Shown piece after piece: positions 1 through 64,000 of a DNA stretch of 64,000 bases. How positions within the stretch are numbered: position 1 is the first letter of the stretch; the number at the start of each line of letters is the position of its first letter. Source of the DNA: Bradyrhizobium sp. SZCCHNS1050. Its GTDB lineage: Bacteria > Pseudomonadota > Alphaproteobacteria > Rhizobiales > Xanthobacteraceae. A model generated the notes under the pieces. The model was given only the letters and a program-made list of their open reading frames with translations. It did no database searches and was not told the origin of the DNA. The DNA lies in the NCBI RefSeq assembly GCF_032484785.1, contig NZ_JAUETR010000001.1, positions 2,979,501-3,043,500 on the forward strand. Direction: 5' to 3'. A program made the translations under genes and the position numbers.

Positions 1-872
1 GGCGCCCCCTGCATTGCGCCCATCACCGCGTTGAACTGGTGGAGCCCGTCGCTGTGCCGGTGCGCGAACTTCGCCAGGTCGCGGCGCGTGAAGGTTGATT
101 GCTGCCGGGTGATGGCCTCCAGTCCAAGGGAGGGATCGGCGATGATCCGCGCGCCATTGTTCCGCGCGATCTCGCGGTGCATCTCGGCCCGGTCGGCCTC
201 AATCCCTTCGCCTGCGACGCCCCGAACTTCGATCCTTTTGGCCGGCGCGCCGATCTGGCTTTGCGGCTCGAGCGCAATGCCCTGGGCATCTAGACTGCGA
301 TGGTCGATCCGCGCGTCGATGTCGAGCTCGGCCAGGCGCTCGTTGGCGAGCTCCGCCCAGCGTTTGCGCCAGCGCTCGACCATCTCGGTGCGGTTCCAGT
401 CTCGCACCTTTTGGCCAAAGCCCTTCTCGCCGACCGCGCGCATCGTTAGCATCACGTGGGCATGGGGCTTGGGCAGTCCGTCCTCACCCCTGTCCCAATG
501 CACATTGAGATCGGCAATCATGCCGAGACCGACGAACTCACCGTGAACGAAGTCCCGGGCCAGCTCGATGCCCTGCGCATCAGTCATCTCGCGCGGAAGG
601 GCGAATTCGACCTCGCGTGCAAGCTGGGCATCTTTCCGGACTTCGAACGCTTCGACATCATTCCAAAGCCGTTCGCGATCGCTCCAAGCCTCCGGCGCGT
701 TCTCCGGCAGCATCACCTCGGAATGGACGACGCCACGCTTGCCGGAAAAATCCTGATCACGGCCAAGCTGCTCGTCGCGCAGACGCGAGCCCGAACGGTA
801 GGCGGCCGACGCCACCGCACTGCTTCCGGCCTTGCGGCCGATGACCTTGACGTGAAGATGATAGATCGCCAT
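1..872 (-). CDS. traA: Ti-type conjugative relaxase TraA (MobA/MobL), N-terminal part, cut by window edge
   Basis: The minus strand is open from an ATG at 872-870 to the first base of the window, about 290 codons, so only the N-terminal relaxase domain is visible. It begins MAIYHLHVKVIGRKAGSSA, the usual start of MobA/MobL relaxases. It carries the metal-binding histidine motif PHAHVMLTMR after NVHWDRGEDG, and the first conserved Tyr lies in the AAYRSG segment. The family nicks one oriT strand through a Tyr and guides it into the recipient; Ti-type TraA normally continues into a helicase, which would lie left of the window. A matching oriT sits directly upstream and traC/traD run divergently, as in agrobacterial and rhizobial plasmids and ICEs. 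No stop or frameshift is seen in the visible part. Confidence 0.85.
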   Translation of the reverse strand, partial: MAIYHLHVKVIGRKAGSSAVASAAYRSGSRLRDEQLGRDQDFSGKRGVVHSEVMLPENAPEAWSDRERLWNDVEAFEVRKDAQLAREVEFALPREMTDAQGIELARDFVHGEFVGLGMIADLNVHWDRGEDGLPKPHAHVMLTMRAVGEKGFGQKVRDWNRTEMVERWRKRWAELANERLAELDIDARIDHRSLDAQGIALEPQSQIGAPAKRIEVRGVAGEGIEADRAEMHREIARNNGARIIADPSLGLEAITRQQSTFTRRDLAKFAHRHSDGLHQFNAVMGAMQGA

Positions 873-902
873 CGCGATCAGATCACTGACACACCGAAGC
901 GC

Positions 903-953
903 ACGTCGGAACGACGTATAAGCGCGCCCTCCCTCGAAAAAATCTCGGGAGGG
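903..953 (+). other. oriT: oriT of IncQ/Ti type (inverted repeat plus nic core)
   Basis: Between divergent traA and traC lies an inverted repeat ACGTCG-GAA-CGACGT (903-917), followed at once by ATAAGCGCGCCCTCCC (918-933). This resembles the RSF1010/Ti nic layout, a hairpin followed by TAAGTGCGCCCT, from general knowledge of those origins. A second 7-bp stem, CCCTCCC (927-933) with GGGAGGG (947-953), overlaps the nic side. By analogy the nick would fall within GCGCG/CCCT. Layout and location both support the call; nicking itself is inferred. Confidence 0.75.
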
Positions 954-1042
954 ATCGCACCGTGTCAGCCTGTCCTGATGATCCTACAGTATTCTGCTGT
1001 TTGCTCGCCTATGATTTCTGCATCGAACTCATGGAGACGAGG

Positions 1043-1369
1043 ATGCGCAAACCACGAGACTTTGATGCGGACCTGAAGGCACTCGAAGAAAAGGCGCGCG
1101 GGCTGAAAACTCGCAAGGTGCGCCAGCTCGGCGAACTGGTTATCGCGACTGGAGCCGACACTCTCACCGCTGAAGAACTGGCCGGCGCGCTGATCGTGCT
1201 GGCCGAGACGAAAGAGGCCGGTAGGAAGGAGGCATGGGCCAAGCGCGGCGCCGCGTTCTTTCAAAGCCGGTCGCGGCGAAATGCGCCAACAACTGACCTC
1301 AACCCTGACGTCGCTCCTACGCAACCGAGCGGCGTGCAACCGGCATCAAGCCGCAAGGGCGCGGCATGA
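1043..1369 (+). CDS. traC: Conjugal transfer protein TraC
   Basis: A 108-residue protein starting MRKPRDFDADLKALEEKARG, with a coiled-coil-like charged N-terminus and the conserved block LGELVIATGADTLTAEELAG. This is the length and pattern of TraC of Ti-type transfer regions, a small DNA-processing accessory encoded beside oriT. The ATG at 1043 is preferred over upstream in-frame starts because GGAGACGAGG lies just before it. The stop precedes the traD ATG by one base, so the two are translationally coupled. The next expected gene, the coupling protein traG, is missing; transposase debris lies there instead. Confidence 0.75.
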   Translation: MRKPRDFDADLKALEEKARGLKTRKVRQLGELVIATGADTLTAEELAGALIVLAETKEAGRKEAWAKRGAAFFQSRSRRNAPTTDLNPDVAPTQPSGVQPASSRKGAA

Positions 1370-1370
1370 C

Positions 1371-1640
1371 ATGCGCGCATGGCAGGTCGAACGCCGCAAG
1401 CGCACGCGGCACCTCATCGAACTCGGCGGTCTCGTCGTCAAAGCCGGAATCGTGGGGCTGACTCGCGATGATCGCGTTATGATCTACGGCGCGTTAATCT
1501 GGATCGCCGAGAAACTCAACGGCGATCGGCGCGAAACGGCGAGTGCGCTCTGGGCCGCAAAAGGAAAGGAGGCATTTTCTGTGGAACGGGCGACACATGT
1601 ACTCTCACTATCGCAGCAAACGGCGCAGCATCGGGAATGA
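1371..1640 (+). CDS. traD: Conjugal transfer protein TraD (small)
   Basis: An 89-residue protein starting MRAWQVERRKRTRHLIELG, with the family core IELGGLVVKAGI and GALIWIAEKL. The small TraD of Ti plasmids (about 70-90 residues, unrelated to F-plasmid TraD) has the same KxxLGGLVVKAGL core and takes part in DNA processing with TraC. It starts one base after the traC stop. The C-terminal tail (VERATHVLSLSQQTAQHRE) does not look conserved and may be a new end created when the region downstream was replaced by insertion-sequence remnants. Confidence 0.7.
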   Translation: MRAWQVERRKRTRHLIELGGLVVKAGIVGLTRDDRVMIYGALIWIAEKLNGDRRETASALWAAKGKEAFSVERATHVLSLSQQTAQHRE

Positions 1641-1814
1641 CCCATCGTGGGCGGCGCGAAGTCTCCGAATATTGCAGTGCTGCCCGCCAACGCGCGGCTT
1701 GAGGTCCCTTTTCGGTTGGATGGAAGCCAGAGTTCAGACCTTTGATGGCTTACCCAAAGCTCCGCTGAAAGATCGACTTTAGTGACGAACACAAACGTGC
1801 CGTAAGCGTCGTTC

Positions 1815-2010
1815 TCAAGCCACGGCTTTGAGGACTTGACCGCGGTAGACCCAGGGCAGGAGCTCGTCTATTTCGCGGTTCGGATGACCATTCGCGATCC
1901 TGGTCAGGACGTCGGAGAGATAGGCAAGCAGGTCGACATCGTTGCGCTTGCAGGTCTCGATAAGGGAGGCGACGACAGCCCAGTGTTCGGCGTTACAAAG
2001 TACTTTCCCT
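1815..2010 (-). pseudogene. IS66-family transposase TnpC, C-terminal remnant
   Basis: Read on the minus strand, this segment encodes NAEHWAVVASLIETCKRN, then a LLAYLSDVLTRIANGHP block, then ELLPWVYRGQVLKAVA and a stop at 1817-1815. The SLIETCK...L.DVL.RI...ELLPW signature is the C-terminal end of IS66-family TnpC. Nothing upstream continues the transposase, so this is a fragment of a few dozen codons. It is not the same lineage as the IS66 remnant at 11978-13005, whose tail reads differently. It marks the left edge of the cargo block. Confidence 0.75.
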
Positions 2011-2443
2011 GTATTCTGAGCCGACTGCTAAGTGTTCGTTCCCATCGGATGTCTCCAAGCAATCCTAAGGTTATTGGGCCACCATAGCGCGCCTTCCGGG
2101 AATTCTTAATCAGGCTGGTACGCTCTGACGTGTCAAGAGAGATGGCCATTGGTAGATCGTCCTCGGAACTGAATTGCCAACCTGCCGATCTGCAGGACCG
2201 CCAAGTCCCGCCGGGCGCCCCGGCCCCCCGCGCGGCTTCCCGTCGCGCCATAGCGCGGGAAATGCGGCAAGCCAAGCTCTTATTGTGAGCGCACTCGACC
2301 GTGGCTTGTGATCGGGGGGCGGCTCGAACATGACGTTGACGTCTTTGCTCCGGGACAGCGAATAGAGGGCCGGCTTGCGGTCTAGATTGGCATTTGAACA
2401 AAAGAAGAGCTATTCTTTGTTTCGGTGAGCACGGAACAGGGCC
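2011..2443. other. Gap with no recognisable gene
   Basis: Short overlapping reading frames exist on both strands, but none has a plausible start, ribosome-binding site or recognisable motif. The stretch joins the IS66 fragment to the next pseudogene and is probably insertion-sequence or island debris. Confidence 0.4.
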
Positions 2444-2651
2444 GTGTCCGCCAACACCGATGAGATCCAAGGCCTAAACCCGCGCCCTAGAAGCAGCGAC
2501 GGACGAAGTGATCGCGTCATGCGACGGCGACGTGCGAGCGGCTGTTCGAGAGTTGATCGTTGCCAGCGGCATGCTGGAGGACGAGCCGAACGGCCAACGT
2601 GCGGCGGACTCATCGGGCTATGCGCGTGGTGGGACAAGAGGGAAGCAGTAG
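2444..2651 (+). pseudogene. Frameshifted conserved rhizobial hypothetical gene
   Basis: A GTG at 2444 starts MSANTDEIQGLNPRP; the frame then has to shift near 2485 to continue with LEAATDEVIASCDGDVRAAV, then a RELIVASGMLEDE segment and a SSGYARGG segment, ending at TAG 2649-2651. The pattern DE.IA.C.GD.R..V..LIVA...LE.E followed by GYARG resembles a short conserved protein common in rhizobial genomes, often near transposases. I recall the family only as hypothetical. The need for two frames makes this a probable pseudogene rather than a working gene. Confidence 0.45.
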
Positions 2652-3306
2652 GGCAGGGAGAGTTCAGGTGGCCGGCGCAATCGCTCGGCGCCTTGATTGC
2701 CACCACAACGGAGATCACGCATGGTCGAAGGGAGCATGACAGGAGTGGCGTGCCGGCGAGGCGCTTGCCAGTCGACCGCGAGGGACAAGGAAGCTGACGC
2801 AGCGTCGGTGGCCGCTGAGCCGGCTGGCGCGCCGCTCAAGATCGTCGGCACCACGGGTGACGACTCGCAGCTAAGCTTCGAGCTGGCGGCCGGTGCGACA
2901 CGCGGCGACGCGGAAGCTTTCATGCGCGATGAACAGGTTTGTCACTTGTTCCGGTAGCGGTGCAGCTCTCTGGGGTAAGGCTCTCCGACCGGTCTGCCGA
3001 AATGTCAGGGCGACGCGGCCGGACGGGTTCATTCTGCCAAGCTACAAGAAATGCCGGATACGACCAAAAATAGAGTCGGTGGCGAGGCTAAGTGTTGAGT
3101 CCGAAATCGGAGCGTCGTGCCTCAATTTAACGCAATCAATCAGACGTTCAATTTACTGCAGCGAGACTCGGCCGACATATAGGCGCGCTCAGAGCACGGG
3201 AGTCGACCAAAATTTCCTATCAGCAGTACTATCGCTGCGTCTGGCCCTCCGGTAACATTCACCTAAAGGTTGCTTTTGGGCACCTGGCGGGACCGAGGAG
3301 AGGGAG
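2652..3306. other. Gap upstream of the repeat-protein gene
   Basis: No reading frame here has a convincing start and motif. The composition shifts toward AT from about 3000 on, matching the cargo genes that follow. GAGGAGAGGGAG just before the ATG at 3307 is a strong ribosome-binding site. The promoter of the 3307 gene must lie in this stretch, but no box stands out. Confidence 0.4.
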
Positions 3307-5682
3307 ATGGTTTACGCTCGCATTTTTACGCTGCAGATATTCCTGCAAACTCTGTTTGTGGTCACAGGTGAAGTAAAAAGTTCCTATGCTTATGTAATCG
3401 ATGGCATGACGCTGGGTGAGAAACTCCCGGCCAGTTCTTACGCAAAGAGGTTCAGTGAGTGCAGCGACAGCCGCGATTTTGACGGATATCAGTGGTGCAA
3501 GCGAATTCAGCCGAGGCCGACTAGCTTAGGTCGCGGTCAAGCTACTACACAGATTCTTCGGTCGAAAGATGGAACACTCACCTATCTTATGACGACCGTA
3601 GCGCCCGTCTCGCTTAGCAAGTCGATAGTGCAGGCGGAGATTGACGAGCTCTCGCGAGAAAACAAAGAACAACCAATAAAGCTTGACTGGTATCAGACTC
3701 GAGATGGCATCACTGCCGTAATCGGTGTATGGGGCAAGCTTGAACTCGCAAGGATCCACAAAGACGATATTGGTCGCACGGATGCATTGATTGATCCCTT
3801 GGAAGATCCCGATAAATCAACAGATCAGGGCCTTCCCATATTTAGAGTAGCGGGAGAAGCCGGCTATGTCTATTGCGCAAGCTTCGATGCAAGTGGACGG
3901 GGGCACAGGCACTACGTTGCAGCCAATATGGCTCAGGCGGCGATCACGACCTTCGTTCCCACGCTCGAGGAAGCCGTTCGCGATGACCAGACTCGTTCGG
4001 CAGATGACTTCTCGCTCTGGATTAAAGTCGCTCAGGACAGCAGGCGTATCGCCGTTGCCGCCTCTCCTGCGGTTGCAAATCGAGAATTGGATAAGATCTT
4101 CCAGAGATACCGGCAAAAAAAGCTTCAATCGCGTGTGTGGGCGCTACTTCCTTTGGGTGTTTCTGAAACGCTCGGTCAGAAGATACATTGGACGGAAGTA
4201 AACTATGGTCCTAATACCCTGTATCCGGAAATACGAGAACGGATATTAGAGTTCTTGGCTGCAAATCCCAAAGGACGATTTTCAGAGTTTCTATATTACA
4301 CGATAGGTGAGTTCGAAAAAGGACTGGCGGTTAACCCCTCGTCGGTCATCAAGACGGAGCTCCGGTATGCTATGGGCTATGCTGCTCTTAGGCCGTTACT
4401 CGAAGGCGTCGTAAAACGTCTAAACGATCCCGAAATCCATCTTGCCGACGGCGATTCCATAGAGTCAGTAATCTCGCTCCTGAATCATGAAGCACGATAT
4501 AGAAGTACGCGACTAAGTGCTGTCGATCCCGAGTTTGTAAGCAGGGCGGCAGTCGCCAAGCCGCTGTTCGAGCTGGTGCTAAATGACGAATCGTCTAGAT
4601 TGGCCGATGATGCGGCCTACATGATAGGCTGGCTTGCGTTTCATCAGAATAAGATGCAAGAAGCGCTCGGTTACGCTGCGCGGGCAATGAACGTTGGAAA
4701 TGGCGATTATAGTTCTGCTGCCACACGGCTAGTGCTTCGAATATTTGAGAGATACACGCCTCAGCAGCAGGTTGCAGCACTTGAAGAGATTCCTGCGTTG
4801 TCGCAGCAGCCCGCGATATGGTACAAGGTGGCTCGAGATGCTTACCGGCGTTTCGATTATACGTACGTGATCGATGTAGCTGAGAGAGCGTTGCGCTACT
4901 TGCAAGCGCCGTCGGACCAGCTACCTGCGACTACGGACCCAATTCTCATTGCGCAAGCACTGAAAAAGATTAAGCACAAGTATGCTGACGATCCCAATTT
5001 TGTGGAAATTCCATACGTGTTGCAGGCGTCTCGGGAGATCGTCGAACTTAGCACCTCTATTAAATCAATTGCTGACAGTCGCCCTGATGCGGCCAATAAA
5101 ATTGTGAGAATGGCTGTGATCAAGTACTCACGGCTCACAGACGCCACCGACGACGTAGCCAGCAGAAAGCGCATGGCGCCGCTGGCGCACCGCGACCTAC
5201 GACAGGCCCTGCACCTTATAGACATTTCTCTCGCGCAGTTGCCAAAGAAGACGCAACTCGATTCACTACGCGAATGGCTACTTTATAGAAAGGTCAGAAT
5301 CCTGGTTTCTTTTGATCCTCGCAAGGTTCCAACCTCAGTCGTGGATCTTTCAAACGAATTCCCGGGTTCAGGCCTGTTAGACGACGCCATGGCGGAGCAG
5401 TTGTACTCGGAGGGAGTAAGGCTAAAAAATGTAGAGGCCGCCGAGCGCACTTTTCAAGCGCTCGTCGATAAGTTTCCCCGAGCCAACGCTATCGACAACG
5501 CGTACACCTGGATGGCGATCATTTATCACTGCGCGAACAGGGCTCCGGAAGAGCATAGAATGAATTTTGAAATAATTCGACGCTTTCCAACAACGCGCCA
5601 CGCGTTGTATGCTGCTAAACGGGAGGCCGTGGGTGGTTCGGTCAGCTGCAGCGTTTGGAGCGACGACGATGAAAATCTCTGA
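3307..5682 (+). CDS. Exported or membrane-anchored helical-repeat (TPR-like) protein of the cargo block
   Basis: A 791-residue protein of unknown function. Residues 6-28 are hydrophobic (RIFTLQIFLQTLFVVTG), consistent with a signal peptide or anchor. Residues 30-250 form a mixed segment with Cys residues, and the rest is largely helical. Near the C-terminus the pattern AERTFQALVDKFPRANAID, followed by an AYTWMAIIYH helix, resembles TPR units of the BamD/YbgF type. Codon use and base composition are AT-rich compared with the chromosome, like the three genes on the other strand. It ends 2 bases from the stop of the trypsin-STAND gene, so the two are tightly convergent. A strong GGAGAGGGAG site supports the start. 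Its role is unknown; proximity suggests it belongs to the same acquired module. Confidence 0.6.
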   Translation: MVYARIFTLQIFLQTLFVVTGEVKSSYAYVIDGMTLGEKLPASSYAKRFSECSDSRDFDGYQWCKRIQPRPTSLGRGQATTQILRSKDGTLTYLMTTVAPVSLSKSIVQAEIDELSRENKEQPIKLDWYQTRDGITAVIGVWGKLELARIHKDDIGRTDALIDPLEDPDKSTDQGLPIFRVAGEAGYVYCASFDASGRGHRHYVAANMAQAAITTFVPTLEEAVRDDQTRSADDFSLWIKVAQDSRRIAVAASPAVANRELDKIFQRYRQKKLQSRVWALLPLGVSETLGQKIHWTEVNYGPNTLYPEIRERILEFLAANPKGRFSEFLYYTIGEFEKGLAVNPSSVIKTELRYAMGYAALRPLLEGVVKRLNDPEIHLADGDSIESVISLLNHEARYRSTRLSAVDPEFVSRAAVAKPLFELVLNDESSRLADDAAYMIGWLAFHQNKMQEALGYAARAMNVGNGDYSSAATRLVLRIFERYTPQQQVAALEEIPALSQQPAIWYKVARDAYRRFDYTYVIDVAERALRYLQAPSDQLPATTDPILIAQALKKIKHKYADDPNFVEIPYVLQASREIVELSTSIKSIADSRPDAANKIVRMAVIKYSRLTDATDDVASRKRMAPLAHRDLRQALHLIDISLAQLPKKTQLDSLREWLLYRKVRILVSFDPRKVPTSVVDLSNEFPGSGLLDDAMAEQLYSEGVRLKNVEAAERTFQALVDKFPRANAIDNAYTWMAIIYHCANRAPEEHRMNFEIIRRFPTTRHALYAAKREAVGGSVSCSVWSDDDENL

Positions 5683-5684
5683 AC

Positions 5685-8582
5685 TCATCTTGAGTCGCTT
5701 GGTCTAATCGACCGTCCAACTCGTATCCCAATGGTGCTGCTGCCAGAGCTGGACCAGTCGCGGGCTGATGAGCGCAGTCCCCTTGGCTTGTCAAGGTATG
5801 AGCCGCCCCTTATAACGTGCCGTATACAAGCTGTTTCATTCCATGGCTCCTTCTTTGGCCCGTCTCCGTAATTGTCTCTGAAACAGTCCGCAACCCACTC
5901 GGACACGTTCCCGTGCATGTCGAATAACCCAAAATCGTTTGGGCGCTTTTTTCCAACCTCTTGTGGTTCCGTGAGTGCGAGACCCCCACCGTACCATGCG
6001 TATAGATCGAGCTCCTTGTCGTCGTTGCCAAAGGAAAAGTAGGTCGATTTTCCGCCTCTGGCTGCGTACTCCCACTCGGCCTCGCTTAACAGCCGATAGT
6101 CCTCGGCAGTCACCTGCTTCAGCCAAGATGCATAGTCACGTGCATCGGCCCAGCTGACGTTCGTAATCGGCGTATTTCCGTTAGTTGCTGGATCCGCTCT
6201 CTGCGAACAAAATGAAAACCTAACACACTGGTCCCATTCGTCGTTCGTTATCTCATGCTTGGACACGGCAATTGGCGTCTCAAACTCTAACATCTTGGCA
6301 GGCTGCTCCCTGGCCATCTCTTTTACCGCCGCGGTTGGCGAGCCGATGATGATGCGGCCGGTTGGTAAAACGACCATTTCGGGGCAGTGCGAGCATTCTT
6401 TGAAAGTACTCCCTACAGACAGCGAGCCAACCGCAGCAGTATGAACTTGAGTGAGTTGGTAGGCCATCAAATGAAGCCAACGGTGCTGCCACCAGATCAC
6501 CGCGGTAATGACTGCTATACAAAAAGCGACAGCAGAAGCCAAGCGGATGCGCCGGGATTGACGTCTAGAGGATTCGTCCGCTTCCTTGGATGCATTCAGA
6601 TAAGTGACCTCCTTGCCGGTCGGTGCCCGAGAGCCGACCAGGCCCTTTCGCACCAGTTCTAAGGAAGCAACGTCAAGAAGGCCGGCTGACGGATCCCTTG
6701 GGTCCCATTCCTTGGCGCGGTCGGATAGACGACGGATGGCTCTTTGACCAAGCCTTTCCGACCGGTCAAAGCGACGACGCACAGGAGAAGCAAGAGTGTC
6801 GTGAGCGAGCCTCGTGGACCTTTCGTCATCGGCGGTAGCTACCGTGTAGAGCAGAGCATTTCGCAGGAGCTCGTCGATCAATCCTTCGATATCGTGTTTT
6901 TGATCAGCAAGATGGGCATATAGCTTAAACGTCTCCGACCTGGACAGCTCAAGCGCTGTGCCATAGTCCGTGGTATGCCGGTAGAGGATATCCTCGACTA
7001 GTCCCGAGTTGACATGTTGCGGATAGATCTCCGCTAGAACGTTTATTTGTTCTTCAAGAAATTGATCGAGGTCCAATTTTCCACGCATGCGGACGTCATA
7101 GTGCGTCAGACTAAGGCACTGGTTGCCGGCTCGGTCCTTCTTGGCCTCTTGCCAGAGCCGCGTAAGAATGATGCTTAGCATGGGTGTTATGGGCGACTTG
7201 GGGTCGCTTAACAGATCCATGCCTATGCGCGCCGGAAGGTCGTCATCGACGCCAACATTATACCAACTACGGAGCCGCCGGGTGCTGACTATACCGCGGA
7301 CCACTTCCTCGATTTCATCCTGCGTTAATCTCTCAAGAAAGAACTCGGTAAAGACCACCTCCGCCTCGCGCAAGCGGGCACGAACTTCGGCCAGCCATTC
7401 GCTTCGAAATCCGATCAGAATTCTAGTATCGCGTCGCTCGTGTTTAAGTCGCTTGAGGCGGTGTGCCAACTGGCTAAGTTCGGCGTTACCGAACGACCGG
7501 CTAGTGAATGCTTCCTCTATCTGGTCGATTACTAGGACAACAGGCTTATTGCTGGTGTCGGTGGCGGCAAGAGCTTCTTTAAGGCGGTCTTCGAAAAGCT
7601 CCAGAAGAGTCTTGCCCGCCTCCCTGCGATGCGCCCGCGCTTCGTAGCTCCACCGTAGGCGAGGAAGCAACCCAGCCTCGAGTAATGACGATTTCCCGAC
7701 CCCTGAAGCTCCATACACCAGAATGACGCCGGGCCCCTCGTTGTCAACCACCTGCTCATATAGTTCCCGCAATCTACGGCTTCTACCAAAGAAGACTTCC
7801 GCATGCTCGGCGCCGTACCATCGAAGGTACCGGAACGGCTCTGCTGGCAGTGCTTGATGAGGAAGTCCCGGCAATCCGAGAATTGGATCTATTGCTGGCA
7901 GATATCGTGCGCAGCGTGTTTGGAGTACGTCGTTGTTGATGGGACAAGCGAACAGTACGCCAGCTGCAACGGAATCTCTATTGAGAGGTGAAACTAAGTT
8001 TGATCGGATAATGCCGACTGCGACGCCATCAACAAGGCATGGAGCGCCAGAGAAGCCGTCTAGTCGAGCGCTCTGACCGGCTGCGACATTGTCGCTGTAA
8101 AGCTGATAGACGTCGATCTCTGGACCTTGTGACAGTGCGCCTTGAACGCGGCCGTCAATGAAGAGAGCCCCACCAGCCATCTCGGCAATTGCGGGGAAGC
8201 CCCAACTTTCAAATGCTCGAGAGGCACTGTTGTCATTGGAGTTGGGAGAGAGTTCGCCGAGCGTCAGTGGAAAAATGCCTGCTGTCGGATTGTCAAGTTC
8301 CAACAAAGCCCAGTCGCCTATAACGTCAAAGCATCCCTCTGTTACTTTAGCTGCAAGATCGCACAATCCAGCGTCCGGAAATGTTACCCGCAAGGCCGAG
8401 TAGAAAAATGGAGCGTCACTCAGCGAAGACTGGATCCGATCTCCCACAACATGAAAGGCGGTCAAAAGGTGCCGCTCGGTTACTAAAAAACCCGTTCCGA
8501 GGACTGTATTGCGATCGTCCCTAATGCTCGTTATCCGTGCGATTGCTCGCTTTATCTCCGGTCTCATGGCACAAGTCCACAC
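5685..8582 (-). CDS. Trypsin-like protease / STAND NTPase / membrane helix / FGE-fold fusion
   Basis: A 965-residue multidomain protein. Residues 10-210 are a trypsin-fold protease with an apparent triad: His44 (TAFHVV), Asp90 (GDWALLEL) and Ser178 (GFSGAP, a variant of GDSGGP). Residues 250-600 are a STAND-type NTPase with Walker A GASGVGKSS (291-299) and Walker B VVLVIDQIEE (348-357). A single hydrophobic helix lies at about 680-698. Residues 725-960 form a formylglycine-generating-enzyme/SUMF1 fold (RLLSEAEWEYAARGG, FGLFDMHGNVSEW, HVIRGGSY). The paired Cys that FGE uses after GGSY are absent (GGSYLDKPRG), so this domain probably binds a ligand or protein rather than oxidising cysteine. STAND proteins are typically signal-triggered oligomerising switches. 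The start is a GTG at 8582 or the ATG five codons in, at 8567. It is the third gene of a caspase-hydrolase-STAND series. Confidence 0.85.
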   Translation of the reverse strand: MWTCAMRPEIKRAIARITSIRDDRNTVLGTGFLVTERHLLTAFHVVGDRIQSSLSDAPFFYSALRVTFPDAGLCDLAAKVTEGCFDVIGDWALLELDNPTAGIFPLTLGELSPNSNDNSASRAFESWGFPAIAEMAGGALFIDGRVQGALSQGPEIDVYQLYSDNVAAGQSARLDGFSGAPCLVDGVAVGIIRSNLVSPLNRDSVAAGVLFACPINNDVLQTRCARYLPAIDPILGLPGLPHQALPAEPFRYLRWYGAEHAEVFFGRSRRLRELYEQVVDNEGPGVILVYGASGVGKSSLLEAGLLPRLRWSYEARAHRREAGKTLLELFEDRLKEALAATDTSNKPVVLVIDQIEEAFTSRSFGNAELSQLAHRLKRLKHERRDTRILIGFRSEWLAEVRARLREAEVVFTEFFLERLTQDEIEEVVRGIVSTRRLRSWYNVGVDDDLPARIGMDLLSDPKSPITPMLSIILTRLWQEAKKDRAGNQCLSLTHYDVRMRGKLDLDQFLEEQINVLAEIYPQHVNSGLVEDILYRHTTDYGTALELSRSETFKLYAHLADQKHDIEGLIDELLRNALLYTVATADDERSTRLAHDTLASPVRRRFDRSERLGQRAIRRLSDRAKEWDPRDPSAGLLDVASLELVRKGLVGSRAPTGKEVTYLNASKEADESSRRQSRRIRLASAVAFCIAVITAVIWWQHRWLHLMAYQLTQVHTAAVGSLSVGSTFKECSHCPEMVVLPTGRIIIGSPTAAVKEMAREQPAKMLEFETPIAVSKHEITNDEWDQCVRFSFCSQRADPATNGNTPITNVSWADARDYASWLKQVTAEDYRLLSEAEWEYAARGGKSTYFSFGNDDKELDLYAWYGGGLALTEPQEVGKKRPNDFGLFDMHGNVSEWVADCFRDNYGDGPKKEPWNETACIRHVIRGGSYLDKPRGLRSSARDWSSSGSSTIGIRVGRSIRPSDSR

Positions 8583-8721
8583 TATGATTTAAGGTCCGTG
8601 CCTATCGGCAGGCTAAAGTATGCTTCCATTGCCTTCGTGCAGGCTAAGGAGGCGTTCTCGGATGTCTCACTTTGACGCTGGTTCAGAAGGGAACGCTAGT
8701 TGCGCGAGAACAGCCGCCGCC

Positions 8722-9588
8722 TCACACTCGGTGCAGCCCAAGCCAGATAGCTTTCGCTACATTTGCATCGTCAAGATATCCTGTGATCCCGTGCCTATTG
8801 TCGGTGTAGTTGTTGACGGTGCCAATATTGATAATCGATGGGTCTACGTCGAAATTGTTGGTGTCAAGCGGATACAAAGAAACGATGTCACGAGGATCGT
8901 AAGCGTTGTACCATCCATTGATGCCGAACGGGTTTGAGATAGGTGTCACTGATTTTCGGATCGCTCGAATCGCAAGGGGGGAGCCTACTGTCACGTAAGC
9001 CGGAAGCGGAGTGAACCGCGCCTTAAGAACGTTGTAAGCGACAACGCTCCCAAGGGAATGTCCCACGACAACCGACGTTTCTTGGGCAAGTAGATCCGCT
9101 ACGATACTATCGATCGCGTTTCGGACCGAATCGCGCTGCGTGTATAGAAAAACGTCGCGCATGAAGACCTCAATTGTGCCTTGCGATATCGTCGTTATGC
9201 GACGATCGATAAGACGAACGATGGCTTGCACCCATTTCCAGTTTTGCAGCCCTTTTTCCGCCGGCGCTGATCCTAGCTGGGCTTGCACCTCTGCATCGCT
9301 AATTCCGACGCGGAGCCGCATTTCATTAGCGATTTGCCGTCGAAACTCGGCGTACTCGTCGAATGCCGGACTCCCTTTGGGAGCAATAGCCGGGTCGGCC
9401 GGCAACTCAAACTGACGAACGAAGTGGTCGAGGCGATCCCCATAGAAAGGAAAATCGAACACGACGCCAGCGGGCAACGCCAATCCGGCCTTATTAAGTC
9501 CGTTGTTCAGCGCCTCAAGCCATTTCGCTTTCAGCGTTTCAGGATTGTTATGTTCTTGGCTGCGGCCGTGCACAAACAGAACTCTCAT
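8722..9588 (-). CDS. Alpha/beta-hydrolase (lipase/esterase-like) of the cargo operon
   Basis: A 288-residue alpha/beta-fold hydrolase. The start MRVLFVHGRSQ has the oxyanion-type HG turn, the nucleophile elbow is GHSLGS with Ser178, and Asp231 or Asp234 (NAYDPRDIVS) with His266 (DNRHGITGY) can complete the triad. There is no signal peptide, so it is probably cytoplasmic. Its ATG overlaps the stop of the upstream caspase gene by four bases (ATGA), which indicates co-translation. The next gene, the trypsin-STAND protein, starts 139 bases downstream on the same strand. The substrate cannot be read from sequence; in a defence setting a lipase effector would be one possibility, a peptide or ester hydrolase another. 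Confidence 0.75.
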   Translation of the reverse strand: MRVLFVHGRSQEHNNPETLKAKWLEALNNGLNKAGLALPAGVVFDFPFYGDRLDHFVRQFELPADPAIAPKGSPAFDEYAEFRRQIANEMRLRVGISDAEVQAQLGSAPAEKGLQNWKWVQAIVRLIDRRITTISQGTIEVFMRDVFLYTQRDSVRNAIDSIVADLLAQETSVVVGHSLGSVVAYNVLKARFTPLPAYVTVGSPLAIRAIRKSVTPISNPFGINGWYNAYDPRDIVSLYPLDTNNFDVDPSIINIGTVNNYTDNRHGITGYLDDANVAKAIWLGLHRV

Positions 9589-11354
9589 TGAAGTTCTCCA
9601 AGTCTGCCGTGCTGGATCGCGTCAATAATCGCCTGCGTTCGAGACGGAGTGAATGTAGTCCATAGCGCGGGTTCGAGTTCATCTTGGGCATGATCGAGAA
9701 CTTCAGGGAGTACGATGCGTCGCGCGCGCAAGAAGTTCCAGCCTTGCGTCAGCATTGGACAGAATGGCACGATCGCCGAGTTGCCAGGATCCTGTTCGGC
9801 AATTCGTCTCGCCAGCATCGCGACATCGAACAACTTGCTTCGCAAGTCGCCGGTCATACAGTCGAGAACAAAAGAGATATCGTCGCGGCGATCGGCTTCA
9901 GAATAGGCGTATGCCGCATACAAAGCTGCGGTTGGATCGAGCCCCTCCCCAACGCGAATTCGCTCGGCAAGTTCGCTAGCATGTGGTGTCTCGTTCAGGC
10001 GAAACACGCCAAACTGCGCAGCAGCAGCGACCACAGCCCTCAACCGATCCAATCTCTGCCGTCGATGGCTATAGTCGACCCAGCGAGGGCTATTTTGGGC
10101 CGGGATATAACTGACGTTTACAACTTTTCTGCCGTCCACGATTACGTGACCGACATATCCGTTCAATGCCGCCAATGCTGTGCCGTAGCCGTTTGTGAAC
10201 CTAATCACAACAGTGCAGCCGCCGGTCCGTGGTGTGCCAATTGAAATCGCGTTTGGACCCCTTACATCTCCCAACGAGCTGAGTTTGGGCCGCTCGCCGG
10301 TTGCAACTATGGCGTCAGAGATTGCTGCACCTATGATTACGAATCCGGATGTGGTCACGGAGGGATGGATGCTAGGTGAGAGCGCTCCGAGCGTTGCGAG
10401 GACATGCTTGAACGGCTTGGCCGCAGCAGTCGAGAATGGTCGTGCATCCTCGATCATTTCGGTCCCTCGCATCCCTAGCGCGTGACTTAGAGCAAGGGAC
10501 GCGACCTCCCGCACGTGAAGAACCTGCGTAGCGGGAGCGACATCGGCGATGTCGCCACTCCAATCCGCGGGTGCCGGCTTCGCTTTTGCAGTGCCGATAT
10601 AGACCGTGTCGTCAGAAAGAACTTCCGCATCCGGTAACTGGCTCAAACGGACATCTATGTTAGCCAGGAGCGATGGCACCTCACGCTCAAGGTACTTACC
10701 GAGGTTGCGGTTCGGGATTATGCTAATAGAACGGCCATCTTCTACGATTTCACGAATCATGTCGGCGTCTGGTCTCTCAAACGCCTGCAGGAAGCAGTGC
10801 GTGAACACGTTCGTTATAAGACCTTCTTTGCCGATCGGGGCTTCGAAAGCAGAAGCACCTTGCGCTGCTGCCATGAACTTATCGACCTTTGCGCGCTTCC
10901 GCTGGATATCTTCATTTGGGAAGACGATAGTGCCTCGCACCTTGAGAGCTCGAGGCGTGTCCGGAATCGTGCGACAGGCGTCTGAGATGATCACGACGCT
11001 TGGTATCCCACAATCTTTTGCGAACTCGGCCGTTTCCGCCCAACTGATCGCAGCGTTGGCGTCGGCTGGTGCGCCGCTAAGGAGCCAAATCTCAGAATCG
11101 TTTTTCCAGTATCCGTGGCCTGAGAAATAGATGACGAGTTGCTCGAAAGTGCCGGTTCCGATAAATCCCTGGATCGCTTCTGCGATTTGACGAGGCACTA
11201 CGGGTTCAGTCTGGTCGGTTATGATGACCACCTCGAATCCCTCAGTGGCCAACCACTTGCCAAAAGCTTCCGCGCCGCTTGCAGACGCCTTAAGGACCGG
11301 TAGAGCGCCTGTCTTATTGACCCCTATGACCACGGCTCCACGCTTCCTAGGCAT
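9585..11354 (-). CDS. Caspase-like (peptidase C14) protease with unknown C-terminal region
   Basis: A 589-residue protein. Residues 1-210 are a caspase/metacaspase fold: the start MPRKRGAVVIGVNKTGALPV matches the first strand, the catalytic His80 lies in VIYFSGHGYW and the catalytic Cys127 in VVIISDACRT. The region from about 260 to 589 has no family I recognise; it has helical segments near the end (ALYAAYAYSEADRR and LTQGWNFLRARRIV). There is no signal peptide. It is the first gene of a minus-strand series, overlapping the hydrolase gene by four bases. The caspase fold with His-Cys dyad is clear. A role in programmed cell death or anti-phage response is inferred from the family and the neighbours. 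Confidence 0.85.
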   Translation of the reverse strand: MPRKRGAVVIGVNKTGALPVLKASASGAEAFGKWLATEGFEVVIITDQTEPVVPRQIAEAIQGFIGTGTFEQLVIYFSGHGYWKNDSEIWLLSGAPADANAAISWAETAEFAKDCGIPSVVIISDACRTIPDTPRALKVRGTIVFPNEDIQRKRAKVDKFMAAAQGASAFEAPIGKEGLITNVFTHCFLQAFERPDADMIREIVEDGRSISIIPNRNLGKYLEREVPSLLANIDVRLSQLPDAEVLSDDTVYIGTAKAKPAPADWSGDIADVAPATQVLHVREVASLALSHALGMRGTEMIEDARPFSTAAAKPFKHVLATLGALSPSIHPSVTTSGFVIIGAAISDAIVATGERPKLSSLGDVRGPNAISIGTPRTGGCTVVIRFTNGYGTALAALNGYVGHVIVDGRKVVNVSYIPAQNSPRWVDYSHRRQRLDRLRAVVAAAAQFGVFRLNETPHASELAERIRVGEGLDPTAALYAAYAYSEADRRDDISFVLDCMTGDLRSKLFDVAMLARRIAEQDPGNSAIVPFCPMLTQGWNFLRARRIVLPEVLDHAQDELEPALWTTFTPSRTQAIIDAIQHGRLGELQ

Positions 11355-11977
11355 GACGTCTCCTCAATTCCGTCGCCGTTCACGCAACGATAGATCATGT
11401 TAAATCAGGGCTGCAACCCAAAATGAGCCTCTTTGGCCGAAGCAAGGAGTGTCTTGAGGCGCCCTGAGGGCGGCGCCTTCTCGACGAGCCGCCATGATCT
11501 GTAAGGTGGCTCTCTGCTGAGAAATGAAAGCGTAACGTCACTGTCCTTTGGTTTCGACGACAGCCGGCCGGCTGCGACTCCGCCTCGCGCGTGGCGCATA
11601 AGTCGAAAAGCAGCGTTGCGATTGATCCCGTCGGCGCGTTCTTCAGCGCGGCTGTCGATTTCGCGTAGCGGATCGGGGGAGTTGTGCTGAGTACCCAGGT
11701 AGATTGGACTGCGGGGCAGCGCCGACGTTTTGAGCGGGTGCAGGACCTAAGGTAGAGAAGTTGGATCAACTCGGGGGGGGGACGTGCTCTTGCTGGGTAA
11801 GATGCCATACGTGACCGTGCTGCCACCCGAAGTGCGCCCTGCTACCGATGGGAGAACTTCCAATGGTGCGAGCCGGCCGATGGTAGTCCGACGTGGTCGA
11901 CGAGAGGTCACGGCGTACGCATCCGGTGAAGACCGCCAATTGAGCGGCGGCGCGGGTTTGAGGCTTGACCCGTTTGA
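11355..11977. other. Gap between the caspase gene and the IS66 remnant
   Basis: No convincing gene is visible. A minus-strand frame at 11405-11599 (64 codons) has no recognisable motif or ribosome-binding site. The promoter of the caspase-hydrolase-STAND series should lie just right of 11354, but no clear boxes are seen. Confidence 0.4.
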
Positions 11978-12483
11978 TCAGGCGCCAGCCGACGCTTCGG
12001 CGATCTTCCAGTTGCAGGGCAGCAGGTCGGTGACCTTTGCTGGCCGGATATCCGGCCGTCTGGCGAGCACGTCGGCCAGCCACGCTTGAGATCGACATTA
12101 TTGAGCTTCGCGGTCTGGATCAGGGAGTAGATCGCAGCAGCGCAGCGGCCGCCGTCGTCGGAGCCGACGAAGGTCCAGTTCTTGCGGCCGACAGCCGCGG
12201 GGCGCAGCTCGCGCCGGCTGCGTGGTTGGACATGCACAGCGTTCCGTCGTCAAGTAGCGCGTGAACGCCTCCCAGCGTTTGAGGTTGTAGTCGATCGGCG
12301 GTCTCGCTCTTCGGAGAACTTGGCGCGGCGCTCGTGCAGGAAGGCGTGGGCCGCGCCGACCAGCGGGTGCTGCGTTGGTTGCGTATAGCGGCGCGCTCGT
12401 GTGCCGCTGGCCATTGATCTCGCGCTCGAACGCGAACGACCCATCGATCTTGGCGATCGCTTCGATCGCGATCGGCGCCTTTC
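11978..12483 (-). pseudogene. IS66 transposase TnpC, C-terminal part, frameshifted
   Basis: Pieces of the TnpC C-terminal half are readable in changing frames: IAIEAIAKIDGSFAFEREIN, then NLKRWEAFTRYL, then GRKNWTFVGSDDGGRCAAA, then IYSLIQTAKLNNVD, and last KVTDLLPCNWKIAEASAGA with a stop at 11980-11978. These correspond in order to known TnpC blocks, but at least two frame changes are needed. The N-terminal half is absent. It cannot encode a working transposase. Confidence 0.75.
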
Positions 12484-12643
12484 TTAATCCCGCGACTCGA
12501 AGAAACTGCGCCGCGCATGGTCGCCATGCGGATCGCGCTTCAATGTCTCCTGGACCAGCAGGGCAAGGCCGTCGAAGCCCCTGCGCATGTCGGTATGCCG
12601 GCGCAAGCCAGACCTGGGTGCCGGAGGGGATCGGGATCGTCAT
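12484..12643 (-). pseudogene. IS66 accessory protein TnpB remnant
   Basis: The minus strand starts with MTIPIPSGTQVWLAPAYRH at 12643, the typical TnpB opening (IPSGTRVWLA.GYTDMRRG). It then needs a frame change to read MRRGFDGLALLVQETLKRD and ends at TAA (12486-12484). TnpB normally has about 115 residues; this one is roughly half that and frameshifted. Confidence 0.7.
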
Positions 12644-12759
12644 CGCGAACCCGCCTGGAGCGCCGCAATCACCGCGGTCCCATCGCGCCATAAGCCGCGC
12701 CGTTGATCCGGATCCGTGTCCCGGACCCGCATTCGATCTCGATCAGCCCATGCGCAAAA

Positions 12760-13005
12760 TTAGCGGCTGCGTGCGGATGGGCAGCGATCTTTCACCGCCG
12801 GAAAGCCGAACCGAATTGCCTCCTGGCTGCACAGCTGTTGTCGCCGGCGAAACACCTGGCAGGCATGCACACCGAACGCCCGTGCGCCCCCGAGGATCGT
12901 CGCTCCGGGCTGAAGCGTCGCAGCCACAATCGGCTCCTCGGCCGCCTGCGGCCAATACCGCCGGCGGCGCTCCGACGTGATCACTTCCACTTCCGCCTTC
13001 GTCAT
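12760..13005 (-). pseudogene. IS66 accessory protein TnpA remnant
   Basis: An open frame of 81 codons begins MTKAEVEVITSERRRRYWPQ and continues with the helix-turn-helix-like block AATLQPGATILGGARAFGVH and QVFRRRQQLC. This is the start of the IS66 TnpA DNA-binding protein. After QQLC the conserved part stops and the tail is unrelated, so the gene is truncated or frameshifted. Confidence 0.65.
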
Positions 13006-13134
13006 CGGACCAGCTCCAGGACTAGTCCTATGGCTTCTCCAAGCGGCACCTCCGGAGTAAGCCGGCCGTCACCTGGAGCTTACGTCACAGCGTCCTTTCG
13101 GCTGGCACAAAATGACCGCGCGTGGTCGGCTTCG

Positions 13135-13144
13135 CTGAAGGTCG
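13135..13144. repeat. Target-site duplication, left copy
   Basis: CTGAAGGTCG abuts the left terminal repeat of the IS256-family element. The identical ten bases abut its right end at 14564-14573. Some of the match may be chance, since 8-9 bases are usual for the family. Confidence 0.65.
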
Positions 13145-14563
13145 ATCGTGTCCCCAAGCGTGGTGTAGCTGGCGGCCCACCGCGTTCGCCGGCTGGAGCC
13201 GGGCCTGTCAGCTGGCGATAGCCGTGAGGCTGACGTTCGGATCATCGCTCAATGGCGCGATGGTTTCCAGCGTCATGTAGCGGGCGCGTTGGACCGCCCA
13301 TTCATCGTTCTGTTCGAGCAGGACAGCTCCGATGAGGCGGACGATAGCGTCCTCATTGGGGAAGATGCCGACCACCTCGGTGCGCCGTTTGATCTCGCCG
13401 TTGAGGCGTTCGATCGGATTGGTGGAGTGCAACTTGGTCCGATGCTGCGGCGGGAACGTCATGTAGGCAAGCACGTCGGTCTCGGCCTCGTCGAGGAAGC
13501 CGGCAAGCTTGGGCAGCTTGGGACGGAGCTGATCGGCGACCTTGCGCCATTGGGTGCGAGCGGCCTCGGCATCGTCCTGGGCAAAGGCCGTGGCGATGAA
13601 GGCGGAGACCACGCGCCGTCCGCTCTTGCCGGCATGAGCCAGCACGTTCCGCATGAAGTGGACGCGGCAGCGTTGCCAGCTGGCGTTGAGCACCTTGGTC
13701 ACGGTGGCCTTGATGCCCTCGTGGGCGTCGGACACCACCAGCTTGACGCCGCGCAAGCCGCGGCGGGCCAGCTTGCGCAGGAAGGCGGTCCAGAACGTCT
13801 CGGCCTCGGACGGCCCGATGTCCATGCCGAGAACCTCGCGCCGGCCGTCGCTGTTGACGCCGACTGCAACGATCACCGCGACGGAGACGATGCGCCCCTG
13901 CTGGCGCACCTTCACATAGGTGGCGTCGATCCAAAGATAGGGCCAGTCACCCTCGATTGGACGGCCGAGGAAGGCCTTCACTTTGTCGTCGATCTCGCCG
14001 CACAACCGACTGACCTGGCTCTTGGAGATGCCGGTCATGCCCATCGCCTGCACCAGATCGTCGACCGAACGGGTCGAGACGCCCTGAACGTAAGCCTCCT
14101 GAACCACGGCGGTGAGCGCCTTCTCGGCCATGCGCCGCGGCTCCAGGAAGCCGGGGAAATAGGAGCCCTTGCGCAGCTTTGGGATGCGCAGCTCCACCGC
14201 ACCGGCGCGGGTCTCCCAGATCCGGTCGCGGTAGCCATTGCGCTGGGCCAGACGTTCGGGGCTCTTCTCGCCATAGGCAGCCCCGGTCTGGCTCTCGACC
14301 TCCAGCTCCATCAGGCGCTGGGCCGCAAAGCCGATCATCTCGCGCAGCAGATCGGCGTCTGGGGTCTTCTCTACCAGCGTGCGCAGGTTCATCATGTCTT
14401 CGGTCATCGGTGGTTCCTCGGTTGCGTTGGCGTGTCGCAACCCGATCCTACCGGAGAACTGCCGGTGACCACCGCAAAGCCGCCCGCCCGCTACGGCGCT
14501 ATTTGGGAGCGCGCGTCCGGGCGGCTTTGCTCCACCGAGCTACACCACCTCCGGGGACACGAC
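13145..14563 (-). mobile_element. IS256-family insertion sequence, apparently complete
   Basis: A 1.4-kb element with one transposase gene. Imperfect terminal inverted repeats are visible: TCGTGTCCCC followed by a GTGGTGTAGCT block at the left (13146-13170), and the reverse complement at the right (about 14540-14562). The 10-base sequence CTGAAGGTCG occurs directly outside both ends (13135-13144 and 14564-14573), consistent with the 8-9 base target duplications of this family. Intact ends, duplications and reading frame all suggest a recent insertion beside the older IS66 debris. Confidence 0.8.
13208..14407 (-). CDS. IS256-family transposase (mutator type)
   Basis: A 399-residue transposase from the ATG at 14407 (an upstream in-frame ATG at 14440 exists, but GAGGA lies eight bases before 14407). 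The DDE residues can be placed in [11 protein letters not shown] (Asp), [11 protein letters not shown] (Asp) and [13 protein letters not shown] (Glu). The zinc-type CRVHFMRN motif typical of the family is present. Length is normal for IS256. No frameshift is seen, so the protein is probably active and could mobilise the surrounding region. Confidence 0.9.
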
Positions 14564-14573
14564 CTGAAGGTCG
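14564..14573. repeat. Target-site duplication, right copy
   Basis: CTGAAGGTCG, identical to 13135-13144, directly outside the right terminal repeat of the IS256-family element. Confidence 0.65.
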
Positions 14574-14728
14574 CGTCGGTTACACGCCTCTTGGCTTGTA
14601 AATGATGGGTTAGAGACCGCTGGCCGCCGCAGCCATGATTTCCATACAAGGGTGGCGCTGAGAATTGGGCTGCGTGACCGCCAGATCGGATGTTAAGCGC
14701 GTTGGAGGCGACGCGAACTACCGTGTGC

Positions 14729-15535
14729 CTAGAGAGTTTTCCGAGGCCGACAGAATTCCGTGATGGCGTTCGCGACAGCAGAAGCGATATTTACTTGGTA
14801 TGCAGGCGTCGCAATCAGTAGCTCCTCGTCTCGGTTAACGATTACGCCGCCCTCCAGCAGCACTGCCGGCATTTTTAGCGCGCGAAGCAAGGCCAAGTCG
14901 TCTCGCTTGTAGATTCCCCGGGTAGAATCCGCATAGGGTTTCCTTGCTCCCCATGGCTTCCAGGCCTCATGAATCCGGTTAAAGTTCAAACCTTTCTCAA
15001 TCAATTGATCCGCGATTAAGCGCGCTAGCTCCAAGCTCTCGAGGTATTTTGGATTGCTCGGTGCGACGTGAAGGGAGAACCCATTCGATTGATCGAAGAA
15101 GTAGAGTGTTTGGCCGCCGTACGTCCACTTGTTAAGATAATCGTCGTTGATGCCGTCATGATGAACAGAAATGAATACATTGGCATTCATTGCGTTAGCG
15201 AGATCCGCCCTTTGGGCGAGAGTAGTTCCCACTCTAGGGATCAAGAGGCGTGTGGAACGAAAACCTTCGCTGATCAGTTCATCGCTAACTCGCGTTGCAA
15301 GCTTGATATTAAAATCATATTCGGGCACGCCGCGGGCGCTTGTTTCTCCCCAGCTGCATACTTTACCTCGTTGACATTGTTGCAGCGGCTGGCGCGCGAT
15401 GTGTCCCACGTCGATCGCGATGACGATGTCCTCTGTCGCTCTCGAACTGCAGCTAGCCGCGAGCACGACCTGGCAAGGCGACAACAGAAGCGGGATCATC
15501 AGTGGGAACACGAGGGCCCATTGTATTACGCGCAT
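14729..15535 (-). CDS. N-acetylmuramoyl-L-alanine amidase (Amidase_3 fold), exported
   Basis: A 268-residue protein starting MRVIQWALVFPLMIPLLLSP with a signal peptide ending near VVLAAS. The start at 15535 is chosen because GGAGG lies six bases upstream and the upstream frame adds no signal. Zinc-binding and catalytic residues are visible: His in IDVGHIARQ, Glu in GVPEYDFNIKLA, His in FISVHHDG and Glu in AVLLEGGVI. The family cleaves the amide between N-acetylmuramic acid and the peptide stem in peptidoglycan. It stands alone between the IS256 element and a long gap and is somewhat AT-rich, so it is likely island cargo. It could serve wall opening during conjugation or be a stray gene. Confidence 0.75.
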   Translation of the reverse strand: MRVIQWALVFPLMIPLLLSPCQVVLAASCSSRATEDIVIAIDVGHIARQPLQQCQRGKVCSWGETSARGVPEYDFNIKLATRVSDELISEGFRSTRLLIPRVGTTLAQRADLANAMNANVFISVHHDGINDDYLNKWTYGGQTLYFFDQSNGFSLHVAPSNPKYLESLELARLIADQLIEKGLNFNRIHEAWKPWGARKPYADSTRGIYKRDDLALLRALKMPAVLLEGGVIVNRDEELLIATPAYQVNIASAVANAITEFCRPRKTL

Positions 15536-16665
15536 ATGCGCCTCCACGGAGTCGATAGTCCGTTCGTTAAGAAACGGATGGTCCATCCATCCGTTTGCAC
15601 CTGAAACAACATATCTAGCACCCCTGCTCTGTAAGATCATTGGTCGTGCGGGTGTGGATAGAATTGCCGTTCTGTGGAATCGCCGCGACGATGGTGGCAC
15701 TAGCGTCGAGCCGCGAGCACATTAAGATCATCGTTGGGGCAATGCTGGCGGTCCGAAGTTTTGCGAAGCGATGGGGAACCGGCGTCTCAGCACTAAAACG
15801 ATTGAGCGTCGACGGCTAGCGATTGTGAAGTCCCTCTAAGTGCTGCTCGAGTGAATCCTCGGGACCCTGAGGGGTAACTCCGTGGGGCCGCCAGTTCGAT
15901 AGTCACACAACCAATTGAGGGAAATTCATATTTCACGCCGCTTGGCAGACATATTCTCGATTTGGTTCAAGGCGGTGACCTGCCACCGAAGTGTCATCCA
16001 GTAGCATTTAGAGCCCTGTTGTGCCGAGCGGTCCCGGTAGAGCAACGGTGGAGGCGGAGCTGGTCGGGATCTTCTAGCCGATGGCGCGTTGCGTTGAGGT
16101 CCGCGTCTACGCAGGGGTCTGATAGGCCACCGATGAGTACGGCCGGTCGTTCTTGTAGTCGGCGGCCGGCGAGCCCGCGCCTAGTGTCGTCCAGGTCAAA
16201 AAACAGCGTTTCGTTCAGAACTGGTCGCGCATCCAGCAGGCTCGGCATCGCAACCATGGAGGCGGTTTGCACTGGCAACCTTTCGCGGCGGAAGGGCAGC
16301 AGGTCGTGATGCTCTGGCGCCGATAGGAAAAGCGGATTTGTTCACCGCGAAATCTCCCAATGTGCCTTGTAAGCTGGCGCGTGATCGGCCGTCGTAGTTC
16401 AGCCGTAATCGTCCCCCGTTCTCCGGCGCAATCCGCGGTTCGGATAGGGGTAGCGTCGCGGGCAGCCGACGATAGTGTCGAGCTAACCGATTGATTCTAC
16501 ATTTAGATTAGATTTGTTTGCGCGGACTCCCCTCTCCGCCATCGGTTTTGGCAGCGGCGGAAAACCTTCAAAAAAGCCGACTCCAGCCGACAGTCTTTTG
16601 CAGTCCATCATCGGTCCGCTCTCTCCTCTATCCTCGGAAGCGGTCCGCAACACGCCAGCAGTCCC
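15536..16665. other. Long gap without a supported gene
   Basis: About 1.1 kb with only short conflicting reading frames. A minus-strand frame at 15994-16278 has no recognisable motif and no ribosome-binding site. No tRNA, terminal repeats or transposase fragments were recognised. It may be decayed island sequence. Confidence 0.4.
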
Positions 16666-16845
16666 TCAGTCCTGATCATCGAGGCGTGATTCCAGATGAC
16701 GCTGTTTGATGTCTGCTTCGAGTTCGGCCGTGCGTTCAATCATGCTGTGAACAATCGTTTCGCGGTCGAGTTTGGTTAGTCCGCGAATGCCATGTTCTCG
16801 CAACTCCTCTTCGAGGATCGCGGCCATGATGGATACGATGCTCAT
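16666..16845 (-). CDS. Small hypothetical protein, 59 residues
   Basis: From the ATG at 16845 the protein reads MSIVSIMAAILEEELREHGI and continues as charged helices (LDRETIVHSMIERTAELEAD). The ATG at 16845 is preferred over one at 16863 because TTGGAGCGA lies directly before it. Mostly helical, soluble and acidic. It follows the 160-residue gene on the same strand after about 55 bases, suggesting one transcript. No family recognised. Confidence 0.45.
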   Translation of the reverse strand: MSIVSIMAAILEEELREHGIRGLTKLDRETIVHSMIERTAELEADIKQRHLESRLDDQD

Positions 16846-16899
16846 TCGCTCCAATCCTTCCATCGAAAGTTGATCAGCAACAAAATTTGTACGGCGTCA

Positions 16900-17382
16900 T
16901 TAGTTCTCTTCTGTTGGATTCGGCTCGAAGGAATATGGAACGGATGCCACCTCGCAAACCGCTTCGATCAAGGAACGAACAGCCCGAGCGTGCCAGTCGT
17001 TCTGATCAAGCGGCGTATCCCAATATTCTGAAACGACGTAGGCTGCATGGCGAGCTTTCACGCCCAAGCCGGCTATCGTTCGTGCCGGTGTGCCCATAAT
17101 GGCCTGTTCTACGGGCGCTAGATCGGCGAGCATGGTTTCAATTCGATCGAGATGATCTGGTGATGCCGGGTCGTACAAGGATCGTATCTTGCCCAGAGCC
17201 TCTTCGAGCTGCTTGCCCAATACGAGCAAGCCTAAATCGTCGTCGGTTGCCCGTCGATTTTTGGCGAGGTCTGAAGTTGATCGGCTACAGGCATTGTTCG
17301 GATTGTCGCCGTCGCGGTGGCCAGAGTGAGAACCGACTTTGGTCTGAGACTCGAAAGACTGTTGGGAAGAGAGGGGCTTCAT
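16900..17382 (-). CDS. Hypothetical protein, 160 residues
   Basis: The N-terminal 45 residues are polar and probably disordered. A helical domain follows with the segments LGLLVLGKQLEEALGKIRSL, DRIETMLADLAPVEQAI and AIAGLGVKARHAAYV-like blocks. It lies upstream of the 59-residue gene on the same strand and divergent from the HTH gene at 17559. Short proteins of this type occur in rhizobial islands, but I cannot name a function. Base composition is moderate. Confidence 0.5.
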   Translation of the reverse strand: MKPLSSQQSFESQTKVGSHSGHRDGDNPNNACSRSTSDLAKNRRATDDDLGLLVLGKQLEEALGKIRSLYDPASPDHLDRIETMLADLAPVEQAIMGTPARTIAGLGVKARHAAYVVSEYWDTPLDQNDWHARAVRSLIEAVCEVASVPYSFEPNPTEEN

Positions 17383-17482
17383 TGCTCAGGTATCCTCAAT
17401 GAACGGCAACATGCACCCGAAATTGCGCAGACGGTCAGCTCGGAATTCTCAAGGCTATCCACATGAGATTTCGTCTCTATAC

Positions 17483-17497
17483 GGGTAGATAATACCC
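17483..17497. promoter_or_regulatory. Possible operator palindrome GGGTA-N5-TACCC
   Basis: A perfect 5-base inverted repeat with a 5-base spacer in the 176-base divergent region between the 160-residue gene and the HTH gene. XRE-type regulators often bind such sites next to their own gene. The match is short, so this is only a candidate. Confidence 0.3.
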
Positions 17498-17558
17498 TTA
17501 AGAGGTGGATTTATAACCTTATAGTGGCGCTTTTGCTAGGGCTGTCGATGGTGATCTC

Positions 17559-17795
17559 ATGGTCACCTCTCGACAAATTCGGGCTGCTAGAGCGTTGCTT
17601 GGCTGGTCCCAGCAGCAACTCGCGGACAAGGCGATCGTGTCCCTGAACGCCGTCGCAAGGCTCGAGGGCGGCGTCGTGGATTCGCGGATAAGTACGGTGC
17701 AGGCCGTTCAGGAAGCTTTGGTCAAAGCCGGCATAGAATTTCTTGATGCGGACCAAAAAGGCGAAGGCGTGAGGCTCAAGAGCCCGAAGGCCTAA
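17559..17795 (+). CDS. XRE-family helix-turn-helix regulator, 78 residues
   Basis: A single-domain DNA-binding protein: MVTSRQIRAARALLGWSQQQ, then LADKAIVSLNAVARLEGG as the second and recognition helices, then a short C-terminal tail. RAARALLGWSQ.QLA is the classic XRE opening. It is divergent from the two hypothetical genes at 16666-17382 and is the last gene before the tRNA, so it could control island functions or a toxin-antitoxin-like pair. No partner toxin is recognised. The tail EFLDADQKGEGVRLK is common in small rhizobial regulators of this group. Confidence 0.8.
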   Translation: MVTSRQIRAARALLGWSQQQLADKAIVSLNAVARLEGGVVDSRISTVQAVQEALVKAGIEFLDADQKGEGVRLKSPKA

Positions 17796-17983
17796 CCAGC
17801 CCCCAGATCAATGTAGCCCTTGCCCCATTAAATGGCGTGGCAATTCGAGCACATCGCTTTGGCTTCTGACGATCAAATCCAATTCGCCGAAGGCACCTTT
17901 GGCGCTGAACGCAAATCTGATCGGTGGCTGCGAAGAACGTGTCCCGAGCTCTTCCCGAACCCGCAATATGAGCTTTGATTGGG

Positions 17984-18063
<80 letters not shown>

Positions 18064-18178
18064 CGCTGCTTACGCAGTGCTTACGCGGAAACTTCGTGGC
18101 TGTGAAGCGATCCGCGCCGATTTCTTAAGTGTCTGAAACCCAAGTGACTTTTTACTTTCACACTGCCGCAAAACAGCT

Positions 18179-18228
18179 TGACATCTGCCTTCGGAGGGCA
18201 ACGCTCTATCCAGCTGAGCTACGGGTGC
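18179..18228 (-). pseudogene. 5'-half remnant of a tRNA-Arg(CCG) gene
   Basis: On the minus strand from 18228 the sequence repeats the first half of the intact tRNA (acceptor 5' strand, D arm, anticodon arm) and continues as AGATGTCA; the T arm and 3' acceptor strand are missing. Bases 18201-18228 are identical to the intact gene. The anticodon stem is TTGCC/GGCAG instead of TCGCC/GGCGA, so one C-G pair is replaced by T-A with pairing kept. That suggests a once functional gene truncated at the variable loop rather than a random partial duplicate. Confidence 0.75.
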
Positions 18229-18366
18229 GTACGGCAAATCGTTTAGCCGATTGCCTGGGCGACGGCAACGGCCTTGGATGCTCCCCGGACCAGGCGGACG
18301 GGCCGCTCGCGCCGCGAGGCGGCAGTTCGGCGGGGTGCGCGGCCGGACCGCTCCCGCCGACCCGCC

Positions 18367-18771
18367 TTACGCCGGCACGATGGTCTTGCCGATCGGCCAC
18401 AACGCCAGCCCGGCGAGCTTCAGATGGGCCCAGGCGAAGGGCAGGCCGACGATGCTTACCGCGAGCACGATTGCGGTCAGGAGGTGGCCGAGCGCCAGCC
18501 ACCAGCCGGCCAGCACGAACCAGATGATGTTGCCGAGCAGCCCGAGAACGCCGGTTCCGACGTCTTCCATGCCGGTGAGCTGGTCGCGGCGGACGGCGCG
18601 CGAGCCGAACGGCAGCAGCGTATAGGCGGCGATGTTGAATGCGGCGCGGGACCAGGGCAGCCCGACGATCGTGATCGCCATGACGACCGCGGCGACCAGC
18701 CAGCCGAACGCCATGTAGGCGCCGCCGCACAGGATCCAGAGGATGTTCAGAAGCATGGAAACCGGCTGCAT
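18367..18771 (-). CDS. YccF-domain inner-membrane protein
   Basis: A 134-residue membrane protein starting MQPVSMLLNILWILCGGAYM. It has two related YccF units: GGAYMAFGWLVAAVVMAITI with VGLPWSRAAF, then GNIIWFVLAGWWLALGHLL with IVGLPFAWAHLKLAGLALWP. The repeated IVGLP motif and the WPIGK ending are typical. YccF proteins are small inner-membrane proteins of unknown function. The ATG at 18769-18771 is preferred to a much longer upstream extension that is low in conserved features. It is the first chromosomal gene beyond the tRNA site. Confidence 0.8.
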   Translation of the reverse strand: MQPVSMLLNILWILCGGAYMAFGWLVAAVVMAITIVGLPWSRAAFNIAAYTLLPFGSRAVRRDQLTGMEDVGTGVLGLLGNIIWFVLAGWWLALGHLLTAIVLAVSIVGLPFAWAHLKLAGLALWPIGKTIVPA

Positions 18772-18916
18772 GACGACCTGCCAACTCCGTTGTTGCCGCT
18801 CCGGATATAGGAACGCGGCGCCAAGGCCGGTAGCGGGCCGGTCGTCGAAATCTGCGTGGCCTCGCGCCGCAGGCTCGGCCGGGGCGGCCAGGCGTTGACG
18901 GCGCCGCAAAGCGGGC

Positions 18917-21900
18917 TCAGCCGGCGGCCTGCAAGCTCCCTGCCGCCGCTTCCGGACCGAACAGCTTGCGCAGCTCGGCCGCCGGCTTCGGGGCGCTGAA
19001 CAGGTAGCCCTGCATCTCCGTGCAGCCGAGCTGGCGCAGCGCCGTCTGCTGCGCCCCGGTCTCGACGCCCTCGGCCGTGGTCGTCATGTTGCTGGCGGTG
19101 GCGATGCTCACCACCGCCTGGACGATCGCCGACGAGCTGCCGGCGCCGATGTCGCTGACGAAGCAGCGGTCGATCTTGATCTTGTCGAACGGAAACCGCT
19201 TCAGATAACTCAGCGACGAATAGCCGGTGCCGAAATCGTCGAGTGCGATACGCACGCCCATGTCGTGCAACTGGTGCAGGATGCCGAGCGCGACGTCGTC
19301 GTCGCTGATCAGCACCGCCTCGGTGATCTCGACCTCGAGCCGTTCGGGCGCAAGGCCGGCCGTCGACAGCGCGCCTGCGATCCGCAGCGCCAGGGTCGGC
19401 GATTTGAGCTGCACCGGCGAGACGTTCACGGCGATGCGGATGCCGGCGGGCCAATGCGCGGCCTCGGCGCAGGCGGTGCGCAACACCCAGTCGCCGATCT
19501 CGTTGATGAGCCCGGTGTCCTCGGCGAGCGGAATGAAGTCGAGCGGCGGCACCATCCCTCGCTCCGGATGACGCCAGCGCAACAGCGCCTCGCAGCCGGT
19601 CATGACGTTCTCGCTGAAGCCGAGCAGCGGCTGGTAATGCAGCTCGAACTGGCCTTCGGTGATCGCCCGGCGCAGGTCCTGCTGCAACTGCAGCCGCGCG
19701 CGCGCGGTTTCATCCATCGCGGGCTCGAAGAAACGGAAAGTGCGGCGGCCGCCGGCCTTGGCGGCATACATTGCGAGGTCGGCATTCTTGGTCAGCTGGT
19801 CGCGCTCGACGCCGTCATGGGGCGCCAGCGCGATGCCGATGCTGGCGTCGGTCGACAATTGGTGGCCCAGGCATTTATAGGGCTTGCGGATCGCGTCGAG
19901 GATCTCCTTCACGGCCACGATGACCTCGTCCCGGTCCGCAACGGTGGTCAGCAGCACCGCGAATTCGTCGCCGCCGAGCCGGGCCACCATATCCTCCGGC
20001 GCGAGACAGCCCTCGATGCGCCGCGCGATCGTCTTCAACAGCTCGTCGCCGACATGATGGCCGAGCGAATCGTTGATGCCCTTGAACTCGTCGACATCGA
20101 TATAGAGCAGCGCGAAGAAGGTGCCGTGGCGCGCGCGTTCCAGCTCCTCATCGATGCGTTCCTGGAACAGCACGCGGTTCGGCAGCTCGGTCAACGCGTC
20201 GAAATGCGCGAGATGGGCGATCTTCTCGTCGGCCAGCCGCCGCTCCGTGGTGTCCTCGATCACGTTGATCAGATAGCGCGGCCGCTGCGCATCATCCGCG
20301 ATGGCGATGCGCCGTGACGTGATGTAACGCAATCCCAGCCCCGGACTCTGCCAGGGATGTTCGGCGAGAAACAGCCCGTCCGACTGCTCCAGAGCCCGGT
20401 CGTCGTCCGCGGTCACCTTTTCCGCGACCGGTCGCGGCAGCAGGTCGAACGCCGTCTTGCCGACGATCTCCTCGCGCGGCACGCCGAAGCGCTGCTCGGT
20501 CGACTGGTTGACCAGTACATAGCGCCGGTCGCGGACGTCCTTGACCATGATGTGCGACGGGATGTGGTCGATGATCTCGCGCAGGAATGCGTAGTTGCGG
20601 TCGCGCTCCTGCTCGAGCCTGCGATGCTCGCTGATGTCCTCGATCGTCGTGACCCATCCGCCCGAGGCCAGCGGCTTGTCGATGATGTTGAAGAAGCGGC
20701 CGGCTCCGCCCTCCGCGATCATCTGCGACGTGCCGCCTGCCGCGGCTCTGTCGATGATGTCGGCGCAGAAGTCGGTCACGTCGCCGTTGAAGGATCCGCG
20801 CGCCTTGCAGTGCGCGATGACCTCGCTGAGGTGGGCGCCGGGCCTGATCACGTCCGTGGACAGGCCGAGCAGGTCGATGAAGCGCTGATTGAACATCACG
20901 ACGCATGCGTTCGCGTCGAACGAGATCAGCCCCTGCGTCATGTTGTCCAGCGCAGTCTCGACCCTTTGCTTCTCGGTCTCCAGTTGACGCGTTGCCGCAC
21001 GCCCCTGTCGCACGATCTGCCGGATCATCAGGGTGAACGTCACGGCGATGACGGCGATCGCAAGCACCGCCGCACCCACGATCAGCACCATCTGCGATCG
21101 CCAGTCCGCGAGCGCATCGTCGACCGGCCTATTGGCCGAGATGACGAGCGGAAAGCGCCCGATCCTGGAAGCCGACGCGATCTTCTCCAGGTTGTCGACG
21201 GAGCTCGTGAGCAGGGTCGTGCGCAGGCCACTCTCGGCGACCCCCTTCAGCAACTCGTCGTTCCCTATCCTGGCGCCCATCAGGGATTCGGCGTGCGGGT
21301 AGCGCGCCAGCACGGCGCCGTCGGAATGGACCAGCATGATCGACGAGCCCTTCCCGAGAGCCATCGATTCCAGGAACGTCTCGTAGGTGTGCGGATCCAC
21401 GCGGCGGGTCAGCAAGCCAAGGAATTCCCCGTTGGCGCCGTTCAGGCGATGCGCGACGATGGTCGCCCAGCCGCCGGTGACGCGGCTCATGACCGGCAGG
21501 ATCACGAAGCTGTCCGGCCGCGATGCCGATTGCAGGTCCTTGAAGTAGGAGCGGTCCGCGACGTTGATGGGCGGCAGTGGGTCGCTGGACGACCAGTTCA
21601 CGAAATTGCCGTCGACGTCGACGATCGTGAGGTCTCCCATATAGGACAGGCCGCTGACCTGAGAGCGCAGCATCTCGCTGATCTCGGGTCTTGCCATCTC
21701 GGACCGGAACGCCTCCGGCGAACCGATCGACTCGAGCTGCATGCGGCGGATCGCATGCGAAACCGCGGTCTCGGCGTCTTCGAATTGCTGCGCGAAATGC
21801 CGGCTCAACAGCAGTACGGTGTTTTCGAGTTCGCGCTCGTTGTTGGCGATCGCACGCGCCCGAAAACCGCTGGCCATGACGATCGTCCCGATGACGATGG

Positions 21901-22018
21901 CTGCGATCAGAAGCGCTCCGCACGCGATCAGCCATGGCACCGGACCGCGCCAGAGGGACGTGCCAATCCATTCCGGCTCGCTACCGCCGGTCCCTGACGT
22001 GTCTGCTGCGCCTTGCAT
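18917..22018 (-). CDS. Membrane sensor with Cache/PDC, two PAS, GGDEF and EAL domains
   Basis: About 1033 residues from the ATG at 22018 (an in-frame GTG at 22075 adds 19). A TM helix near residue 30-50 precedes a periplasmic Cache/PDC-like sensor (YMGDLTIVDVDGNFVNW, PVMSRVTGGWATIVAHR). A second TM helix follows (VLIVGAAVLAIAVIAVTFTL), then two PAS regions and a GGDEF domain with an intact RLGGDEFAVLL site. The EAL domain has EALLRWRHPE, the DDFGTGYSSLSYL motif and a KIKIDR stretch. Both catalytic motifs look intact, so it may make and degrade cyclic di-GMP depending on signal. An external ligand sensed by the Cache domain probably controls motility or biofilm behaviour. It stands alone. Confidence 0.85.
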   Translation of the reverse strand: MQGAADTSGTGGSEPEWIGTSLWRGPVPWLIACGALLIAAIVIGTIVMASGFRARAIANNERELENTVLLLSRHFAQQFEDAETAVSHAIRRMQLESIGSPEAFRSEMARPEISEMLRSQVSGLSYMGDLTIVDVDGNFVNWSSSDPLPPINVADRSYFKDLQSASRPDSFVILPVMSRVTGGWATIVAHRLNGANGEFLGLLTRRVDPHTYETFLESMALGKGSSIMLVHSDGAVLARYPHAESLMGARIGNDELLKGVAESGLRTTLLTSSVDNLEKIASASRIGRFPLVISANRPVDDALADWRSQMVLIVGAAVLAIAVIAVTFTLMIRQIVRQGRAATRQLETEKQRVETALDNMTQGLISFDANACVVMFNQRFIDLLGLSTDVIRPGAHLSEVIAHCKARGSFNGDVTDFCADIIDRAAAGGTSQMIAEGGAGRFFNIIDKPLASGGWVTTIEDISEHRRLEQERDRNYAFLREIIDHIPSHIMVKDVRDRRYVLVNQSTEQRFGVPREEIVGKTAFDLLPRPVAEKVTADDDRALEQSDGLFLAEHPWQSPGLGLRYITSRRIAIADDAQRPRYLINVIEDTTERRLADEKIAHLAHFDALTELPNRVLFQERIDEELERARHGTFFALLYIDVDEFKGINDSLGHHVGDELLKTIARRIEGCLAPEDMVARLGGDEFAVLLTTVADRDEVIVAVKEILDAIRKPYKCLGHQLSTDASIGIALAPHDGVERDQLTKNADLAMYAAKAGGRRTFRFFEPAMDETARARLQLQQDLRRAITEGQFELHYQPLLGFSENVMTGCEALLRWRHPERGMVPPLDFIPLAEDTGLINEIGDWVLRTACAEAAHWPAGIRIAVNVSPVQLKSPTLALRIAGALSTAGLAPERLEVEITEAVLISDDDVALGILHQLHDMGVRIALDDFGTGYSSLSYLKRFPFDKIKIDRCFVSDIGAGSSSAIVQAVVSIATASNMTTTAEGVETGAQQTALRQLGCTEMQGYLFSAPKPAAELRKLFGPEAAAGSLQAAG

Positions 22019-22221
22019 GCCTTGATCGACCCGGGAGGAAATGACTTGTTGCAAGCTCGCTTGATAACAAGGCACTGGTGCCGGTCCGGTTAGGAAATGC
22101 GGTTAGCCGTCGCTTAAGCGCGCGTCGAAACTTCGCGGCAAACGATAATTTCCGCATGTGGATACCGTGCGGCCTAGGCTGCTCCGGCGCCGCCGCGCAG
22201 AATTTCGGGGGTACTTGCAGC

Positions 22222-23292
22222 TCAGCGCGCCGCGCCCGGCTTGTTGCGAAGGCGGCCGACGACGCCGGTCGGAAAGAAATAGACGCTGGCGATGAACAGG
22301 AGGCCGAGCCACAGCAGCCAGCGGTCGGGGTGCAGCAGGCCGGGCAGCAGCGGCAGTCCGGCGTCCGCCGCCGCGGTCGAAGCGATCCCCATCAGGGCCT
22401 GCAGATAATTCTGCGCCAGGATGAAGATGGCAGCCCCAATGATGGCGCCGTAGATCGTGCCCATGCCGCCGATCACGACCATCAGCAGGATGTCGAGCAT
22501 GATCGAGAAGCTGAGCGACGTGTCGGGGCCGGCATAGCGCAGCCAGAGTGCGTTCAGCATCCCCGCGCAGGCCGCGATCATGGCTGCGATGCAGTTGGCA
22601 TAGGTGAGATGAAAGACCGTGCGATAGCCGAGCGCCTCGGCGCGGAAGCGGTTCTCGCGGATCGCCTGCAGCACGCGGCCGAACGGCGAGTTGACGACGC
22701 GCAGCAGGGCCAGGATCATCAGCGCGCAGGCCGACAGCACCAGGTAATAGGTCAGGATGCGACCGTTGATCGGGAAGCCGAACCAGTCCTTGCCGATGAA
22801 CACCGTGCCCGGGCGCAACAGCTCGGGCAGCTGGAAGCTGCGGCCGTCCTCGCCGCCCGTCAGCCACGACAATTGCGATGCCAGCACCAGGAAGGCCGAG
22901 GCGACCGCGAGCGTGATCATGGCAAAGAAGATCGCCTCGACCCGCAGCGAGAACAGGCCGATCGCGAGCGCCAGCAGCAGCGCGAGCGGCAACCCGGCGG
23001 CGGCGGCAATTGCCACCGATGACCAGTTGGGACCGAGGCCATAGAGCGCGATCGCGACCGCGTAGGAGCCAATGCCGTAGAACATCGTATGCGCGAACGA
23101 CACCGAGCCGGTATAGCCGAGCAGCAGATCGTAGGAGGCGACCAGCGCGGCAAAGATGCAGATCTTGGCGGCGACGTTGAGCGCCTTGGCGCCGGGGAAG
23201 ATGAAGGGCGTCGCCAGCAGCGCCAGGATGATGACGGTGAGCAGGATGGACAGCGCGCGGCTGCGGGGCGGATCGCCGGACAGGATCATCAT
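22222..23292 (-). CDS. livM: Branched-chain amino-acid type ABC transporter permease LivM
   Basis: A 356-residue polytopic membrane protein starting MMILSGDPPRSRALSILLTV. It has the family motifs YDLLLGYTGSVSFAHTMFYG, AIRENRFRAEALGYR and VVIGGMGTIYGAIIGA. The EAA-type loop AIRENRFRAEALGY contacts the ATPase. It is the last gene of the operon, overlapping the livH stop by four bases. A longer open frame reaches to 24393 but runs antisense-like through livH; the proper start is 23292, with a second ATG at 23289. Confidence 0.9.
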   Translation of the reverse strand: MMILSGDPPRSRALSILLTVIILALLATPFIFPGAKALNVAAKICIFAALVASYDLLLGYTGSVSFAHTMFYGIGSYAVAIALYGLGPNWSSVAIAAAAGLPLALLLALAIGLFSLRVEAIFFAMITLAVASAFLVLASQLSWLTGGEDGRSFQLPELLRPGTVFIGKDWFGFPINGRILTYYLVLSACALMILALLRVVNSPFGRVLQAIRENRFRAEALGYRTVFHLTYANCIAAMIAACAGMLNALWLRYAGPDTSLSFSIMLDILLMVVIGGMGTIYGAIIGAAIFILAQNYLQALMGIASTAAADAGLPLLPGLLHPDRWLLWLGLLFIASVYFFPTGVVGRLRNKPGAAR

Positions 23293-24299
23293 CGGCTGGT
23301 CACCGCATAGAGACCGCGCGGCCGCCACATCAGCACGGCGACCATCAGCAGGATGTTGGAGACGAGGGCGAGCTTGGGCACCAGGAAGCCGCCATAGTTG
23401 GCGACCATCGCAACCAGGACCGCGCCGATGAAGCAGCCGGTGATCGAGCCGAGCCCGCCGATGATCACGACGATGAACACCAGCACGGTGAGCTCGTCGC
23501 CGATCGAGGCATGCACCTGCTCGCGATACAGCCCCCACATCACGCCGCCGAGGCCGGCCAGCGCCGAGCCGGTCATGAACACGCCGAGGAACAGCCGGCG
23601 GATGCGATAGCCGAGCGCCTCGACCATCTCGCGGTTTTCGACACCGGCGCGGATTAACAGGCCGATCTTGGTCCGGTTCAGCACCAGCTCGATGGCGACG
23701 AAGATCGCGAAGCCGACGAGCATGGCCAGCAGCCGGTATTTCGAGATCGCGACGTCGCCGATGATGAAAGACCCGCGCAACGCCGCGGGCAGCGGCATGG
23801 GAATGATCTGCGGACCGAACAGCGCATACAGCGTCTGCTCGGCGACGATGAGTCCGCCGGTGGTCATCAGGATCTGCTTGAGGTGCTGGCCGTAGACCGG
23901 CAGCACCAGCACGCGCTCGACCACGAGGCCGAGTGCGCCGGTCACGCCCATCGACAGCAGCGCCGCCGGAACGAGGACGGCAAGGTTGGTCAGCAGCGAG
24001 TCGGACTGGGCCCAGCCCGCCAGTGGCAGCAGCACCAGCGTCGCAACGTAGGCGCCGACGGCGATGAAGGCACCGTGGCCGAAATTGAGCACGTCCATCA
24101 GGCCGAAGACGAGCGTCAGGCCCGAGGCCATGATGAAGATCATCATGCCCATCGCGAGGCTCGCGACCGTCAGGGTCACCCAGGAGCTCGCTGACCCGAC
24201 CAGCGGGATCATCAGGAGCGCCAGCACGACCGGCAGCAGCAGCGGCGCGATGTCGCGCTTCGGTTTCGGCAGTGCCTCGGTCGCAGCGATCTCGCTCAT
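23289..24299 (-). CDS. livH: Branched-chain amino-acid type ABC transporter permease LivH
   Basis: A 336-residue membrane protein with about eight helices. Recognisable blocks are ASGLTLVFGLMDVLNFGHGA near the N-terminus, the EAA-like loop AGVENREMVEALGYRIRR and FIVVIIGGLGSITGCFIGA near the end. It forms the permease pair with LivM. Its ATG overlaps the livF stop by four bases and its stop overlaps the livM start, so translation is coupled throughout. Confidence 0.9.
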   Translation of the reverse strand: MSEIAATEALPKPKRDIAPLLLPVVLALLMIPLVGSASSWVTLTVASLAMGMMIFIMASGLTLVFGLMDVLNFGHGAFIAVGAYVATLVLLPLAGWAQSDSLLTNLAVLVPAALLSMGVTGALGLVVERVLVLPVYGQHLKQILMTTGGLIVAEQTLYALFGPQIIPMPLPAALRGSFIIGDVAISKYRLLAMLVGFAIFVAIELVLNRTKIGLLIRAGVENREMVEALGYRIRRLFLGVFMTGSALAGLGGVMWGLYREQVHASIGDELTVLVFIVVIIGGLGSITGCFIGAVLVAMVANYGGFLVPKLALVSNILLMVAVLMWRPRGLYAVTSR

Positions 24300-25018
24300 T
24301 GATGCGCCTCCAGGCTGAGGCCGAGCAGGCGCTCCTGCAACGGCACGTCGGCCGCGAGCGCGGCCATCTCGCCGCGATGGACGATGGTGCCATTGTCCAT
24401 CACAAGCACCTGGTCGCCGAGCTCGCGCGCGGCGTGGAAATTCTGTTCAACGAGGAGAATGGTTGCGCCACGGCGCTTGATCTCCTTGAGGCATTCGATC
24501 AGCGACACCACGATCGCCGGCGCCAGGCCCTTGGTGGGCTCGTCGATGAGGAGCAGCTTGCGCGGCTCGACGATGGCGCGGGCGATCGACAGCATCTGCT
24601 TCTGGCCGCCGGACAGGCTGCCGGCGCGCGACAGCCAGAACTTCTTCAAGGCGGGAAAGAAGCCGAAGATCCAGGCGAGCTGGGCATCGTCGAGCGGGCC
24701 GTTGCGCGCCGCCAGGATCAGGTTCTCCTTCACCGTGAGGTCGGAGAACACGGCCATGCTCTCGGGCACGTAGCCGACGCCGCGCTGCGCGATGTCGGGC
24801 GTTGCCAGCCTCTCGATCGGCTCGCCGGCGAGTGAGATGGTGCCGTTCCTGGCCTGCCAGAGGCCCATGATGGTGCGCAAGGTCGTGGTCTTGCCGGCGC
24901 CGTTGCGGCCGAGCAGCATCGTGGTCTGGCCCTCGGGCACCTCGAAGTCGACGCGCTGCAGGATGTGATAGCGTCCGATATAGGTCTCGACGCCCGCAAG
25001 CTTCAGTAGCGTGCTCAT
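24296..25018 (-). CDS. livF: ABC transporter ATP-binding protein LivF
   Basis: A 240-residue ATPase with Walker A GRNGAGKTT, signature LSGGQKQML, Walker B LLLIDEPTKGLAP and the switch His in ILLVEQNFHAAREL. This is the shorter LivF-type subunit that pairs with LivG to drive uptake. It overlaps livG and livH by four bases at either end. The substrate could be branched-chain amino acids, urea, amides or aromatic acids, because this transporter class is broad in rhizobia. Confidence 0.9.
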   Translation of the reverse strand: MSTLLKLAGVETYIGRYHILQRVDFEVPEGQTTMLLGRNGAGKTTTLRTIMGLWQARNGTISLAGEPIERLATPDIAQRGVGYVPESMAVFSDLTVKENLILAARNGPLDDAQLAWIFGFFPALKKFWLSRAGSLSGGQKQMLSIARAIVEPRKLLLIDEPTKGLAPAIVVSLIECLKEIKRRGATILLVEQNFHAARELGDQVLVMDNGTIVHRGEMAALAADVPLQERLLGLSLEAHQ

Positions 25019-25779
25019 GCCGCACTCCGCGGCGCCACGCCAAGGTAGGCTTCCTGCACGATTGGCGAGGCGATGACCTCCGCGGGCGGACCGTCGGCGA
25101 CCAGCTGTCCGTTGTGCAGCACGATGATGCGGTCGGCGAGCGAGCGCACGACGTCCATCTTGTGCTCGACCAGCAGGATGATCTTGCTCGTGTCCTGCTT
25201 GAGCCTGCCGATGAGGTCGAGCACGACCGGCACCTCGTCGATGCTCATGCCGGCGGTGGGCTCGTCGAACATGAAGACCTTCGGCTCCAGCGCCATCATC
25301 AGCGCGACTTCGAGCTTGCGCTGATCGCCATGCGACAGCGTCGTCGCGGTGACGCTGCGGCGGCCGCCGAGCGCGACCTGGTCGAGGATCGCGTCCGCGC
25401 GCGCAATCAGGTCGCGCCGCGCCATCCAGGGGCGGAGCAGGTCATAGTGCACGCCGCTCTGCGCCTGCGCAGCGAGCCGCACGTTCTCCTCGACGCTGAG
25501 ATTGGGAAACAGGTTGGTGAGCTGGAACGCGCGTCCCAAGCCGGCGCGGGTGCGCAGCGGCGCCGAGAGACCGGTGATGTCGCGGCCGTCGAACAGGATG
25601 GAGCCCGAGGAGGCCGTCAGCTGGCCGGAGATCAGGTTGAAATAGGTGGTCTTGCCGGCCCCGTTGGGGCCGACGATGGCGGTCAGCTCACCCGGCCTGA
25701 AGCTGCAACTGACGCTGTTGACCGCGACATGACCGCCGAAACGGATGGTGAGGTCGCGGGTTTCGAGGGTAAGGGCCAT
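25015..25779 (-). CDS. livG: ABC transporter ATP-binding protein LivG
   Basis: A 254-residue ATPase with Walker A GPNGAGKTT, a variant signature LSHGDQRKLE (LSHGD is normal in LivG-type subunits), Walker B VFMFDEPTAGMS and the ILLVEHKMDVV switch. The C-terminal extension after GQLVADGPPAEV is the LivG type. It lies 66 bases downstream of the frameshifted binding-protein gene, with a hairpin in the gap. Confidence 0.9.
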   Translation of the reverse strand: MALTLETRDLTIRFGGHVAVNSVSCSFRPGELTAIVGPNGAGKTTYFNLISGQLTASSGSILFDGRDITGLSAPLRTRAGLGRAFQLTNLFPNLSVEENVRLAAQAQSGVHYDLLRPWMARRDLIARADAILDQVALGGRRSVTATTLSHGDQRKLEVALMMALEPKVFMFDEPTAGMSIDEVPVVLDLIGRLKQDTSKIILLVEHKMDVVRSLADRIIVLHNGQLVADGPPAEVIASPIVQEAYLGVAPRSAA

Positions 25780-25808
25780 GTCGCCAGCTTGTCACTGCCA
25801 GTAAGAAT

Positions 25809-25832
25809 GTGCCCGGCGCGAGGGCCGGGCAC
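25809..25832 (-). terminator. Hairpin between binding-protein gene and livG (attenuator-like)
   Basis: GTGCCCGG (25809-25816) pairs perfectly with CCGGGCAC (25825-25832) across an 8-base loop, in the 66-base gap after the binding-protein stop. There is no T run. Stem-loops here in other Liv-type operons protect or limit the upstream message so that more binding protein than ATPase is made. That function is inferred. Confidence 0.5.
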
Positions 25833-25845
25833 GCGATCCATTATC

Positions 25846-27043
25846 TCACCGCTTGTTGCGGATCGGCACCGCCATCTCGTCGATCTTGATCTCGCGCACC
25901 GGCTCGTTGACGGCCCAGGCAAGGTTCGGATCGACCTTGACGCGGAAGTGATACATGCTTTGCAGCGCCTGGTGATCCTCTTTCCGGAAGATCATCTTGC
26001 CCTTCGGCGTATCGAACTCCATGCCCTCCATCGCCGCGATCAGCTTCTCGGTGTCGGTCGACTTGGCCTTGGTTACGGCGGTGACGACGGCCATCGCGGC
26101 CGAGAAGCCGCCGGCGGTGAAGAAGTCCGGCGGCGCGTTGAAGCGCTTCTGGTGCTCGGCCACCAGCCAGTCGTTCACCGGGTTCTTGGGAATGTCATAA
26201 TAGTAGTAGGTGGCGCCTTCCATGCCGGGCAGACGCTTGTAGGCGGCAAGCGCCGGCAGGATGTTGCCGCCGGTCGACAGCTCGATGCCGTAGCGCTTCG
26301 GATCCATGTCCTGCAGCTTCGTCAGTGGATCGCCGGCGCCGGCCCAGATCACCCAGATGATCTTCTTGCCGGGCTTGTCCTTCAGCGCGTCGAACAGGCG
26401 TTGGCCGACGGCGGTGAAGTCGGTGGTGCTGGTCGGCACATATTCCTCGGCGCCCAGCGTCGCGCCGGTCTTGGCCAGCGCCTCCTTGAAGGCAGCGACG
26501 CCGTCGCGGCCGAAGGCATAGTCCTGCGCAAGGGTGGCGACCGTGACGCCGGGCTTGCCGATCGCGACCGCGTTGGAGATAGATCGCGTCCTGTGAGGAG
26601 TTGCGGCCGGTGCGGAAGATGTAGCGGTTCCACTTCTCGCCCGTGATCTGGTCGGCGACCGCAGGCTCGACGATGAGGATCTTCTTGTTCTCCTCGGCGA
26701 CCGGCAGATCGGCCAGCGCTGCGGCCGAGGAGGTCGTGCCGATCGCGATGTCGGCGCCGTCATCCTGATAGGCTTCGGAGAGCGCGGCCTTCGACAGGTC
26801 GGGCTTGCCCTGGTCGTCCTTGGTGATGATGACGATCTTGCGACCGTCGATCATGTTGGTGCCCTTGGTGGCATATTCGAAGCCGAGGCGGAGACCGGCT
26901 TCGGTCTGCTTGGCATAGGCCTCGAGCGGGCCGGTCTTGCCGTAGATGAGAGCGATTTTCAGATCATCGGCCTGGGCGGCGGTCGCCAGCAGGGCGGCGG
27001 TCAATGATGAAACAATACCTTTGAGAATATGTGACGTCTTCAC
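25846..27043 (-). pseudogene. ABC transporter substrate-binding protein (Liv type), frameshifted
   Basis: The N-terminal part starts MKTSHILKGIVSSLTAALLA with a signal peptide, then DDLKIALIYGKTGPLEAYA, the Peripla_BP_6 opening. Reading stays in frame to NSSQDAI near 26585, where AGATAGAT on the plus strand (26577-26584) is a 4-base tandem duplication. The downstream part (AIGKPGVTVATLAQDYAFGR to AVPIRNKR) is in another frame, ending at 25846. Removing one AGAT unit gives a continuous protein of about 397 residues. It is the natural partner of livGFHM. A sequencing error, a true mutation or slippage are all possible. Confidence 0.8.
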
Positions 27044-27176
27044 GAGCCTTCCTCCCAGCTACTGGCGGCTGTTGCCTGCAACTGATAGTGTGCAGGCTCG
27101 GCCTGGGTCAAGGCGCTTTCGGCGGCAGCCCGTGATGGCTCATACGTTGGGTCGAAGGGTGTCGTCCTCCAAAAGC

Positions 27177-28970
27177 TCAGCGCCGATAGCGGCTGCTGCG
27201 CGCATAGACCTGGCGATTTTCCTGCACAGGGCGACTGGCGAGACTGATGCGCGCTTCGCTTGCAAGCGGGGCCGCCGGCTTCAGCTCCTCCAGGAAGATC
27301 GGACGCGAGAAGTAGTAGCCCTGCGCATAGCGGATCTTGGTCGCGGCCTGCAGATAGGCGAGCTCCTCGAACGACTCGATGCCCTCCGCGATCACCGTCA
27401 TGCCCAGCGCCTCGCTCAGGGATTCGATCGCACGCAGGATGCCCTGGCTGCGCGGTCGCTTATGAATGTCGGTGATGAAGGAGCGGTCGATCTTGATCTC
27501 GTCCGCCGTGATGTCGGCGAGTGCCGACAGCGACGAATAGCCGATGCCGAAATCATCGATCGAGATGCCGACGCCGATCCCGCGCAGCAGCGGCACGATC
27601 TCGTCCTGGAAATGGCTGCGGGTCACGAACGCGTCCTCGGTGACCTCGATCATGAACCGCTTGGGAAAGCCGGTCGCTGCGATCGCCCGGGCGAAGGGCT
27701 GCATGAATTCCGGATTCGACGCCTGTTTCGCCGCGACGTTGATGCTGATCGTCGCTTCCGGCCCAAACGCGTCGTTGATAAGATCGATCGACTTGATGAT
27801 CTCGTCGAGCACGAGATGGGCGAGCTCGTCGATGAGACCGAGCTCGACCGCGAGGTTGATGAACGATCCGGGTGCCTGGATCACGCCTTCATTGTCGCGC
27901 AGCCGCACCAGCGCCTCGATGCCCTTGATCTCCTCGGTGCGGATGTCGACCTTGGCCTGGAACGCGCAGCAGAAGCGCTTTTCGAGGATCGCGAGCCGCA
28001 GCGACTGCTCGACCTTCATGCGCGCCAGCGCCTCGTGCTCCATCGCGCTGGAGAAGAAGGCCAGCGTGCCCTTGCCGCCGTTCTTGACGCGGTACATCGC
28101 CAGATCCGCGTTCTGGCGCAGCACGTCGTAGCTTGCGCCGTGTTCGGGAAACAGGCTCACTCCGACGGACGCGGAGGCGAACACCTCGGCGCCGTCGATG
28201 AAGAAGGGCGCGTTCAGGCGTTCCAGCATCGCGTGCAGGAATTCGGCGACCTCCTCGGCGCGCTCGATCGGATGCAGCAGCAGCAGGAACTCGTCGCCGC
28301 TGATGCGCGACAGCAGGTCCGACTCGCGCAGGTCGCGGCTGATGCGCTTGGCGAGCTCGACCAGCAGCGCATCGCCGGTGGCGTGGCCGTAATAGTCGTT
28401 GATGTACTTGAAATTGTCGAGGTCGAGAAAGGCGAGTGCGAAGCGTCCGTCGACGCGGCCGCGCCGGACCAGCAGGTCGGCGCGATGCTCGACCACGCGG
28501 CGCATCGGCAGGCCGGTCAACTCGTCGTAATAGGCGGCGCGAAACAACTGGTCCTCGAACTCCTTCTGCTCGCTGATATCGGCCGAGCTGGAGATGAGGA
28601 CGGTCTGGTCGCCGATGCGAACCGGCCGATGCGCGGTCAGCAAGGTCTGCGCGCCGCGCTCGCCTGCCACTTTTTCCTCGCCGATCACCGTCCGACCCCG
28701 GCCGAGGATCTCGCGGCAGGCCGTGCGCCGGTTATGGAGATGCGGCGCTGAGAGGCCGTCGATGCTGTTGGCGGCGGCGCCGAGCTGGACGGCGGCCGTA
28801 TCGTTGACCAGCAGAAAGCGACCATGCTCGTCCTGGACCGTGACGCCCGACGGCAGCTGGCTGAGGACGCTGCGCAGGAAGCGCAGCTCGGCCTCGGTCG
28901 AGCCCAGCCCCTCATTCGGCCCGGGGGAAAAGTTGAATCGGTCGCTGCTGTACATGCGCCGATTGTGCAA
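27177..28970 (-). CDS. PAS-GGDEF-EAL protein with SGDEF site
   Basis: 597 residues, soluble. A PAS region covers about 25-150 (LRSVLSQLPSGVTVQDEHGR). The GGDEF domain (about 160-325) has the site RISGDEFLLLL near residue 227, where the first Gly is Ser; such variants can stay active or act as GTP sensors. The EAL domain (about 335-590) has IEALVRLRD near residue 352, then DDFGIGYSSLSAL and DEIKIDRSFI, so phosphodiesterase activity is likely. It is not in an operon; the neighbours are the Liv operon and an HWE kinase. Confidence 0.85.
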   Translation of the reverse strand: MHNRRMYSSDRFNFSPGPNEGLGSTEAELRFLRSVLSQLPSGVTVQDEHGRFLLVNDTAAVQLGAAANSIDGLSAPHLHNRRTACREILGRGRTVIGEEKVAGERGAQTLLTAHRPVRIGDQTVLISSSADISEQKEFEDQLFRAAYYDELTGLPMRRVVEHRADLLVRRGRVDGRFALAFLDLDNFKYINDYYGHATGDALLVELAKRISRDLRESDLLSRISGDEFLLLLHPIERAEEVAEFLHAMLERLNAPFFIDGAEVFASASVGVSLFPEHGASYDVLRQNADLAMYRVKNGGKGTLAFFSSAMEHEALARMKVEQSLRLAILEKRFCCAFQAKVDIRTEEIKGIEALVRLRDNEGVIQAPGSFINLAVELGLIDELAHLVLDEIIKSIDLINDAFGPEATISINVAAKQASNPEFMQPFARAIAATGFPKRFMIEVTEDAFVTRSHFQDEIVPLLRGIGVGISIDDFGIGYSSLSALADITADEIKIDRSFITDIHKRPRSQGILRAIESLSEALGMTVIAEGIESFEELAYLQAATKIRYAQGYYFSRPIFLEELKPAAPLASEARISLASRPVQENRQVYARSSRYRR

Positions 28971-29146
28971 AGTTCCCGCTTCATTTTAGTTAAGCGCTAC
29001 GTAGAAACCCGGAACGCGCGAGCCAAGTCTCGGGAATGACGGAGCTTTGTGCCGCGGCGTCATTAACCGTTCCTGAATCGGAGCAGCGACGCGGCCGCGC
29101 GCATGCGGCGAAAGTGGTAGGCAGGAATGGCCGCCCGGCGGCCGGT

Positions 29147-30115
29147 TCAGCTTGGTGGCACGCGACACTGCAAGGTGCAGTGAAGGCCGGATTCGAGAAA
29201 TCTGGTCTCGGTCCTGCCATCGAACGACGACAGCACGGACTTCAGCAATTTGCTTCCGAAGCCGGGCCTGCCGATCGGACCGATCGGCGGACCCGCGGCC
29301 TCGTCCCAGGTCAGATGGAGGCGGTCCTCCTGCATCGTCCATGACACCTGAAGGAAGCCGCGCGGCGAGGCAAAGGCGCCGTACTTGCCGGCATTGGTCG
29401 CAAGCTCGTGAAAGATCAAAGCGAGGCTGACGGCGAGCTTGGCAGGCAGGAACAGCGGCGGGCCGTGGAGCTCGAAGCGGACATGGCCATATGGCCCGAG
29501 CTCCGAGACCAGCAGATCCTTCAGGTCGCAGCCCTGTCCGTCGGCGCGCGCGATCAGGTCGTCCGCGGTCGCGAGCGCGCGGATGCGCTGGTCGATGCGG
29601 CTCCACACCTGCGGCTGGTCGTACAGCACCTGATGCAGCACGGCGTGAATGGTGGAGGTCTTGTTCTTGAGCCGGTGGTGCAGCTCGTCGACCAGGAGCT
29701 TGCGATACTGCTCCTCCTGGGTGAGCCGCCGGGCGATCTCGCGCTGCTTGGCGGCCAGGCGCCGGTAGTGATCGACGCCCCAGATCACCAGCAGCGCCAC
29801 GACCATATACATCGCCATCAGCGCGAGCCGGGCGCCATCGGCCGGACCGCCGCCAAAATCGAGCGTCAGGCCGAGCGCCGCGCCTGCGATCGCCGTCGCC
29901 AGGCCGACGCCCGATCCGCCCATCGCGGTGGCGAAGAAGACGGCCGGCAGGTAGGGCGTGAAGAACACGTCGGGCCGCAGATGCGCCATGCCGTAGCGGA
30001 TCGCCGTGGCTGCGAGCAGGCACATCGCTGCAAACATGCAGCTCCATGTCAGGGAAGGCTGCTGCTCGCCGCGCCAGATCCGCTTGATGTCGTCGATGAG
30101 TCGCGTCATGGACAT
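29147..30115 (-). CDS. HWE-type sensor histidine kinase with membrane N-terminus
   Basis: 322 residues. Four or so hydrophobic helices in residues 20-113 (DUF4118-like: YLPAVFFATAMGGSGVGLAT, LALMAMYMVVALLVIWGVDH) are followed by a short coiled segment. The dimerisation/phosphoacceptor helix is LLVDELHHRLKNKTSTIHAV with the phosphorylated His probably at 147. The ATPase part has IFHELATNAGKYGA and GFGSKLLKSVL. HWE kinases are typical of alphaproteobacteria and often act in general stress or light responses. No cognate regulator is adjacent. Confidence 0.85.
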   Translation of the reverse strand: MSMTRLIDDIKRIWRGEQQPSLTWSCMFAAMCLLAATAIRYGMAHLRPDVFFTPYLPAVFFATAMGGSGVGLATAIAGAALGLTLDFGGGPADGARLALMAMYMVVALLVIWGVDHYRRLAAKQREIARRLTQEEQYRKLLVDELHHRLKNKTSTIHAVLHQVLYDQPQVWSRIDQRIRALATADDLIARADGQGCDLKDLLVSELGPYGHVRFELHGPPLFLPAKLAVSLALIFHELATNAGKYGAFASPRGFLQVSWTMQEDRLHLTWDEAAGPPIGPIGRPGFGSKLLKSVLSSFDGRTETRFLESGLHCTLQCRVPPS

Positions 30116-30296
30116 CCATGAGCCTCAACTGCGCAACCAAATTAAGGCCGACGTGGCGGTAATTTGTCCGGTTGATGGAGGCCGTCTTGCGTGTGTGGCA
30201 ACCTGGCGCGCAGGATGATGGTTCCGCGGCGGAACTCAGGCGCTTGTTATTCCGCCGCCCAGAACGAGCACGCAGCAGCAAAGGAAGGAGCAGGGA

Positions 30297-31139
30297 ATGG
30301 GACGGTTGGAGGGCAAGGTCGCCGTGATCACGGGTGCGACCAGCGGCATCGGCCTGCGCACGGCGGAAATCTTCGTAGCCGAGGGGGCGAAGGTCGTCGT
30401 CGCGGGCCGGCGCAGCGCCGAGGGCGAGGCGCTGGCGAGCAGGCTCGGGGCGAGCTGCGTGTTCCGGCAGACCGACGTCACGGTCGACGGGCAGATGCGG
30501 GCATTGATCGATGGCGCGGTCGAGCGCTTTGGCCGGCTCGATTGCGTGTTCAACAATGCGGGCGGTCCGGCGCAGACCGGCGGCATCGAAGGCCTCGACG
30601 CCGATCGGTTCGACCAGGCCATGGCGGTGCTGGTGCGCAGCGTCATGCTCGGCATGAAATACGCCGCGCCCCACATGAAGCGGCAAGGCTCCGGCAGCAT
30701 CATCAACAACGGCTCGATCGCCGGCCGGCTCGCCGGCTTCTCCACCTCGGTGGTCTACAGCACGGCGAAGGCGGCGGTGATCCATCTGACGAAATGCGTG
30801 GCGATGGAGCTCGGCGAGTCCGGCGTGCGCGTCAACTCGATCTCGCCCGGACTGATCGCCACCGGCATCTTCGGCAAGGCGCTGGGCCTGTCGACCGAGG
30901 CGGCCGAGAAGACGCCGGAGACGATCCGCAACGCCTATGCCACGGCGCAGCCGATTCCGCGTGCCGGCCTGCCCGACGACATCGCCTACGCTGCAGTGTT
31001 TCTCGCCAGCGACGAATCGAGCTTCATCAACGGCCATGATCTCGTCATCGACGGCGCCATCACCGGCGGCCGCAACTGGAGCCAGCAGCAGCAGGGCTAT
31101 CAGGCGATGCGCAAGCTGCTGGGGGATGCGGTGGAGTAG
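30297..31139 (+). CDS. Short-chain dehydrogenase/reductase
   Basis: 280 residues of classical SDR type. The cofactor motif is TGATSGIG (12-19), the structural motif NNAG (86-89), and the catalytic residues are Ser140, Tyr154 and Lys158 (YSTAK). The late motif SPGLIATGIFGKAL is present. The end is HDLVIDGAITGG. Such enzymes reduce or oxidise alcohols with NAD(P)H; the substrate cannot be told. AAGGAAGGAG precedes the ATG. The convergent P450 on the other side might belong to the same degradative function, but the two genes are not co-transcribed. Confidence 0.9.
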   Translation: MGRLEGKVAVITGATSGIGLRTAEIFVAEGAKVVVAGRRSAEGEALASRLGASCVFRQTDVTVDGQMRALIDGAVERFGRLDCVFNNAGGPAQTGGIEGLDADRFDQAMAVLVRSVMLGMKYAAPHMKRQGSGSIINNGSIAGRLAGFSTSVVYSTAKAAVIHLTKCVAMELGESGVRVNSISPGLIATGIFGKALGLSTEAAEKTPETIRNAYATAQPIPRAGLPDDIAYAAVFLASDESSFINGHDLVIDGAITGGRNWSQQQQGYQAMRKLLGDAVE

Positions 31140-31160
31140 GGGACGGCGAAGTATACATTT

Positions 31161-31237
31161 CGTCATGCCCGGACATCCACGTCTCTCATCCGCGCGTTGC
31201 AGCAGGATGGATGGCCGGGTCAAGCCCGGCCATGACG
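31161..31237. repeat. Palindromic intergenic repeat
   Basis: CGTCATGCCCGG (31161-31172) and CCGGCCATGACG (31226-31237) are inverted with one mismatch and lie between the SDR and the P450 genes. CGTCATGCCCGG-type palindromes are abundant between Bradyrhizobium genes. Confidence 0.6.
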
Positions 31238-31312
31238 AGGAGGAAGACGAGGGGGAAAGAGTCCGCAACAAACCAAGATACTTGGCGCCCTCGCTGTATC
31301 AATGCGCGCGGG

Positions 31313-32689
31313 TCACACCGCCTTCAGCATCACCTTCAGCCCGTCGCGCGGTTTCGGGATCGGCCAGACCTGCCAGTTCGGCTGATAGCCGGGGGCGAAA
31401 GAGACCTCAAGGTTGGCGAGGAAGTGCCGCGCGAAGCACTTCACCTGCATGTAGGCGAAGTGCAGGCCGAGGCACATGTGCGCGCCGCCGCCGAACGGCA
31501 CCCAGGCGAAGCGGTGGCGGCCGCGCTGGGCCTCGTCGGTGAAGCGCATCGGGTTGAACCGCTCCGGCTCCGGCCAGATCTCCGGCATGTGATGGGTGTA
31601 CATCGGATTGATGCCGACGCCGGTGCCGGCGGGAATCGCGTAGCCCTTGAAGGTGAAATCCCGGATCGGCCGGCGCGGCAGCGACGGCACCGGCGGCATC
31701 AGCCGCAGGGTCTCCTGGAACGCCATCTCGGTCAGCTTCATCTTCTCCAGATGCTCCGAGTTCATCGGTTCGTCCTTGGCGAGGCCGAGGCTCGTCACCT
31801 CGTCGCGCAGCTTCTGCTGCCACTGTGGATGCGCGGCGAGCTGGGCGACGAAGGAGGTCAGCGACGAGGTCAGCGTGTCGTGCGCCGCCATCATCAGGAA
31901 GCTCATGTGGTCGACGATGTCCTGCGTCGACAGCAACGCGCCGTGGTCATCGGTGGCGCGGCACAGATGCGAGAACAGATCGTCGCCATCGCCTTTCGCA
32001 CGTCGCAACGGGATCTGCTCGGAGAAATAGGCGACGATGCGCTGCCGGCCCTTGACCCCGCGCGCCATCTGCGTGCCTGGCAGCGGCCTGCGGATCGGCG
32101 CCACCGAGGCCGCGACCATGTCGACGAAGGCGCGGTTGATGGCGTCGACCTCCGGCCCGATCTCGGTGCCGAGGAAGGACGTCGCGGCGAGGTCGAGCGT
32201 GAGCTGCTTGATCGCCGGATAGAACAGCATCTCGCCCGGATTTGCTTTCCACTGCGCGATGCGCGCGGCGATGCCGCGGTCGAGGCCGGCGAGATAGGAC
32301 TTCATCGGCCCGGCCTTGAAGGCGACGGACAGCGCCTTGCGGTGCATGCGGTGCTCGTCGAAATCGAGCAGCATCAGGCCGCGCGGAAACAGCAGGTTGA
32401 GGATGTGGCCCCAGCCATGCGCCGAGGAGAACAGCTTGGCCTGGTCGAACAGCACCAGCTCGTTGGCCTCGGGGCCGAGCAGCACGACGTTGACCTCGCC
32501 GAACATGTGGGTGCGGTAGACGGGGCCATACTTCCTGGCGTTGCGCTCGACGTGACCCTTGGGGTCGGCGAGGGTCTCGAATGTCTTGCCGATGATCGGC
32601 CAGCCTTCGTCGCCGGGGATATGGGTCAGTGAGTTGCGCCGCGGCGAGGTCAGGCGGAACGATGGCGTGGCCACACTTTGCATCGACAT
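31313..32689 (-). CDS. Cytochrome P450
   Basis: 458 residues from the ATG at 32689. The I-helix oxygen motif reads MAAHDTLTSSL (the usual AGxxT is here AHDTLT), the K-helix ExxR is ETLR, and the heme-binding loop is FGGGAHMCLG with the axial Cys near residue 403. There is no membrane anchor, so this is a soluble bacterial CYP that needs separate ferredoxin partners; none are adjacent. It contains PLPGTQMARGVKG and resembles CYPs acting on terpenes or sterols, but the substrate is unknown. GGAGCC lies upstream. The start could also be one codon pair later. Confidence 0.9.
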   Translation of the reverse strand: MSMQSVATPSFRLTSPRRNSLTHIPGDEGWPIIGKTFETLADPKGHVERNARKYGPVYRTHMFGEVNVVLLGPEANELVLFDQAKLFSSAHGWGHILNLLFPRGLMLLDFDEHRMHRKALSVAFKAGPMKSYLAGLDRGIAARIAQWKANPGEMLFYPAIKQLTLDLAATSFLGTEIGPEVDAINRAFVDMVAASVAPIRRPLPGTQMARGVKGRQRIVAYFSEQIPLRRAKGDGDDLFSHLCRATDDHGALLSTQDIVDHMSFLMMAAHDTLTSSLTSFVAQLAAHPQWQQKLRDEVTSLGLAKDEPMNSEHLEKMKLTEMAFQETLRLMPPVPSLPRRPIRDFTFKGYAIPAGTGVGINPMYTHHMPEIWPEPERFNPMRFTDEAQRGRHRFAWVPFGGGAHMCLGLHFAYMQVKCFARHFLANLEVSFAPGYQPNWQVWPIPKPRDGLKVMLKAV

Positions 32690-33597
32690 CAAGGAGGCTC
32701 CGTTTTCGAGGCGGCGGGGCGCGGCGACGCGCCGGCACACATTGAAGGGCGGTTGCAGCCATCATGCAATACGCTGCGTTATTTCGTCTCGGTGTAGTTG
32801 TGCTGCATCGCACGCGTTGGCGATCTCGCGACGCGCTTCATGCGTCCGAGTCCTGCTGGACTTGCTGCCCCCCCAAGCAGAGGGCACGGGGAATGCCGGG
32901 CGCTGGCCGCACCCATGGCCCGCCTGCAGAAAAAAATGCAGGCGGCAGGTACCACAGGTTCAGCCGAGGCATCCCGGCATTCCCCGCGCGATGGTTTTCA
33001 CGGCTGCTTCGCGTTCTCCCCGGTGCGCCGGGCTTTTTGGCCACCGTTGCCTGCGCGACGCGTGAGCGCCGCTGCAAGCGTAACACCAGCATCGGGGTGC
33101 CAGGACCACGCGACTTGACCGTGCGCATCGCCGCCGTTCGTCCGCGCGGGATAACCACGCTGCGACATCGACACGCCCACCGCATCCCGCCTCAACGTTC
33201 GTGACGACCGCGAAGCGCCCCTCTTAATCGAGACGGGACTGCGTTAAGGTATGCTTGATTCGGAAAAACGAAAGCAGAATATTTTTGCGCGCAGGACTGG
33301 ACAGGGATGATGTGATTGAGGTGTTTCGTGAAATGAGTTTTTCGGCGCGCACCGCTTCATGGTGATGAGCCTGTGATCGACAGGCCGGCGCGGTGCGGTT
33401 TCGCCTTCTCAAAGGCGCTTTGCTGGAAGCGATTTGCCCGTCGGCCCCGACGATCGCCAATACGTCCTGCTGTCGCTCGCCGGTGATGCCGCGATTTCGG
33501 CGGTCAATCCGCGCAGGGTCAGCGGATCATCTTTCGAGGCGGGCAAGCCTCGCCGCAGGCAGAAGCCGCCACGCGTTCCGACCTGGAGCCAAGTCCA
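32690..33597. other. Intergenic region with nested inverted repeats
   Basis: About 900 bases without a convincing gene, although short open frames exist on both strands. A structured element is centred at 32887-32986. Beyond about 33,230 the sequence has no feature I can support. Confidence 0.45.
32887..32986. repeat. Structured element: 14-bp outer stem with inner 8-bp hairpin
   Basis: CGGGGAATGCCGGG (32887-32900) pairs perfectly with CCCGGCATTCCCCG (32973-32986). Inside, CGCCTGCA (32921-32928) pairs with TGCAGGCG (32937-32944) around GAAAAAAA. The nested stems could fold as a small RNA on either strand or be an intergenic repeat element. No promoter was identified. Confidence 0.5.
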
Positions 33598-33756
33598 TCA
33601 GCCGCCCGATTTGTTGATCTTCTTCACCTTGGCGTCGGTTGCCTCGATCGAGGCCGCCAGCTCCAGGATCGCCTTTGCCAGGAGGTCGGCGGCCTCCTTG
33701 GGGTCCTGCGAACGTTCGGCGCGCAGCGCGTAGTTCTTGGCTGAGGAGAGCGACAT
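33598..33756 (-). CDS. Small conserved-looking hypothetical protein, 52 residues
   Basis: From the ATG at 33756, MSLSSAKNYALRAERSQDPK, then EAADLLAKAILELAASIEAT and a basic end. The start is chosen because GAAAGG lies seven bases upstream and the extension to 33864 is compositionally unlike protein. An amphipathic helical protein, cytoplasmic, no family recognised. It stands alone. Confidence 0.5.
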   Translation of the reverse strand: MSLSSAKNYALRAERSQDPKEAADLLAKAILELAASIEATDAKVKKINKSGG

Positions 33757-33972
33757 TTGCGACCTTTCTCGCGGAAAAACCTGCCGGGTCGAGACGGCGG
33801 GCTGCCTGGCGCATCCTACGCGCGAGCGGTCCCCCGCGGACCGTGCGCGATTGGCGGCGAACATGGCAGGCCGGGGTTAAGAAAATCCTCGTGACACCCG
33901 AGCGCCGATGCGTCCTCGGCTGCGCGCGTAGCCGCGTCGCGCACGCGTCGGTTCGTCCCAAGGCGCCGATTT

Positions 33973-34284
33973 TCAAAGTGCGACGCCATGACGGTAGGCG
34001 AGTTTCGCGTGGCCGTATATCCGTGTGCCCCGCCGCGTCACCTCAAGGGCGATCTGATCGCGGTCGATTCGGGTCATCAAGACGCCGAGGCAGTCATATC
34101 TCGCCGCTCCAATGTCGCGGCTGGTTTCGACGTGCAGCTGTAGGCGAGCCGGGTCTGGGCCGAAGTTGCGCACGATCGCGTCGTCGCCATAGAATCGCTT
34201 GATCGTGTCCTTGATGAAGATGATTTCATCAGCAGACACGGGGGCGGGCGGCCGTGGAAAGCATTGAGGTTTGGCAGCAGGCAT
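33973..34284 (-). CDS. Hypothetical protein, 103 residues
   Basis: From the ATG at 34284, MPAAKPQCFPRPPAPVSADE, then an alpha/beta-like region with IKDTIKRFYGDDAIVRNFGP and a C-terminal DQIALEVTRRGTRIYGHAKL. No signal peptide and no family recognised. An upstream in-frame ATG at 34320 would add 12 residues. Moderate confidence that it is a gene, based on coherent composition. Confidence 0.45.
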   Translation of the reverse strand: MPAAKPQCFPRPPAPVSADEIIFIKDTIKRFYGDDAIVRNFGPDPARLQLHVETSRDIGAARYDCLGVLMTRIDRDQIALEVTRRGTRIYGHAKLAYRHGVAL

Positions 34285-34399
34285 GCCGCTCAAAGTAGCG
34301 CCCGGGCAGTTTGGAGCCAAGCCTCGCCGGCCCTATGGTTTGACGGTGCTCACTCTCATCGGCGAGCGCATGACAGTGCGCGTCAGGACCAGCCGCGCC

Positions 34400-35218
34400 T
34401 CAGAACTTGTAGGCGAGGCCGATCGTCGCCGTATGAGTTCGCGTCGTCACGTGCGCGGTGAAGCGGTCGTCGAACCCGACCCCGACGCCGCCGGCGACGA
34501 AGAAGGGCTGAGTCCAGGTGCCGAAATCGGCGTAGCGGTAGTCGGCCCGCACCAGCCAGCGGCCGCCGATCATGTGCTCGATGCCGCCGCCGACGGTCCA
34601 TCCGACCCGGGTCGAGGCGTAGGTCTCATCGTGCGGACTGCCGAAGCAGAACGGGTTGCCGGGAACGATGGTGCAACTGGCGTTCAGCTCGAGGCGCTGC
34701 CATGCCACGCCGCCGCTGCCATAGACCAGCGTAGATGGCGCGATCAGATAACCCAGACGGGCGCGCACGCTGCCGTCCCATGTTTCCTTCACTGAGCCGG
34801 ACGGAAGGCCGACCAGCGGGATGCCGAAGAACAGCCCGGCCGTGCCCGGCAGCGCACTCGCCCGCTTGGTGTTGTCGGCCCAGCCGAAGTCGCCCTCGAC
34901 GCCAGCCACCCATGACGGAGCGAACTGCCAGTTGACGCCGAGATAGCCACCGATCCTGGCGGCGACGCTGTCCATCGCCCCGCCGGTGCCGGCCGTCGGC
35001 ACGAACACGCCGGCACCGAAGTTCGGGGAGATGTCGCTGGTCCGCCAATCATTGTCCGCCCAGCGGGCGCCGACCGACACGCCGGCATAGACGCCGGTCC
35101 ACGACGGCGCGGCGACAACCGGCGGTGCCTTCACCGGCAGGTCGGCCGCCTTCGCCGCTCCCGCCAGCGCGATGCTCGCGAACGCGAACGCAATCGCCGC
35201 TACTCCAGATTTCGTCAT
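34400..35218 (-). CDS. Outer-membrane beta-barrel protein (Omp25/31-like)
   Basis: 272 residues starting MTKSGVAAIAFAFASIALAG with a cleavable signal ending GAAKA/ADLPVKAP. After AADLPVKAPPVVAAPSWTGV comes the YAGVSVGARWADND strand that opens rhizobial and Brucella Omp25/Omp31-like barrels. Alternating strands follow, ending THTATIGLAYKF with a terminal aromatic, the signature for outer-membrane insertion. A longer upstream frame to 35428 lacks a signal and is rejected. These are abundant structural porin-like proteins of Bradyrhizobium. Confidence 0.85.
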   Translation of the reverse strand: MTKSGVAAIAFAFASIALAGAAKAADLPVKAPPVVAAPSWTGVYAGVSVGARWADNDWRTSDISPNFGAGVFVPTAGTGGAMDSVAARIGGYLGVNWQFAPSWVAGVEGDFGWADNTKRASALPGTAGLFFGIPLVGLPSGSVKETWDGSVRARLGYLIAPSTLVYGSGGVAWQRLELNASCTIVPGNPFCFGSPHDETYASTRVGWTVGGGIEHMIGGRWLVRADYRYADFGTWTQPFFVAGGVGVGFDDRFTAHVTTRTHTATIGLAYKF

Positions 35219-35507
35219 GCTTTGCCCTAGCGCGCGACGTCGATTCGACATGGTTGCGGCACCATCGCCGGTTGCATCGAACGCGGCAATTGCATCGCGA
35301 TCGGCTGAGCCAAAAAGTTCGCGGTGTTGCTGGTGGGATACGTCGACTTGGCCGAAGCGACGTTGGACGGTCCACCCCGCCCGAGGTCGGCCCCCGCGTC
35401 CTCTTGACCCGTAAATCCACGGAGCCAAATGTTTACCACCCGGCCATCGGCCTCATCTAGCAACGGCCAGACCTGACGTCTGGTCAGCAGATAACGAGGG
35501 CAAGGGC

Positions 35508-35918
35508 ATGAGCAATCAGTTGCTGGTGATCGAGGATGCCGAGGTGCATCTGTCGATCCTGCGCAAGATCGCCGCGCAGTGCGGCTACGAGGCGACCTGC
35601 GTGACCTCGGTCGGGGCTGCGGCGGAGGTGCTGCGCCAGCGGACCTTCGACTGCATCACCCTGGATCTGTCGCTCGGCGATCGCTGCGGCGCCGATATCC
35701 TGCTGCTGCTCAACGAGCTGAAATCGCGCACGCCGGTGATCTTCATCAGCGGCGCCGAGGACGCCACGCGCGAGGAGCACGTCCGGCTCGCGACCGTGCT
35801 CGGGCTCGTCGTCTATCCGCAATTCCAGAAGCCCGTCGACCTGCCGGCGCTCCGCGAGACACTGAAGCAGATCGCGACCATCGCCGACTGCGAGAGGCTG
35901 GTCGCGGCGGTGAGGTGA
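35508..35918 (+). CDS. Single-domain response regulator (CheY-like)
   Basis: 136 residues comprising only a receiver domain. LLVIEDAEVHL carries the acidic pocket (Glu-Asp), the phosphorylated Asp is in CITLDLSLGD, the switch Ser is in IFISGAED, and the usual Lys is in FQKPVD. No output domain is present, so it acts through protein contacts, for example in a phosphorelay. The gene is preceded by GAGGGCAAGGGC and is alone; the nearby HWE kinase at 29-30 kb is a possible but unproven partner. Confidence 0.85.
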   Translation: MSNQLLVIEDAEVHLSILRKIAAQCGYEATCVTSVGAAAEVLRQRTFDCITLDLSLGDRCGADILLLLNELKSRTPVIFISGAEDATREEHVRLATVLGLVVYPQFQKPVDLPALRETLKQIATIADCERLVAAVR

Positions 35919-35927
35919 GGGCCATGG

Positions 35928-36079
35928 GTAGGGCGGATTAGCGCAGCGTAATCCGCCGTCAGGGTACGGCGTAGTGACCTGCCCACTTGGCATATACGAT
36001 GCTCGATCGTGATACCGACGACGACCTGATGAAGTCTCTCGTGAGGGTCGGCGGACTACGCTGCGCTAATCCGCCCTAC
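35928..36079. repeat. 30-bp inverted repeat flanking 92 bases
   Basis: Bases 35928-35957 (starting GTAGGGCGGATTAGCG) are repeated in inverted orientation at 36050-36079 with one mismatch. The core, a GGCGGATTA...TAATCCGCC palindrome, is itself inverted. Such pairs are common REP/MITE-like elements in bacterial chromosomes. It lies between the response regulator and the monooxygenase genes. Confidence 0.75.
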
Positions 36080-36093
36080 GCACCGTCGTTGAT

Positions 36094-37335
36094 TCACCCC
36101 CGCTGCTTCGCCGCGGCCTGCTGCAGGTCCGGCGCATTCACCGCGGGAATCGCGACGCGGCCGGGTCCCGTCTGCGACAGCGCCGCGGCGGCCTTGTCGT
36201 TGTCCATGATCTTGGCCATCACGGCCTGGCCGGCGCGCTCGAAGATGGCGCGGTTCTCGATGACGAATTTCTGCGAGCGGCGCAGCCCGTCGATGTAGCC
36301 GTTGATCTCCGGCACGACGTAGCGCGCGACCATGTCCCAGCTGCGGCGCGTGTTCTCCGGATTGGCCCAGTCGTGCACGAAGCCGATGATGGCGCCGACA
36401 CCGCCGGACACCTGCATCAGGTTCTTGATCGTCTTGACGAGGTCGTCGGGCGTGCCGATCGTCGACGCCGCGCCGTCGACGAAGGCGGTCTTGTCGACGG
36501 CTTCATCGGGCGAAGAGAACGGCTTCAGGCCCGGCCGCATCAGGGTGCCCACGGTATACTCGTTGTGCCAGCGCATCAGCCCAGGGCCGGCCTCGCGGCG
36601 CGCCTGCTCGCGCGTCTCGGCGATGTGCCAGGACAACAGCACGCGCCAGTTCGCGCGGCTCACGGTCGTGCCGTGCTTCTTCGCGGCATCCTCGGCGAAC
36701 TCCCATTGCTGCGGCAGCGCCATCAGGCCCTGCGTCGACATCGAGCCGAGCGAGATGATGCCGATGCCGTATTTGCCCGCGAGCGTCATGCCGGACGGCG
36801 AGATCTGCGACGCCACGACGAACGGCATCTCCTCCTGCAAGGGGAGGATCTGCAGCGCTGCGTCATTCATCGTGAACCAGTCGCTCTTGGCGGTGACGCG
36901 CTCGCCGTTGAACAGGCGACGGATGATCGCGATCGCCTCGTCCTGACGGTCACGCTGCGTCATCGGATCGATGCCGAGCGTGTGGGCATCGGAGGCGAGC
37001 GCGCCCGGGCCCGAGCCGAAGATGGCGCGGCCGCCAGTCATGTGATCGAGCTGCACCATCCGCTGCGCGACGTTGTAGGGATGATGATAGGGCAGCGAGA
37101 TGACGCCGGTGCCGAGTCTGATGCGCTTGGTGCGCTCGCCGGCTGCGGCGAGAAACATCTCGGGCGAGGCAATCATTTCCCAGCCGCTGGAATGATGCTC
37201 GCCGCACCAGAACTCGTCATAGCCGAGCTCGTCGAGCTGAGAAACCAGATCGAGGTCGCGGCGGAATTGCAGCATCGGATGCTCGCCGATCGGATGATGC
37301 GGAGCGAGGAAAGCGCCAAATTTGAGCCGCGCCAT
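36094..37335 (-). CDS. LLM-class flavin-dependent oxidoreductase (luciferase-like)
   Basis: 413 residues, TIM-barrel luciferase family. N-terminus MARLKFGAFLAPHHPIGEHP, then YDEFWCGEHHSSGWE (conserved Glu-His), RIRLGTGVISLPYHHPYNVA and GRAIFGSGPGALASDA, the F420/FMN pocket. These enzymes use reduced FMN and oxygen to oxidise small organics. FMN reductase is not adjacent. The start ATG is preceded by GGGAGAAAA. Close relatives are named limonene or alkanesulfonate-like monooxygenases, but specificity is not readable here. Confidence 0.85.
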   Translation of the reverse strand: MARLKFGAFLAPHHPIGEHPMLQFRRDLDLVSQLDELGYDEFWCGEHHSSGWEMIASPEMFLAAAGERTKRIRLGTGVISLPYHHPYNVAQRMVQLDHMTGGRAIFGSGPGALASDAHTLGIDPMTQRDRQDEAIAIIRRLFNGERVTAKSDWFTMNDAALQILPLQEEMPFVVASQISPSGMTLAGKYGIGIISLGSMSTQGLMALPQQWEFAEDAAKKHGTTVSRANWRVLLSWHIAETREQARREAGPGLMRWHNEYTVGTLMRPGLKPFSSPDEAVDKTAFVDGAASTIGTPDDLVKTIKNLMQVSGGVGAIIGFVHDWANPENTRRSWDMVARYVVPEINGYIDGLRRSQKFVIENRAIFERAGQAVMAKIMDNDKAAAALSQTGPGRVAIPAVNAPDLQQAAAKQRG

Positions 37336-37790
37336 GTGTGTTTTCTCCCAAGCGGAATTCGTTGTTGCTTGCCGATCAGGCTAGTTGGCGCCTCGGTGTG
37401 AGGCAATCATCTTGCCGCGCACGGCGACCGGTGCATGGCTGCCATTTGTTTGTTTACTGATCGCCGATCGGTGCTCACACTTCATTCGCGCGGAGCGATT
37501 CGCCATGTGATGAAGAATGATGCCGTCGAGCGCGTGGTGCGGGTCTTGCTGGTTGCGGCGCGCCTCGCTCTCACGTTCGCGGCGATTGACGTGCCCCGCG
37601 GTTCGCGTTTCGGTGATTGCTGCGTGAAGTGCCGCCTCGGCGTGGCATTTAGATCGCAGCAAGAACGAAATTCGCAATCAAATTGCTGAGGTCCGCAGTC
37701 TCGCGGGCTTTTTCTTTTGCACTGCAGCAACCATCTGGGTGATGGTGGATTGTCTACCCGCTGACGTGAATACGTGAATGCCTAAGGAGC
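37336..37790. other. Intergenic region before the PHB esterase gene
   Basis: 455 bases with short frames only, such as 37435-37689, none with a supported start. Bases near 37690-37725 (CCGCAGTCTCGCGGGC followed by TTTTTCTTTT) look like a weak intrinsic terminator in plus orientation. No promoter identified. Confidence 0.35.
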
Positions 37791-37796
37791 TTGCCG

Positions 37797-39254
37797 TTGT
37801 CCCTCGCTGAAAATGTTGAGTACTTGCGAAGGCTGCGCGAGCTGAACAGCATCACCGGATTTGCCGATTTTCATCGTCAGCCGCGTCGCGCCCCGGAGAC
37901 TCCACTGATCGAGATCGAGCATTTCGGCACCAATCCTGGGCGCCTGAAGATGTTCGCCCATGTGCCGGCGCAGCGTCAGCCGCTGGCGCCGCTGGTCGTC
38001 GTGCTGCATGGCTGCGGGCAGGGCGCCGCCGAGTACGATCTCGGCGCCGGCTGGTCGACGCTCGCCAAGCATTTCGGCTTCGCGCTGCTGTTGCCGGAGC
38101 AGCAGCGGGTCAACAATCCGCAGCGCTGCTTCAACTGGTTTCAGTCGGAGGACATCACGCGCGACCAGGGCGAGGTCGCCTCGATCCGTGAGATGATCGC
38201 GCGCATGGTGGCGGACTATGCCATCGATCCCAGGCGCATCTACGTCACCGGCCTGTCGGCGGGCGGCGCGATGACCATGGCGCTGCTTTCCGCGCATCCC
38301 GAATTGTTCGCTGCCGGCGCCGTCATCGCCGGGCTGCCGTTCGGCACCGCGCGCAGCATGCGCGACGCGATCCTGCAGATGCGGATGCCGCCGGCGCGCC
38401 CCGCCGGCGAGCTCGGCGATCTCGTTCGCCGTGCCTCGAACCACCGCGGCAAGTGGCCGAAGCTGTCGGTGTGGCACGGCACAGCGGACTACACGGTGCA
38501 TCCCGACAATGCGGGCGAGATCGTCAAGCAGTGGCTGGACCTGCACCATCTGCCGTTGGCGCCAATGGCCGCAGCCGAGGTGAACGGCTATCCGCATGAG
38601 CAATGGTGGAATGCCGACGGCGAGACCGTCGTGGAATCGTTCACGATTTCCAACATGGCGCATGGCACGCCGATCGGGCTCGCGGCCAACGACAAGCGCT
38701 ATGGCAAGGCCGGACCGTTCCTGCTCGAGGCCGGCATTTCCTCGTCCTATCACATCGCGAAATTCTTCGGCGTCACCGATTGGATTCGTCCGCTCAAGGC
38801 GGCCACGACGTCGCCGAGCACGAAGCTGATCCCGCAGGTGTCGCCGATCTCGGCGGTGCCGGCCTTGACCAAGATCTTGCGACGCGCGGCGGACGCCCCA
38901 TCCCCCGCTGCGGAGCCGGTCGACGTCAAGCCAGCCGAGATCAAAGTGGTCGAGCCCCGAATGTCGCCGACCGGCATGTTGCTCTCTGCACCGGCATCCG
39001 CTGCGGTCCCGCAGCCCAAGGTCGCGCCCGAGGCGCCGGCATCCGAGTCGCGGAAAGCGGCGAAGCCCAAGCCGGACCAGAAGCCGGAGTCCAAGCCCGT
39101 GGCCGTCTCCAAGCCCCCAGAGCCGAAACGGCTGGAGTCGTCGACCGGCGAATCTTCGATCAACGGCAGTGGCGCGACCGCCAAGCCGCGGCGCCGGACC
39201 ATCAACGTCGCCGCCGTGATCGACCGTGCCCTGCAAGCGGCCGGCCTGAAGTAG
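37797..39254 (+). CDS. PHB-depolymerase-family esterase (alpha/beta hydrolase)
   Basis: About 485 residues. Catalytic features are LVVVLHGCGQGAAEYD (oxyanion turn), the nucleophile YVTGLSAGGAMT (GLSAG), an Asp near WHGTADYTVHP and a His near GYPHEQWW. After about residue 360 a Pro/Ala/Lys-rich tail follows, probably disordered. The family depolymerises polyhydroxybutyrate or cleaves feruloyl esters. No ATG is available: AAGGAG (37784-37789) is one base before a TTG at 37791 and seven before a TTG at 37797. The second spacing is normal, so 37797 is preferred. No signal peptide is evident, so export is uncertain. Confidence 0.8.
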   Translation: MSLAENVEYLRRLRELNSITGFADFHRQPRRAPETPLIEIEHFGTNPGRLKMFAHVPAQRQPLAPLVVVLHGCGQGAAEYDLGAGWSTLAKHFGFALLLPEQQRVNNPQRCFNWFQSEDITRDQGEVASIREMIARMVADYAIDPRRIYVTGLSAGGAMTMALLSAHPELFAAGAVIAGLPFGTARSMRDAILQMRMPPARPAGELGDLVRRASNHRGKWPKLSVWHGTADYTVHPDNAGEIVKQWLDLHHLPLAPMAAAEVNGYPHEQWWNADGETVVESFTISNMAHGTPIGLAANDKRYGKAGPFLLEAGISSSYHIAKFFGVTDWIRPLKAATTSPSTKLIPQVSPISAVPALTKILRRAADAPSPAAEPVDVKPAEIKVVEPRMSPTGMLLSAPASAAVPQPKVAPEAPASESRKAAKPKPDQKPESKPVAVSKPPEPKRLESSTGESSINGSGATAKPRRRTINVAAVIDRALQAAGLK

Positions 39255-39298
39255 ACGCGCCGTAGCCGTTCATGGCTCGCGCGCGAGAGACGCGCGGG

Positions 39299-39967
39299 TC
39301 AGACGGTCCCCGTCAGGAACGGGTTCGTCATCCGCTCCTGGCCGAAGCTCGATCCGGCGCCATGGCCGCAGATGAAGCCGACGTCGTCGCCGAGCGGCAG
39401 CAGCTTGTCCTTGATCGAGCGGATCAGCGTGTCGTGGCTGCCGCCGGGCAGGTCGGTGCGGCCGACCGAGCCGTTGAACAAGACGTCGCCGACATGGGCG
39501 AAGCGCATTTCCTTGTTGAAGAACACGACACTGCCCGGCGAATGGCCGGGGCAGTGCAGGATGTCGAAGACGAGCTCGCCGATCTCGACCCTATCGCCTT
39601 CCTCGAGCCAGCGGTCGGGCGTCACGTCGCGCACGCCCGTGATGCCGAAGCGCGCGCCACTGGCGACGACGTTGTCGAGCAGGAATTTGTCGGCGACATG
39701 CGGCCCCTCGATCGGCACCTTCAGCTGATCGCGCAGATCGGCCGCGCCGCCGACGTGATCGATATGGCCATGCGTCAGCCAGATCTTCTCCACGGTGACA
39801 TTGGCCTGCGCGATCGCCGCCTGGATGTTCGGCACGTCGCCGCCGGGATCGATCACGATCGCCTTCTTCGTCGCCTCGCACCACAGGATGGTGCAGTTCT
39901 GCTCGAACGGCGTCACGGGCACGATCATCGCGCCGGCCTTCGCCCTGGTCTGGTTCTGCTCGGTCAT
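39299..39967 (-). CDS. Metallo-beta-lactamase-fold hydrolase (glyoxalase II-like)
   Basis: 222 residues from the ATG at 39967. The zinc motif is WLTHGHIDHVGG (HxHxDH), followed by a His in CPGHSPGSVVF, an Asp in FAHVGDVLF and a final His in FICGHGAG. The opening MIVPVTPFEQNCTILW is typical of small glyoxalase-II-like proteins that hydrolyse thioesters. The 43-residue upstream extension is GC-skewed and unlike the family, so it is excluded. Lone gene, divergent from the GH13 gene at 40120. Confidence 0.85.
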   Translation of the reverse strand: MTEQNQTRAKAGAMIVPVTPFEQNCTILWCEATKKAIVIDPGGDVPNIQAAIAQANVTVEKIWLTHGHIDHVGGAADLRDQLKVPIEGPHVADKFLLDNVVASGARFGITGVRDVTPDRWLEEGDRVEIGELVFDILHCPGHSPGSVVFFNKEMRFAHVGDVLFNGSVGRTDLPGGSHDTLIRSIKDKLLPLGDDVGFICGHGAGSSFGQERMTNPFLTGTV

Positions 39968-40119
39968 GGCGCCAGCATGCCGATTTTTCGCAATGCGCCA
40001 AGTGAAAAACACCCTGCGGGCGGCGGCTCGACGTCCCGGCCAGGGCGACCAAGGGGGGCTTGTGAACCTGCCGCCGGTTCCTGCGTTGGGCCGCACGTTG
40101 CGAGCAGAAAGCGGTCGAC

Positions 40120-41718
<1,599 letters not shown>

Positions 41719-41957
41719 CCACTTCTCCGGCGAGGGGGCGGCGCGTCGCAATCGATGTCGTTGAGGCCCGATCGCAGGGCTTCGCTGGACGCCTTCAGCG
41801 GTATTGCTCGCGTCTTCCGTGCCGCCGTGTCCCCGGAATTGTTGAGGTTCCCACCGAACGGCGCCATATTGCGCGACAGATGCCGGGGAATCTTCGGCCT
41901 TCAAGGAGATGACGTGTACTGGTCTCCGAAACCGGTACTTCGCGGGAGTTCGAACTG

Positions 41958-42299
41958 ATGAATACGCCGCCGCCGACGACGTCTGACAGTCTCACCGCGG
42001 CCGTGACCACGATCAATACGCCGCTGCCGGTCCGCATTGGCGAGGCGACGTTGCTGGCCTGCCTCAAAGCCGAGAAACTGGAGCCGAAATGGCGTGTCCA
42101 CGTGCAGGCGTTCTTTGACGAAATTGATGCCTCTGTGATCCATCATCTCGTCCTCGACAAGGCTGTGACGTTCGAAGAACTATCGAAGGCGATCGACACT
42201 TGGCAGGTTGTGGGGTCCGAAAATGAGAGATGGGTCAGGGAAATGGCGGCCTTCGAGGTGGCAAGACCTCATGCAGAAGGCGCTGCTGTCCCTCGATAG
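41958..42299 (+). CDS. Hypothetical protein, partner of the NTase gene
   Basis: 113 residues. A Thr/Pro-rich start is followed by helical segments (EATLLACLKAEKLEPKWRVH, VQAFFDEIDASVIHHLVLDK, VTFEELSKAIDTWQ). No DNA-binding motif is seen, unlike classical AbiEi antitoxins. Its 3' end overlaps the next gene by about 77 bases, which is long but compatible with coupled expression. The role is inferred only from pairing; the start at 41958 has no strong ribosome-binding site. Confidence 0.45.
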   Translation: MNTPPPTTSDSLTAAVTTINTPLPVRIGEATLLACLKAEKLEPKWRVHVQAFFDEIDASVIHHLVLDKAVTFEELSKAIDTWQVVGSENERWVREMAAFEVARPHAEGAAVPR

Positions 42300-42927
42300 C
42301 CTGGAGGGCGGCCCTGGGGCGTGGACGTTCGGGGGCGGCACGGCCCTGGCGCAGAGCTTCGATCATCGCATCAGCTACGACGTCGACATCTTTCTGGATT
42401 CGAGCACGGCCCTGAAGCGGCTCGCGCCGAACATGAATCCTGTCACGAAGGCCCTTTGCGATACGTGGCAATGGCCGGGCAAATATCTGAAGCTGATTCT
42501 CCGGGACGTAGGTGAGATCGATTTCTTGAATGCGCCCACCTTTACGGATCATCCGACGTATCCGTTGAGCTTCGGCGGCCGGATTATACCGGCGGAGCGA
42601 CCGGCAGAGATTGCGACGAAAAAGTTGATCTATCGTGCATCGACCTACACGGCGCGCGACACGTTCGACCTTGCCGCGGTCTATCTCTATGATCGACCGG
42701 CGCTCGGCGAGATCGCGCAATCTCCGGCAATGACCCGCGATGTCGTATCGGCCGCACACAATCGTTTAAGTCTGGCAAGATATCAGTTCCAGGCGGAAAT
42801 GCGAGACCTCATCAATTTGACGGCTCGCGGAGAGAAGTTCGTCGACACCTCCTGCGAAATGGCGTTGGAGGCGTTGGTCGAAATTCAGCGCCTCGTTCAC
42901 GAACGAGATGCGCAGCCGAGCGGCTGA
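42223..42927 (+). CDS. AbiEii/AbiGii-type nucleotidyltransferase (putative toxin)
   Basis: 234 residues from the ATG at 42223 (a TTG at 42208 is also in frame). The NTase signature is WTFGGGTALAQSFDHRISYD followed by VDIFL: a GG-T motif and a D-x-D pair. The Lys/Arg stretch ATKKLIYRASTYTARDTFD is typical of AbiEii/MenT-like enzymes, which transfer nucleotides to tRNA or other targets and form type IV-like toxin-antitoxin pairs. It overlaps a small upstream gene. Both lie between two convergent GH13 genes, an odd place suggesting a later insertion. Confidence 0.75.
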   Translation: MRDGSGKWRPSRWQDLMQKALLSLDSLEGGPGAWTFGGGTALAQSFDHRISYDVDIFLDSSTALKRLAPNMNPVTKALCDTWQWPGKYLKLILRDVGEIDFLNAPTFTDHPTYPLSFGGRIIPAERPAEIATKKLIYRASTYTARDTFDLAAVYLYDRPALGEIAQSPAMTRDVVSAAHNRLSLARYQFQAEMRDLINLTARGEKFVDTSCEMALEALVEIQRLVHERDAQPSG

Positions 42928-42954
42928 AGCCGTTCTCCTTGAAGACGCCCGTCA

Positions 42955-44676
42955 TCAGTTGGTCGTCGATCGCCGCCGCGCCTTCCGCCGCTTTTTCACC
43001 GGGCTCTTCGTCTCGATATCGCTTCGCCGCAGCAGATAGTCCAATCCGCCGACGCGGTACCAGCGGTAGCCGTAGGGCTCGAGCACCAGGGTGTGGCGGC
43101 CGCGGTCGTCGGCCTGGCTGTGATCCTCCGACAGCAGATTGATCAGCAGCTTCCCGCCATCGTCCGGCAGTCCGGCATCGAAGCTGATCTCCCGCGGCTT
43201 CTCGTCGAGATTGTGCACGAACAGCACCGAGTTGTTGCGCCAGTCGTAGCGCATGATCAGCACGGCCGGATCCCTGGTCGCGATCACCTCGAAATCGCCC
43301 CAGCCGACTTCCGGCACCTCCTTGCGCATGCGGATGATGCGTTCGGTCCAGTTCAGCATGGAATTCGGATCACGCCGCTGCCGGGCGGCGTTGATGTGAT
43401 CATAGCCATAGGGGCCGTGATCGATCACCGGAGACGCCGGCGCGTCGCTCTTGGTGAAGCCGCCATGCGGCTCGGTCGACCATTGCATCGGGGTGCGCGC
43501 GCAATTGCGCTCGGCCAGGCTGAGATCGTCGCCCATCGCGAGCTCGTCGCCATAGCGGATCACGGGCGTGCCGGGCAAGGTGAACATCAGGCTGTAGGCG
43601 AGCTCGATGCGGCGGCGGTCGCCGCCGAGCATCGGCGCCAGCCGCCGCCGAATGCCGCGATCGTACAACTGCATGTTCTTGTCCGGGCCGAACGCCGCGA
43701 ACACCGCCGCGCGCTGCGGCTTGGTCAGGCGTCCCAGATCGAGCTCGTCGTGATTGCGCAGGAACAGGCCCCATTGCGCCGAGGCCGGCCGCGCCTTTGT
43801 CTGATAAAGCGCCTCGGCCAGCGGCCGCGTGTCGGAGGCCGCCAGCGCGTAGAACAGATGCTGGTTGACGTGGAAGTTGAACATCATGTGCATGCGGTCG
43901 CCGTCGTCGCCGAAATACTCCATGTCGGTTTCCGGCAGCACGTTGGCCTCGGCCAGGATGATCGCTTCGCCCTGGCGCCATTGCAGGAATTCGCGGAAGG
44001 TCCTGAGCATGTCGTACTGCTCGACCGGCTTCCTGACATCGGCGCCCTTGGCCGCGATCACGAACGGAACCGCGTCCATGCGGAAGCCGGAGACGCCGAG
44101 CTGGATCCAGAAGCCCATGATCTTCAGGATCTCTGCCTGCACCTCGGGATTGGAGGTGTTGAGATCGGGCTGGAAGTCGTAGAAGCGGTGGAAGTACCAG
44201 GCGCCCGATTCCTTGTCGCGGGTCCAGGTCGACTTCTGCACGCCGGGAAACACCATCCCCTTGTCGGCATTGGCCGGCTTCTTGTCCGACCAGACATACC
44301 AGTCGCGGTAGCGGGCGCTCTTCGAGCTGCGGGCGTCGACGAACCAGGGATGCCGGTCGGAGGTGTGGTTGACGACGAGGTCGATGATCACCCGGATGCC
44401 GCGCTGCTTGCAGCCATGCGTGAACTGGACGAAATCACCGAGCGTGCCGTAGCGCGGGTCGACGCCGTAATAGTCGGCGACGTCGTAGCCGTCGTCGTGC
44501 TGCGGCGAGGGCTGGAACGGCATCAGCCAGATCGCGGTGATGCCGAGCCCGTGCAGATAGTCGAGCCGGCGCGTCAGCCCCTTGAAATCGCCGATGCCAT
44601 CGCCGTCGGCGTCCATATAGGTGCCGACCGACAGACAGTAGAACACCGCGTTCTTGTACCAGAGATCGTCGATCAT
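42955..44676 (-). CDS. GH13 trehalose-synthase-like alpha-amylase family enzyme
   Basis: 573 residues. The opening DDLWYKNAVFYCLSVGTYMD with DADGDGIGDFKGL resembles trehalose synthases (TreS, GH13_16), which interconvert maltose and trehalose. Catalytic motifs are GFRMDAVP, ILAEANV and LRNHDELDL, all intact. Other blocks are AIWLMPFQPSPQHDDGYDV and DLVVNHTSDRHPW. The C-terminus is a basic tail (KSPVKKRRKARRRS). No signal peptide and no fused maltokinase. Convergent with the AbiEii-like gene. Confidence 0.8.
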   Translation of the reverse strand: MIDDLWYKNAVFYCLSVGTYMDADGDGIGDFKGLTRRLDYLHGLGITAIWLMPFQPSPQHDDGYDVADYYGVDPRYGTLGDFVQFTHGCKQRGIRVIIDLVVNHTSDRHPWFVDARSSKSARYRDWYVWSDKKPANADKGMVFPGVQKSTWTRDKESGAWYFHRFYDFQPDLNTSNPEVQAEILKIMGFWIQLGVSGFRMDAVPFVIAAKGADVRKPVEQYDMLRTFREFLQWRQGEAIILAEANVLPETDMEYFGDDGDRMHMMFNFHVNQHLFYALAASDTRPLAEALYQTKARPASAQWGLFLRNHDELDLGRLTKPQRAAVFAAFGPDKNMQLYDRGIRRRLAPMLGGDRRRIELAYSLMFTLPGTPVIRYGDELAMGDDLSLAERNCARTPMQWSTEPHGGFTKSDAPASPVIDHGPYGYDHINAARQRRDPNSMLNWTERIIRMRKEVPEVGWGDFEVIATRDPAVLIMRYDWRNNSVLFVHNLDEKPREISFDAGLPDDGGKLLINLLSEDHSQADDRGRHTLVLEPYGYRWYRVGGLDYLLRRSDIETKSPVKKRRKARRRSTTN

Positions 44677-44800
44677 GGACGGCGCCTCGCTGCGCCGCCC
44701 GGCCGGCGGCCGGCTTGTTAAGCGGAAGGCCGGCGTCAGGTTCCGGTTCCCGGGTGATCGGCGGGCTTGGGCGACGCCTGGAATCGGTTATGCTGCGGCA

Positions 44801-45283
44801 ATGGAATCGTCCGCCGCCAGGATCAGCCTCGTTCCCACCGACCGCCGCCAGTCGGAGACGGCGCTGGCGATCGCGCGCGGCACCTCGCGCCTGCTGCGCT
44901 CGCTCGGCTTTGCCACCATCAGCGAGCTGCCGCTGCCGTCGGGCCGTCGCGCCGACCTGGTGGCGCTGAACGAGCGCGGCGAGATCTGGATCGTCGAGAT
45001 CAAGTCGTCGGTCGAGGATCTGCGCGCGGATCACAAATGGGAGGACTACCGTGCCCATTGCGACCGGCTGTTCTTCGCCTTCACGCAGGATCTGCCGTGC
45101 GAGATCTTTCCGCAGGACACCGGCCTGATCGTCGCCGATGCCTATGGCGCCCACCTGCACTGCGAGGCGCCTGAGCACAGATTGCCGGCACCGACGCGCA
45201 AGTTGATGACGGTACGCTTCGGGCTCGCGGCGGCGCAGCGGATCAACCGGCTGATCGACCCGCAGGGCCACGCGGACCGCTAG
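44801..45283 (+). CDS. mmcB: MmcB-family DNA repair protein
   Basis: 160 residues from the ATG at 44801 (MESSAARISLVPTDRRQSET). A RecB-like PD-(D/E)xK nuclease core is visible: RRADLVALNERGEIWIVEIK gives the Asp and the Glu-x-Lys. MmcB in Caulobacter belongs to the SOS mitomycin-C response, from family knowledge. The earlier in-frame start at 44654 overlaps the divergent GH13 gene and is rejected. Lone gene. Confidence 0.8.
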   Translation: MESSAARISLVPTDRRQSETALAIARGTSRLLRSLGFATISELPLPSGRRADLVALNERGEIWIVEIKSSVEDLRADHKWEDYRAHCDRLFFAFTQDLPCEIFPQDTGLIVADAYGAHLHCEAPEHRLPAPTRKLMTVRFGLAAAQRINRLIDPQGHADR

Positions 45284-45439
45284 ACAATCCTCAAATGCGC
45301 TCCACTGGACGGGGTTTCCCCGCCTAGGTAGGTGACAGAGGCTCCGTCAGGTCACGAGTCTCGAGATGAGAGACATCAGCATCGCTGAGAACCGATCCGC
45401 ATCACCGCCGGCCTGGCCGATCGCCGGCAGGCATCGCCT

Positions 45440-45700
45440 TCAGAAATTGGCGGCGACGAGATCGTAGGAGCCCCGGCTGCCGCGGACATAGAGCCGGGCG
45501 GCGGCGGCGCAGATCCGCTCGCGGTTGGAATCGAATGCGGTCAGAAAGCCCGACTCGTCGGGGCGGGCGTCGGGCTGAAGGCGTCTCAACGCACCCTCGT
45601 CGACGAAGAACGACGCTTCCATCGCGCTGTCATAGCCCCAGAACCGTACGGCACGTCGCGTGCGGTCATAGGAGCGGCTGTGATTTGGAAACTCAATCAT
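45440..45700 (-). CDS. DUF1488-family protein
   Basis: 86 residues starting MIEFPNHSRSYDRTRRAVRF and ending SYDLVAANF. FPN.SRSYD.TR..VRFWGYDSAMEASFFV is the DUF1488 signature. The family is a small cytoplasmic alpha/beta protein of unknown role, common in rhizobia. The start is supported by sequence fit. Confidence 0.8.
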   Translation of the reverse strand: MIEFPNHSRSYDRTRRAVRFWGYDSAMEASFFVDEGALRRLQPDARPDESGFLTAFDSNRERICAAAARLYVRGSRGSYDLVAANF

Positions 45701-45806
45701 GTGTGTGACCGATCAGGTTCGGAGGACACCGCGGTGAGGGCGGACGTCATCCAAGGGGCGTCGTTCGGCAATGGTCGCCGGCGACAAAGGGGGGGGGGCG
45801 CGCATC

Positions 45807-46049
45807 TCAATCGAAAGCCGATGGCAATTCGCCGTGGCGGAAGAAGACCGTCGGCTCATCGTCATAGTCGCCCATGTCGGGATCGCCCGAGGATGAGAAC
45901 GCGACGACGCCTGCCTTGCTGGACACCAGCCGTTCCGCAGTCCGGAGCGCGCTCGCTTCCGTCTTGCAGGCGATCGGCGTCTCGGCTTTCGCGCGTCCGC
46001 CCCGGCCGGCGCTGAACGCCTGAACGACATAGATCGTTTCGCGCGCCAT
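45807..46049 (-). CDS. Small hypothetical protein, 80 residues
   Basis: From the ATG at 46049, MARETIYVVQAFSAGRGGRA, then an alpha/beta pattern with KTEASALRTAERLVSSKAG, ending DYDDEPTVFFRHGELPSAFD. AAAGGAC lies upstream of the ATG. Proteins of this length and pattern (YVVQ.F...G..KA..P) are widespread in Bradyrhizobium without known function. Longer frames upstream lack support. Confidence 0.6.
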   Translation of the reverse strand: MARETIYVVQAFSAGRGGRAKAETPIACKTEASALRTAERLVSSKAGVVAFSSSGDPDMGDYDDEPTVFFRHGELPSAFD

Positions 46050-46166
46050 GTTCTGTCCTTTGGGCTGTCTACCGGTCGGCCGCGTCGTCGCTGCTTGCGC
46101 GCGGCCTTGATTGCGCACGGCCTTGCGTGCGGGAGACCATCCAGACTGATGAGGACCGGAAATCCC

Positions 46167-46304
46167 CTAGCGCTTCTTCTTGTCGCTGGAAAAATCCGGC
46201 TGCCATGCTCCGGCCTTCTGGCTCGGCGCTGCGGCAATGCTCTTGGGCTTTTCCTTCTTGGGTTTCTTGGCTTCGCGATTGCCTTTTTGCTGACCTTTGG
46301 CCAT
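46167..46304 (-). CDS. Very small basic protein, 45 residues
   Basis: Minus strand from the ATG at 46304: MAKGQQKGNREAKKPKKEKP, then KSIAAAPSQKAGAWQPDFSS and a DKKKR end, stop TAG at 46169-46167. AGGAG lies seven bases before the start. The extremely Lys-rich, Ala/Pro-linked composition suggests a nucleic-acid-associated protein. I recall very similar short proteins in rhizobia, without function. It is too short for most gene finders. Confidence 0.65.
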   Translation of the reverse strand: MAKGQQKGNREAKKPKKEKPKSIAAAPSQKAGAWQPDFSSDKKKR

Positions 46305-46445
46305 GTCGGTCTCCTCGACTCGGGTTGGAGCTGGTTCAACGCATCGGACGAGCGCCCCGTCGATCCTGCGTGCGCAGCGTCACTGCCGGTCGGCCGGGCG
46401 GCCGTCGTCCACCGGTTGCCGATGCGGGCGCCGCGGTGGTCGGAT

Positions 46446-46544
46446 CTACGAATGCAGTGCGGCAACTGCGAGCGCGAGAAGGATCAGCAGAAGCGGCACG
46501 ATAATGGGTGGAACGATCCACTCGCTCAGACGAAACTGCGGCAT
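46446..46544 (-). CDS. Small single-helix membrane protein, 32 residues
   Basis: Minus strand from the ATG at 46544: MPQFRLSEWIVPPIIVPLLL, then ILLALAVAALHS and a stop. A hydrophobic helix fills residues 10-29 after a short polar N-terminus. GAGGGG lies six bases upstream. Short length limits certainty, but start, ribosome-binding site and composition agree. Confidence 0.45.
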   Translation of the reverse strand: MPQFRLSEWIVPPIIVPLLLILLALAVAALHS

Positions 46545-46808
46545 TGGCTACCCCTCGCGTGGTTTGCGGCGGGAGCGCTCGTGACCCTCAGTCACCGGTG
46601 AATGCCGTCGGAATGGCGGTGATCGCCATTGATACACCCTGGCTCCTGCAATAGCGAGCACCAAAGCGCAGCGACACGGTCCGATGACGCCACGCCGCTC
46701 ATCACGTCGTGCTGATGAGAAAGCGGTGGCTATTGCCGGCCGCAAGGCGCATGCTTCGAAAGACTTCGAAGTCGCGACAGCGACAGCCGTTGCGAAAGGT
46801 AGGCGCAG

Positions 46809-47078
46809 ATGAGCATCCGCTCGCGGCGCGAATTCGTCACATTCAAACACCCGTTCCGGATCAGGAGCATCGAGCGTCTCTTGCCCGAGGGCACCTACGA
46901 GGTGGTCACGGACGAGGAACTGATCGAGGGATTGTCCTTTGCTGCCTACCGCCGGGTTGCGACAATGATGATGGTCCCGGTCGCCGGTTCGCGCTCCGCT
47001 GCCGTCGAGATGCTGTCCATCAGCTCGGTCGATCTTGCAGACGCGCAGCGTGTCGACGCGAGTGCGTCGGATGACTGA
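46809..47078 (+). CDS. Hypothetical protein, 89 residues
   Basis: MSIRSRREFVTFKHPFRIRS, then a beta-rich core (RLLPEGTYEVVTDEELIEGL). The opening RREFVTFKHPF.I..I...LP.GTY.V.TDEE is a pattern I recognise from small rhizobial proteins of unknown function. AAGGTAGGCGCAG precedes the ATG. The stop overlaps the next gene by eight bases, so both form one unit. Confidence 0.6.
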   Translation: MSIRSRREFVTFKHPFRIRSIERLLPEGTYEVVTDEELIEGLSFAAYRRVATMMMVPVAGSRSAAVEMLSISSVDLADAQRVDASASDD

Positions 47079-47367
47079 CGAGCCGCTCGATCTCGACAGG
47101 CACCGCGGGATGAGCGCGCAGAAGGCCGTGGACCTCCGTCGCGCGTTGGCAGAGGCCGAAAGTCATGCGCGGGAGCTGCGCGATCGGCAGGCTGTTCTCG
47201 AGCAGCACCTGCTCGCCAACGCGGCCGAGTCGTGGCCGGAAGCCGCCGCGAAGGCGCGCTATCTCCTGAACATCTACGCCGCGAGCCTTGCGGAACAGGA
47301 TACCAGGCATCGGGAGCTGATCGCTGCTGTCCTGGCCGATTTCTCCCGGCTGACGGGGGAGAGCTGA
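47071..47367 (+). CDS. Hypothetical coiled-coil protein, 98 residues
   Basis: From the ATG at 47071, MTDEPLDLDRHRGMSAQKAV, then long charged helices (LRRALAEAESHARELRDRQA, EAAAKARYLLNIYAASLAEQ) consistent with a coiled coil. It overlaps the preceding gene by eight bases and is presumably co-translated. No family assigned; it is not membrane-bound. Confidence 0.55.
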   Translation: MTDEPLDLDRHRGMSAQKAVDLRRALAEAESHARELRDRQAVLEQHLLANAAESWPEAAAKARYLLNIYAASLAEQDTRHRELIAAVLADFSRLTGES

Positions 47368-47585
47368 CGTCGGGCCGGCGCATCGTGGCGCCTTCCAGAT
47401 CCACCTGTGAATCCGCCCGCGCCCGATTCAGGACCGTTGCCAGCGCGCGACAACATCCGCTCGTCCCGGCCTCCTGGCAATTTCCCCGGCTCTGCCCGAC
47501 AATTGCCCCGCATGGGGCGCAACATGCCGGAACATTTTTAAGGCTCGAGCGGTATCCAGCCCAGGGGTGCGGACAGGGACGACAG

Positions 47586-47951
47586 ATGCGACGGGTGGTC
47601 TTGGCGTTGACACTGCTCTTCGCGACCGGAGTCCGCGCGGAGGAAATGGCGTTCTACGTCCTGGGCGTGGGCGCCGATTCCTGCGAGCGCTTCATCGCCG
47701 CCGCCGAGGAGCAGCCACCCGGCACCTACAAGGCCATCACCAGTGCCGACGGCCCCTACGTCAACGCCATCTCAAAATATCAGCAGTGGATGATGGGCTA
47801 CGTGTCCGCCATCAACGCGGATCGCGGCGATGAGGGCCGGCAGATCAAGCTCGATCTGACCGAGGTCGACAGCTGGATGCGCAATTGGTGCAGCCGCAAC
47901 CCGCGGCGCACCGTCTTCCATGCGTTGCAGGCGTTCGTGAAGTCGCATTGA
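47586..47951 (+). CDS. Exported small protein with signal peptide, 121 residues
   Basis: From the ATG at 47586, MRRVVLALTLLFATGVRAEE is a signal peptide with a likely cut after VRA. The mature part has Cys in GADSCERFI and NWCSRNPRR, which may form a disulfide, plus helix KYQQWMMGYVSAINADRG. The layout (Cys near the start, WxxGY, a second Cys) resembles small periplasmic Rap1a-like or HdeA-like proteins, but I cannot assign it. The upstream extension to 47232 has no support. Confidence 0.55.
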   Translation: MRRVVLALTLLFATGVRAEEMAFYVLGVGADSCERFIAAAEEQPPGTYKAITSADGPYVNAISKYQQWMMGYVSAINADRGDEGRQIKLDLTEVDSWMRNWCSRNPRRTVFHALQAFVKSH

Positions 47952-47974
47952 CCCGCGGCGAACAAAAAATCCGC

Positions 47975-48535
47975 CTATTTCGGTGCGCGCTTGGCGAGGA
48001 TGCGCTGCAGGGTGCGGCGGTGCATGTTGAGCCGGCGCGCCGTTTCCGAGACGTTACGGTTGCACATCTCATAGATGCGCTGGATGTGCTCCCAGCGGAC
48101 ACGGTCGGCCGACATCGGATTCTGCGGCAGCTCGGATTTTTCGCTGGTGGTCGACAGCAGCGCTGCAACGACGTCATCGGCATCGGCCGGTTTGGCGAGA
48201 TAGTCGACGGCGCCCATCTTCACCGCCGTCACGGCGGTGGCGATGTTGCCGTAGCCGGTCAGCACGATGGCGCGCGCTTCGGGACGCTTGCGCTTCAGCG
48301 CCGACACCACGTCGAGGCCGTTGCCGTCGCCCAGCCGGAGGTCGACCACGGCGAAGGCCGGCGCCGCCTTGCCGATCTGTGAAATACCTTCGGCGACGCT
48401 CTCGCAGGAGGTCACCGTGAAACCGCGGGTCTCCATGGCGCGCGACAGGCGCTCCAGGAACGGCTTGTCGTCCTCCACGATGAGGAGAGAGCGGTCCGGA
48501 TGGTTCGTCAGTTCGGCGATGGCGCCCACGGTCAT
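47975..48535 (-). CDS. regR: Redox response regulator RegR/ActR (PrrA/RegA family)
   Basis: About 186 residues from the ATG at 48535; in-frame ATGs at 48580 and 48586 would lengthen it. The receiver opens RSLLIVEDDKPFLERLSRAM and the phosphorylated Asp is in FAVVDLRLGDGNG. A Pro-rich linker leads to the Fis-type HTH NVSETARRLNMHRRTLQRIL. In Bradyrhizobium, RegR activates fixR-nifA and other redox-controlled genes, by family knowledge. The neighbouring RegS gene is upstream on the same strand. Confidence 0.85.
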   Translation of the reverse strand: MTVGAIAELTNHPDRSLLIVEDDKPFLERLSRAMETRGFTVTSCESVAEGISQIGKAAPAFAVVDLRLGDGNGLDVVSALKRKRPEARAIVLTGYGNIATAVTAVKMGAVDYLAKPADADDVVAALLSTTSEKSELPQNPMSADRVRWEHIQRIYEMCNRNVSETARRLNMHRRTLQRILAKRAPK

Positions 48536-48704
48536 ATCCTTGAGAAGAAGGCTCGATGGTTGCGAGACGATCTGGTCCATCCTCATATGGTCTGCCGAGT
48601 CGCCGCTGCCAAGATCGCGGGTTGCCGCAGTCTGCGGCGTGACGCCGCGCGGGGCCGGTTTGCTGTATGCCAGGACCGCGCCAGCGGCGGCTGCCCCGGA
48701 GGTT

Positions 48705-50060
48705 TCATTCCGGCTCCGCCTCGCCATCGTCGTCCTCGCTGGCCTCGAAGCGCCGCCGCGGCCAGACGATCTGGACCACGGCGCCATGGTCGGGGAAGGT
48801 GCGGTTGCTGAACGAGACCTTGGCTCCGGTCCGCTCCAGCAGGGTGCGGGCGATGAACACGCCGAGCCCGAGGCCGCCGCCCTGGTTACCTCCCGGGCCG
48901 TCCTCGACGCTGGGCCGGCGTGACAGATAGGGCTCGCCGATCCGCTTCAGGATATCAGGCGCAAAGCCGGGGCCGTCGTCGGACACCACGATCTCGACCG
49001 TCTCGTTGTTCCACCAGGCGTTCACCTCGACGGCGTTGCGCGCGAAATCGACGGCGTTCTCCAGGATGTTGCCGACGCCATAGAGGATTGCGGGGTTGCG
49101 CGAGCCGACCGGCTCCTTGGCCGCGGTCACCGCGACGCGCACCTTGATGTCGACGCCAAAGTCGCGATGCGGTGCGACCGTCTCCTCGATCAAGGTCGAC
49201 AGCTTCATCCGGTCGTACATCGACCCGATCGAGGACAGCTGGGTGATCTTGCCGAGAATGTCGCGGCAGCGCTGCGCCTGCTCGCGCAGGGTCTTGATGT
49301 CGGAGGTGACCTGGCTGTTGTCCTGCAGGGCGCGCTCCAACTCGCGCGAGATCAGCACGATGGTCGCGAGCGGCGTGCCCAGCTCGTGCGCGGCGGCCGC
49401 CGCGAGGCCGTCGAGCTGGGTGAGGTGCTGCTCGCGCGCCAGCACCAGCTCGGTCGCCGCCAACGCGTCCGACAGCTTGCGCGCCTCCTCGGTCACCTGG
49501 AACGCATAGAGGCTGGTGACCCCGATCGCGAGCGCGATCGAGAGCCAGACACCGAACAGATAGATCGGCGGGAAGATCAGCGGCTCCTCGCCTTCCCACG
49601 GCAGCGGCAGATGCATGAAGAACAAGGCGGTGGCGCAGGTGACGGCGAGCAGGCCGAGCATGATCGTCAGGCGGACGGGGAGGGCGGTCGCCGAGATCAG
49701 CACCGGGGCGAGGAACATGTAGGAGAAGGGATTCTCCAGCCCGCCGGTGAGATAGAGCAGCACCGTCAGCTCGATGATGTTGAGCGCGAGCAGGCCGCCG
49801 GCGTGGGCCGGCTCCAGCAACTGCATCGGGTTGAAGGCGATCTGCAGGCCGAGATTGAGCAGCGCCGAGATGCTGATCACCGCGAGACAGGGCACCACTG
49901 GCAGGTCGAACTCCAGGCCCTGCACCACGATGAAGATCGCGCTCAATTGACCGAGCGCGGCCAGCCAGCGCAGCCGCAGGATGGTGTCGAGCCGGACGCG
50001 CTGTCGCGGATGGCGATAGTCGGTGTCGGGCGTGTCGATGATCAGGGCGTCGTCGGTCAT
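48705..50060 (-). CDS. regS: Redox-sensing histidine kinase RegS/ActS (PrrB/RegB family)
   Basis: 451 residues. Six TM helices in residues about 25-195, including the quinone-site motif TGGLENPFSYMFLAP between helices. The phosphorylated His lies in AAAAHELGTPLATIV. A Cys near REQAQRCRDILGKI matches the redox-active position of RegB, and the ATPase has VGNILENAVDFA and GGGLGLGVFIA. It senses respiratory or ubiquinone redox state and phosphorylates RegR. A 169-base gap separates regS from regR on the same strand. Reading ends in an acidic tail. Confidence 0.9.
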   Translation of the reverse strand: MTDDALIIDTPDTDYRHPRQRVRLDTILRLRWLAALGQLSAIFIVVQGLEFDLPVVPCLAVISISALLNLGLQIAFNPMQLLEPAHAGGLLALNIIELTVLLYLTGGLENPFSYMFLAPVLISATALPVRLTIMLGLLAVTCATALFFMHLPLPWEGEEPLIFPPIYLFGVWLSIALAIGVTSLYAFQVTEEARKLSDALAATELVLAREQHLTQLDGLAAAAAHELGTPLATIVLISRELERALQDNSQVTSDIKTLREQAQRCRDILGKITQLSSIGSMYDRMKLSTLIEETVAPHRDFGVDIKVRVAVTAAKEPVGSRNPAILYGVGNILENAVDFARNAVEVNAWWNNETVEIVVSDDGPGFAPDILKRIGEPYLSRRPSVEDGPGGNQGGGLGLGVFIARTLLERTGAKVSFSNRTFPDHGAVVQIVWPRRRFEASEDDDGEAEPE

Positions 50061-50157
50061 GACGGGAACCTAATGCCGCGCAAGCACGGCGACAAATCTG
50101 GCCCGCCGTTGGTGGCCTGTTGCGGTTTGCGGCACAATGCCTCAATGAACCCCTCCC

Positions 50158-50949
50158 ATGACGCAAGATGACGCAGTGCCGACCCTCTCATCCGATTCCA
50201 GCTCGGTTTCCCCCGCGATTGCCGTGTCGCGGCTGACCAAGGTCTACAAGACGACGACCGCTGTCGACGGCGTCTCGTTTGCGATCCGCCGGGGCAGCAT
50301 CACCGGGCTGCTCGGCGGCAACGGTGCCGGCAAGACCACGACGATTGCGATGATCATGGGGCTGGTGCAGCCGACCTCGGGCGAGGTCGCCGTGCTCGGC
50401 CACAGGATGCCGGACGAGGCTGCGGCCGTGCTGGGGCGGATGAATTTCGAGAGCCCCTATGTCGACATGCCGATGCGGCTCACGGTGCGGCAGAACCTCA
50501 CCATCTTCGGCCGACTCTATGCGGTGGACCACCTCAAGGAGCGGATCGCCGAGCTCGCGGCGCAGCTCGACCTGAGCGACTTCATCGATCGCGCCAATGG
50601 CAAGCTCTCGGCCGGGCAGAAGACCCGCGTGGCGCTGGCGAAGGCGCTGATCAACGATCCCGAGCTGCTGCTGCTGGATGAGCCGACGGCCTCGCTCGAT
50701 CCCGACACCGCCGACTGGGTGCGCGGCCATCTTGAGCGATACCGACAGCGCCGCGGCGCCACCATCCTGCTCGCCTCCCACAACATGCTCGAGGTCGAGC
50801 GTCTATGCGACCGCGTCATCATCATGAAGCGCGGCCGCATCGAGGACGACGACAGCCCGGCGCAGATCATGGCACGCTACAACCGCTCGACGCTTGAGGA
50901 GGTCTTTCTCGACGTCGCCCGCGGCCGCAACCGGGAGGCGGCGCAATGA
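50158..50949 (+). CDS. ABC-2 exporter ATP-binding subunit
   Basis: 263 residues with Walker A GGNGAGKTT, signature LSAGQKTRVALA, Walker B LLLLDEPTASLD and the LLASHNMLEVERLCD switch. This belongs to the exporter-type class (as in NodI or drug exporters). It overlaps the permease gene by four bases, so the pair forms one transporter. The cargo is unknown. It starts at ATG 50158, 98 bases from the divergent regS start. Confidence 0.9.
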   Translation: MTQDDAVPTLSSDSSSVSPAIAVSRLTKVYKTTTAVDGVSFAIRRGSITGLLGGNGAGKTTTIAMIMGLVQPTSGEVAVLGHRMPDEAAAVLGRMNFESPYVDMPMRLTVRQNLTIFGRLYAVDHLKERIAELAAQLDLSDFIDRANGKLSAGQKTRVALAKALINDPELLLLDEPTASLDPDTADWVRGHLERYRQRRGATILLASHNMLEVERLCDRVIIMKRGRIEDDDSPAQIMARYNRSTLEEVFLDVARGRNREAAQ

Positions 50950-51758
50950 ACGATCTTTCGCTCCGCATCGCCCCGCACCGGATCGGCGCGATGATCCTGC
51001 GCTACTGGTATCTACTGCTGTCGTCCTGGCCGCGGCTGCTGGAGCTGATGTACTGGCCGACCTTGCAGATCATCACCTGGGGGTTTCTGCAGACCTACAT
51101 CGCCGCCAATGCCGGCTTCTTCGCCCGCGCCGGCGGCACCCTGATCGGCGCGGTGATCCTGTGGGACATCCTGTTCCGCGGACAGCTCGGCTTCTCGATC
51201 TCCTTCCTGGAGGAGATGTGGGCGCGCAACATCGGCAACCTGATGATGAGTCCGCTGACCCCGATCGAATTCCTGCTGGCGCTGATGACGATGAGCCTGA
51301 TCCGGCTGGCCATCGGCATCATTCCGATGACCCTGATCGCGGTCTGGTTCTTCGACTTCAACTTCTACAGCATCGGCCTGCCGCTGATCGCCTTCTTCTG
51401 CAACCTGATCTTCACCTCCTGGGCGGTCGGCATCTTCGTGTCGGGGCTGGTGCTGCGCAACGGGCTCGGCGCCGAAAGCATCGTCTGGACACTGATGTTC
51501 GCGCTGATGCCGCTGGCCTGCGTGTACTATCCCGTTCAGGTGCTGCCGCACTGGCTGCAACTGGTTGCCTGGTCCCTGCCGCCGACCTACGTGTTCGAGG
51601 GCATGCGCGCGCTGCTGGCGGATCACGTCTTCCGGTCCGACCTGATGCTGACCGCGCTCGGGCTCAATGCCGCCCTGCTGCTGGCGTCGTTTGCGGCATT
51701 CATTGCTCTCTTGCGCAGCGCACGCCGCGCCGGCTCGCTGCTGGCGGCAGGGGAATAA
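50946..51758 (+). CDS. ABC-2 type permease subunit
   Basis: 270 residues with six predicted helices (GTLIGAVILWDILFRGQLGF, GIIPMTLIAVWFFDFNFYSI, AVGIFVSGLVLRNGLGAESI). The late motif ALMPLACVYYPVQVLPHWLQ matches ABC-2 permeases. Coupled by a four-base overlap with the ATPase gene. It could export a polysaccharide, lipid or drug; no substrate evidence. Confidence 0.9.
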   Translation: MNDLSLRIAPHRIGAMILRYWYLLLSSWPRLLELMYWPTLQIITWGFLQTYIAANAGFFARAGGTLIGAVILWDILFRGQLGFSISFLEEMWARNIGNLMMSPLTPIEFLLALMTMSLIRLAIGIIPMTLIAVWFFDFNFYSIGLPLIAFFCNLIFTSWAVGIFVSGLVLRNGLGAESIVWTLMFALMPLACVYYPVQVLPHWLQLVAWSLPPTYVFEGMRALLADHVFRSDLMLTALGLNAALLLASFAAFIALLRSARRAGSLLAAGE

Positions 51759-51825
51759 TTACGCTTTTCCCGTGGATTTCCGGGCTTTTTCGTCGCTTTG
51801 AGGCACCTTCTCGTACACCACCGCA

Positions 51826-51854
51826 TTGACGCATAATTGCGCATTCGGCAGTAT
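51826..51854 (+). promoter_or_regulatory. Possible sigma-70-like promoter of phaZ
   Basis: TTGACG (51826-51831) and CAGTAT (51849-51854) are separated by 17 bases, 27 bases before the phaZ start. The -10 is weak. A candidate by eye only. Confidence 0.35.
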
Positions 51855-51881
51855 GCTGCGCTGCAGAGAGGTTGAACGAGA

Positions 51882-53210
<1,329 letters not shown>

Positions 53211-53221
53211 GCGAAGACGAT

Positions 53222-53257
53222 GGTCACCGCGCATCCGAATCCGGCTGCGCGGTAACC
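53222..53257 (+). terminator. Hairpin after phaZ
   Basis: GGTCACCGCGCA (53222-53233) pairs with TGCGCGGTAACC (53246-53257) with one mismatch, 12 bases after the phaZ stop. No clear T run follows, so it may be a terminator or an mRNA-stabilising stem. Confidence 0.45.
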
Positions 53258-53502
53258 CTTTGAAGGGACGGTCGAAACCGAAACTCAGGAGTGACTCAAG
53301 CAGTGAATGTGGCGTCGCTTCTTGAGCGATGCTTTTGAATCTGAATTCATGTTTTCGGGGGCGCGCGAGGCCCAACTGCTAGGGTGCGGAACCTTCTGAA
53401 CCCCTGTATGTTGGGCAAATGATTTGTTTTTGCGCCGAGCGCTTTCCCTGGCGGTGGATATGGCAAAATCCGGGCGAGCTCTTACCCCCCGGACTGACAG
53501 AA

Positions 53503-54258
53503 ATGGCCACTCGCGCGCTACTCTATCGGCGGCCCGCCGAACCCTCGCGTCTTCTCGTCAAGCATGGCTCGCAAATCTACTCGATTAGATTGCGGCGTCA
53601 CCGTCGTGCGCGACGTTATACCCTGAGAATTCATCCGTCGGATCGCGAGGCGATCCTCACGATGCCGCCGCGCGGCACCATCATCGAGGCGAAAGACTTC
53701 GCGCAGCGTCACGGCGCCTGGATCGCAGCCCGTCTAGGACGTCTGCCGAAGGCGGCGCCGTTCCTGCCGGGCACGTTGGTGCCGCTTCGCGGCGTGCCGC
53801 ACAAGATCGTGCATCGCGCGGGCGAACGCGGCACGGTGTGGACCGAGACGCGAGACAGTGGCGAGAAGATCCTGTGCGTGGCCGGCGGGATCGAGCACAC
53901 TGAACGCCGCGTGCTCGACTTCCTGAAGCGCGAGGCGCGCCGTGACCTGCAGAAGGCGGCCGACGCCTATGCCGAGCAGCTTGGCGTCAAGGTCAAGCGG
54001 CTGTCGATCCGCGACCAGTCCAGCCGCTGGGGCTCGTGCACCTCGGCCGGCTCGCTGTCGTTCTCGTGGCGCCTGATCCTGGCGCCCCCCTTCGTGCTCG
54101 ATTATCTCGCCGCGCACGAGGTCGCGCATCTGATCGAGATGAACCACTCGCCGCGGTTCTGGAAGGTGTGTGGCCGGATCTGCGCCTCGGTCGAGCGCGC
54201 CAAGAAGTGGCTCGACACCTGCGGCAACGACCTGCATCGCTACGGCATCGACGATTGA
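53503..54258 (+). CDS. YgjP/DUF45-type metallopeptidase (M48-like)
   Basis: 251 residues from the ATG at 53503. A basic N-terminal region (RLRRHRRARRYTLRIHPSDR) is followed by the zinc motif HEVAHLIEMNHSPRFW (HExxH at 205-209 with a third His). SSRWGSCTSAGSLSFSWRLI is the YgjP/SprT-like signature. Members are soluble zinc peptidases of unknown function, related to SprT/WSS1-type proteins. A terminator follows. Confidence 0.85.
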   Translation: MATRALLYRRPAEPSRLLVKHGSQIYSIRLRRHRRARRYTLRIHPSDREAILTMPPRGTIIEAKDFAQRHGAWIAARLGRLPKAAPFLPGTLVPLRGVPHKIVHRAGERGTVWTETRDSGEKILCVAGGIEHTERRVLDFLKREARRDLQKAADAYAEQLGVKVKRLSIRDQSSRWGSCTSAGSLSFSWRLILAPPFVLDYLAAHEVAHLIEMNHSPRFWKVCGRICASVERAKKWLDTCGNDLHRYGIDD

Positions 54259-54294
54259 GGTATCGACGACGGACCGCTCGACGATGTGAATCCC

Positions 54295-54327
54295 AATGGC
54301 CCGGCCGTCTGGTCCGGGCCATTTCTT
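54295..54327 (+). terminator. Intrinsic terminator after the metallopeptidase gene
   Basis: AATGGCCCGG (54295-54304) pairs perfectly with CCGGGCCATT (54314-54323) across a 9-base loop and runs into TTCTT. A clean rho-independent layout 37 bases after the stop. Confidence 0.75.
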
Positions 54328-54551
54328 CGTAGGGTTCCAATCTGCAACGATGAACTCAGAACCCGCCTGCGGACTATCGAATTCTTAAGCCTTCTCGCCT
54401 GCAGTCGGAGGATATTGCCCAATTCGGCGGCGCTTTAACGTGGCTGTAACGCTGCGCTCGCCAGATTTACCGCAATCAAACCCAAGGTGACGTCCCAGCG
54501 AGCTGCCGGGTCGTTCGCTGCAACCAAAGCGCAGATCGTTTCTCTCGAAAC

Positions 54552-57239
54552 GTGCAGCGCGCCTCGAATCGAACGATGCTTGCAAGCGAGTTCCAACCGG
54601 CCGCATCCACACAATTGCTCTCGGCCGCGCTCGACGGTGTTTCCGAGGCGATTCTCTTTCTCGACGCGCAGGGCCACGTCCAGCACGCCAATCGGGCGGC
54701 GTCGGTGCTGCTGCGGCGTGAGCCGGCCGCTCTGGTCGGCGCCGACCTCGAAAGTCTGGGTCTGCCCGCGGATCTGATCCCGGCGATCGCGTGCGACGAG
54801 ACGACCGACGCGCAGCAGGAGGCGGACCAGTCCGACGCCCGCGAAATGACGATGCGCCATGCCGACGGCGGGTGGACCCGCCTCCGCCTGTCGCTGTGCG
54901 CGCTCCCGCCGGGCCGGGAGGATCAGCCGGTCCGTTCGCTGCTGTTCATTCGTGACGTGACCACCGAAGTCGACATGCGCGAGCGCAATGCGCTGCTGAC
55001 GTCGGTCGCCGACCGGACCAACCGGGCCGTCATCGTCACCGATCGCGATCTCAACGTCCTCTACACCAACGCCGCCTTTGCCAGCCTGTTCGGCTACGCG
55101 CCTGAACAGGCGATCGGGCGCCGCGCCGAGGAGCTGCTGATCGGCCCCTGCACCGATCCCGCCATCGTCGACCGGCTGAGACAATGCCTCGAGGACGACC
55201 GTGGCATCGAAGAGGACGTGCTGGTCTACGACAAGGACGGCCGCGAGATCTGGACGACCGCCTATGTCAAGGCGCACCGGACCAAGCGGGGCAAGGTCAG
55301 ATATCTGTTCGGGCTGCTCACGGACATCCGGGAGACCAAGCAGTTGCGCTCGCTGCAGCAGTTGATCATGGCGTCGCTGGCGTCCGACGTTTCGATCACG
55401 ACCATCGCCGATCAGCTGTGCCGCCGGGTCGAAGAGCTCGCTCCGGACGCCGTCTGCTCGATCCTGCACGTCGATTCCGATGGGCACGTACATCCGCTCG
55501 GCGGCCCCAGCCTGCCGCCCGCTTATTCGGCCAGCCTCGACGGCGTCGCGATCGGGCCGGACGTCGGCTCCTGCGGCACCGCCGCCTATCTCTGCGAGCC
55601 GGTGCTGTCGCACGACATCGATAATGATCCGCGTTGGCAACCCTACAAGGCCGGCCCGCTCGCCGCCGGCCTGCGTGCCTGCTGGTCGTCGCCCATCAAG
55701 GGTAAGGATGGCCGCGTCATCGGCACCTTTGCCTTCTACTTCCGTGAATGCCGCGGCCCCAGTCCCTGGCACGAGCAGATCGTCGCCGCCTGCGTCCAGC
55801 TCGGTGCGCTCGCCATCGAGCGCCAGGAGGTCCGCTCGACGATCTCACAGGTCGCCTATCACGACATGCTGACGGGCCTGCCGAACCGGGCCCGCATCCC
55901 GTCGCTGATCGCCGAAGCCATCAAGGCGTGTCCGGACGGCGGACACGTCGCCGTGGCCTTCCTCGACGCCGACAATTTCAAGGACGTCAACGACACGCTG
56001 GGCCATGCCGCCGGTGACGAGTTCCTGGTCGGCTTCGCCAACCGCCTGCGAGCGCAGATCCGCCCCGGCGACATGCTGGGCCGGCTCGGCGGCGACGAGT
56101 TCGTGATCGTGCTGCAGAACCGCGATGCCCTGGAAGCCTCGCTCGCGGCCGCGCGCATCACCGCCGCGCTGGCGATGCCGCTGACGATCGGCAAGCGCCA
56201 GGTGCCGATGTCGGCGAGCATGGGGCTCAGCCTCTATCCTGATAATGCCAAGGACATCGAGACCCTGATCAAGCAGGCCGACGCGGCGATGTACAAGGCC
56301 AAGCGCGGCGGCCGGGCGACCTACCGCTTCTTCAGCGCCGACATCGACAAGCTCGCCGAAGAACGGCTGATGCATTCGACCGCGCTGCGCGAGGCGATCG
56401 CCAGCGAGGCCCTGACATTGCACTATCAGCCGCAGATCCGCACCCGCGACGGCGCGATCCACGGCGTGGAAGCGCTGGCGCGCTGGCACGATCCGGTGCT
56501 CGGCGAGGTCTCGCCCGCCAAGTTCATTCCGCTCGCCGAGGAATGCGGCCTGATCGAGCAGATCGGCGTGTGGTCGATCAAGCTGGCCTGCCAGCAGATG
56601 GCGTCGTGGCGCCGCGCCGGTCTCGACATCCCCTGCATCTCGGTGAACCTGTCGCCGATCAACTTCCAGAACGTCAACCTGGCGGCGATGGTGGCGCAGA
56701 TCCTGGCCGCCAACGACCTGCCGGCGAAGATGCTGATGCTGGAGATCACCGAGGGCGTCATCCTCAACGAGCGCGCCACCGTGATCGCGACCATGAACGA
56801 GCTGCGCAACATGGGCGTCGGCCTGTCGCTGGACGATTTCGGCACCGGCTATTCGAGCCTGAGCCGACTGGCCCAGCTGCCGATCGACGAGTTGAAGATC
56901 GATCGCAGCTTCATGCGCGATTTCGAGAACGACAGCGGCACGCGGGCGATCGTGACCGCGGTCGTGCGCGTCGGCCAGAGCCTCGACGTGGCGGTGGTCG
57001 CCGAAGGTGTCGAGACCGAGCCGCAGCGCAAGCTGCTGGCCGAGCTCGGTTGCGATGCAATGCAGGGCTTCCTGTTCGCGCGGCCGATGGCCGCCAGCGC
57101 CTTCAGCCGCTGGCTGCTGGACTACAGCGCGCTGCGGGCGAGCCTGATGCTGCGGCAGATCGGGCGCAAACTGGCTCGAGCGTCCGGCGCGGCAACGGCC
57201 GAGCCGGCAGCGCGTCCCATCGCCGCAGCCGCCAGCTGA
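54552..57239 (+). CDS. PAS-PAS-GAF-GGDEF-EAL protein (DosP-like layout)
   Basis: 895 residues, soluble. Two PAS regions (about 20-130 and 135-270; VADRTNRAVIVTDRDLNVLY) are followed by a GAF domain (about 290-430; EELAPDAVCSILHVDSDGHV, GPDVGSCGTAAYL). The GGDEF domain has an intact GRLGGDEFVIVL near residue 513, and the EAL domain has GVEALARWHDP near 638 with SLDDFGTGYSSLSRLAQLPI. Both activities could be present. The order matches the E. coli oxygen sensor DosP plus a GAF domain, but heme binding cannot be read from sequence. Ends with an Ala-rich tail. Confidence 0.85.
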   Translation: MQRASNRTMLASEFQPAASTQLLSAALDGVSEAILFLDAQGHVQHANRAASVLLRREPAALVGADLESLGLPADLIPAIACDETTDAQQEADQSDAREMTMRHADGGWTRLRLSLCALPPGREDQPVRSLLFIRDVTTEVDMRERNALLTSVADRTNRAVIVTDRDLNVLYTNAAFASLFGYAPEQAIGRRAEELLIGPCTDPAIVDRLRQCLEDDRGIEEDVLVYDKDGREIWTTAYVKAHRTKRGKVRYLFGLLTDIRETKQLRSLQQLIMASLASDVSITTIADQLCRRVEELAPDAVCSILHVDSDGHVHPLGGPSLPPAYSASLDGVAIGPDVGSCGTAAYLCEPVLSHDIDNDPRWQPYKAGPLAAGLRACWSSPIKGKDGRVIGTFAFYFRECRGPSPWHEQIVAACVQLGALAIERQEVRSTISQVAYHDMLTGLPNRARIPSLIAEAIKACPDGGHVAVAFLDADNFKDVNDTLGHAAGDEFLVGFANRLRAQIRPGDMLGRLGGDEFVIVLQNRDALEASLAAARITAALAMPLTIGKRQVPMSASMGLSLYPDNAKDIETLIKQADAAMYKAKRGGRATYRFFSADIDKLAEERLMHSTALREAIASEALTLHYQPQIRTRDGAIHGVEALARWHDPVLGEVSPAKFIPLAEECGLIEQIGVWSIKLACQQMASWRRAGLDIPCISVNLSPINFQNVNLAAMVAQILAANDLPAKMLMLEITEGVILNERATVIATMNELRNMGVGLSLDDFGTGYSSLSRLAQLPIDELKIDRSFMRDFENDSGTRAIVTAVVRVGQSLDVAVVAEGVETEPQRKLLAELGCDAMQGFLFARPMAASAFSRWLLDYSALRASLMLRQIGRKLARASGAATAEPAARPIAAAAS

Positions 57240-57243
57240 GAAG

Positions 57244-57267
57244 GGCGCATCCCCTCGCGGATGCGCC
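57244..57267. terminator. Bidirectional terminator between convergent genes
   Basis: GGCGCATCC (57244-57252) pairs perfectly with GGATGCGCC (57259-57267) across a 6-base loop, exactly between the convergent GGDEF-EAL and penicillin-binding-protein genes. Confidence 0.65.
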
Positions 57268-57288
57268 TCTCACCTCATCTTCGCCGGC

Positions 57289-59487
57289 TCAGCGCTTTCC
57301 ACCGAACAATCGATCCACCAGCCAGCCGTCGAGGCCCGCGGCGGCTTCCGGCCGCGCGTTGCCGCGGCTCGGCGGCGCCGAGCGTGCGCTCGGTGCCGGC
57401 GCGGATGGCGCCGTGATCTGCGAGGCGATCTGCGCCAGGGTCGGGACCAGGCCCGAGCCCTGCGCGTTCGGCAGCGCCGCGACCGGCACGCCCTGATGCG
57501 CTGATCGCATGAAGCGGGTCCAGACCTCGACGGGCAGGCCGCCGCCGGTCGCCTTCTTGGTCGGCGAGTTGTCGTCGTTGCCGAGCCAGACGCCGGTGAC
57601 GAGATGCGCGGTGTAGCCGATGAACCAGGCGTCGCGGAAATCCTGGCTGGTGCCGGTCTTGCCGGCAGCGATCCAGCCCGGGATCTCCGCCTTCTTCGCG
57701 GTGCCGGAGATCAGGGTCTCCTGCATCATCTGATTCATCATCGCCGCGTTGCGCGGCTCGATCACCTGCACCGGCTGCTCGGTTTGGCGCATGTAGAGCA
57801 GCTTGCCGTCGAGCGTCCTGATCCGCGTCACCACATGCGGCGAGACGGCGAGGCCGCCATTGGAGAACGGCGCGTAGGCGCCGACCAGCTCGATCATCGA
57901 CACCTCGGAGGTGCCGAGCGCGATCGACGGGTTGGGATCGAGCTTGGAGGCGATGCCGAGCCGGTGTGCGGTCCGCACCACGTTCTTCGGTCCGACCTCG
58001 AGGCCGACGCGCACGGCGACCGTGTTGAGCGACATCGCCAGCGCCTGGGTCAGCGTCACCGGGCCGAAATATTCGCGGGTGTAGTTCTCCGGCTTCCAGC
58101 CCTTCAGATCGAGCGGCGCGTCCTGGCGGACCGTGTCCGGCGCCAGGCCCTGCTCGATCGCGGTGAGATAGACGAACGGCTTGAACGCCGAGCCGGGCTG
58201 GCGTTTGGCGGTTACGGCGCGGTTGAACTGGCTGTCGGCATAGTTGCGGCCGCCGACCATGGCGCGCACGGCGCCGTCGGGGGTCATCGCCACCAGCGCG
58301 CCCTGGCTGACGTTGAACTTGACGCTCTTCGCCGCGAGCTCGTCGATGATGGCCGCTTCCGCCACGCTCTGCAGCTTCGGATCGATCGTGGTCTCCACCA
58401 CGATCGACTCCTCGACTTGGCCGACGAGGTCGTCGAGCACCTCGCCGATCCAGTCGGCGACGTAGTTGATGGTGCCGGCGCCGGCCGGCTTCACCGCGAC
58501 GGATGGATGCGCGATCTGGGCCTGCGCCTGGGCCTCGGTGATGAACTTGGCCTCCGCCATCGCCGCCAGCACGGTCTGGGCGCGCTTGGCCGCGCCCTCC
58601 GGGTTGCGGTTCGGCGCCAGCCGCGACGGCGACTTGACGAGACCTGCGAGCATCGCGGCTTCGCCGATCGTCACCTGCCGCGCCGACTTGCCAAAATAGC
58701 GCTGCGCCGCGGCCTCGACGCCGTAGGCGCCCGAGCCGAAATAGACCCGGTTGAGATACAGCTCGAGGATCTCGCGCTTGGAATATTTGCGCTCCAGCCA
58801 CAGCGCCAGCTCCGCCTCCTGCAGCTTGCGCGCCAGCGTGCGCTCCTGGGTCAGGAACAGGTTCTTGGCGAGCTGCTGCGTCAGGGTCGAGCCGCCCTGC
58901 GACACGCCGCGATGCAGGATGTTGGCGACGACGGCGCGGGCGATGCCGATCGGGTCGATGCCGAAATGCTGGTAGAAGCGGCGGTCCTCGATGGCGATGA
59001 ACGCCTTCGGCAGATAGGGCGGCAGATCCTTCAGGGCGACGTTGGCGCCGGCCATCTCGCCGCGCTGCGCCAGCATGGTGCCGTCATAGCCCACGATCTC
59101 GATCGTCGGCGGCCGTTTGGGGATCTCCAGCGATTGGATCGGCGGCAGATGCGCGCCGGCCCAGATCACGACGCCGACCAGCGCGATCACGCCCCACAGG
59201 CCGCAGACCAGCGCCCAGTAGAACATGCGCCCGATCGACATTCCCCAGCGCGACTTGCCGCGTCTCGGCTTTGGTTTCGGTGTCGAGGCCTTCGGCTCGC
59301 GCGCCGGCACATCGTCCTCGTCGTCGGGCTCGACCGGCCTTTTCTTTGCAGTCTTTGCAACTGACTTCTTGGGCGTGTCGTCGGAGGGAATGCGATCCTT
59401 GGGGTCGAGGCGCAGATCGGCCATCGCGGCCGCAAGACCGAATCGCGGCTCCTTGCGTCCGCCGCCCTGTTTCCGTCCCCGCGCCAT
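57289..59487 (-). CDS. Class A penicillin-binding protein (PBP1A family)
   Basis: 732 residues from the ATG at 59487. A disordered basic-acidic N-terminus is followed by one TM helix (YWALVCGLWGVIALVGVVIW). The glycosyltransferase domain has EDRRFYQHFGIDP and QGGSTLTQQLAKNLFLT. The transpeptidase has the Ser in RQPGSAFKPF, SLNTVAVR and AGKTGTSQD. Full length and intact motifs indicate an active bifunctional peptidoglycan synthase of the inner membrane. The C-terminal tail is Pro/Ser-rich. Confidence 0.92.
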   Translation of the reverse strand: MARGRKQGGGRKEPRFGLAAAMADLRLDPKDRIPSDDTPKKSVAKTAKKRPVEPDDEDDVPAREPKASTPKPKPRRGKSRWGMSIGRMFYWALVCGLWGVIALVGVVIWAGAHLPPIQSLEIPKRPPTIEIVGYDGTMLAQRGEMAGANVALKDLPPYLPKAFIAIEDRRFYQHFGIDPIGIARAVVANILHRGVSQGGSTLTQQLAKNLFLTQERTLARKLQEAELALWLERKYSKREILELYLNRVYFGSGAYGVEAAAQRYFGKSARQVTIGEAAMLAGLVKSPSRLAPNRNPEGAAKRAQTVLAAMAEAKFITEAQAQAQIAHPSVAVKPAGAGTINYVADWIGEVLDDLVGQVEESIVVETTIDPKLQSVAEAAIIDELAAKSVKFNVSQGALVAMTPDGAVRAMVGGRNYADSQFNRAVTAKRQPGSAFKPFVYLTAIEQGLAPDTVRQDAPLDLKGWKPENYTREYFGPVTLTQALAMSLNTVAVRVGLEVGPKNVVRTAHRLGIASKLDPNPSIALGTSEVSMIELVGAYAPFSNGGLAVSPHVVTRIRTLDGKLLYMRQTEQPVQVIEPRNAAMMNQMMQETLISGTAKKAEIPGWIAAGKTGTSQDFRDAWFIGYTAHLVTGVWLGNDDNSPTKKATGGGLPVEVWTRFMRSAHQGVPVAALPNAQGSGLVPTLAQIASQITAPSAPAPSARSAPPSRGNARPEAAAGLDGWLVDRLFGGKR

Positions 59488-59641
59488 ACGCAACCCGAGC
59501 CCGCGACCCCGCCGTCCGACCACGGTAACGTCCGGAGTTTAAGGGGCAGTTAGAAAGATCTTAACGCGCGATTAGGAGTTTCGCGCCGCTAACGCCGCGT
59601 TATGGTTAAGCCAAGGTAAACAACAACAGGCGAGGGAGTTC

Positions 59642-60070
59642 ATGGGCCATATCGATCCCACCAAGGAGGTGTTCGCGCAGTTTCGGGAGAACGACCGCCC
59701 GGGGCCGATCCACATGCTGAACCTGGTGCGGCTGCGCAGGGAGGCAGCCTATCCCGATGGACGCAAGGTCAGCGGCGCGGAAGCCTATGCCGCCTATGGC
59801 CGCGAGAGCGGCCCGGTGTTCGAGCGCCTCGGCGGCCGCATCGTCTGGCAGGGTCGTTTCGAGCTGATGCTGATCGGTCCGCAGGACGAACGTTGGGATC
59901 GCTGCTTCATCGCGGAATATCCGAGCGTGCAGGCGTTCGTCGAGATGATTAGGGATCCCGTCTATCGCGAGGCGGTGAAGCACCGCCAGGCTGCGGTCGA
60001 AGACTCGCGCCTGATCCGCCACGCCGTGCAGCCGGTGGGCAAGAACTTTGGCGAGGTGCCGGCGGGGTAG
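59642..60070 (+). CDS. DUF1330-family protein
   Basis: 142 residues; MGHIDPTKEVFAQFRENDRP, then IHMLNLVRLRREAAYPDG and GPQDERWDRCFIAEYPSVQA with a VEMIRDPVYREAV segment. These are DUF1330 blocks, a ferredoxin-like fold related to dimeric alpha/beta barrels. Function unknown. GGCGAGGGAG lies upstream of the ATG. Lone gene. Confidence 0.85.
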   Translation: MGHIDPTKEVFAQFRENDRPGPIHMLNLVRLRREAAYPDGRKVSGAEAYAAYGRESGPVFERLGGRIVWQGRFELMLIGPQDERWDRCFIAEYPSVQAFVEMIRDPVYREAVKHRQAAVEDSRLIRHAVQPVGKNFGEVPAG

Positions 60071-60142
60071 GTCTCATTGCATTTCGCGTCTCATTGCATT
60101 TGCGAGACTGGTAGTACGGTGTTGCCACACGAAAGGTACGTT

Positions 60143-60243
60143 CCCTCCCCCCTTGTGGGGGAGGGCTAGGGAGGGGGGTGGCCACGAAGACGGTCGCCCG
60201 GAGCTACCCCCCTCCCCAACCCTCCCCCACAAGGGGGGAGGGA
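60143..60243. repeat. Inverted repeat with about 36-bp arms
   Basis: The stretch starting CCCTCCCCCCTTGTGGGGGA (60143 on) returns inverted at about 60204-60243, ending CCCACAAGGGGGGAGGG. This is the widely dispersed Bradyrhizobium intergenic palindrome type. It lies between the DUF1330 and ArsR genes. Confidence 0.7.
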
Positions 60244-60301
60244 GCGCGGCGGTGGACGGCGATAGGGAACGCCAACATCCACGTCGTCGACGCTTGCACG
60301 T

Positions 60302-60323
60302 CACATAAGTTTATGCTTATGTG
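60302..60323 (+). promoter_or_regulatory. ArsR-type operator (palindrome)
   Basis: CACATAAG-TTTATG-CTTATGTG is a perfect 8-8 inverted repeat, five bases before the ArsR start codon. ArsR/SmtB repressors bind 12-2-12-like or shorter AT-rich palindromes, and this is the only such site beside the gene. Autoregulation is inferred; bound repressor would cover the start region. Confidence 0.65.
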
Positions 60324-60328
60324 TTGGC

Positions 60329-60643
60329 ATGATCGAGAGTGACATCTTCAGAGCCCTGGCTGATCCGACGCGATACGCGATCTTCGAGAAGCTGGCGAAC
60401 GGCAGCATGAATGCCAGCGCGCTTCGCGAGGGTCTGACGATCAGCCAGCCGGCGATGTCCCAGCACCTCGCGGTTCTCCGAAGCGCGGGATTGGTGAGGG
60501 AAGAACGGCAGGGTCGCTTCGTCAACTATGAGGTCGATCCGGAGGGCCTGGCGCAGATCGCGCGCTGGCTGGCGAAGTACCGCGCCTACTGGCCGTCGCG
60601 GGTCGATGCGTTGAAGGCCGTGCTGAAGGACATGGACCAATGA
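60329..60643 (+). CDS. ArsR-family HTH regulator (SRPBCC-associated)
   Basis: 104 residues: MIESDIFRALADPTRYAIFE, then winged-helix blocks (GLTISQPAMSQHLAVLRSAG, VREERQGRFVNYEVDPEGLA). No metal-site CxC is seen, so this is the non-metal type often linked to SRPBCC proteins. The stop overlaps the next start by four bases. A palindromic operator sits directly upstream. There is no strong ribosome-binding site, so translation may be near-leaderless. Confidence 0.85.
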   Translation: MIESDIFRALADPTRYAIFEKLANGSMNASALREGLTISQPAMSQHLAVLRSAGLVREERQGRFVNYEVDPEGLAQIARWLAKYRAYWPSRVDALKAVLKDMDQ

Positions 60644-60999
60644 CCGATATCAAGGCTGACCGGCAGAGCGACGATCTGGTGCTCGACTACGAACTGGACG
60701 CGCCGCCGGAGAAGGTCTGGCGTGCCATCAGCATTCCTGCGCTGCGCGAGAACTGGCTGCCGCGCGGCGACCTCGCCGATGCTGCGCCAATCTCCGCGAC
60801 GCCCGGCGAAGAAGTCCGCTACCGGATGCGCGACCACGAACCGCCGTACCTGGAGAGCATCGTGACGTTCCAGGTCATGCCCAATGCCGAGGGCGGCACC
60901 AGGCTCAGAATCATTCACGGGTTGGTCGCCACGACGCTGATGCGGCGGACATCGTCGGCGGCGAACAGCAACAGGCGCAGCCTGATGCGCGCGGCCTGA
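60640..60999 (+). CDS. SRPBCC (AHSA1-like) protein
   Basis: 119 residues, [20 protein letters not shown] followed by [20 protein letters not shown], the classical AHSA1/START-fold opening (DAPPEKVW). The C-terminal part is shorter than usual and ends in a polar [19 protein letters not shown] tail. It is coupled by a four-base overlap to the ArsR gene; such pairs are common in alphaproteobacteria. Ligand unknown. Confidence 0.75.
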
Positions 61000-61042
61000 C
61001 CCTTCAAGTCACCGACACCTCACTGAAACCGGGAGCTCGCGC

Positions 61043-61660
61043 ATGCGCGACACGATGCAACTCGTCCCTATGGTCATCGAGCAGTCGAGCCGGGGAGAGC
61101 GATCCTTCGACATCTATTCGCGGCTGCTGCGCGAGCGGATCGTCTTCCTCAACGGCGAGGTCAACGATACGGTCTCCGCCCTGGTCTGCGCGCAACTGCT
61201 TTTCCTCGAGGCGGAGAACCCAAAGCGGCCGATCCATCTCTACATCAATTCACCTGGCGGCGTGATCACCAGCGGCCTGGCGATGTATGACACGATGCAA
61301 TTCGTCAAAGCACCGGTGCACACGCTCTGCATGGGAACGGCGCGTTCGATGGGCTCGTTTCTTCTGATGGCGGGAGAGCCGGGCGAGCGGACGGCGCTGC
61401 CCAATGCAAGCCTTCACGTGCATCAGCCGCTCGGTGGCTTTCAGGGCCAGGCGTCCGACATCCTGATTCACGCGAGGGAGATGGAGCAGACCAAGCACCG
61501 CATGATCAGGCTCTACGCCGAGCATTGCGGGCGCAGCTATGAGGACGTCGAGCGCACCCTGGATCGCGATCACTTCATGACCGCGGACGAAGCCTTGCAG
61601 TGGGGCTTGATCGACCGCGTCGTCAAGCAACGCGACCTGGGTGACGTCATCAACGACTGA
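61043..61660 (+). CDS. clpP: ATP-dependent Clp protease proteolytic subunit (paralogue)
   Basis: 205 residues. The catalytic triad is Ser102 ([11 protein letters not shown], where most ClpP have GQAASMGA), His127 ([12 protein letters not shown]) and Asp176 ([12 protein letters not shown]). The spacing matches ClpP. It is not next to clpX, so this is probably a second copy with a specialised role. GGGAGCTCGC lies upstream. The odd TAR instead of QAA near the active Ser may affect substrate access. Confidence 0.85.
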
Positions 61661-61830
61661 TACTCCCTCGACGCGAGGGCGGATCCTGCCGCAACAGCCG
61701 TCGTCACCCGCGATGCGGTCGAATGGCCGTCGGCGAGCGCACGCAGCGGCGAACGGGCGCACCCCCGTGCCGCAATGCAGAACGGGGCCGCGCCATCGCG
61801 CAGCCCCGTACCATCGATGTTGACCGCGTC

Positions 61831-61864
61831 ATTCCGGGGCGAAGCGCAGCATCGAACCCGGAAT
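61831..61864. repeat. Palindromic repeat after clpP
   Basis: ATTCCGGG (61831-61838) pairs with CCCGGAAT (61857-61864), between convergent clpP and the binding-protein gene. No T run; it may be a dispersed repeat rather than a terminator. Confidence 0.45.
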
Positions 61865-61916
61865 CTCGAGGTTGGTTCGTCGCTGTCGCGACGCCCTGGA
61901 ACGACGTCGAGTGCAG

Positions 61917-63143
61917 CTAGCCCGCCGCGCCCTTGTCCTCCAGGATCGGGCCGAACAGTTCCCAGCGCTCGCCGTTGAACTTCATCATCTGCAGTTGCTT
62001 GTTGACACGATAGTCGGTCGGCGAGGTGTTGATCTTCATTCCCGGTAGCGAGAAGTCGCCGGTTACATCCTTCAGCGACGCCGCCTGCTTCATGACGTTC
62101 TCGTGCGTCAGGTTGTCGCCGCACATCTGCAGCACGGTGACCAGGAGCTGCGCGGTCGAATAGCCGTAGGTGTTGAAGTTCGAGTTCTTGTCACCCTCGG
62201 GATAATACTTGGCCATGAAATCGAAATAGCGCTTCAGGCCCGGATCGTCCTTCCACTGCGGGTCGAGCGGATCCTTGCCGTAGTTGACGGAGATGACGCC
62301 CTTGGCAGCGTCGAGGCCCGCAGGCTGCATGACCGCGCCGACCGAGGTCGCGTTGATGTCGACAATGTGCACGGGGTGCCAATCGAGCTCATGGAGCTTC
62401 TTGATCGCCTGCGCGGCTTGTTTCGGCGTCGCGGCCGAGAACAACAGGTCGGCTCCCGCCGACTTGATCTTCAGGATCTGCGAGTCGATGGTCGGATCGG
62501 AAACCTCGTAGGAGGCTTCGGACACGATCATCGTCGACGCCTTGTCGCCGAGGCCGGCCTTGATACCGTTCAGGTAGTCCTTGCCGAGATCGTCATTCTG
62601 ATAGAGCACGCCGATCTTGGCGTTGGGATGCTCCTTCAGAATATACTGGCCGTAGATGCGGCCCTCGGTGAAGTAGTTGGGATTGTACCCCATGGTCCAC
62701 GGGAAGTTCTTGGGGTCCGTGAACTTGGTGGCGCCGGTGGCGGCGAACAACTGCGGCACCTTCTTGGCGTTGAGGTATTTCTGGACCGCGGCGTTGGACG
62801 GCGTGCCGATAATCTGGAAGGTCAGCAGAACTCCGTCGTCCTCGACCAGCTTGCGGACCTGCTCGACGGCCTTGGGCGGCGAGTAGGCGTCGTCATACTG
62901 GATCAGCTTGATCTTGCGGCCGTTGATGCCGCCCTGCTCGTTGATCATGTTGAAATAGGCGGCCTGGGTCTTGCCGATCGAGGCATAGGCCGAGGCAGGA
63001 CCCGAGAACGGCACCGTCTGGCCGACCTTGATCTCGGTATCGGAGGCGCCGGGATCATACTTCTTCTGGGCCGAGGCTGACGTGACGGAGAGGGTGACGG
63101 CCAAAGCGGCCGCCCCTGCAAGACGGAAATATCCCTGTCGCAT
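61917..63143 (-). CDS. ABC transporter substrate-binding protein (Peripla_BP_6), orphan
   Basis: 408 residues. MRQGYFRLAGAAALAVTLSV begins a signal peptide ending SASA/QKKYDPG. The domain opens DTEIKVGQTVPFSGPASAYA, with GGINGRKIKLIQYDDAYSPP and a hinge region ILKIKSAGADLLFSAATPKQ. It resembles Liv-type receptors for amino acids or aromatic compounds. No permease or ATPase genes are next to it; it could serve the Liv operon at 22-26 kb, whose own receptor is frameshifted. That is only a suggestion. Confidence 0.88.
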   Translation of the reverse strand: MRQGYFRLAGAAALAVTLSVTSASAQKKYDPGASDTEIKVGQTVPFSGPASAYASIGKTQAAYFNMINEQGGINGRKIKLIQYDDAYSPPKAVEQVRKLVEDDGVLLTFQIIGTPSNAAVQKYLNAKKVPQLFAATGATKFTDPKNFPWTMGYNPNYFTEGRIYGQYILKEHPNAKIGVLYQNDDLGKDYLNGIKAGLGDKASTMIVSEASYEVSDPTIDSQILKIKSAGADLLFSAATPKQAAQAIKKLHELDWHPVHIVDINATSVGAVMQPAGLDAAKGVISVNYGKDPLDPQWKDDPGLKRYFDFMAKYYPEGDKNSNFNTYGYSTAQLLVTVLQMCGDNLTHENVMKQAASLKDVTGDFSLPGMKINTSPTDYRVNKQLQMMKFNGERWELFGPILEDKGAAG

Positions 63144-63522
63144 GGGGTCTATCGTTCCTCCTGATTTGTTATGCGGCTGGTCTGCCCGACCGGGGCGCCA
63201 TCGCTGGGAGGGAGTGTGGAGGAAGGGCTGGGCGGACGCAAGGCGAGGGGAGCACGGGTGCGGCGGTTCCGTCGATGTCGCTATGATGAGCCCAACTGGC
63301 TCAACAAGTTCGGTGTCGTCCCGGCCAAGCCCGGCGTCGCGCAGCGACGTCGGGCGCAGAGCCGGGATCCATAGCCACAGGCCGTCGTGTGGCTACGGCT
63401 CGGAGTGGCGATCCTGCCCCAAAACGCTGCCTGGGATTATGGGTCCCGGATCGGCGCCGCGACGCGCTTGTGCGCGTCACGGCTTGTCCGGGACGACACA
63501 GAGGATGGAGATACAGCCCGGC
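63144..63522. other. Intergenic region with palindromic repeat
   Basis: 379 bases without a supported gene. It holds a repeat at 63314-63498. Several short frames are antisense or composition artefacts. No promoter identified by eye for the binding-protein gene. Confidence 0.4.
63314..63498. repeat. Inverted repeat element with inner hairpin
   Basis: TGTCGTCCCGG (63314-63324) pairs perfectly with CCGGGACGACA (63488-63498). Inside, TAGCCACA and TGTGGCTA around 63372-63400 form another stem. A dispersed Bradyrhizobium-type element of about 185 bases. Confidence 0.55.
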
Positions 63523-63888
63523 TCAGCCCGCGAGCCAAACCAGCACCAGGCCGATCGTGGCCGGCACGCTCTGGATGAACAGGATCTTGCGGCTGGCGGT
63601 GGCGGCGCCATAGAGCCCGGCGACGAGCACGCAGAGCAGGAAGAAGATCTTGATCTGGAACGCGAAGGCCGGCGTCGGGTGCGCCAGGCCCCAGAACAGG
63701 CCGGCGGCGAGGAAGCCGTTGTAGAGGCCCTGATTGGCGCCGAGCACCTTGGTCTGCTCCGCGCGCTCCGGCGTGTTGTTGAACGCCCTCAAGCCGGCCG
63801 GTTTGGTCCAGAGAAACATCTCGAGTACCAGAATGTAGACGTGCAGCAGGCCGATCAGCCCGACGACGATGTCTGCAATCAATGCCAT
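63523..63888 (-). CDS. DUF1304-family membrane protein
   Basis: 121 residues from the ATG at 63888. Four TM helices: MALIADIVVGLIGLLHVYIL, then LYNGFLAAGLFWGLA, IFFLLCVLVAGLYGA and IGLVLVWLAG. The DUF1304 signature is EMFLWTKPAGLRAFN and NQGLYNGFLAAGLFWG. Function unknown; small inner-membrane proteins found across bacteria. The upstream extension to 63987 is rejected as unlike the family. Confidence 0.88.
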   Translation of the reverse strand: MALIADIVVGLIGLLHVYILVLEMFLWTKPAGLRAFNNTPERAEQTKVLGANQGLYNGFLAAGLFWGLAHPTPAFAFQIKIFFLLCVLVAGLYGAATASRKILFIQSVPATIGLVLVWLAG

Positions 63889-64000
63889 GGTTCGGCTCCC
63901 CCAAGCCTGCGTGGGCCGGCGCTGGTGCCGGTCCCCTCGTTCAAATCGAGCTCCCGAGCGGCTCAGGGCCGCGCGATGGTCGCTCATGCCGCCGGTTGAG

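What the first reader, a model, noticed from the sequence alone, without database searches (positions are those of the whole stretch)
5685..11354. Caspase / alpha-beta hydrolase / trypsin-STAND-FGE operon: candidate new defence or cell-death system
Three genes on one strand encode a caspase-fold protease (His80/Cys127), a Ser hydrolase (GHSLGS) overlapping it by four bases, and a 965-residue trypsin-STAND-TM-FGE fusion. Caspases, associated trypsins and STAND switches are established parts of bacterial abortive-infection systems, but I know of no described system with this gene set. One model: the FGE-fold part or STAND domain senses a trigger, the trypsin domain activates the caspase, and the hydrolase is the effector. 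It lies in an AT-rich cargo block of a mobile island.
Basis: partly seen in the sequence, partly recalled or inferred. Interest (0 to 1): 0.88.

Follow-up and report, generated by a model that had tools for sequence, protein, structure and literature searches.

The report
Caspase that likely cleaves partner hydrolase
A bacterial caspase and the enzyme encoded right behind it form a self-contained gene pair found in many kinds of bacteria, and matched sequence changes suggest that the caspase cuts its partner at one precise spot, much as caspases switch on other enzymes in our own cells.

Summary
The three genes are real and where stated, but only two form a unit. Fetched by the hydrolase alone, 75 of 80 genome loci carry the same caspase at the hydrolase's 5' side, in eight phyla as labelled and on plasmids. 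The trypsin-STAND-FGE gene recurs only in a near-identical strain.

The caspase probably acts on the hydrolase. The hydrolase has a conserved K/R71-G72 in an otherwise variable cap loop, like the sites cut by human MALT1 (basic P1, Gly P1'). Caspase residue 171, aligned with MALT1 S1 residue Glu500, co-varies with it: E171 pairs with K/R71 in 64 of 65, non-E with non-basic in 6 of 6 (best of 3,675 column pairs). Fourteen further pairs agree. Lys71 occurs only with Ser/Thr at caspase residue 78.

In 17 of 83 loci both proteins carry Tat-like signals, in 66 neither, so they share a compartment.

Best reading: a stand-alone caspase-to-hydrolase zymogen cascade, a new variant of a known pairing. 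Cleavage, trigger, substrate and phage defence are inferred; strict phylogenetic tests lacked power and no defence-gene enrichment was shown nearby.

The parts
9585..11354 (-). Caspase (589 aa): paracaspase-like protease domain (about residues 1-255; His80, Asp125, Cys127, Glu171), low-confidence linker (about 260-330), conserved C-terminal module (beta-rich about 335-418, then helices about 424-581)
8722..9588 (-). Alpha/beta hydrolase (288 aa): Ser178-Asp234-His266, helical insertion about 50-166 that probably forms a cap
9373..9378 (-). Predicted caspase cleavage site in the hydrolase: Lys71-Gly72 (codons 71-72), in an otherwise variable loop
   Evidence: coordinates computed from the gene start at 9588
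10842..10844 (-). Caspase residue Glu171, aligned with MALT1 Glu500 (S1 pocket); co-varies with hydrolase residue 71
   Evidence: coordinates computed from the gene start at 11354
11121..11123 (-). Caspase residue Ser78, two before catalytic His80; Ser/Thr in all pairs seen whose hydrolase residue 71 is Lys
   Evidence: coordinates computed from the gene start at 11354
5685..8582 (-). Trypsin-nSTAND1-TM-FGE protein (965 aa), 139 nt downstream; not conserved with the pair, judged a neighbour and not a component

Best explanation
The caspase and hydrolase genes encode a stand-alone two-protein zymogen cascade with no NTPase. The caspase senses a trigger through its conserved C-terminal module (inferred) and becomes active. 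It cuts the hydrolase after K/R71, before Gly72, in the loop between the first two helices of the hydrolase's cap (supported by co-variation with the caspase S1 pocket; no cleavage has been measured). Nicking the cap opens the hydrolase active site (inferred), which then attacks a lipid or acyl ester, probably of the cell's own membrane, stopping or killing the cell (inferred from the fold and from analogy). In a subset of loci both proteins are predicted Tat substrates and would do this in the periplasm. The trypsin-STAND-FGE gene is a neighbour in the island and not a part.
For: Pairing: a hydrolase-only scan of genome contigs kept the best 80 loci; 75 of 80 have the family caspase at the 5' side (74 as a separate frame within 300 nt, among them two cut by a contig end and one broken pair, plus one natural fusion, L109); 2 of 80 start at a contig end (L078, L090) and 3 of 80 lack it (L104, L112, L113). 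Among neighbour ORFs of 120 aa or more, no other family recurs in more than 5 of the 87 loci. Catalytic residues are invariant in both. Cleavage site: of 74 family hydrolases, K/R71 in 67, Gly72 in 72, aliphatic residue 68 in 67, in a stretch whose other positions are highly variable; MALT1 is almost entirely limited to Gly at P1' and its natural sites are cut between Arg and Gly (PMC6207715, passages). Co-variation over 71 pairs: E171 with K/R71 64 of 65, non-E171 with non-basic 71 6 of 6, rank 1 of 3,675 near-conserved column pairs; residue 171 aligns with MALT1 Glu500 and 125 with Asp462, both S1 residues (PMC4357240, passages). The one exception, L062 (Met71, E171), has Ile at residue 78. 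Residue 78 x 71 ranks 7 of 169,632 pairs; Lys71 with Ser/Thr78 18 of 18, Ala78 with Lys71 0 of 37. Predictions written down held in 14 of 14 further pairs: K/R with E171 10 of 10, non-basic with non-E 4 of 4, Lys with Ser78 6 of 6; three of the 14 had been seen before in whole or part. Shared compartment: both proteins Tat-like in 17 of 83 loci, neither in the other 66 (three rows settled by eye).
Against: No experiment. The strict phylogenetic test is underpowered: 3 starred independent pairs for basic71/E171 (2 same way, 0 opposite) and 5-6 for Lys/Ser (1.6-3.1 same, 0.0 opposite), none significant. Leaving out the long-branch clade (L039, L125-127), the 171 x 71 table is 2, 0, 1, 64 and drops to rank 10 of 3,478. 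By full-alphabet mutual information 171 x 71 ranks only 533 of 169,632, and 7,883 without that clade. Two close relatives without this caspase (L112 with a CHAT partner, L113 with none) keep R-G, so the motif may have another role or have outlived a partner change. The MALT1 profile match is weak on its own (E = 0.016). Some of the 14 further pairs are near relatives of the first set. Nothing shows that cleavage activates and does not inactivate. The Tat trait may be one event. PADLOC on neighbours showed no enrichment.
Confidence: 0.66

Rival explanations
1. The hydrolase loop docks into the caspase S1 pocket as a pseudosubstrate inhibitor or is an off-switch: the two form a complex, and cleavage (if any) inactivates the hydrolase or releases the caspase, which would be the true effector.
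For: Co-variation points to contact of residue 71 with the S1 region but not to its outcome. The hydrolase gene follows the caspase gene closely, with a 4-nt overlap in 42 of 87 rows, as inhibitor genes often do.
Against: Gly72 is conserved like a P1' residue of a cut site (72 of 74) and MALT1 is almost limited to Gly there. The hydrolase keeps Ser178, Asp234 and His266 in 78 of 78, which a pure inhibitor would not need.
Confidence: 0.17
2. The three-gene operon: STAND/FGE senses, its trypsin activates the caspase, the hydrolase is the effector.
For: Same strand, 139 nt gap with no terminator-like site found in it; present together in the window and in Bradyrhizobium sp. SSBR45G.
Against: Those two are near-identical over this block (99.9%), so they count once. 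In the other loci searched the STAND gene was not found with the pair, apart from weak hits to an opposite-strand gene in L047; no full-length relative in plasmids (0 of 36 records cover 80%); of 198 genomes of the family 28, the window's own included, match at E 1e-40, the others only over the FGE end or STAND plus FGE.
Confidence: 0.06
3. The pair is an effector module of a larger VMAP-like ternary or STAND system, with sensor and NTPase encoded elsewhere in the genome.
For: More distant hydrolases sit beside VMAP proteins with an AAA gene next door (L166, L167) or beside STAND-WD40 proteins (L124, L168).
Against: 0 of 71 family caspases match a VMAP Pfam model; no recurring NTPase gene near the pair; the C-terminal module of the caspase is conserved over eight phyla.
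Confidence: 0.11

Closest known systems
Caspase-VMAP plus alpha/beta-hydrolase of the vWA-MoxR-VMAP ternary conflict systems (Kaur et al. 2020, PMC7159879; passages read)
   Same: Caspase domain accompanied, in their words always, by a neighbouring alpha/beta-hydrolase gene; distant relatives of this hydrolase family sit in such loci (L166, L167: VMAP-M2, in L167 also VMAP-C; AAA gene next door).
   Different: Here the caspase matches no VMAP model but has its own C-terminal module; no vWA or MoxR partner seen; two genes only; predicted cleavage site and Tat-like signals, neither mentioned in the passages read.
Canu caspase-nuclease loci, KaeCanABC (Science 2025, PMC12799240; abstract and passages read)
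   Same: MALT1-like caspase paired with a hydrolytic enzyme that is a zymogen there and presumed one here, with a conserved Gly at the proposed cleavage site.
   Different: The effector there is an MBL-fold nuclease and there are three genes; here it is an alpha/beta hydrolase and two genes. That paper suggests further protease-activated enzyme classes; this would be one.
MALT1 paracaspase (PMC4357240 and PMC6207715; passages read)
   Different: The family has Gly27 where metacaspases have Asp; that this column is MALT1 Asp365 is recalled. The C-terminal module was not compared on its own; 18 of 71 members are predicted to be cut after Lys.
nSTAND1-FGE (CLec) sensor proteins, some with N-terminal peptidases and DGR-diversified (PMC10907252; passages read)
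   Same: Domain order of the third gene: peptidase, nSTAND1, C-terminal FGE.
   Different: No reverse transcriptase near it: the two hits in the genome lie elsewhere.

Membership tests
VMAP ternary system (Kaur 2020) | VMAP-M or VMAP-C domain on the peptidase protein | tested here: not met
   Pfam on 71 family caspases: no VMAP family matched at E 0.01, while 66 of 71 matched Peptidase_C14; the same library finds VMAP in L166 and L167
VMAP ternary system (Kaur 2020) | MoxR AAA and vWA genes beside it | tested here: not met
   Window ORFs scanned around the pair show transposase, amidase and TPR, no MoxR or vWA (14 proteins, not every ORF); no recurrent neighbour in relatives
VMAP ternary system (Kaur 2020) | caspase with neighbouring alpha/beta-hydrolase gene | tested here: met
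   75 of 80 genome loci
Canu (caspase-nuclease) | MBL-fold nuclease as partner | tested here: not met
   Partner is an alpha/beta hydrolase
Canu (caspase-nuclease) | MALT1-like caspase domain | tested here: met
Canu (caspase-nuclease) | Ig-like domain after the caspase domain | tested here: inconclusive
   A beta-rich domain is predicted at 335-418 but was not searched by fold on its own
MALT1-type paracaspase specificity | acidic S1 residues at the Asp462 and Glu500 positions | tested here: met
   Asp125 in 71 of 71, Glu171 in 65 of 71; equivalence
MALT1-type paracaspase specificity | cleaves after a basic residue before Gly | not testable with these tools
   Predicted only
EACC1-associated caspase (NCBIfam NF047832) | score above the curated cut-off | tested here: not met
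   34.2 bits against 140
Known anti-phage defence system (PADLOC-DB 2.0.0) | hydrolase and caspase match models of one system | tested here: not met
   Caspase matches only the generic 'caspase' model at 27 bits; hydrolase matches none at E 1
DGR-diversified FGE sensor (third gene) | reverse transcriptase nearby | tested here: not met
   RVT_1 hits only at C2:409666 and C1:1559576; the window is C1:2979501-3043500

The most novel reading that the evidence does not exclude
A stand-alone bacterial caspase cascade with no NTPase, spread over some eight phyla, in which a paracaspase-like protease switches on a membrane-attacking hydrolase by nicking its cap at a basic residue-Gly site; protease pocket and substrate site have co-evolved through switches between Arg, Lys and Met/Gln, and one lineage has moved the whole cascade between cytoplasm and periplasm by changing the Tat signals of both proteins together. 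That would be a caspase death switch working outside the cytoplasm.
Probability: 0.45. Interest if true: 0.87.

Novelty: new variant of a known kind. Interest (0 to 1): 0.74.

Why it matters
Substrates of bacterial caspases are, to my knowledge, mostly unknown. Here sequence alone names a partner, a cleavage site and the pocket residues that read it, with natural variants that predict the cleavage preference of each pair, so the claim can be tested with two purified proteins. It also fits a suggestion made with Canu, that other proteolytically activated enzymes take part in immunity (PMC12799240), with a hydrolase in place of a nuclease. A Tat-exported caspase and substrate would be a striking change of compartment for such a cascade.

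Tried and rejected
Three-gene system: rejected, see rival 2. Defence-island test: 100 of 157 neighbour ORFs (up to two nearest of 150 aa or more on each side, 43 Pseudomonadota loci, random sample) against PADLOC at E 1e-10 matched 21 families: mad2 in 3 members and 20 further models in 1 each, 16 of these HamB models that probably hit one ORF. The control of 100 ORFs from 20 arbitrary places in 8 genomes matched 91 families, of which 25 are shown, so its member count cannot be read; it is not visibly lower. No enrichment can be claimed. Greedy ORF picking in GC-rich DNA includes false ORFs, which weakens both sets.

DGR around the FGE gene: no RT nearby. Autoprocessing site in the caspase linker: [KR]G occurs in 49 of 71 linkers but also in 37 of 71 N-terminal stretches of equal length, so it says little. 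The automatic Tat scan gave 15 both, 2 caspase only, 66 neither of 83, and 4 of 336 in control frames; reading by eye I moved L054 to 'both' (its hydrolase has an RR signal the scan passed over), L065 from neither to 'both', and L039 to neither (the match lies upstream of its start), giving 17 both, 66 neither. Several of the 17 are near copies (L034, L035, L040; L036, L044; L051, L055).
Full report
What is there. A 791-aa protein with weak TPR matches (3307-5682, plus strand) converges on them. The block is low in GC.

The unit is two genes. I searched with each gene. The caspase found relatives on 19 plasmid records at E 1e-5, 8 of them covered over 80% of the query, from Sinorhizobium, Ensifer, Bradyrhizobium and Hymenobacter. 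I opened eight of the 19 (seven of the full-length ones and one partial, L039); all eight have a hydrolase of this family at the caspase's 3' side, one of them truncated (L040). Of these 80, 75 have the family caspase at the hydrolase's 5' side: 74 as a separate frame within 300 nt and one as a natural fusion (L109, 940 aa). Among the 74, L060 and L064 are cut by the contig end but show the caspase C-terminus, and L107 is a broken pair. Two of 80 (L078, L090) begin at a contig end and three lack it (L104 has a different caspase downstream, L112 a CHAT gene, L113 nothing recognised). One of the 80, L041, is the near-identical strain. The 4-nt overlap occurs in 42 of 87 rows, all among the 68 rows without Tat signals, fusion or reversed order. 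The 80 were ranked by likeness to the window hydrolase, so this is the near family only. By the labels, several of them MAGs, it spans Pseudomonadota, Bacteroidota, Acidobacteriota, Actinomycetota, Gemmatimonadota, Planctomycetota, Verrucomicrobiota and Myxococcota. Among neighbour ORFs of 120 aa or more, no family recurs in more than 5 loci.

The third gene. In the loci searched the STAND gene was found with the pair only in SSBR45G; otherwise there were weak hits to an opposite-strand gene in L047. In plasmids 0 of 36 matching records cover 80% of it. In 198 genomes of the family 28, the window's own included, match at E 1e-40; the others listed match the FGE end or STAND plus FGE. It resembles the nSTAND1-FGE sensors of PMC10907252, some of which have N-terminal peptidases (passages), without a nearby RT.

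The proposed cleavage site. Within that insertion, between helices 50-60 and 74-94, lies a variable loop; its first part is the least confident block of the model (residues 61-70, mean pLDDT 73). In 74 family hydrolases residue 71 is K/R in 67, residue 72 Gly in 72, residue 68 aliphatic in 67, while the other positions from 58 to 80 have 2.4-3.8 bits of entropy, gaps counted as a letter (mean of the protein 1.9). This resembles what MALT1 cuts: Arg at P1, almost only Gly at P1', aliphatic P3, small or Pro P2 (PMC6207715, passages; an aliphatic P4 is recalled). More distant hydrolases beside other kinds of partner lack K/R-G (L121, L124, L165-L168).

Pocket and site co-vary. MALT1 reads P1 Arg through Asp365, Asp462 and Glu500, with Ala498 and Gly416 (PMC4357240, passages). 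A profile of the family aligns Asp125 with Asp462, Ala169 with Ala498 and Glu171 with Glu500 (numbering by my count from catalytic His415, which is recalled). In 71 pairs: E171 with K/R71 64, E171 with non-basic 1 (L062), non-E with K/R 0, non-E with non-basic 6 (Fisher 4.9e-8, best of 3,675 cross pairs of near-conserved columns). L062 instead has Ile at residue 78. Residue 78, two before the catalytic His, separates Lys from Arg: Lys71 is always with Ser or Thr (18 of 18) and never with Ala (0 of 37; 34 Arg, 3 Met), while Ser78 also occurs with Arg (11); this pair of columns ranks 7 of 169,632. Metacaspase-4 has Ser there and MALT1 Ala. A Ser/Ala switch tuning Lys against Arg is known from trypsin-like proteases (position 190, recalled).

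Test on new pairs. I wrote the predictions down and then read 14 further pairs (L163, L164, L179-L181, L183, L186, L187, L190-L192, L195-L197). Three were not blind: both proteins of L195 and L196 (as L004 and L005) and the caspase of L197 (as L007) had been in the alignments. All 14 agree: K/R with E171 10 of 10, non-basic with non-E 4 of 4, Lys with Ser78 6 of 6. In L164 and L181 the profile misplaces the short loop; by eye residue 71 is Met and Gln, and non-basic either way; L180 is unclear in register but non-basic. L163 and L164 are near relatives of the first set, and L179 and L186 of each other.

Limits of the statistics. Related sequences are not independent. Without the long-branch clade the 171 x 71 table is 2, 0, 1, 64 and ranks 10 of 3,478. 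By full-alphabet mutual information 171 x 71 ranks 533 of 169,632, and 7,883 without that clade. Tree-based independent pairs go the predicted way or do not differ, none goes against, but there are too few for significance. The trees need 8-10 changes between Lys and Arg.

Shared compartment. In 17 of 83 loci with a complete N-terminus both proteins begin with a twin-arginine, hydrophobic signal; in 66 neither does (three rows settled by eye, see Tried and rejected). On the caspase tree the 16 such rows used need one change (support 69, under the 80 that counts as resolved); on the hydrolase tree they lie in one group of 17 that also holds L047, which has no signal. So the trait fits one clade and perhaps one event; gain and loss cannot be told apart. 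The window pair has no signal.

Wider family. More distant hydrolases sit beside VMAP proteins (L166, L167), whose N-termini show GHG and DTC motifs by eye, beside STAND-WD40 proteins (L124, L168) with GHG and DSC by eye (my caspase profile matched none of these), beside CHAT (L112, L121) or fused behind a trypsin (L165). Kaur et al. [quoted passage not shown] The pairing is therefore known; the stand-alone system, the cleavage site, the pocket co-variation and the exported form are what this work adds, as far as the listings show.

Mechanism. Shown by sequence: the pair, intact active sites, the conserved site, its co-variation with the S1 pocket, the shared Tat-like signals. Inferred: cleavage, activation by it, lipid or acyl-ester substrate, self-harm, trigger sensing by the C-terminal module, role against phages or plasmids. 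The family is rare and patchy: five strong matches (E under 1e-80, window included) among 398 genomes of the phylum (15 of 398 at E 1e-15), 1 of 369, 6 of 233 and 6 of 299 (two of them without the family caspase). It also lies on plasmids, as accessory conflict systems do, but a test for known defence genes nearby showed no enrichment.

Noticed in passing
window 13145-14563: A stretch with a Mutator-family transposase (13208-14440) is missing at the same place in Bradyrhizobium sp. SSBR45G (L041), whose flanks match at 99.9% and 95.5%: probably a recent IS insertion.
   Followed up: partly
window 3307-5682 (+): 791-aa protein with a hydrophobic N-terminus and weak TPR and PorW/SprE-like matches converges on the STAND gene; among the loci searched found only in L041.
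   Followed up: partly
L109 6081-8903: Natural fusion of the caspase and hydrolase in one 940-aa frame; the frame upstream (3733-6084) holds a similar-looking 'NPMLGIYGAHLL' helical stretch.
   Followed up: partly
L165 3921-5909: Streptomyces plasmid: trypsin domain fused in front of a hydrolase of the same family, with a stand-alone FGE-type gene nearby.
   Followed up: partly
L124 8855-13258 and L168 5858-10360: Hydrolase followed by a STAND-WD40 protein whose N-terminus looks caspase-like by eye; L124 has type I-E CRISPR genes about 1 kb further on.
   Followed up: partly
L040, L107, L186: Decaying copies of the pair: truncated hydrolase on a Sinorhizobium medicae pSymA (L040), broken fragments in Ruegeria (L107), interrupted frames in L186.
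   Followed up: no
L122 7989-8873: Acinetobacter baumannii hydrolase of this family with no annotated peptidase beside it, near cell-division and transport genes.
   Followed up: no
L006: Same-genus genome G122: a very long frame (1,870 aa) holding a related caspase domain with Ser in place of the catalytic Cys; no hydrolase found in the stretch held.
   Followed up: no
L038, L085, L088: These three pairs share three further minus-strand genes 0.1-6 kb upstream, one of them looking like a second caspase.
   Followed up: no
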